Notes under the pieces: generated by a model
What the model saw: the letters and a program-made list of their open reading frames with translations, nothing else
The model's database searches: none
Told to the model about the DNA's origin: nothing
Part shown: piece by piece, positions 1 through 22,979 of the stretch
How the letters are laid out: every line of letters starts with the position of its first letter
Numbering within the stretch: position 1 is the stretch's first letter
DNA from: a virus
DNA: 22,979 nucleotides
Reading direction: 5' to 3' (one strand)
Virus record (IMG/VR): IMGVR_UViG_3300044841_000065
Span: 1 to 22,979 of that record
Position numbers and translations under genes: made by a program

Positions 1-422
1 AACTGCTGTGAAGCCAGCCCAGAAGCGTAGGTCGTTCCGGCTTTGACAGCAGCCCCTGAGAGCAAGCCTCCACGTGCTGCCGCCGATCGATTGATCGCAT
101 CCTGCCCCTGGCTCAGGTTGAATGAATAGTCAGGCGACTGGGTAAAGGACGAGAAATCCGCTTTCCCCGAGCCTTTGACGACATTCCCATTCGCATCCGT
201 CGTATCGAGCCCATAGAGTTTGGCAACTTGATCTAACGCAGAAGCGCCCGTCGTGCGCCATGGCGCCTGATCGGCACGCGTTTGCTGGTATTCGGCGCTC
301 TGGTTCGCAATGGAGGCGTTTGTAGCAGACTTGATGGCGCTTGCGGACTTGTTGGCCGAATAGACTGCGGCTCCCGCGCCTACGACGGCTGCGGCTCCAA
401 CGGCTACAGCAATACTGCTCAT
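1..422 (-). CDS. Probable phage DNA-injection / internal virion protein, N-terminal part (cut by window edge)
   Basis: An open frame starts with ATG at 422 and runs off the left edge after about 140 residues. The start overlaps the stop of the SET gene as ATGA. Residues 2-20 are an Ala/Gly/Val-rich hydrophobic stretch, followed by an Asn/Gln/Ala-rich helical region. Around residues 95-135 lies a pattern seen in podovirus ejection/injection proteins: SPDYSFNL, then QGQDAINRSAAARGG, then LLSGAAVKAGTTYASGLASQ. Established knowledge: such proteins leave the capsid with the DNA and follow the gp10-type stabiliser gene in P22-like phages, which fits this position. The family assignment rests on motif resemblance only, and the C-terminus is not available. 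Confidence 0.7.
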   Translation of the reverse strand, partial: MSSIAVAVGAAAVVGAGAAVYSANKSASAIKSATNASIANQSAEYQQTRADQAPWRTTGASALDQVAKLYGLDTTDANGNVVKGSGKADFSSFTQSPDYSFNLSQGQDAINRSAAARGGLLSGAAVKAGTTYASGLASQQ

Positions 423-1228
423 GCTTGCCTGCCCGCTTTGATAGCCTCGCGATAATCGACCGTAATTTCAGCCTCTTCGGGAATCGGCTCGAGAGCCACT
501 AAGTCAACGTCGCCATTGCCAACAGCGCGCATTTTCGCATTGGGTGTAAAAGCATGATTGGTATAACGTCCAGCCGGAGTTCGCTTTCCACCGATGCGCG
601 CGGGCGCGATGAGTTCGCCTGAATTTATCTTCGCCGTGGCGAATAGTCCATCACCTTCAATCAATGACGGGCCTACGCGCAGCGGCCATTCACGTTTGAA
701 CGGGATTTGATCTGCGAGGCTGTCGATCAGCGGTTTGAGTTTTGCCTCATCGATCCCGTGCTCTAACAGCATCATGCGGTAAGCGACTCGTGCGCCTAAC
801 TGTTTTAGCTCATCCACCGGCTCATAGATATCGGCCTCTAGCACTGCAATGTCGCGTTCGTCATGCGGATTCGGATGGATCGTTTGAGCCAACACATCCG
901 TCAGTGCGTATACAACCATCTGATAACCCGGCATTGAGAGTATCTGCGAAGGCGCTTGAAATGCCTCTCGATGTCCTTGCGGATGGACGAGAATCACAGA
1001 GCCCTCCAATAATTGGGAGACATGTCCATGTCGATGGACCGAGCCAATCAGTAATGTACCTGCAGGAATGCGAATTTCACGGATGTATAGATTCTGCTCG
1101 AAACGATGAGTCAGAGGACATCCCGTTTGCTCCATAGTCAGGAATTGATGCGTCAGATAGGCAAGCTTTTCCTTCCAACTCAGGCCCGACAGCCCGTCCA
1201 ACTCCGGGATTTCCATGTTTTGCTGCAT
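419..1228 (-). CDS. Cupin-like plus SET-domain protein (putative protein-lysine methyltransferase)
   Basis: This 269-residue protein has two parts. Residues about 35-130 look like a small beta-rich, cupin-like fold, with IPAGTLLIGSVHRHGH and then LLEGSVILV. Residues about 180-262 carry SET-domain signatures: GDGLFATAKINSGELIA, then NHAFTPN (the NHxxxPN motif), then EITVDYR (the ELTxDY motif). SET domains transfer methyl groups from S-adenosylmethionine to lysine. The gene lies between a fibre-like gene and the injection-protein gene, with an ATGA overlap to the latter, so the product may be virion-associated or act early on host proteins; that role is inference. The start is uncertain: ATG 1228 or in-frame ATG 1216, neither with a strong ribosome site. 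The target lysine and any activity are unknown. Confidence 0.75.
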   Translation of the reverse strand: MQQNMEIPELDGLSGLSWKEKLAYLTHQFLTMEQTGCPLTHRFEQNLYIREIRIPAGTLLIGSVHRHGHVSQLLEGSVILVHPQGHREAFQAPSQILSMPGYQMVVYALTDVLAQTIHPNPHDERDIAVLEADIYEPVDELKQLGARVAYRMMLLEHGIDEAKLKPLIDSLADQIPFKREWPLRVGPSLIEGDGLFATAKINSGELIAPARIGGKRTPAGRYTNHAFTPNAKMRAVGNGDVDLVALEPIPEEAEITVDYREAIKAGRQA

Positions 1229-1325
1229 ATTGCATCGCCGCCAGTTTCTGAAAGCAGAGCAATTCGCCCATCTGCTTGTTGAGTTTCTTCAGCTCGGCCA
1301 AAATCTCATTGTTCACTGTTTCCAT
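1077..1325 (-). CDS. Small coiled-coil ORF overlapping the SET gene
   Basis: An 82-residue frame begins with ATG at 1325, overlapping the end of the fibre-like gene by 13 bases and preceded by a purine-rich GTGAGAG. The first 35 residues form a convincing amphipathic helix (METVNNEILAELKKLNKQMG). The remaining residues are read out of frame through the start of the SET gene and look non-protein-like. Either this is a genuine small gene with a long overlap, or the SET gene starts further downstream. No family is recognised. Confidence 0.45.
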   Translation of the reverse strand: METVNNEILAELKKLNKQMGELLCFQKLAAMQYAAKHGNPGVGRAVGPELEGKACLSDASIPDYGANGMSSDSSFRAESIHP

Positions 1326-1990
1326 ACTCTCACTCGAAGAGTGCCTGAAGCGAGATCGACGGTCGCCGTGCTTTCATTCTGAAATCTCACCGCGACCGTA
1401 TTCGCTGCCGACACATACGCGCTCACCGTGATGCCCTGCAGGTCCAGCGAGAAGGACGCGAGCGCGAAGTCGCCCAGCGCAGCCCCGGAACATCCGAGTG
1501 TCGTCGTGACGCCCACTCCGTCAGCGAGTGATGGCGGATCGTAGGTTCCGGACGCATTGAGTACGTTCGCGAGCTGGACATATCGTGCGTCGCCTTCGGT
1601 CTGTGTCTGATAGACCGGGAACGGATCAGGCAGCGCTTGTAACGCGGCTATCGCAGCCGTGATGGATGTCGAGACATCAGAGCCCCGCGCCACAGTCACG
1701 GGGATATCCGTGTCGACGATGGCATCAAACTTCAATATGCCGGCCCGCCGCGCGAGAAATCGATCATCCACCGCAGCTGTGATCGCGCCCGGTGTCTGGG
1801 AAGTGGCCTGCGAATTACCGATGACGCTGGCTGCGGCTACGGTCTGAATCTTGGCGTAGGTGACCTGCGAGTCTTTTATCTCGGCCGTGCCCACTGAGTT
1901 CGGATCGGGCGAGACTGGCACATTGCGTGCCCACTGGTCCCACTCTTGTTGAGAGTTGGGCCAATGTTGAGAGTTTTTAAGTAGCGGCAT
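1313..1990 (-). CDS. Probable virion appendage / fibre-like protein
   Basis: This 225-residue protein has an N-terminal Trp/Gln-rich segment (SQQEWDQWARNVPVSPDPNS), a central Ala/Thr/Val-rich region typical of fibre shafts, and a C-terminal beta-sandwich-like block from about residue 150. The block is GALGDFALASFSLDLQGI-like, then VSAYVSAANTVAVRF, ending in LASGTLRVRVWK. I recognise that C-terminal pattern from phage appendage or capsid-surface proteins, but no precise family can be named. Its start overlaps the gp10-like gene by 14 bases, so it belongs to the tail-completion cluster. A receptor-binding or decoration role is inference. Confidence 0.6.
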   Translation of the reverse strand: MPLLKNSQHWPNSQQEWDQWARNVPVSPDPNSVGTAEIKDSQVTYAKIQTVAAASVIGNSQATSQTPGAITAAVDDRFLARRAGILKFDAIVDTDIPVTVARGSDVSTSITAAIAALQALPDPFPVYQTQTEGDARYVQLANVLNASGTYDPPSLADGVGVTTTLGCSGAALGDFALASFSLDLQGITVSAYVSAANTVAVRFQNESTATVDLASGTLRVRVWKQ

Positions 1991-3359
1991 TGTTGGTAAA
2001 TGCCTGGATCAAAGTTCTGCGTACGGCATCGGAACATGAATATCGATAGACCCGTCCCTGATTGCGCGAGGTTTGACCCAGTCGGCTGTAGAGCGCTGCC
2101 GCCTTGAAATCACCGCGTGCGCCCAGCGAACGCCACAACTCGTTGCTCCACGTCCGTCCGTCGTTATCGCTCCACTGCAGCATGACCTTCGGATCAGAGC
2201 CCTGGCCTGAATTCAAGCCCACGCCCTGCTCGAACACCAATTCCAAATACGCATGCTGCAAGGTCATCTGGTCTGCGGGATGCTGAATGGGAGGAGCCGT
2301 GACTGAGCTCACCAAGGGCTGATCCCACTCGGAAAATACGTTAGCATCGAGGATTCCCAGCCGGTTCGATTTCGAGTCCCCGACGATCGTTATGTTGTCG
2401 CCGCGCAGTACGAAGGCTGCGCGCCAATTATCCATCCCATAACTTTGGCGTTCATGCCACAACTGGGTCGAGGCATCGTACACAAACGTGTTTTCGATAT
2501 ACGTGAACGCCACCATGGTGTGGCCGTTCTCGATCCAACTATGAGTGATGCACTCCTGCTTTGCATACTTGGCAATCGCCTGCTCGATCGCCGTTGTGGA
2601 GATTCGGACGGGCGTGTAGCCATTGACCCGACGCAGCGTGCCATCGGAAGCAGCAAAGAACACCGAGTTGTCAGCCTTGACTGCCCCATACCGGGAAGTA
2701 ATACCGATCTCCAGATAGCCTGAAGCGGTTCGGGAGAGTGGAAAATCCGCAGCGCCGGAGTTGTACCAGACTTCCGCCGCGTCGCGCTTGAATAGGAAGA
2801 TCTCCCGATGATCTGTGATTCCCGTGATGATATCGCCGGCAGTCGATTCAGCACTCGCGAAATCAAGCGCATTCCACACCGTGGGGTCGAATGCGGTGTG
2901 GTTGATGTAGAACGTCCTATCTCCCGGTCCTCCGATGAAATAGCCATCGAGGTAGGTCATCCACTGATAGCCGGGGAAATCGCCTGCCACCAACGTCAGC
3001 GTGGTCCCATTCCAGACAGACGCTGTTCGGCCCGACACGACCATCAGGTTGCTGCCATCGGAGGCCATGAAAACGCGACCCAATCCTGGAATGGGGCCTA
3101 ACGCGGTGATGCGATCATTTTGGATGCTGTAGAGCGTGAATCCCGCTACTACGTAAATGACGCGATTGACCAGGAGACCGCCGCGCAAAGACCCGGTTCC
3201 TACTGTCAGATATGGCTTGATGCCAAAGGCACCCGGAACCGCGGCTGCCGTCTTGGCGGCCGGAGGCGCGGGCTCCAGATACGCATTGATCATCCGTTGA
3301 CACGACAATGGCAAACTCGTGTGCTGGTAGCTCTGAAGCCCGAATGGGACCTGCGGCAT
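1977..3359 (-). CDS. P22 gp10-like packaged-DNA stabilisation protein
   Basis: At 460 residues it is close to P22 gp10 (about 470). It starts MPQVPFGLQSY and contains the repeated beta-propeller-like segments characteristic of phage stabilisation proteins: GGLLVNRVIYVVAGFTLY, MASDGSNLMVVSGRTASVWN, YLDGYFIGGPGDRTFYI, DHREIFLFKRDAAEVWYN and SVFFAASDGTLRRVNGY. In P22, gp10 binds below gp4 in the neck and keeps packaged DNA inside the head. The upstream gp4-like gene ends in TGATG, sharing one base with this start, so the two are translationally coupled. Gene order matches P22. Confidence 0.88.
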   Translation of the reverse strand: MPQVPFGLQSYQHTSLPLSCQRMINAYLEPAPPAAKTAAAVPGAFGIKPYLTVGTGSLRGGLLVNRVIYVVAGFTLYSIQNDRITALGPIPGLGRVFMASDGSNLMVVSGRTASVWNGTTLTLVAGDFPGYQWMTYLDGYFIGGPGDRTFYINHTAFDPTVWNALDFASAESTAGDIITGITDHREIFLFKRDAAEVWYNSGAADFPLSRTASGYLEIGITSRYGAVKADNSVFFAASDGTLRRVNGYTPVRISTTAIEQAIAKYAKQECITHSWIENGHTMVAFTYIENTFVYDASTQLWHERQSYGMDNWRAAFVLRGDNITIVGDSKSNRLGILDANVFSEWDQPLVSSVTAPPIQHPADQMTLQHAYLELVFEQGVGLNSGQGSDPKVMLQWSDNDGRTWSNELWRSLGARGDFKAAALYSRLGQTSRNQGRVYRYSCSDAVRRTLIQAFTNNAAT

Positions 3360-3733
3360 CAGAAGTACTCGGCCCTGACGGGCCTGGAAACGCGCGTGGG
3401 TGCGAGAATCTTGCGCAACTGCCTCTCGGCCGGACTGGTTACCGGAAGCCCCAGGGCGCCCTCTCCTGCGATCTGGGAGCGCTTGGGTTCGCCCAACTGG
3501 AAGTCATCCACGAGTAAGGCGGCAACCATCGCCACGATGATGTTATCGATCAGTTCGTCGATGCCATCCTCGAAGTCAATTTGAGCGATATCGAGCGCGT
3601 CCAGTTGTTTTTGGAGGGATACACAGCGTTGTTCGATGAGGTTCGCGTCCTCCGGTGGAAGGCTGTTGCCCACCGGAAGTACTCCCAGTTTGCTGGCGAT
3701 TCTTTCCCTCATTTGCGGGAATGTCACTGACAT
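3359..3733 (-). CDS. P22 gp4-like head-completion / tail accessory factor
   Basis: This 124-residue, largely helical protein starts with ATG at 3733. It begins MSVTFPQMRERIASKLGVL and ends RQLRKILAPTRVSRPVRAEYF. The C-terminal RAEYF with the preceding basic helix is typical of the P22 gp4 tail-accessory family. Gp4 attaches under the portal and is the docking site for gp10, and the gp10-like gene follows directly with a one-base overlap. It is shorter than P22 gp4 (about 166 residues), apparently missing part of the C-terminal extension. Assignment rests on sequence pattern and synteny. Confidence 0.82.
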   Translation of the reverse strand: MSVTFPQMRERIASKLGVLPVGNSLPPEDANLIEQRCVSLQKQLDALDIAQIDFEDGIDELIDNIIVAMVAALLVDDFQLGEPKRSQIAGEGALGLPVTSPAERQLRKILAPTRVSRPVRAEYF

Positions 3734-3872
3734 GCTCGAACCGTCCTGAATTGATCAATCCCTTGGCGACCGAAGGCGGGACGTCCACTGTCCCACCCGC
3801 CCCCACAGCAATCGAGCCGTGATCGGGGAAATGACCCGACCACGGCAAATCGCCTGTCAGCCTCAATCTCAC
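3576..3872 (-). CDS. Small hypothetical protein with long overlap into the gp4-like gene
   Basis: A GTG at 3872 overlaps the stop of the preceding virion gene as GTGA, giving a 98-residue frame. Its first 46 residues (RLRLTGDLPWSGHFPDHGSI, then a Gly-rich turn, then DVPPSVAKGLINSGRFEHV) look like a genuine small folded protein and fill the space before gp4. The remaining residues run out of frame for about 158 bases inside the gp4-like gene and look like filler. A frameshift or an unrecognised earlier end is possible. The function is unknown; its place between capsid and neck genes suggests a head-completion accessory. Confidence 0.55.
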   Translation of the reverse strand: MRLRLTGDLPWSGHFPDHGSIAVGAGGTVDVPPSVAKGLINSGRFEHVSDIPANEGKNRQQTGSTSGGQQPSTGGREPHRTTLCIPPKTTGRARYRSN

Positions 3873-4285
3873 AAGTTGATGCAGTGAGCGAGAACCTGCA
3901 GAGTTCCTGCAGCCGCAGTCGCAGCCACCGCAGTCTGGTTCCACTGCAGTTTGGTCACCGCAGTCAGGGTTGTGGGTATGCAGGCATAGTACGTACTCGT
4001 ACCGGCCTTCTGATCCGCAATGGCCGTCACCAAGTCCGTAGCACCCAACGTCAGCTTGCCGACTGCAAGCGGTGTGCCGTTGGTATCCATGTCCGTGGAC
4101 GATACCGTGAATCCGATCACGGTCACGTTGGCTGGCAGATAGCCCAGTTCCACGATGTCACCCACATCATCGAGCGATGTAGTAGCCATCGCCACACTGA
4201 AGGGAATGACGACCAGCCCTGCGCTGTACGGCTTGGGAATCAGGTGAGCGGCCGAAGCCGCGACCGTTACCGTTGAAGCAGTCAT
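3869..4285 (-). CDS. Predicted small virion structural / capsid decoration protein
   Basis: This 138-residue Ala/Thr/Val-rich protein has alternating beta-strand character (TVTVAASAAHLIPKPYSAGL, then VVIPFSVAMATTSL, then VGDIVELGYLPANVTVIGF, ending GTLQVLAHCINL). It sits one base beyond the major capsid gene stop. It has a strong ribosome site, AGGAGACG, which lies inside the end of the capsid gene. Genes of this size and composition next to the coat gene usually encode decoration or minor head proteins; that is inference, and I do not recognise the family. Expression is expected to be coupled to the capsid gene. Confidence 0.65.
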   Translation of the reverse strand: MTASTVTVAASAAHLIPKPYSAGLVVIPFSVAMATTSLDDVGDIVELGYLPANVTVIGFTVSSTDMDTNGTPLAVGKLTLGATDLVTAIADQKAGTSTYYACIPTTLTAVTKLQWNQTAVAATAAAGTLQVLAHCINL

Positions 4286-4286
4286 G

Positions 4287-5414
4287 TTATGCGTCTCCTA
4301 CGCTGGCCGTGAATACAGTCACAACACCGTTGTCTTTCGGTGTCGTGGTATCGGCTGCGCCTGTGCCGAACTGGATTTTGCCAACGTCGTACATCTGTTG
4401 GATCGCGATGCCGTGCTTGGTCTGGTAGTCCTTTTCCTGCGTACGTGTGTTCCAGCGCTGAGCCAGTGCATAGCCCAGAGCTTGGGCACCACACAGGTAG
4501 TTCTCGCCCACATCGATCGATGATCCACCCAGTGCCAGCCAACGGTTGGATGACAGTTCAGGAATCTCCCGAACGATCACACCGTCCCAGATGATATCGC
4601 CGTCCGTGAACAGCGGATTGTCCTTGCCGCGCTCCATCGCATACTGACGTGACTGCACGATGTTCGTGTCCAGCTTCAGGTCGCGGAAGGAGTTGGAGTT
4701 GGCGAACATCACGTACCACTCCGAATCCCCATCCACCTTGATGGGCCGGATCTTCGGATTGGCGTTCTTGGCGATGCGCTTGGCGACCGACACCATGGAG
4801 GAGCTGAGCTTGTCCGCCGTGTTGTCCACCGTTGCCAGAGCCGTTGCGAACACGTTCGATGAGGCATTCGCGACCAATGCACCGAAAAGCACGCGATCCG
4901 TGTTGTCCGTCAGCCATGTGTTCAACGCGGTGGCGTTGGCTGTCTGGTAAGCGGATGTAATTCCTGCGGCCAATCCCGTATCCCGAGGGAACAGCGCATC
5001 CTTGGCGCCCAACGCCCGGATGAACCGGTCACGAGTGTGCTCCATGGACCAGCTCATCAGGACGGACTTCCCCGCATTGCGCAGGTTGATCGCGGTGACC
5101 TGCTCCTCAAACTCAGGCACGACCACACCGTGACGATAAAGGCTGATCATCAGCGACCACGATCGCTGGCTCAGATCCTCCTCGAAGCCTTCGAGGGTCT
5201 GATTGTTGGTCTTTCCGGCGCCGGCCAGTCGATTGACTAGCTCGAAGTAAACAGTGTCGCCGGGCTTCTTGGTCAGTGATTCCTTGACCTGGACGATTGA
5301 ATTCTCGTCCGTGCCCATGTAGCGGGCCATGCGGTTGCCGCGGATGTATTCCGTGAAGAAATTGTCGTCCCACTGTTTAACCCGTAGGTTACTGGGGACA
5401 ATCGTGTCAGCCAT
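4287..5414 (-). CDS. Major capsid protein, N4-gp56 / DUF4043-like
   Basis: This 375-residue protein starts with ATG at 5414 after a very good ribosome site (AGGAGATAATTC). Features typical of the DUF4043 (N4-gp56) capsid family include an N-terminal VKQWDDNFFTEYIRGNRMARY, the segment KKPGDTVYFELVNRLAGAG, ending in LEGFEEDL, and a late region with DGDIIWDGVIVREIPEL and VGENYLCGAQALGYALAQRW. It is the HK97-fold shell protein. It follows the scaffold gene by three bases, matching the standard scaffold-then-coat order. P22 itself has a different coat family, so the head module looks mosaic. Confidence 0.9.
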   Translation of the reverse strand: MADTIVPSNLRVKQWDDNFFTEYIRGNRMARYMGTDENSIVQVKESLTKKPGDTVYFELVNRLAGAGKTNNQTLEGFEEDLSQRSWSLMISLYRHGVVVPEFEEQVTAINLRNAGKSVLMSWSMEHTRDRFIRALGAKDALFPRDTGLAAGITSAYQTANATALNTWLTDNTDRVLFGALVANASSNVFATALATVDNTADKLSSSMVSVAKRIAKNANPKIRPIKVDGDSEWYVMFANSNSFRDLKLDTNIVQSRQYAMERGKDNPLFTDGDIIWDGVIVREIPELSSNRWLALGGSSIDVGENYLCGAQALGYALAQRWNTRTQEKDYQTKHGIAIQQMYDVGKIQFGTGAADTTTPKDNGVVTVFTASVGDA

Positions 5415-5417
5415 GAA

Positions 5418-6194
5418 TTATCTCCTGGAAGCGTTTCGTAAAATGGTGTTGAGCGGTGGCGGACCGGCGTAGACCTCGGTCGCCACAGCGGGGGATGAGT
5501 CGGAATTGAGCGAAGCGGGCACAGCGGGTATTTGCTTGCCGTACTTCGCCTCGAGTTCTGCGCGGACGCGGGCTTCGATGTCCTTTTCGAGCTTGGATTT
5601 GTAGGCGCCAAAATCGCCATTCACATCCTTCAGCTCTTTGATCCGCAGCCCTTCGCGATAGGCGAATTCAGCCGGGTTGCGCTCCTGCCTCATTCGTTGG
5701 AATAAGGACGGATCGTCATGCGCAGCCTCCAGAAACACGTCACGCACTTCCTCGAAATCCTTGTGCCTATCCCGAGCCAGCTCCTCCGTCACGTTGCAGC
5801 GCTCGACATACATGTCTTCGCGTAGCTGCACCTGTTGTTGGGAGAGCGCGCCCGGCAAGTCCTGCCAAGGATCAGTGGGTGTTTTCGGTGTCTGAAGCTC
5901 ACGCACACGCGCTTCTGCGGCCTGCCGCTTCTCGCGCTCGTCGCGCATCGCCTTCTTGTAGGCGGCTGCCTCAGCGTTCTCTGTTGGCGTGACCGGCTGT
6001 GTTACTACGGGCGCAACCACAGGGGCTGCAGGGGCCGTGACAACCGGATCAGGTGCTTTCGCGGGTTCTGCAGCAGTCACAACCGGAGTTGTCGCTGTTG
6101 CAGGGTCGGTCGGCGTCACCGATACAAATCGCCCGTTATCATCGCGCGAACGCGTGCCTATCAAGCCTTCCAGAGAAGGACTGTCGTCAGCCAT
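5418..6194 (-). CDS. Scaffolding protein
   Basis: This 258-residue protein starts with ATG at 6194, preceded by GAGGAA at good spacing. Residues about 25-72 are a Pro/Ala/Thr/Val-rich linker. Residues about 72-230 are highly charged and helical (AYKKAMRDEREKRQAAEARV, KSKLEKDIEARVRAELEAKY), and the C-terminus is short and basic (ILRNASRR). This layout, and its position directly upstream of the major capsid gene, is that of a capsid assembly scaffold. Such proteins bind the coat through a basic C-terminal helix and leave the procapsid on maturation. Sequence similarity alone would be weak; synteny makes the call. Confidence 0.8.
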   Translation of the reverse strand: MADDSPSLEGLIGTRSRDDNGRFVSVTPTDPATATTPVVTAAEPAKAPDPVVTAPAAPVVAPVVTQPVTPTENAEAAAYKKAMRDEREKRQAAEARVRELQTPKTPTDPWQDLPGALSQQQVQLREDMYVERCNVTEELARDRHKDFEEVRDVFLEAAHDDPSLFQRMRQERNPAEFAYREGLRIKELKDVNGDFGAYKSKLEKDIEARVRAELEAKYGKQIPAVPASLNSDSSPAVATEVYAGPPPLNTILRNASRR

Positions 6195-6251
6195 ACAAGA
6201 TTCCTCGTGTCGTCAGGATTTACGAAATCGCCCAAGATGCTGGCGGCGCAT

Positions 6252-6271
6252 TCACTGTTGACGGACAGTGA
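6252..6271. repeat. Perfect 7-bp inverted repeat in the leader of the scaffold gene
   Basis: TCACTGT and ACAGTGA flank a 6-base spacer. It lies in the 160-base gap between the terminator after the nucleoside-hydrolase-like gene and the scaffold start. No T-run follows on either strand, so it is not an obvious terminator. It may be an RNA hairpin or a protein-binding site; function is not shown. Confidence 0.6.
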
Positions 6272-6307
6272 CAACCGAGAGCGCCCGTTAGCCCCGGCGG
6301 CGGGCAT

Positions 6308-6333
6308 AAAAAAAACCGGCACGAGGCCGGTTT
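6308..6333 (-). terminator. Rho-independent terminator downstream of the nucleoside-hydrolase/LamG gene
   Basis: On the minus strand the arms AAACCGGC and GCCGGTTT form a perfect 8-bp stem with the loop CTCGT, followed by an uninterrupted run of eight T. It lies about 20 bases after the stop at 6356 and before the scaffold gene, so it should stop or reduce transcription between the portal pair and the scaffold/capsid genes unless antitermination is active. The pentaloop is the same as in the terminator at 17228-17250. Confidence 0.88.
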
Positions 6334-6355
6334 CAGAAAAATATGTGTCTGTAAC

Positions 6356-8287
6356 TCAGGTCGTCATTGCCGTCGAGACGGCTGCAACCTGCGCTGCAGT
6401 GTGAGCGTTGTTGTAGATGCGTATTTCCCGCATGCCGCCGTTCCACGGATTGATGCCAACAGGCGTTGCATTGACATACTGCGATCCCACAGTCAGGGGA
6501 CCTACGATATGGTTTGAAACCGCATTGGTCAGGCTGTCGAAATTGGCAGGCGTGGCAATGCTCGTGCTGCCAGGCGCAGCGCCATTCATATATGCCGTGA
6601 TGGTTCCACCATTGCGAACGAGGGCGAGGACTGCCCATGTATTGAGCGTCAGAGCCGCCGTGGCAATCGCATTGGTGAACGTGTTTTGGATGACCGTGTT
6701 GGCTTTTACTGAACTTGCGGGAGACTCGTTCGTTCGCGATCGATCCATGAAGACATCGCGGATGTTCGTCGAACCGGTCGAAGCGCCGTGCGTCATGATC
6801 GTGTCAAATGTCGTATCGAACGCGTTGCATTCTACGTAGGCATAGAGTGTGCAGTTATGCGGGATATCGATGCTCGCATCCCCGACCAGCGCATCATCCA
6901 CGCCATCAAATGAGACCGCGACCTTGGAGACGAGAGCAGTGTTATAAGTCGGCTGCAATCCCGCAGTCGCCTGTACCAAGTTGGCTCGCCCACATCGATC
7001 AGGCCATGATGCGATCGACGCTCCGTTGGTCAATCCCAGATCAGGTGCGTAGTACCAGGAAATGAGATTGGCACCGTCAATCTGAGAAGAGGTAGCGAAC
7101 GTCGTTGTGACGATTTCGGCAACTTGATTGAATGCGGTCGGCTGGGTGACTCCAGGAGCATTGATTGCGTCACATATCTGTTGTATAGCGCGCTGCGATA
7201 CGACGGGGATTACATAACTGTGGGAACCCGCTCCCGGCGTAAACGTGTTGAACCCGTTAGAGACATTAATCGAGTTGGTGCCTGCAACTGTCGTGAATCC
7301 TGCCTTAGCGGGACCTGCGAGGCCGATCAGAGCGACAATTTCGTTCCAGCCATGCCGGCCCGCGGTGGATTGGCTCCAGTTGGCATAGTAGTAGCCGACC
7401 GGATCGGTTGGAGTAAGCGCGTAGTAGGCTCCGCAGGAAGCGAATGGCCCCAACTCAAATCCGACGAAGACGATGGGTGTGGGCCAGCTCGTCAGGACGC
7501 CATTAGTGGCGGCCCACAGCGTGGCTGTAAAGCCTGCGATATTGCCAAAGTTGTATTCGCCCCCGACAGCGGCGGTACTTTTCGGATACTGCCCTCCCAT
7601 GCAGTAGAGGGTACCCACCTTGCCGGTTATGAGCTGAGCTCCCGTCAGAGGCGAGATGGAATCAGCGGGCGAATTGAGCAGATCATAGAGATTGTTGAGC
7701 GGTCCACCGGTCACGATATCGACCGATCCCACTGCATTTGCGAGTGCTGAGCGCAGTACGGGCACGGATGTGCTGATACCCGCAATGCTCAGCAAGCGTC
7801 GCGCCGGCGTGAATGACTGAGCCAGGAACGTGGTAAGGCTTTCCGACTCCGTGGCATTGAAGGTAGTGGTTGTGGGTCCCGAAGATAATGGAACGCCGGT
7901 TACGCCCGCCGTAGTCAGTATCTGGGAGGCCACTTGAGCGGCTGGATTGGGACTGGTGTTCGCATCCCCTGCATTGTTGGTAACAGCCAGCAGATTGATG
8001 ACGCCGATCTTGTGCGCCCAGGCAAGCAAGCGGACCGCGCTGGGGAATACGTCGGCGACAAACTGACAGTCCAAAATCACGTTCTTGGGAGCGGCCACGC
8101 TGGCACTGGCGAAACTGCCTGCCTGCCAAGACACCCCATTGAACATTTGCGGGCCGCCGTCGCTCGTATACGCTGTCGAACCTGCAGGAATGTTTGTATA
8201 CAACCTTGCCAGTCCAGCCAGCGTGTGAACGCCTCCGAGAATTTCCGCCTGCTGGCCCACTTTGGTCGGATCGTACTGATTGCTCAT
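6356..8287 (-). CDS. Virion-associated protein: degenerate nucleoside-hydrolase-like domain plus LamG-like domain
   Basis: This 643-residue protein starts in an ATGA overlap with the portal stop. Residues about 15-60 form a short beta-rich head (ARLYTNIPAGSTAYTSDGG). Residues about 65-385 resemble inosine/uridine-preferring nucleoside hydrolases: NVILDCQFVADVF at 69-81, INLLAVTNNAGDANTSPN, and a later VFVGFELG. The family's calcium-binding DxDxxxDD motif reads D73-x-Q75-x-x-x-D79-V80, so two acidic ligands are missing and activity is doubtful. Residues about 395-643 look like a LamG/concanavalin-type sandwich (VSFDGVDDALVGD, IVGPLTVGS, WNGGMREIRIYN). The likely role is ligand binding on the virion, as inference. 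Its location between portal and scaffold is unusual, and a strong terminator follows. Confidence 0.7.
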   Translation of the reverse strand: MSNQYDPTKVGQQAEILGGVHTLAGLARLYTNIPAGSTAYTSDGGPQMFNGVSWQAGSFASASVAAPKNVILDCQFVADVFPSAVRLLAWAHKIGVINLLAVTNNAGDANTSPNPAAQVASQILTTAGVTGVPLSSGPTTTTFNATESESLTTFLAQSFTPARRLLSIAGISTSVPVLRSALANAVGSVDIVTGGPLNNLYDLLNSPADSISPLTGAQLITGKVGTLYCMGGQYPKSTAAVGGEYNFGNIAGFTATLWAATNGVLTSWPTPIVFVGFELGPFASCGAYYALTPTDPVGYYYANWSQSTAGRHGWNEIVALIGLAGPAKAGFTTVAGTNSINVSNGFNTFTPGAGSHSYVIPVVSQRAIQQICDAINAPGVTQPTAFNQVAEIVTTTFATSSQIDGANLISWYYAPDLGLTNGASIASWPDRCGRANLVQATAGLQPTYNTALVSKVAVSFDGVDDALVGDASIDIPHNCTLYAYVECNAFDTTFDTIMTHGASTGSTNIRDVFMDRSRTNESPASSVKANTVIQNTFTNAIATAALTLNTWAVLALVRNGGTITAYMNGAAPGSTSIATPANFDSLTNAVSNHIVGPLTVGSQYVNATPVGINPWNGGMREIRIYNNAHTAAQVAAVSTAMTT

Positions 8288-10509
8288 TGCTTACCTTTGG
8301 GCTGTTGGGCGGCATGCGTCTTCATGCGCTCCTGATGCAACGCTGCGTTGTGCGCCAGTCCCAGATCGGACATCTGCTTGGCGTGATCGGACTGCTGCTG
8401 TTCGAGACGCGAGGTCAGCGTGTTGATGGCCTGCTCCTTGGCTGAACCTTCCACGACCGCATTAGCGGCGTCCTGCGTGGCTTTCAGGTTCGCGGCGGCC
8501 AGGAGTTGCAGCGACTTCAATTCGATCTCCTTGGCGTTCAGCATCTCCTGCTGAGCGGCCAATTGCTGCTCGCGAGCGGCGTACTGCGCCTGGGCTGAAT
8601 CGCTGGCGGACTTGACCTTGTCCAACGCGGCCTGTGCTTTGGTCTGTTGCAACAGCGCTTCGGCCTTCTGCTGAGTCAGTTGCTGCTCGGTCTGCATCTG
8701 CTCCTGCGCTTTCTGCTGCTGCGCCTGGGAGATCTGCTGAATCTGTTGCTCTTTCTGCTGGATCTGCTGTTGCACTTGCGGGGGAATCTCAGTGCCATCG
8801 GGCAAATGGCCTGACATCGCGTCCAACGCCTTCTTCTTCGTCGCAGCCGAGATGCCCGAGAGCTCGATCAGCACCTGGCCGGGGATCTGCACCTTGCCTT
8901 CACCAGCCAATGCAGTAAGAGCCTGGAAGTCCTCTTGCTGGACCGTCGCGACGTCCGGCGCCTCGTCGATGACGATGTCCATCTCGAGATCGGGAAGGAC
9001 GTTCATCGGCGCGCCGGCCTTCGCCTTCCCTTGCTTCACCTGCGGGTGATTGTCCGGATACGCCGAATTGACCGGCGTGAACTTCGAGTTCTCACCGTCC
9101 GTGACGCGGATGAACTGCTCGCTCGTCATGAATTGCTTCATGCGGCTGAATGCAGCGGTCATCACGCGCTTCTGCCAGAAGCGAATGTTGTCACCCTGAA
9201 TACCCAAGGTGATCAGTCCGCCCTGCTGATCCAATTGCTTGGCGCGGCCGGAGTTGTCCCCACCGACGCCCAGGAGAGCCTCGTTGGGCCCGGTAGCAGA
9301 CAGCGCCATCTGCGCTTCCTGCAGGAGTTTGAACTGCCCTTCCGCCAGGTCGGTGTTGTCGCGGATCTCCGCTTTCATGCCGGGCGTGTACTCAATCACG
9401 CCATCGGGCTTGGCCGCCTGTTTACGAGAGGCCTCCACGTCATCCAATGCCCCTTTCTCGACCAGCAGCTGGTTGACCGAGAGCATGTGCAGGGACTTGG
9501 ACCGACGTTTGTTGATCTCGTCCTGCAGGTCCTTGTAGCGCTTCACAGCGCCGTAGCGATTGCCCTCCCGGTCCACGAACAGCGATTGCAGGATCAGCGG
9601 GCAACAGGACTCTTGCGTCTCCGCATCGATATAGACGGACTTGGCCGGCTCTTCGATGAAGCCCACGCGGGTGTAGACCGCGCGCATCCACGTATCGCCG
9701 TCCTTGTAGTAATGCTCGACGATCTGGATACGCTTGCGACCGCGATCGAACCAGCGCGGTTTGTCGTCATAGGTCGGGAATCCCGACAGGAACGACTCGC
9801 TCGTGAACAGGTCGAACTTATCCCCGAGCTTCGCGCCGTATTTCGCCCGCGCCTGATCCAGGTCCATCCATTGGATGATGCCCTCGTATCGCGAATCGCT
9901 GAAATCAGCGGCCAGGGAATGGCTGTCGTAAAACAGCCGGTCCCAGCGGATGTAGCGAATGCAGATCTTCTTGTTGGTCGTGCGCGCGTAGGTCGCGTTG
10001 TCGGCAATGACCTCGGCCCCACCAAAGCCCTCGATTGCCATGTTCTCGAACACGGACGACTTGATCTGCGGGAAGTGATTGCAGTCCGCGATGTATCGCA
10101 ACCCTCCGGTCACCGCATCCGTACCCACCTCATCCTGCGGATGACGCGGGAGTGCTTTCGGGTCGGTCCTGAGCTTGCGTTCCAGGCCCAGCGAATAGTC
10201 GATCTTGTCTTTGATGCGGTTGTCGGTGATCGCGGGCTGGCCACGGGCTTCCAATGCCGCTAGCTCGGTATCGGACCACTGCTTGCCGTCGTAGTAGTCG
10301 CGATAGATCTCCGCGGCCCTTCGAGCTTCACGAGTCGCATCCGCGGACTGATTGAACTGACGAATGAGTTTGGCGAGCGTCTGGTCCGAGGTCATCGGAT
10401 CGATGTCGTCGCCTGTCTGCTCGACCTGCTCGTCTGCGGACTTGCCCGTCAGCTGCTCGACGATCGCCGGCGCGCGGGCTTTCTTGGCCTTACGGGGCAC
10501 TACGCGCAA
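8284..10509 (-). CDS. Portal protein, P22-like
   Basis: At about 741 residues it is close to P22 portal (725). Typical features include an N-terminal helical region (IRQFNQSADATREARRAAEI, then YRDYYDGKQWSDTEL), the segment ITDNRIKDKIDYSLGLERK, IRYIRWDRLFYDSHS with SRYEGIIQWMDLDQ, and the clip/wing region RYGAVKRYKDLQDEINKRRS. The C-terminal 150 residues are an extreme Gln/Ala-rich coiled coil, as expected for the P22 portal barrel. It forms the dodecameric DNA-entry ring. The start is unclear: the frame opens with TTG at 10509, with GTG at 10500 as an alternative, and neither has a clear ribosome site. It follows the large terminase. Confidence 0.9.
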   Translation of the reverse strand: MRVVPRKAKKARAPAIVEQLTGKSADEQVEQTGDDIDPMTSDQTLAKLIRQFNQSADATREARRAAEIYRDYYDGKQWSDTELAALEARGQPAITDNRIKDKIDYSLGLERKLRTDPKALPRHPQDEVGTDAVTGGLRYIADCNHFPQIKSSVFENMAIEGFGGAEVIADNATYARTTNKKICIRYIRWDRLFYDSHSLAADFSDSRYEGIIQWMDLDQARAKYGAKLGDKFDLFTSESFLSGFPTYDDKPRWFDRGRKRIQIVEHYYKDGDTWMRAVYTRVGFIEEPAKSVYIDAETQESCCPLILQSLFVDREGNRYGAVKRYKDLQDEINKRRSKSLHMLSVNQLLVEKGALDDVEASRKQAAKPDGVIEYTPGMKAEIRDNTDLAEGQFKLLQEAQMALSATGPNEALLGVGGDNSGRAKQLDQQGGLITLGIQGDNIRFWQKRVMTAAFSRMKQFMTSEQFIRVTDGENSKFTPVNSAYPDNHPQVKQGKAKAGAPMNVLPDLEMDIVIDEAPDVATVQQEDFQALTALAGEGKVQIPGQVLIELSGISAATKKKALDAMSGHLPDGTEIPPQVQQQIQQKEQQIQQISQAQQQKAQEQMQTEQQLTQQKAEALLQQTKAQAALDKVKSASDSAQAQYAAREQQLAAQQEMLNAKEIELKSLQLLAAANLKATQDAANAVVEGSAKEQAINTLTSRLEQQQSDHAKQMSDLGLAHNAALHQERMKTHAAQQPKGKQ

Positions 10510-10564
10510 CCCCGTTGTTTCCGAGCCGGCGAGCCATCTTCATTTCGTTTCGTGAATCGGTCAT
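10490..10564 (-). CDS. Possible 24-residue leader ORF before the portal gene
   Basis: ATG at 10564 opens a very short basic peptide (MTDSRNEMKMARRLGNNGVA) whose stop lies 18-20 bases inside the portal start. It could couple translation into the portal gene, which lacks a good ribosome site of its own. There is no Shine-Dalgarno sequence before it, so this is a weak call. Confidence 0.25.
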   Translation of the reverse strand: MTDSRNEMKMARRLGNNGVARSAP

Positions 10565-10576
10565 TTTGCGCAACTT

Positions 10577-10592
10577 TGTTTCACGTGGAACG
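10577..10592. promoter_or_regulatory. parS-like palindrome between large terminase and portal
   Basis: TGTTTCACGTGGAACG matches the widely conserved chromosomal ParB site TGTTTCACGTGAAACA at 14 of 16 positions, including the complete CACGTG core. It lies in the short non-coding gap after the terminase stop. No ParA or ParB gene is visible here, so any binding would be by a host protein. Chance occurrence or another CACGTG-binding factor cannot be excluded. Confidence 0.4.
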
Positions 10593-10594
10593 GT

Positions 10595-12082
10595 TCAGGC
10601 AGTGCGCCATGACTTGCTCTCGGGGGAATCGAACACTTTCGACCACGAATCCTTGGGTTGATGGCCAGCACTGGCGCCTTTGGACACCCACGGACGGGAC
10701 ATGCAGGCGTAGCGCGTCTCATCGCCGGCGTGATCTTCCGAATCGGTGTCGACGTCCTCAGACTTCCCAGGATCGTGCTGCAGCATCGGCAGCGTGCGGA
10801 TCGTGTGAATGCACGTGCTGAACAGGTACAGCATGGGTCGGCCGTCCTGGCCCACCAGCCGACCGCGAACCTGATCCCACCCAGGCACGCGCTTGTTGTC
10901 CGCGGCGCGCCAGATGATGGGCGCCATGCGTGAGGCAATACTCGGGCCGCCATCCTCTGCCATGGCCGAAGGGTCAATGACCCCGTAGGCGATCTTGTCG
11001 CCCTTCTCGCGCTCCACGATGCCGGGAATGTCTTTCTCGCCGGGTACATTCTTGAGGCCTGTGCGCAGCTGTTCCGCGGTGAGCTTCAAACCCACATTGG
11101 GCTGGCCGTCTTTCATGCCATACCACTCGCGGTACTTGATTAGAGCGCCCGCGGGGAAATGCTTCAGCGAGCCGTCTGAGACCGCGTACCAGCCGACGCT
11201 GAATGGCTTGGACGATCCCCAGTCCATTGCGCGGAACCGCGTCCACTGGGCCGGGAGATCCATCGGCGCGATGACATGGCGGCCTTCCGAGAATTCACTG
11301 AAGAACGCGCCCTCAATGACCGACCAGTCCCCGTCCTTGATCGCGCGCACGAACGTCTTCGATCCAGCGCCCTCGAGGCGTTGCTCATACCCTGGATCGT
11401 TGGCAATCCCGATCTTGTTGTCTTTGAGGCGCGCCTTGACGAACAGGCGTTTCATCCCCGATCCGTCTTCAGCGATGAATGTGTGGCTACCCAGCGGGTA
11501 CTCGCCGATCTTCCAGTACTCGCGCACCCAGTGATGGCCGGGTCCGCCTGGGTTCGCAGAGGCCCGGATGCGCTTGTTCGGGATGTGTGCCGACGCACTG
11601 CGAAGCCGCGCCTTCATGCGCAGATACGGCGTCGGATTGCTCCATAGCGCGATCTCGTCCCAGCCGATCCACGTATAAGCGTGGCCCCAATACTCCATCC
11701 AGTCGTCGTCCGACTCCATGAAGCGCATCTTCAGAGTCGCGCCGTTGGGCCAGGTCCAGGTCTTCGTCTGGTTGCTCCAGCCGACCCCAGGGAACCACTG
11801 TGGGTAAATCTCCTTGGCTCGGGAGATCAGGTCCTCGAGCTGCGGGTAGTTCTTCCTGAACAGAATCCCATGCCAGTGCTGGCCGTATGGGCCCGGCACG
11901 TCCTGTGCGAAATCCCCCAGCAAATAATCACTCTTGCCACCGAATACCGCGCCGCCATAGAGGAGCTCGTCAACCGTGTCCTTCTGGATCGCTACCAGTT
12001 GCGGGCCCGGTTGAGCTCTCCACGGTGTCACTGTCCCGCGCCTCGACTGGGATGGGGCAGGGTGCGTATCCAATGAAAGCAT
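10595..12082 (-). CDS. Terminase large subunit
   Basis: This 495-residue DNA-packaging motor has an N-terminal ATPase and a C-terminal nuclease. Visible motifs are a Walker A variant GGAVFGGKS at 43-51, Walker B TWIGWDE at 137-143, SANPGG at 175-180 (probable coupling motif), and RNase-H-fold nuclease acids D287 (RAMDWGS), D370 (YGVIDPS) and D454 (GDETRYA). It pumps phage DNA into the prohead through the portal encoded next. The 12082 ATG overlaps the small-terminase gene by 113 bases; an in-frame GTG near 12032 (VTPWRAQPGPQ) would shorten this and is equally plausible. A gap of about 85 bases separates it from the portal. Confidence 0.93.
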   Translation of the reverse strand: MLSLDTHPAPSQSRRGTVTPWRAQPGPQLVAIQKDTVDELLYGGAVFGGKSDYLLGDFAQDVPGPYGQHWHGILFRKNYPQLEDLISRAKEIYPQWFPGVGWSNQTKTWTWPNGATLKMRFMESDDDWMEYWGHAYTWIGWDEIALWSNPTPYLRMKARLRSASAHIPNKRIRASANPGGPGHHWVREYWKIGEYPLGSHTFIAEDGSGMKRLFVKARLKDNKIGIANDPGYEQRLEGAGSKTFVRAIKDGDWSVIEGAFFSEFSEGRHVIAPMDLPAQWTRFRAMDWGSSKPFSVGWYAVSDGSLKHFPAGALIKYREWYGMKDGQPNVGLKLTAEQLRTGLKNVPGEKDIPGIVEREKGDKIAYGVIDPSAMAEDGGPSIASRMAPIIWRAADNKRVPGWDQVRGRLVGQDGRPMLYLFSTCIHTIRTLPMLQHDPGKSEDVDTDSEDHAGDETRYACMSRPWVSKGASAGHQPKDSWSKVFDSPESKSWRTA

Positions 12083-12332
12083 TCAGGTTGGCGTCGACGT
12101 CCACGGATTGGTGAGGTTTGCCATCGAGGCGGTTACCGATTTCCTGGTTAGCCCATAGATCGCCTTCGAGGGCGAGCTTCACGAGGTTGTGCGCGAGTCG
12201 ATCCAATGCCTGACCTGCTTCAATCTTTCGCTTCTTATCCGTGTACTGCTTGATGGCCTTATCAATGGCCTCAGCCCAACGCTTAGACTTGGTCGAATTC
12301 GTATTGCCGGGCTGAGCGCCCCGAGTAGCCAT
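11970..12332 (-). CDS. Probable terminase small subunit
   Basis: This 120-residue protein has the basic start TRGAQPGNTNSTKSKRWAEA, a helical middle, and the segment LVKLALEGDLWANQEIGNRL, then DGKPHQSVDV. That pattern recurs in phage proteins annotated as small terminases or packaging-associated DNA-binding proteins. Small terminases recognise the packaging site and load the large subunit. The C-terminal 35 residues lie inside the large-terminase reading frame. The assignment depends mainly on its position directly upstream of the large subunit and on the basic N-terminus. Confidence 0.72.
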   Translation of the reverse strand: MATRGAQPGNTNSTKSKRWAEAIDKAIKQYTDKKRKIEAGQALDRLAHNLVKLALEGDLWANQEIGNRLDGKPHQSVDVDANLNAFIGYAPCPIPVEARDSDTVESSTGPATGSDPEGHG

Positions 12333-12360
12333 TTGTGTCCAATCTCAAGTAGATGATATA

Positions 12361-12894
12361 TCAGACAACATGAGCGCGCTTCTTGCCCTTCATGATCTCG
12401 CAGATAGTTGCAGGGTGAACGCCGAACTGCTCAGCCACTCTACGCTGGATAGCGCCACTGCTGACCATCTGCCGAATGCACCGAACGCTATCATTACTAA
12501 GCTTGGTCGAGTGATGGCGCTCCCCCCAAAGAGTGCCAGTTCGGCCATGGCGAATGCGATCCTGATGATTGCCCTTCGAGGTGTCCCAGCGAAGATTCTC
12601 AACTGAGTTGTTGGCAGAATCACCGTCGAAATGGCAGCCCTGCATTCCTTCCGGTCGGGGACCGACAAATGCCAGCAAAACGAGATGATGGACTGCAAAG
12701 TCGTTGCGAGTTCCATCCTTACCCAGCATCACATAGAAATATCTGCCGCCCCGCCGATGTGGGTTGAGGATTCGCCCCGGCCATGAACGGCCCACATTCA
12801 GCGTTCGAGACAACGAGCGAATGCGACCAACGGATGAAACGTCATAACGACCTTCATAACCCGGGATCGATTTCCAACTTTCCATGTTGTTCAT
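12361..12894 (-). CDS. HNH homing endonuclease with NUMOD4 domain
   Basis: This 177-residue protein starts with ATG at 12894, overlapping the previous stop as ATGA; an upstream in-frame ATG exists but that overlap favours this start. Residues about 4-45 form a NUMOD4-type domain (WKSIPGYEGRYDVSSVGRIR, then SLSRTL). Residues about 60-115 carry the HNH nuclease (FAVHHLVLLAFVG, CHFDGDSANNSVENLRW with NHQD). The C-terminal 45 residues form a helix-turn-helix (LSNDSVRCIRQMV, IQRRVAEQFGVHPATICEIM). These are free-standing selfish endonucleases that copy themselves into homing sites. It sits directly before the terminase genes, a common site for HNH genes, and the neighbouring genes look intact. Confidence 0.88.
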   Translation of the reverse strand: MNNMESWKSIPGYEGRYDVSSVGRIRSLSRTLNVGRSWPGRILNPHRRGGRYFYVMLGKDGTRNDFAVHHLVLLAFVGPRPEGMQGCHFDGDSANNSVENLRWDTSKGNHQDRIRHGRTGTLWGERHHSTKLSNDSVRCIRQMVSSGAIQRRVAEQFGVHPATICEIMKGKKRAHVV

Positions 12895-13214
12895 TCTAAT
12901 GCAGATAACGCTACTAAATCCCAATATTGGACTTCAGTAAAGGCGCCTGTTGGAGGATCAGCGTTGGCTCGAAAGGTGGCGGATTTTCGTTCAATCGGAT
13001 TATGCGGCCTGATGATGACGTTGAGCGTGGCGTCGATCTGCACCTCAACCTGCGTGTCGGGTGTCACTGCGGTCCAGTCCAGTAGCAGCGTGCCCGTGGT
13101 CTCGCATTGCACCCGATAGCTCAGGCTCGTGGGGATCTGGGGCTGCTCGCGGTTATCGAAGAATTTGGCCTTGACGAAACAGCGCGAGCCTTCGTTGAGT
13201 GTGGGGACAGCCAT
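12891..13214 (-). CDS. Small predicted virion protein
   Basis: This 107-residue protein is largely beta-strand (SRCFVKAKFFDNREQPQIPT, SLSYRVQCETTGTLLLDWTA, TQVEVQIDATLNVIIRP), resembling a single immunoglobulin-like domain. It starts with ATG at 13214, two bases before which ends the 48-residue gene. Its stop overlaps the HNH start. Similar single-domain proteins accompany phage tail or head surface genes; no exact family is recognised and the structural role is inference. Confidence 0.6.
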   Translation of the reverse strand: MAVPTLNEGSRCFVKAKFFDNREQPQIPTSLSYRVQCETTGTLLLDWTAVTPDTQVEVQIDATLNVIIRPHNPIERKSATFRANADPPTGAFTEVQYWDLVALSALE

Positions 13215-13361
13215 TCAGATACCCGGATGAGTGCGGTGGAATTTCCAGTTTCGGTAGGCGCGCCATATCCATGGCATGCGAAAACTGCGGCTATAGCGGC
13301 GACCGCGCCATTCCCATGCAATACCCAATCTCTGTTTGAAGTCCATGAAGCTGAAATACAT
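13215..13361 (-). CDS. 48-residue Trp/Arg-rich small protein
   Basis: ATG at 13361 shares one base with the stop of the upstream gene (TGATG), and the stop is followed directly by the ATG of the next gene. The peptide is strongly basic and aromatic (FSFMDFKQRLGIAWEWRGRR; then SRSFRMPWIWRAYRNWKFH), with seven Arg and five Trp in the second half alone or nearly so. Its exact fit between two genes supports translation. It could be a membrane-surface or nucleic-acid-binding peptide; the function is unknown. Confidence 0.6.
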   Translation of the reverse strand: MYFSFMDFKQRLGIAWEWRGRRYSRSFRMPWIWRAYRNWKFHRTHPGI

Positions 13362-13990
13362 CAGCCTTTCCTGAAGAACGTGCGGATCTCATCGGCGCTG
13401 AAGCTCAAGCGCATCTGCGTGGCGAGATTCAGGACAGAGGTTGACGGGGTGCCGCTGATATCTGTAGCGATGTCACAGACAGCGCTGGTGACCGAGACCG
13501 CGGCGCCATTCAAGCTCAGATGGATTGCAGCGACGGCGGACGGCGTGATTGTCCCACCGGATACCGTAATCGGTGAGCCGGCGAGCGCTAATCCTATGGT
13601 CGGATTGGCGGTGACTGCGATCTTCGGTGCCGTGGTCAGGCCAAAGCCGATCGTTGAGATGGCAGTGCCCTGAAGCGTGCTGCCAACCGTAGCCGTCAGG
13701 CCCAAGAGCGTCGTCAGTTGCGTGATGGCGCCGAATCCCCCGCCGGCGGGCAGGCCGAACGCCATATGGATGGCCGTCGCCGGCGCTGAGAGGAAGCCGA
13801 CTGAAATTCCAGTCAGCTTGTTCGCAAATCCCACATCGCCCGTGACATTGAGCTCAACGCCCGAGAGCGTGAGCCCGAATGAGGTCGATAGGTTGGCAGT
13901 CCCGATCGACCCGGCTGCCACCAGGCCCAGGCCGATCGCTGCAATGGCAGCGGTGGCACCAGATGGAGGAGATCGCAGCAGCAGAAGCAT
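13361..13990 (-). CDS. Low-complexity Gly/Ala/Thr-rich predicted structural protein
   Basis: This 209-residue protein is dominated by Gly, Ala, Ser, Thr, Ile and Leu with short alternating repeats (AIAAIGLGLVAAGSIGTANL, SGVELNVTGDVGF, LLGLTATVGSTLQGTAIST), like a fibre shaft or adhesin-type beta structure. The last 20 residues are different and charged (LSFSADEIRTFFRKG). It is two bases from the preceding gene and overlaps the next by one base, so it belongs to the surface-protein cassette. A fibre or surface-lattice role is inferred from composition only. Confidence 0.6.
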   Translation of the reverse strand: MLLLLRSPPSGATAAIAAIGLGLVAAGSIGTANLSTSFGLTLSGVELNVTGDVGFANKLTGISVGFLSAPATAIHMAFGLPAGGGFGAITQLTTLLGLTATVGSTLQGTAISTIGFGLTTAPKIAVTANPTIGLALAGSPITVSGGTITPSAVAAIHLSLNGAAVSVTSAVCDIATDISGTPSTSVLNLATQMRLSFSADEIRTFFRKG

Positions 13991-13991
13991 G

Positions 13992-14387
13992 TCAGCTTAC
14001 CGTGGCTTGCAAACTTCCCGAATTGAATTGAAAAGTGTTCGAGGTATTCACGGTCACGTCACTACTCAACTGCGCATACGACAAAACATTCCCGGCGGTC
14101 GCCGCATCCATGATGGCGACATATCGAACGGTACCCCATCCCGCCGAGGCCGTCGCGAACGTGACTGTGCTCGCGCTGCTGACGCCCGCGCTGCCGGCAC
14201 CGAACGTTGTCGCTACCCGCGCGTAGGCGCCGCCTGAGACCTCATGCGTGAGTGTTCCTGCGGCGAGCTCCGCCAAAGTGGCCGTGGAGGTGAACAGCGC
14301 GCAATAGACCGCGGCCGGACTCGTATACGACGTATTTCGATATACGTGGTCAATGAGCTTGTTTTCCAAAAAGGTCGATGCGGGCAT
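13992..14387 (-). CDS. Gp80-like phage tail/virion protein
   Basis: This 131-residue protein begins PASTFLENKLIDHVYRNTSY and then has TSPAAVYCALFTS. The combination of FLxNKLLDHVxRNTxYTSPxxVYxALFT is a recurrent phage signature, annotated elsewhere as a Gp80-type tail or minor structural domain. The rest is Gly/Ser/Thr-rich beta structure, including GAYARVATTF and VRYVAIMDAATAGNVLSYAQ. It has a reasonable ribosome site (GAGG, five bases before ATG). The exact virion location is not known; its neighbours suggest an adsorption apparatus. Confidence 0.68.
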   Translation of the reverse strand: MPASTFLENKLIDHVYRNTSYTSPAAVYCALFTSTATLAELAAGTLTHEVSGGAYARVATTFGAGSAGVSSASTVTFATASAGWGTVRYVAIMDAATAGNVLSYAQLSSDVTVNTSNTFQFNSGSLQATVS

Positions 14388-14394
14388 GGTGGCC

Positions 14395-14904
14395 TCAGAA
14401 AGTTATGTAGGTCAGATGGCCGCGCACACCGTTGGCCGCGGACAGATTGAGCACCAAAGGCGTATTGACGGAGGTCTGAAAGTGGCCGACAGGCATGAAC
14501 GGAGCAGCAATACCGCCATTGGCCGCTAGTGACATGGCTCCACTGACCGCAGTTCCGGCAGTCCCATTGACCCACTTGGCAGCGACCGCGGAGTCAGCTA
14601 CGAGCGTATAGGACAGCACTCGAATGACCTTGGAGGTGACCGCGGCGACAATCGTGTTGTCCCCACTGGAACTGACATTGATCGATGCGAACAGTGGCGT
14701 AACGATCGCGCCCCCGGCGGCCATCTGGCTCGATTCCGCGGTGTTCTGGACAGGGAACGGCGTTGCCACAGCAGGATCGGCGTACGACCCATCAACGCCC
14801 CAGCCCGCTTTCATCCGCTGCACCTGGACAGTGGTCGCGTTGATCGAGACTTCATCACTCGCAACGACGGCGCCAGTTCCAGGAAGGGTCACATTCTCTG
14901 CCAA
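14395..14904 (-). CDS. Predicted virion structural protein (beta-sandwich)
   Basis: The gene starts at a TTG codon (14904) supported by a near-perfect ribosome site, AGGAG six bases upstream. The 169-residue protein has an N-terminal region common in phage structural proteins (VQVQRMKAGWGVDGSYADP) and a C-terminal beta-rich domain (NTIVAAVTSKVIRVLSYTLV, then AAPFMPVGHFQTSVNTPLVL, ending VRGHLTYITF). I recognise this as a recurring phage virion domain but not a named family. It lies nine bases after the previous gene in the surface cassette. Confidence 0.65.
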   Translation of the reverse strand: MAENVTLPGTGAVVASDEVSINATTVQVQRMKAGWGVDGSYADPAVATPFPVQNTAESSQMAAGGAIVTPLFASINVSSSGDNTIVAAVTSKVIRVLSYTLVADSAVAAKWVNGTAGTAVSGAMSLAANGGIAAPFMPVGHFQTSVNTPLVLNLSAANGVRGHLTYITF

Positions 14905-14913
14905 GTGAAACTC

Positions 14914-15609
14914 CTAGGTACCGACGCCCAACAAGGCGCGTGTTGGAACTGCGGCGGCAATGATCGCCGGCTTCAAGATGATGATTCCGCTTTGCATGTT
15001 GCTGGCGACAGATTCAGCAATGGAACCGGGGAAAATCACGCCCGACGCAATCGAGGTCGCTGCGGTTTGAATCCACTCGCCCAGAATGAAGGAGACTGAG
15101 TTGCCGGTATGCGTATCCTGGACTGGAATCGTAAATCCGGTTCCGGCCGGGGGACTGAAAGTGACCCCATCCGTCGTCGCGGTCTTCAGGTGAATACCGT
15201 AGTACAAACACAGGCAGCCATCGACCGAGGGCGTGCGCACAACTGCGGGAGCGACAATGTCTTTAGTCGTATTAGCTGTGCGGTCCGAGACATTCCCGCC
15301 GGTCGCAAGTCCTGCATCAACACCGCTGTAACACGCTACAAATGCGCGTCCGCTCGTACCTCCATTCCAGGCGAAGGTCGGCATCGACTCAGAGCCTGTC
15401 GTCGAGATGAACGCGAATGCGCGGACCTGCTTGGCGTTGGTGTTGAAATCAATCGCACCCGCACCCGTACATGTCACCAGATCAGAGCCGGGACGCTCCC
15501 AACTGATTCCGAGGATCATGTCGCCTGCGCTGAATGAGCCTCCGGCTGCGGGCGCTGGATTCTGACTCGCCGCTGTGATCGCGCCATACCATTTGTTGAG
15601 GATGGTCAC
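14914..15609 (-). CDS. Predicted virion surface protein
   Basis: The best start is GTG at 15609, which overlaps the upstream stop as GTGA; a TTG at 15624 is also in frame. The product is about 231 residues, beta-rich, with FSAGDMILGISWERPGSDLV, VRAFAFISTTGSESMPTF, GRAFVACYSGVDAG and a C-terminal segment SGIIILKPAIIAAAVP. This pattern of a Gly-rich sandwich domain is seen in phage fibre-associated proteins. No enzymatic motif is visible. It is the second gene of the late operon, so an abundant structural role is likely but not shown. Confidence 0.6.
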   Translation of the reverse strand: MTILNKWYGAITAASQNPAPAAGGSFSAGDMILGISWERPGSDLVTCTGAGAIDFNTNAKQVRAFAFISTTGSESMPTFAWNGGTSGRAFVACYSGVDAGLATGGNVSDRTANTTKDIVAPAVVRTPSVDGCLCLYYGIHLKTATTDGVTFSPPAGTGFTIPVQDTHTGNSVSFILGEWIQTAATSIASGVIFPGSIAESVASNMQSGIIILKPAIIAAAVPTRALLGVGT

Positions 15610-17210
15610 GGGCTCGTATCCCAATTACCGGAGGGCAACGGCGTGAAGAATCCACTGTTGGCATTCACAACCGATACGATGTCAGATGTCTTATAGAAGA
15701 ATCGAGTTTGTAAGTCCCAATGCATGACCGAGCATCCGAGGCCCTGATGGGCTGGAATACTTCCATTGGCAGGGATGGCCTGCCGGGTCATGATGTCATT
15801 GAAGGTCTTTTGAAGCGTGTTTGGACTACTCGATGTCAACCCGCCCGGGCCTTCTGTGTTCCCAATCCGCAAGCAGCTATCGCGCACGTCTCCCAGCGTG
15901 CCCTCAACACCGGTGATGACGTCCAGGAAAGTCGTATACCACTTGCTGACGGCGCCATGCACACCGAAAGTGGGCGTATCCGGGCCGCCGTAGCCAACAC
16001 CCGAGGAGGAGGATTGCATCTGGGTGAAGGAGGACTGCATGGAAGGAGCGCCTCCCACCGCGGTATAGCTGAGCGGCATCCACAGCGTGCGATTGGGCAT
16101 CGCGGTTTTGACGGCCTGGCCGAGTGTCACGAAGCCGGCATCGTAGTTCGAGCCGTTCATCACGCCATTGCCATGGATATCCACGGTCGCGGAAATGCTC
16201 TCATCCGCGATCGCGATGATGTCGATGCGATTGTCCGTGTCCAGCGCGCTGATGACATTCGCCATTCCCTGGAACATCTCAATCAGAGCGGGGAAGACGC
16301 CGGCGATATCGTAGTTGAGCTGTCCGCGTGAATTCGTGTTGGTTTGGAAAAAGGTTTTGACCCAATTTCCTTTGTTGATCAACCACGCAGGCCACATGCT
16401 GCCGTCATTCGCACGCGCAGCGCCCAGCAGGTAGCTGCCACCACCGCCCGAATACCCGGCCAGGGTAGCAGTCGTCGTCGTACTGGAAGTCACGGTATAC
16501 GTGGCTCCCCCGATACTGCATTGTGTCCAGCCACCCGAGCCGAGACCCGCCGAGTCGGTGATCGTGTTGCCCGAGACGGATGTCGTGTTCCCACTGTGCG
16601 TGGAGTAGAACGCGCCCTGCCAGAACTTCAGGGTGATGTAGATCTTTTTGCTGGTCGTCGCCTTGACGCGGTTGAGCACGTCCTGCAGGTTGGTTTGAAA
16701 AATCCCGAATGTTTGGCGACCGCTCGAATTCAAGGCCGCATCGGATATGTTGGCCCAGGTCATAATGATCCCGATGCCGTTGAACTGGTTCGCAGCAATC
16801 GTCCCGCAAGCAGAGCTGATCAGCCCCTGTTGATTACCGGGGTAGAACGGATTGTCGAGCCAGAGGCGATGGCCTGGATGAATGCGCGTGGCGCCGGTCA
16901 CGACCGGTGCGCATTGCACGCCTCCAGACCGTGCTCCAGTCACGAACTGGTCGAACGCCTCGATCTTGTAGAACTGAGTTCCTGACAGCGTGTCGGCCAG
17001 GCTCAGCTGAGTGGGCGGTAGTGCCGAGCCAATCTGGGTGTAGGCGCCGCCCAGCGTAGCGGACTTGTAGACCCGGTAGCCGGCGATCACGCTTTGGCCC
17101 GTGGGTGTGGGCGGTGCCCACGTCAAAGTCGCCGTAGAGCCGCTGACCGCGCTCGAAAGCCCGGGTGCCGTGAGCGCCTGGGTGAGCGTTCGGACGGCGG
17201 TGATCTGCAT
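15606..17210 (-). CDS. FN3 plus glycoside-hydrolase-like protein (candidate tailspike/depolymerase)
   Basis: This 534-residue protein is the first gene after the Q-like regulator. Residues about 13-105 are a fibronectin type III domain (LTWAPPTPTG, AGYRVYKSATLGGAYTQIGS, FYKIEAFDQF). Residues about 115-530 look like a TIM-barrel glycosidase fold: NQFNGIGIIMTWANISD, ITLKFWQGAFYS, NRIDIIAIADESIS (Glu possibly catalytic), MPNRTLWMPLSYTA, GDVRDSCLRIGNTEGPGG and CSVMHWDLQTRFFYK. Residues about 205-275 (NTTSVSGNTITDSAG and Ser/Thr-rich sequence) look like an insertion. The domain pair suggests binding and cutting of a surface polysaccharide during adsorption. The hydrolase family and active site are inference. 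Confidence 0.6.
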   Translation of the reverse strand: MQITAVRTLTQALTAPGLSSAVSGSTATLTWAPPTPTGQSVIAGYRVYKSATLGGAYTQIGSALPPTQLSLADTLSGTQFYKIEAFDQFVTGARSGGVQCAPVVTGATRIHPGHRLWLDNPFYPGNQQGLISSACGTIAANQFNGIGIIMTWANISDAALNSSGRQTFGIFQTNLQDVLNRVKATTSKKIYITLKFWQGAFYSTHSGNTTSVSGNTITDSAGLGSGGWTQCSIGGATYTVTSSTTTTATLAGYSGGGGSYLLGAARANDGSMWPAWLINKGNWVKTFFQTNTNSRGQLNYDIAGVFPALIEMFQGMANVISALDTDNRIDIIAIADESISATVDIHGNGVMNGSNYDAGFVTLGQAVKTAMPNRTLWMPLSYTAVGGAPSMQSSFTQMQSSSSGVGYGGPDTPTFGVHGAVSKWYTTFLDVITGVEGTLGDVRDSCLRIGNTEGPGGLTSSSPNTLQKTFNDIMTRQAIPANGSIPAHQGLGCSVMHWDLQTRFFYKTSDIVSVVNANSGFFTPLPSGNWDTSP

Positions 17211-17218
17211 GGAACCCC

Positions 17219-17250
17219 AGAAACGAAGACTCCCGCACGAGGCGGGGGTC
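17219..17250 (-). terminator. Terminator between Q-like gene and late genes (possible Q-dependent site)
   Basis: On the minus strand a 9-bp stem (GACCCCCGC with GCGGGAGTC, one G-U pair) encloses the loop CTCGT and is followed by TTCGTTTCT. It lies after the Q-like gene and about 20 bases before the start of the first late gene. This is where lambdoid phages place the terminator overridden by Q. No convincing late promoter could be fixed in the 70-base gap. Confidence 0.72.
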
Positions 17251-17278
17251 GGAATGTCACGATGGTGAGCCTTGCACG

Positions 17279-17785
17279 TTAGGGGGTGTTCTGTTGTAAC
17301 GCAATTCTGGCACCCTGCAGACAGTGACCGACTTCACGTCGAGCTCGACAAAGTGAAGCGCGAAAGTTTTCAGCAGTCATGGCGCACAACTGCGCTGAGA
17401 CTTCGATCGGCTGCCAATGCAGATATTGCAGGGCAATCACTCGACGATCCATTTCCCGCAGTCGGATGACAATGCGCTCGACCATCTCGCACAGCTGATC
17501 CGCTTCAAACTGAGCGCCCTGCCCTGTCCGGGCAGCCGCTCCATAGACGCCAAACTCGATGATCCGCGCCACAATCGTCCAGGCCGGCCAGCCAAGATTG
17601 CCCAGAACCCGCTTCGCCCATCGGGCCCACGCCTCGAGCGCCACATCCGCCTCAGCGGCGACTCCGCTGAGTTTCGGGTGATGGCGCCCGTCACCCCGCG
17701 GTATTGGCCGCTCTACCATGGCAGTCGCGCGGGCTACCTGGATTTGGCGACCGTCCGACAATGTCTCGGTCCGCAGTAGATTCAT
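17279..17785 (-). CDS. Q-like late-gene regulator / antiterminator candidate
   Basis: The protein has 168 residues. The N-terminal half includes a Trp-rich helix (DVALEAWARWAKRVLGNLGW); the C-terminal half has a helix-turn-helix resembling sigma-70 region 4 and phage late regulators (REMDRRVIALQYLHWQPIEV, then SAQLCAMTAENFRASLCRARREV). Its position is diagnostic: the last gene of the early/middle run, immediately upstream of a terminator and the whole late operon, as for lambda Q. The start overlaps the previous gene stop as ATGA. Whether it acts as an antiterminator or as an activator cannot be told from sequence. Confidence 0.68.
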   Translation of the reverse strand: MNLLRTETLSDGRQIQVARATAMVERPIPRGDGRHHPKLSGVAAEADVALEAWARWAKRVLGNLGWPAWTIVARIIEFGVYGAAARTGQGAQFEADQLCEMVERIVIRLREMDRRVIALQYLHWQPIEVSAQLCAMTAENFRASLCRARREVGHCLQGARIALQQNTP

Positions 17786-18024
17786 CGCAGATTGACTCCG
17801 CGCGGATCGGTCGAAGGCAGCAGATCGGCGATCGTCAGGTGGGCCTCCCCGAGCTGGCGTTCCAGATCCGCGCAGGCATACGCGCGCGAACGCTCCAGGG
17901 CCTCGGCGTTCTGATGCTTCGGCGCCGAATACTGGAACTGACGGTCTTTGGTCTGCACCCGGTAGACCATCTGCCCATTAGCGGCCCGGTTCTCACGAAC
18001 CAAGCCGCTGGCCCGTAGGCTCAT
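17782..18024 (-). CDS. 80-residue hypothetical protein
   Basis: ATG at 18024 shares one base with the preceding TAA stop (TAATG). The start of the same frame further upstream is only a shadow of the neighbouring gene. The protein has a beta-strand N-terminal half (LVRENRAANGQMVYRVQTKD, then RQFQYSAPKHQ) and a C-terminal helix (ADLERQLGEAHLTIADLL). No family is recognised. It is coupled on both sides and directly precedes the Q-like gene. Confidence 0.65.
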   Translation of the reverse strand: MSLRASGLVRENRAANGQMVYRVQTKDRQFQYSAPKHQNAEALERSRAYACADLERQLGEAHLTIADLLPSTDPRGVNLR

Positions 18025-18377
18025 TACAGCGTTACAGGGGCGTCCGGAACCAAATCGTCTACGGCCTTCACCTTGGTGGCGAGCACCGCTGCGGAAGCCT
18101 GTACGGCGGCCAGGGCAGCGTCGACTTCGGGAGTCGTCTGCACATTGCCCAGCGCAGTGGTTAGATCGGCGACGGATTTCTGCAGTCCCTGAGTTTCGGT
18201 GCCAATCTTGTCCACTTCCGTACCGATCGCGGTGACGTTGTCGTTCACGGTATTCAGAGCGGCGAGCAGGTCTGCGTTTGAGGCCATGAGGATTTCCTTC
18301 AAGTTTTGGATGGCGGCGAGAACAGGCGAATGATCGCCGTGGATGTGAATCGTGATGTCGGCCGAGATGTGCATCAT
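18024..18377 (-). CDS. Coiled-coil hypothetical protein
   Basis: Starting at ATG 18377 (ATGA overlap with the 39-residue exported peptide) gives 117 residues; an internal ATG at 18287 has a much better ribosome site (AAGGAA, six bases away) and gives 87 residues. Residues 1-30 contain ADITIHIHGDHSPVLAAIQN. The rest is a long heptad-rich helix (ADLLAALNTVNDNVTAIGTE; GLQKSVADLTTALGNV). Both starts may be used. The coiled coil suggests an oligomeric or virion/lysis accessory protein; the function is unknown. Confidence 0.62.
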   Translation of the reverse strand: MMHISADITIHIHGDHSPVLAAIQNLKEILMASNADLLAALNTVNDNVTAIGTEVDKIGTETQGLQKSVADLTTALGNVQTTPEVDAALAAVQASAAVLATKVKAVDDLVPDAPVTL

Positions 18378-18493
18378 TCCCCCGACGTGGGGGTGACTGT
18401 GCAGGTCTGCAGGTTGACCGCGGCGGCATGGGCGCTGTGCGCGAAAGCGGTGACGAGCAGCAGGCAAAGCAGAACGGCGGGAAGGGTTCGCAT
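18374..18493 (-). CDS. 39-residue exported peptide with signal sequence
   Basis: The short frame starts with ATG at 18493 and ends in an ATGA overlap with the next gene. It has a clear N-terminal signal: one Arg, then a hydrophobic core (LPAVLLCLLLVTAFAHSAHA) with an AHA signal-peptidase I site near residue 22. The mature part would be only about 17 residues with a single Cys. A lipobox is not evident, so it is not a typical Rz1. It could be a periplasmic peptide or lysis-timing factor; this is inference. The ribosome site is weak. Confidence 0.5.
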   Translation of the reverse strand: MRTLPAVLLCLLLVTAFAHSAHAAAVNLQTCTVTPTSGE

Positions 18494-18505
18494 AAGCGCG
18501 CCAGA

Positions 18506-18721
18506 TTACGGCTTAGCCAAACCCAACTCCACGAATGTCTCTTCTAACTTCGTACTATGTTCCGCGTTTTTGTACTCGCGTCCGGCCGCGAACATGTCCA
18601 CCAAACATTTGCTGCAGCCCATCTCGAGAGCGAGTTGCGCATTCGTTGGAATCGCCTTGCGCATGGCCGCGACTTCGCGAATGCGCCGGATCTGCGACTC
18701 GGTGAGCTTCCTGGGCATCAT
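18506..18721 (-). CDS. Small HTH-like protein
   Basis: ATG at 18721 (or the next codon, 18718) overlaps the stop of the nuclease-like gene. The 71-residue product has the pattern ESQIRRIREVAAMRKAIPTN, then AQLALEMGCSKCLVDMF. This resembles a helix-turn-helix preceded by a basic helix of the kind found in small phage regulators and homing-enzyme tails. The C-terminal 20 residues are acidic (KLEETFVELGL). DNA binding is inferred from the helix pattern only. Confidence 0.6.
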   Translation of the reverse strand: MMPRKLTESQIRRIREVAAMRKAIPTNAQLALEMGCSKCLVDMFAAGREYKNAEHSTKLEETFVELGLAKP

Positions 18722-18987
18722 GCACTGACCCTCGCACCCAGGCAGGTCATGACATCGCGCTCTGTGCGCCACGTCCAGACCGGGGCATTGCGTTCTTTGC
18801 AGGCGCCGAGGAACAACACTTGGGCGGCGGTGTAGGGATTCTTGCCGTGCTTGATCTCCACGGGCGTCCAAACACCGCGCCAGAGCAGCCAGCCGTCGAG
18901 TGGGCCGGTCTGGATCCACAGGCCGCCCAGCTGCTCGGCTGTGCCGACGAGCTCGTTTTCGTTCGTGTCACGTCGGGCGGCTCTCAT
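18718..18987 (-). CDS. Small PD-(D/E)XK / VRR-NUC-like nuclease
   Basis: This 89-residue protein begins RRDTNENELVGTAEQLGGLW; the core has PLDGW (D31), then TPVEIKHGK (E44 and K46), then a helix AAQVLFLGAC. The order Asp, then Glu-x-Lys, is the PD-(D/E)XK nuclease signature, and the size and layout fit the small phage VRR-NUC-like group of structure-specific nucleases. It starts in an ATGA overlap with the preceding gene. A recombination or replication role is likely from its neighbours. Confidence 0.7.
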   Translation of the reverse strand: MRAARRDTNENELVGTAEQLGGLWIQTGPLDGWLLWRGVWTPVEIKHGKNPYTAAQVLFLGACKERNAPVWTWRTERDVMTCLGARVSA

Positions 18988-19202
18988 GGCTTCAACCGCT
19001 TGACCAACCGCCGCACGCCATCCGGATCGCTGGCCGTCATGCCCAGCACTCGATATCCACCGCTATCCAGGGCCATGACGAAGACACCCAACTCCCGTCC
19101 CAGGCCCAGCGCAATCGCAGTGCTGTCGATCCGCTGCGCGACTCTGTGGGCGACTTCCTGCGAATGCTGGGGGATGCAGTCACCGATGTTGCGGCTGCTC
19201 AT
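18984..19202 (-). CDS. 72-residue hypothetical protein
   Basis: ATG at 19202 overlaps the preceding stop (ATGA) and is preferred over an upstream in-frame start. The protein includes a helical segment (SQEVAHRVAQRIDSTAIALG) and a short strand pair (GVFVMALDSGGYRVLGMT). It ends in a basic helix (DGVRRLVKRLKP). No family is recognised. It belongs to the tightly coupled early/middle cluster. Confidence 0.62.
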   Translation of the reverse strand: MSSRNIGDCIPQHSQEVAHRVAQRIDSTAIALGLGRELGVFVMALDSGGYRVLGMTASDPDGVRRLVKRLKP

Positions 19203-19642
19203 GTTCCCGCTCCGAGCGCATGCGCGTCGCAATGAGCCTTGGCGAGCTCGATGTCAGCCGAGTATCCGAGCAGGCGCCGCGGCGCATCGCGCCAGGCGTA
19301 GTACAGCATGCCCTTCGGGTTCGAGGCCTTCCGAACGACGTATCGCCCGCATACGCTGGTTTGGTAGCCGCTGTCGTTCTCCTGGCGCACGGGCTTGTTC
19401 CACGAAAGCGTGCCCTTCCCTACTCCGTGGGATTTCAGCCGATCCATCATTTGCTCGTGTGAGTGGATGGTCGGAGTGCGGTCGAAATAGCCGGCTGGCA
19501 TGTTTGTTGCTAACCTTGCCTCGTGAGAAACGACATGAACAAGCTCCTGCAACTCATCCTTCGGAACCCGGAGGCGTTCGATGAAACGCAGGTGCCCTGT
19601 TGCCTTCGCGGTGTCTGGCTCTCGGTTCTCACTTCCCGCCAA
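19199..19642 (-). CDS. Hypothetical early protein
   Basis: The open frame runs from a TTG at 19642, overlapping the replication gene by 14 bases. A shorter version from ATG at about 19495 (MPAGYFDRTPTIHSHEQ) gives about 98 residues. The well-formed part is C-terminal: GYQTSVCGRYVVRKASNPKG, then MLYYAWRDAPRRLLGYSADI, then ELAKAHCDAH. This compact strand-rich segment followed by a helix is common in small phage proteins of unknown role. It ends in an ATGA overlap with the next gene. No function can be assigned. Confidence 0.55.
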   Translation of the reverse strand: MAGSENREPDTAKATGHLRFIERLRVPKDELQELVHVVSHEARLATNMPAGYFDRTPTIHSHEQMMDRLKSHGVGKGTLSWNKPVRQENDSGYQTSVCGRYVVRKASNPKGMLYYAWRDAPRRLLGYSADIELAKAHCDAHALGAGT

Positions 19643-20153
19643 ACCTCTTGAGGTGAGTCAGGGTGTCCACGGCGTGTCCGAACCGCTGACGTATCTCCTC
19701 GTCCACCTCCGGAATCGTTTTCAAAACGCTCTTAGGTTTTCTTACGGATTTCAGAGAGGATTGGGTGTCAAGCTCTGACACCCCGTTACCCCCCCGTTTG
19801 ACACCCCGTGGAGGGTCATTTGACACCCCGTTCGCCTTACGGGGTGTCTGTGTGACACCCCGTGGCATCAGTAGGTCATAGACGACAGGCCGTCGGTCAA
19901 GGCGCTCGATGTAAGCGGCGGCAATGGCTTGGTTGCCGCGCGTGATCATGGATGCTTTCTCGAGCTGCTTGAGACAACGACGCACCGTGCTCTCAGAGAG
20001 ACCTGAGTCGCGGCACAGCCGCCCGATGGCGGGGAAAGCGTTCTCACCAGTTGGACTCCCGCAACTGTTCGCCAAACAAATCAGAACCAAGCGCAAATTG
20101 GGTTCGGTAACTTCTTGTTGCTCGATGGCCCATGCCACCGCTTGTATGCTCAT
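19629..20153 (-). CDS. O-like replication initiator (winged-helix, HTH_36 type)
   Basis: This 174-residue protein starts with ATG at 20153 after GGGAG at good spacing. Residues about 1-80 form a winged-helix DNA-binding domain (RLVLICLANSCGS, AFPAIGRLCRDSGLSESTVR, RCLKQLEKASMITR) of the HTH_36 group found in phage O-type and RepA-type initiators. Residues about 95-130 are a flexible Gly/Arg/Pro-rich linker encoded by the iteron array. The C-terminal 40 residues are helical (IPEVDEEIRQRFGHAVDTLT) and may contact the helicase or its loader. It probably binds the iterons within its own gene, as lambda O does. No helicase or loader gene is visible in the window. Confidence 0.75.
   Translation of the reverse strand: MSIQAVAWAIEQQEVTEPNLRLVLICLANSCGSPTGENAFPAIGRLCRDSGLSESTVRRCLKQLEKASMITRGNQAIAAAYIERLDRRPVVYDLLMPRGVTQTPRKANGVSNDPPRGVKRGGNGVSELDTQSSLKSVRKPKSVLKTIPEVDEEIRQRFGHAVDTLTHLKRFGGK
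19760..19863. repeat. Iteron array inside the initiator gene (candidate replication origin)
   Basis: TGACACCCCGT occurs exactly at 19776-19786, 19799-19809, 19821-19831 and 19853-19863. An inverted copy with one mismatch lies at 19839-19849, and a degenerate inverted copy (9 of 11) at 19760-19770. Direct-repeat spacing is 23, 22 and 32 bases. The array is flanked at 19710-19760 by the most AT-rich stretch nearby, which includes the palindrome CGTTTTCAAAACG (19716-19728). This layout matches the in-gene origin of lambda O. Confidence 0.78.
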
Positions 20154-20165
20154 CGATGGCTCCCA

Positions 20166-20198
20166 CCCCTTGCGGGGACGTCACGGGACAGGCCCGTG
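20166..20198. repeat. Two adjacent hairpins in the leader of the replication gene
   Basis: CCCC-TTGC-GGGG (20166-20177) is followed by CACGGG-ACAGG-CCCGTG (20182-20198), lying between the 43-residue gene and the initiator start. Neither has a T-run. In the mRNA they would stand 5' of the initiator ribosome site and could affect its translation; this is inference. Confidence 0.5.
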
Positions 20199-20212
20199 CG
20201 TATGGTTGGGCG

Positions 20213-20344
20213 TCATGGAAGTAACCAGCCAATCACCGCCGCCCAGCCGATCAACGACAGGCTGATCACGATCCGCCACATCCAACGACTGGGGAGATCC
20301 CCGTGCTGGAATGCATACGCGGGATGGCGGCGGTTGTGGCGCAT
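20213..20344 (-). CDS. 43-residue single-pass membrane protein
   Basis: ATG at 20344 opens a 43-residue frame with a basic N-terminus (MRHNRRHPAYAF) and a C-terminal membrane span (WRIVISLSLIGWAAVIGWLL). No clear ribosome site precedes it. Its hydrophobic segment and basic flank are typical of small phage membrane proteins. It lies just upstream of the initiator gene. The function is unknown. Confidence 0.5.
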   Translation of the reverse strand: MRHNRRHPAYAFQHGDLPSRWMWRIVISLSLIGWAAVIGWLLP

Positions 20345-20422
20345 CAGGTTGAGTCAGGGCGCCCGTCCCCCTCGCGATACACTGGCGTTGTTACACCACC
20401 AGCTCTCACGAGAGGAACGGAC

Positions 20423-20728
20423 ATGACCGAAGATACGAAGGCACCGAAGTACATTGAGGACCTCAGTTGCCGCGAAACGTTTGGCGAAACCGTGCAGGCA
20501 CTGCATGGACCAGCCGGGACCATAAAGCTCGAATTCTGCGTATTCCGCTGGACGCAGGGGCCGCAGGTATATGCGGATCGCATCGTTCCAACGAGTAGGG
20601 TTGTGATGACTGTCGCCACTGCTCGAGTACTGAGGGACATGCTGAGTGAGCGTTTAGAGCAGATAGATAAAGCTGGTGCTGCTGATGCGCTGACGGAGGC
20701 GCAGCCTGCATCGCAGCTAAAGAATTGA
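20423..20728 (+). CDS. 101-residue hypothetical protein (plus strand)
   Basis: ATG at 20423 has a strong ribosome site (GAGAGGAAC). The 101-residue protein has a beta-rich middle (GTIKLEFCVFRWTQGPQVYA, then DRIVPTSRVVMTVATARVL) and an amphipathic C-terminal helix (LRDMLSERLEQIDKAG). The VYADRI...RVVMT pattern recalls small bacterial proteins of unknown function; I do not name a family. It lies on the strand opposite to the leftward early transcript, so it needs its own promoter. A candidate -10 (GATACACT at 20376-20383) has no good -35. It may be expressed in the lysogen. Confidence 0.7.
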   Translation: MTEDTKAPKYIEDLSCRETFGETVQALHGPAGTIKLEFCVFRWTQGPQVYADRIVPTSRVVMTVATARVLRDMLSERLEQIDKAGAADALTEAQPASQLKN

Positions 20729-20818
20729 GCCTCTGCAGCTCTTTGCCCCAAGCGTTCAGGTCGGGATTAGCGGCAGCCTGCTGTTTGTCCATCAGGCAGC
20801 CCTCACAGGAGAAAAACG

Positions 20819-21022
20819 ATGAAAATGACTGTATTGACCTTTCTGGCGACGATGGCTGTATGCGCGACCATCCTGTTTGCCACCCGCTCGATCAACGAAA
20901 CGATTCAGGCGACAGGAGCAGACAGCCATCTGCGAGCAATCGAGGATCAACTCGACGAAATGGCCGAAAGACTCAAGGAAATCTCCGACAACACAGAGAC
21001 CGCGGCTGCGAATTCCAGCTGA
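20819..21022 (+). CDS. 67-residue membrane-anchored coiled-coil protein
   Basis: ATG at 20819 follows a good ribosome site (AGGAGAAAAACG). Residues about 4-22 are a membrane anchor (VLTFLATMAVCATILFA), and residues about 35-60 an acidic coiled coil (HLRAIEDQLDEMAERLKEIS). The layout resembles spanin-like or periplasm-facing phage membrane proteins, but it is away from any lysis gene. It is in the same orientation as the 101-residue gene, 90 bases downstream with nothing recognisable between, and the pair is convergent with cro. Confidence 0.65.
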   Translation: MKMTVLTFLATMAVCATILFATRSINETIQATGADSHLRAIEDQLDEMAERLKEISDNTETAAANSS

Positions 21023-21081
21023 GTTATGTTGCTTCGCGCTGAACAGCGTTGGGCGGCGTGTCATGCTGTGCGGCATAACAA

Positions 21082-21309
21082 CTAACTAGCTAACGCCTGG
21101 ATGCTCTGCTTACCCCAAATATCTGGGCGCATTGACTCGAGCGGAACCTTGCGTCCGCTATTTTCATGGAGCTTGCGGGCCATGACGGGCCCCGGTCGCT
21201 TGCAGCCGTACTGAAGCTGCGCGAGATAGTTCAGAGTCGTCCCGCATCGGGCAGCGAATGATCGCCGCTCTGGGCGAGGCATTGCGTCGAGAAACGTTTT
21301 TAGATCCAT
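21082..21309 (-). CDS. Cro / YdaS-like HTH regulator
   Basis: ATG at 21309 is chosen because promoter boxes lie directly upstream and the preceding frame overlaps the operator. The 75-residue protein has MDLKTFLDAMPRPERRSFAA, then RCGTTLNYLAQLQYG as helix-turn-helix, then VMARKLHENSGRKVPLESM and RPDIWG. The RPDxW ending is typical of YdaS/Cro-type small regulators. It is divergent from the repressor gene, as lambda cro and cI are. It is expected to bind the shared operators and support lytic growth. There is no ribosome site, and the predicted transcript start nearly coincides with the ATG. Confidence 0.78.
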   Translation of the reverse strand: MDLKTFLDAMPRPERRSFAARCGTTLNYLAQLQYGCKRPGPVMARKLHENSGRKVPLESMRPDIWGKQSIQALAS

Positions 21310-21317
21310 GCGACTGA

Positions 21318-21346
21318 GTGTAACCCCACAGGTAATAGCCCCGCAA
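21318..21346 (-). promoter_or_regulatory. Leftward early promoter (pR-like) with operator
   Basis: On the minus strand TTGCGG (-35, 21346-21341), a 17-base spacer and TTACAC (-10, 21323-21318) precede cro. The spacer and -10 hold the operator TATTACCTGTGGGGTTACA (21337-21319). It matches 16 of 19 bases of the operator in the rightward promoter at 22501-22519, in the same position relative to -35 and -10. A weaker related half-site (TGTTAC at 21352) lies upstream. Confidence 0.72.
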
Positions 21347-21403
21347 GGATCTGTTACTCCTTGGCACATTTCGCCGAAAGGTAGCAGTCGTCAAAATCTA
21401 CGG

Positions 21404-21751
21404 ATGGACGATATCTATTTGATTCGGCGCAAAAATCTTGCAGCCGTATGTAGGGAAAAGGTCGGTGGAAACCAGTCTGAGCTCGCCCGCGCGCTAGAGA
21501 TGGTCCCTAACCTGGTGAACCGCTATCTCAAATCAAAACGAATGGGCGACGATGTTGCCCAGCTGGTGGAGAAGACCTACGGATTAGCGGCTGGGTGGAT
21601 GGATAACGTTCACCCGAGTGATCGCGAAGCGCTTGTATTGATGGCCTATCGGAATGCGAGCCAGGAAATACAGACCGCAGTCGAGCGGATACTAAATCTC
21701 CCTTTCACCCAGACCTCGACACTGAGCGGATCGAAACGTCGCTCGGCGTAA
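21404..21751 (+). CDS. Short CI-like repressor (XRE HTH, no peptidase domain)
   Basis: ATG at 21404 gives 115 residues. The helix-turn-helix spans about residues 20-50 (GNQSELARALEMVPNLVNRY, then LKSKRMGDDVAQLVEKTYGL). The C-terminal part is a short helix (LMAYRNASQEIQTAVERILN), with no S24/LexA-type autocleavage domain, so induction cannot be by classic self-cleavage. It is divergent from cro across a 94-base regulatory gap. No clear ribosome site precedes the ATG; a leaderless transcript is possible, as for lambda cI from pRM. The repressor role is inferred from position and fold. Confidence 0.76.
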   Translation: MDDIYLIRRKNLAAVCREKVGGNQSELARALEMVPNLVNRYLKSKRMGDDVAQLVEKTYGLAAGWMDNVHPSDREALVLMAYRNASQEIQTAVERILNLPFTQTSTLSGSKRRSA

Positions 21752-21846
21752 TGTCAGAGTCCGACGTTTTAACGCTACTGGAGGTGCAGGTGCACAACAA
21801 TCTTGGCTGCGATGCGGGAACTGGCGAATTAACTGAAGAATTCTAG
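21751..21846 (+). CDS. 31-residue acidic ORF coupled to the repressor
   Basis: ATG at 21751 shares its A with the repressor TAA stop (TAATG). The peptide is acidic (MSESDVLTLLEVQVHNNLGC, ending ELTEEF). The one-base overlap suggests translational coupling. No similarity is recognised, and length makes chance possible. Confidence 0.4.
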   Translation: MSESDVLTLLEVQVHNNLGCDAGTGELTEEF

Positions 21847-21868
21847 GGACGTTAGGAGTTCTACCTAG

Positions 21869-22357
21869 ATGGATGTTCCCGCAATCTGCGCCTGTGGTGC
21901 CGTCTGGATTGCCTCGACGCTGTTCAAAGGCGATGAGCGAACGGCTAACACACTAACTGGCTGCAGCATAGGTCCATGCCCGAACTGTAAAGGTCAATCG
22001 CGAATCCCCGATGGGAAATACCGGCTGTTGTCGGCCGAGATTTACGACAGTGAGGATGCGAGGATTCTGGCGAATGCATTTCTACAGCTACATCAAAAAA
22101 TGGCTGCAGGCGTACCGCTAGCTGAAGTGGCGAAAGAGATTCAGGGCTCGCCGATTTTCAAAAAGATTGCCCAGTTTATGCCGACGGATCTGACGAAGCT
22201 CGGGCTGTGGGTGGCGATCCTGACTTCAGTGTTGGACCATTGCTCAGGTCCACAATCAGCACATCGCCCGTCCGTCGGTGTACACCCAGAGATCCACCAA
22301 GCTCTTCAATCAATTTCCGGCGCCCCGCCGTCCATCCCACCGAAATCCCCAAGCTGA
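21869..22357 (+). CDS. Zinc-ribbon-like accessory protein next to the repressor
   Basis: This 162-residue protein follows TAGGAG (ten bases before ATG). Cysteines at 7, 9, 32, 37 and 40 include CxC and GPCPNCKG, then RIPDGKY, a CPxC...IPDG pattern I associate with bacterial and phage proteins of unknown role. Residues about 60-100 are helical (ARILANAFLQLHQKMAAGVP, LAEVAKEIQG), and DLTKLGLWVAILTSVLD is hydrophobic. The last 45 residues are Pro/Ser-rich and may not be folded. It is downstream of the repressor in the same direction and ends before a plus-strand terminator, so it is likely co-expressed in the lysogen; an immunity or conversion role is inference. Confidence 0.6.
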   Translation: MDVPAICACGAVWIASTLFKGDERTANTLTGCSIGPCPNCKGQSRIPDGKYRLLSAEIYDSEDARILANAFLQLHQKMAAGVPLAEVAKEIQGSPIFKKIAQFMPTDLTKLGLWVAILTSVLDHCSGPQSAHRPSVGVHPEIHQALQSISGAPPSIPPKSPS

Positions 22358-22400
22358 TCGTAACCAGGGTCCAAGAAAGCCCCTGCCACTCGATTTGCAT
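22176..22400 (-). CDS. Candidate 74-residue membrane protein antisense to the repressor-linked gene
   Basis: ATG at 22400 has a strong ribosome site (GGGAGAATCAG). The product has a hydrophobic N-terminal stretch (WTLVTISLGISVGWTAG) and then a positive patch (RRKLIEELGGSLGVHRRTGD, VLIVDLSNG). It overlaps the end of the plus-strand gene by 182 bases, so at most one of the overlapping ends may be fully coding. No minus-strand promoter is convincing. Confidence 0.42.
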   Translation of the reverse strand: MQIEWQGLSWTLVTISLGISVGWTAGRRKLIEELGGSLGVHRRTGDVLIVDLSNGPTLKSGSPPTARASSDPSA

Positions 22401-22423
22401 CTGATTCTCCCGATATAGACAGC

Positions 22424-22457
22424 GGCGAGGCTCGAAAGGGTCTCGCCGTTTTGCTTT
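22424..22457 (+). terminator. Rho-independent terminator after the repressor unit
   Basis: GGCGAGGCTC and GGGTCTCGCC form a 10-bp stem (two G-U pairs) with a GAAA tetraloop, followed by GTTTTGCTTT. It should end plus-strand transcripts from the repressor side before the rightward early promoter. On the minus strand there is no T-run. Confidence 0.8.
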
Positions 22458-22474
22458 GTGCACCATAGCACAAA
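22455..22474. promoter_or_regulatory. 20-bp perfect palindrome TTTGTGC-N6-GCACAAA
   Basis: TTTGTGC (22455-22461) and GCACAAA (22468-22474) form perfect 7-bp arms around ACCATA, two bases upstream of the distal operator copy of the rightward promoter. It differs from that operator. It has the size of a dimeric regulator site, and the regulator is unknown. Confidence 0.5.
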
Positions 22475-22475
22475 C

Positions 22476-22520
22476 TATTACCCATTGGGTATTGCATTCC
22501 TATTACCTGTCCGGTTATAG
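22476..22520 (+). promoter_or_regulatory. Rightward early promoter (pL-like) with two operators
   Basis: TTGCAT (-35, 22492-22497), a 17-base spacer and TTATAG (-10, 22515-22520) precede the gene at 22561. Operator copy TATTACCTGTCCGGTTATA (22501-22519) fills the spacer and most of the -10. A second, weaker copy TATTACCCATTGGGTATTG (22476-22494) overlaps the -35. The former matches the cro promoter operator at 16 of 19 bases and the latter at 12 of 19. Confidence 0.75.
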
Positions 22521-22560
22521 TCTCTCCACGCTACGAAGCAACGGGAACCGGGAGAGAGAC

Positions 22561-22713
22561 ATGTACCAAGTCACGATCATCTGGGAAGGCGCTGAGATCG
22601 GCTACGGCGAAGGCGAGTCGCTGAACTACGCCAGGTCTGAAGCCCGCGCCAGCGTCAGTGACTTCTACAAGGTTGCTCGCAGCGAGTGGCAGTTCTCGGT
22701 GAAGCGGTCATGA
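22561..22713 (+). CDS. 50-residue hypothetical protein, first gene of rightward early operon
   Basis: ATG at 22561 follows GGGAGAGAGAC, a strong ribosome site. The peptide has a strand start (MYQVTIIWEGAEIGYGEGES) and then a helix (YARSEARASVSDFYKVARSE). It ends in an ATGA overlap with the next gene. As the first gene behind the pL-like promoter it is expected early after infection. No family is recognised. Confidence 0.65.
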   Translation: MYQVTIIWEGAEIGYGEGESLNYARSEARASVSDFYKVARSEWQFSVKRS

Positions 22714-22838
22714 ATCAACCCCCTTTCCTCTGTCCTCAATGCTTCTGCTTCGACTGTCAATGCGAGCAGGGGAAGACGATGGACTACGGAACAGTCAGCC
22801 GTATAGCTCGCCGCGTATGGCGTGGAGAAGTCGCGTGA
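22710..22838 (+). CDS. 42-residue Cys-rich small protein
   Basis: ATG at 22710 overlaps the previous stop (ATGA) and the end overlaps the next start (GTGA). The N-terminus is packed with cysteines at residues 8, 11, 13, 16 and 18 (LCPQCFCFDCQCEQG), a likely single zinc-binding knuckle. The C-terminal half is basic (RIARRVWRG). Coupling on both sides supports translation. The function is unknown; small zinc proteins in this position often modify host functions, which is only a suggestion. Confidence 0.6.
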   Translation: MNQPPFLCPQCFCFDCQCEQGKTMDYGTVSRIARRVWRGEVA

Positions 22839-22979
22839 AGATCATTGAGGAAAGGCTCGCAGAAGTCACAAATATCCCCCTGGCGCATGGCAGTCATACC
22901 TCCCTTGAGGAAGGCGCATGCGTTATGGAAATTATTTCATACGTCGCAGGCTTGCCCTGGTCGGATCATCCGGTCTGCA
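22835..22979 (+). CDS. Conserved phage/bacterial protein, N-terminal part (cut by window edge)
   Basis: GTG at 22835 overlaps the preceding TGA (GTGA), with GGAGAAG upstream. The visible 48 residues include VTNIPLAHGSHTSLEEGACV, then MEIISYVAGLPWSDHPVC. The HGxHxSxEDGxCxMEAVxxxAGxPxSDHPxC pattern recurs widely in phages and actinobacterial and proteobacterial genomes as an uncharacterised protein. The rest lies to the right of the window. Confidence 0.7.
   Translation, partial: MKIIEERLAEVTNIPLAHGSHTSLEEGACVMEIISYVAGLPWSDHPVC

Follow-up and report, generated by a model that had tools for sequence, protein, structure and literature searches.

Organization of the Immunity Region

The window is the whole stretch of DNA analysed here, a 22,979-nt fragment of an uncultivated temperate phage (IMG/VR record IMGVR_UViG_3300044841_000065). 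It carries a repressor gene and a divergent cro-like gene together with two predicted early promoters, PR and PL (Table 1). The repressor matches phrog_5736 (E 4e-15), and its residues 1-75 share 32% amino acid sequence identity with SPC32H Rep (5d50; phmmer E 1.2e-4). Foldseek with the AF2 model of the repressor (pLDDT 80.7) places the same 5d50 at rank 1 (E 2e-4, rmsd 1.4 over 74 columns), and the recognition segment NLVNR is common to both proteins. No match to an S24 peptidase domain was found in the 115-residue repressor. A second domain as in Rep was not found either: nothing in the window protein corresponds clearly to Rep past about residue 100.

The slot between the repressor gene and PL holds the 162-aa ORF in the window and a different 72-aa ORF in contig L001, and is empty in contigs L106 and L114. 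This suggests that it accommodates exchangeable genes, which may be expressed in the lysogen. Family searches gave no match for the 162-aa ORF or for the 50-aa ORF behind PL. The polypeptides of the 31-aa ORF read MSESDVLTLLEVQVHNN... in the window and MTDFDVLNLLETQVHNN... in L001, and a similar frame lacking an ATG start lies directly after the repressor in L106 and L114. Within the replication initiator (O-like) gene (20153-19629) there are four direct repeats of the TTTGACACCCCGT type, 16 nt long and spaced by 22-32, at 19773-19865; they resemble the iterons of lambda-type origins.

Table 1. Features of the immunity region of the window.
Feature	Position	Strand	Remarks
cro-like gene, 75 aa	21082..21309	minus	phrog_35 transcriptional repressor, E 6e-6; phrog_10248
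PR (cro promoter, predicted)	21317..21346	minus	-35 TTGCGG 21346-21341; 18-bp spacer; -10 TACACT 21322-21317
oR1	21318..21338	minus	CTATTACCTGTGGGGTTACAC; occupies PR spacer, reaches into -10
oR2 candidate	21353..21369	plus	GTTACT-CCTTG-GCACAT; degenerate in window; ATTACC half in L001 and L114
oR3 candidate	21369..21385	minus	TTTCGC-CGAAA-GGTAGC; one-base overlap with oR2
PRM candidate	21370..21403	plus	-35 TTCGCC 21370-21375; -10 CAAAAT 21392-21397
Repressor gene, 115 aa	21404..21751	plus	HTH domain 1-75; C-terminal helix 73-97
31-aa ORF	21751..21846	plus	overlaps repressor stop (TAATG); conserved in L001 (5348)
162-aa ORF	21869..22357	plus	slot between repressor and PL; paired cysteines
Intrinsic terminator	22421..22450	plus	ahead of PL; near-identical in L001
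oL2	22475..22495	plus	CTATTACCCATTGGGTATTGC; third copy, across PL -35 (22492-22497)
PL (predicted)	22492..22521	plus	-35 TTGCAT 22492-22497; 18-bp spacer; -10 TATAGT 22516-22521
oL1	22500..22520	plus	CTATTACCTGTCCGGTTATAG; occupies PL spacer, reaches into -10
50-aa ORF	22561..22713	plus	first ORF of predicted PL transcript; Shine-Dalgarno-like GGGAGAGAG upstream

A Common Operator at Both Early Promoters

PR reads TTGCGGGG-CTATTACCTGTGGGGTTACACT on the minus strand and PL reads TTGCATTC-CTATTACCTGTCCGGTTATAGT on the plus strand. A preliminary description of this DNA had proposed that the cro promoter and the promoter at 22.5 kb share a 19-bp operator. The claim holds: the 19-mers CTATTACCTGTGGGGTTAC (PR) and CTATTACCTGTCCGGTTAT (PL) are identical at 16 of 19 positions, the independent matrix described below agrees, and the further copy that it had described over the -35 of the 22.5-kb promoter is present at 22475-22495. 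The sites are real, but by its sequence the putative unit is more accurately an imperfect palindrome of 17 bp, ATTACC-N5-GGTwAT. The operators do lie between -35 and -10 of both promoters as had been stated; the spacers are however 18 bp long and the right half of the operator extends into the -10, a possible reason for its GGTTA in place of GGTAA. The -10 elements themselves had been set one base early, at TTA, and TATAGT and TACACT are better hexamers. The earlier inventory of oR1, oL1 and oL2 is correct but overlooked a weak pair, oR2 and oR3.

A search for CTATTACC-N5-GGTTATAG allowing at most three mismatches finds only the PR and PL places in the 23 kb, while shuffled sequences lead to an expectation of 0.05 matches. 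A weight matrix built from 63 sites of epsilon15-type phages only, limited to the 12 half-site (core) positions and including no window sequence, ranks the window sites at 22500, 22475 and 21318 first, second and third (15.9, 15.9 and 13.3 bits, the fourth reaching 8.1). In 60 Markov shuffles of the window, three such sites never occurred together. A matrix of all 21 positions was dropped: the A+T-rich epsilon15 spacers dominate it and one unrelated site outscored oR1.

A generic sigma-70 scan called no promoter at PR or PL because their hexamers are weak. Both are predicted promoters, supported by their conservation in relatives. PR aligns with, and is kept in, L001, L106 and L114; oR1 is kept in the same three contigs (at 4915 in L001) and in L007, oL1 in L001 (5822), L106 and L114, and the GGTA-TTG arrangement at oL2 and the PL -35 is conserved. 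When the window is aligned with L001, L106 and L114, most operator, -35 and -10 positions agree, whereas the flanks diverge.

The Interval between cro and the Repressor Gene

In eight phages of the family the start codon of cro is found 6-8 nt after the operator ends, close behind the -10. The window cro ATG has no Shine-Dalgarno upstream and sits at the expected PR transcription start, so that its mRNA is predicted to be leaderless. Leaderless cro and cI mRNAs have been demonstrated in PY54 (PMC4488713), which makes this a known kind of arrangement.

A conserved 33-bp element is found between oR1 and the repressor gene. It has the form ATTACC-N5-GCACATTTCGC-N5-GGTAAC in L001 and is degenerate in the window (21353-21385). 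The element looks like two sites, the oR2 and oR3 candidates, that overlap by one base. Their outer halves match the consensus and their inner halves, GCACAT and TTTCGC, deviate from it, yet the latter are shared by the window, L001, L106 and L114. The counterpart in epsilon15-type phages is an abutting pair of good Rep sites at -87 and -70. The centre of the oR2 candidate lies at -43 from the repressor ATG, and lambda CI activates PRM from a position near this one. The PRM candidate has weak hexamers and is conserved in L001 only; its start would coincide with the repressor ATG, and the repressor transcript may then be leaderless too, less surely than that of cro.

Phages Sharing the Arrangement

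The closest relative, L001 (the same contig as L008), has a repressor with 86% and a Cro with 87% identity to those of the window and carries all three sites at equivalent places. The same three-site arrangement is found in L106 and L114 (repressor about 46%, Cro 70-72%) and in the distant L007, whose repressor has about one third identity. A scan of DNA alone for the order oL2-TTG-oL1 retrieves 16 viral loci, ten of which code for a repressor relative (L007, L008, L106-L111, L114 and L117). Seven of these ten are new cases, given that L107 is nearly the same as L109 and that earlier searches had already turned up L007 and L008. The repressors of L110 and L111 have a longer carboxyl terminus of the S24 type. 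In the remaining loci, L104, L112 (a repetitive stretch) and L115 match the pattern with no recognisable repressor, in L105 a Cro relative accompanies the sites and no repressor was recognised, no repressor was found in L116, and the sequence of L113 ends within the locus. Conversely, L015-L017 have Cro relatives with no paired sites, and no repressor relative was detected there.

The preliminary description had seen in the region a mirrored lambda-like oL/oR pair, and had named promoters retained without the motif as the outcome that would speak against it. The opposite is found: relatives keep the motif at both promoters, together with the mirrored layout in which PR and PL share operators.

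The same sites flank rep on both sides in epsilon15-type phages, represented by thirteen non-redundant repressor sequences. In these contigs sites directly precede rep and recur about 580-850 bp past its start, and some of them are annotated in the epsilon15 record AY150271 as repressor binding sites with the consensus ATTACC-N5-GGTAAT.

Scans of genome contigs with the repressor and with Cro gave no relatives. In a terminase search, which had no positive control, L106, L114, L007, L107 and L117 showed no relatedness beyond the immunity region. Seven distant N-domains, once aligned, proved too diverse for use as a search query. Upstream of oL2 in L106 and L114, about 60 bp before oL1, there is an ATACCC-N5-GGGTA-like element that could be a third oL site. 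Arrays of ATTACC-N5-GGTAAT occur also in Firmicute-like phage contigs whose short repressors are unrelated (L005 620-689, L009 3802-3900, L013 3792-3894), possibly as convergent operators. L005 and L009-L013, having no clear repressor relative, were set aside as separate occurrences.

Operator Bases and Recognition Helices

Several phages with altered recognition helices carry a half-site with one changed base at the same two locations and with the spacing kept. The Pseudomonas phages AUS531phi, AV001 and Ostro resemble the window in having a related repressor N-domain and paired sites with a 5-bp gap, and differ from it by a longer repressor with helix PAHLSQ and by the operator TTTAGC-N5-GCTAAA. 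L122 combines helix AAQLSQ with TTTATC-N5-GATAAA, and L121 helix VAHVSQ with ATAGC-N5-GCTAT, the latter being a weaker case in which one of 200 shuffles also gave five matches. These TTAGC and TTATC variants tie the site to the DNA-binding domain of the repressor. Together with the homology to SPC32H/epsilon15 Rep, they support the earlier proposal of the short repressor as candidate ligand, and the window operator is most likely read by this protein. The covariation extends over a handful of lineages, and since Q is found in the recognition helices of TTACC (L007) as well as TTAGC phages, a simple one-residue code does not apply.

The recognition helices of Cro differ as well, with xYL in TTACC phages versus GHLW/AHLW in TTAGC phages. 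This fits a shared use of the sites by Cro, on the basis of one lineage of TTAGC phages, and Cro is a plausible second ligand of the operators. PY54 Cro binds a single operator, the one adjoining the repressor gene (PMC4488713), which calls for caution before assuming that window Cro uses all sites. Escherichia phage CharmingMan (L004 2921-2980), which has a repressor relative, carries ATTACC-N4-GGTAAT repeats beside the repressor, the gap being one base shorter.

Proposed Switch and Alternative Explanations

We favour, with a probability of roughly 0.87, an immunity region in which the repressor acts at ATTACC-N5-GGTwAT to block PR and PL, a weak oR2/oR3 pair tunes PRM, and Cro probably uses some of the same sites. 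The sequences show the sites, their conservation and their link to the DNA-binding domain of the repressor; repressor binding, promoter activity, regulation of PRM and leaderless transcripts are what we infer. In the lysogen the 115-residue repressor would be made from PRM and bind the palindrome as a dimer or higher oligomer. Bound to oR1, over the PR spacer and -10, it would shut off cro and the replication operon; bound to oL1, over the PL spacer and -10, and to oL2, over the PL -35, it would shut off the other early operon. The weaker oR2/oR3 pair probably adjusts repressor synthesis, oR2 lying about -43 from the predicted PRM start and oR3 across the PRM core. Cro, made from a leaderless mRNA starting at its AUG, would probably act on some of these sites. 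Counted against this scheme are the degeneration of oR2/oR3 in the window, the weak PRM hexamers and a repressor that lacks most of what follows the N-domain in Rep. In SPC32H, DNA binding requires the Rep tetramer, which Ant disassembles (PMC9638917).

The position of oR1 within the promoter of cro itself, and the Cro helices that differ between TTACC and TTAGC phages, could also indicate that the sites belong to Cro, with a repressor that acts elsewhere or is degenerate. We consider this improbable: epsilon15-type phages share the site and their equivalents are annotated as repressor sites, the nearest solved relative of the repressor DNA-binding domain is SPC32H Rep, and the Cro relatives of L015-L017, where no repressor relative was detected, are not accompanied by paired sites. 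A more serious possibility, to which we give about one chance in three, is a division of the sites in which the repressor binds oR1, oL1 and oL2 and Cro is confined to oR2/oR3 or to one site. It is compatible with the favoured explanation, from which it differs only in the part of Cro. It has a precedent in the single operator of PY54 Cro beside the repressor gene, and the inner halves of oR2/oR3 that are off consensus yet conserved in four phages would agree with it, though they could also be no more than weak repressor sites or PRM elements.

The occurrence of the consensus in unrelated Firmicute-like phage contigs (L005, L009-L013) could mean that the palindromes are sites of a host regulator recruited by the phage; in repressor-related phages, however, they lie to either side of the repressor gene and vary with its DNA-binding domain, making such recruitment highly unlikely. 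Resemblance of the two promoters by chance, or by promoter consensus alone, is next to negligible. The shared TTGC and TTA are indeed partly promoter-like, but the expectation of 0.05 matches in 23 kb, the outcome of the independent matrix and the conserved motif amid diverging flanks in relatives all argue against it.

Comparison with Known Systems and Significance

The switch put forward here, with repressor at both early promoters, resembles lambda in its layout: the repressor and cro genes diverge, a second early promoter lies distally, and PL and PR contain the same operator. Lambda has operators in the spacers of both early promoters, a second one over the PL -35 and a repressor-side site near -43 of PRM. 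The window differs from lambda by the operator sequence, by two oL sites seen rather than three, by a cro mRNA predicted to be leaderless and by a repressor devoid of the S24 self-cleavage domain (SOS induction). It recalls the primary immunity region of the telomere phages PY54 and N15 in its predicted leaderless cro and, less surely, repressor transcripts, such transcripts having been demonstrated in PY54; their operators and repressor type are different, and PY54 Cro acts at a single site.

The operator and the repressor type are already known from epsilon15 and SPC32H (Uetakevirus; 5d50, 5d4z), whose Rep has the same N-terminal HTH with NLVNR and the operator ATTACC-N5-GGTAAT. Sites likewise lie on either side of the repressor gene, including the abutting pair beside rep in epsilon15-type phages. 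What the window adds is a minimal repressor of 115 aa, without the second domain of the Rep proteins (about 195-199 aa). SPC32H/epsilon15 Rep is switched off by an antirepressor; a search with Bro-N of six records that are fragments or of uncertain completeness gave no match to a Bro-N antirepressor.

The analysis provides a specific candidate operator for the short repressor of an uncultivated phage and links it to a repressor of solved structure. At both early promoters the operator keeps its place over -35, spacer and -10 although the repressor carboxyl termini are quite different, and the TTACC, TTAGC and TTATC series with the matching helices is a natural data set on how specificity changes while the switch is kept. 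We tentatively propose, at somewhat less than even odds, a large repressor family with one N-domain and interchangeable C-termini (almost none, Rep-type or S24), in which the TTAnC-N5-GnTAA geometry would be fixed over PL and PR, base 4 would be set jointly by the recognition helices of repressor and Cro, and the 115-aa form would repress without a tetramer.
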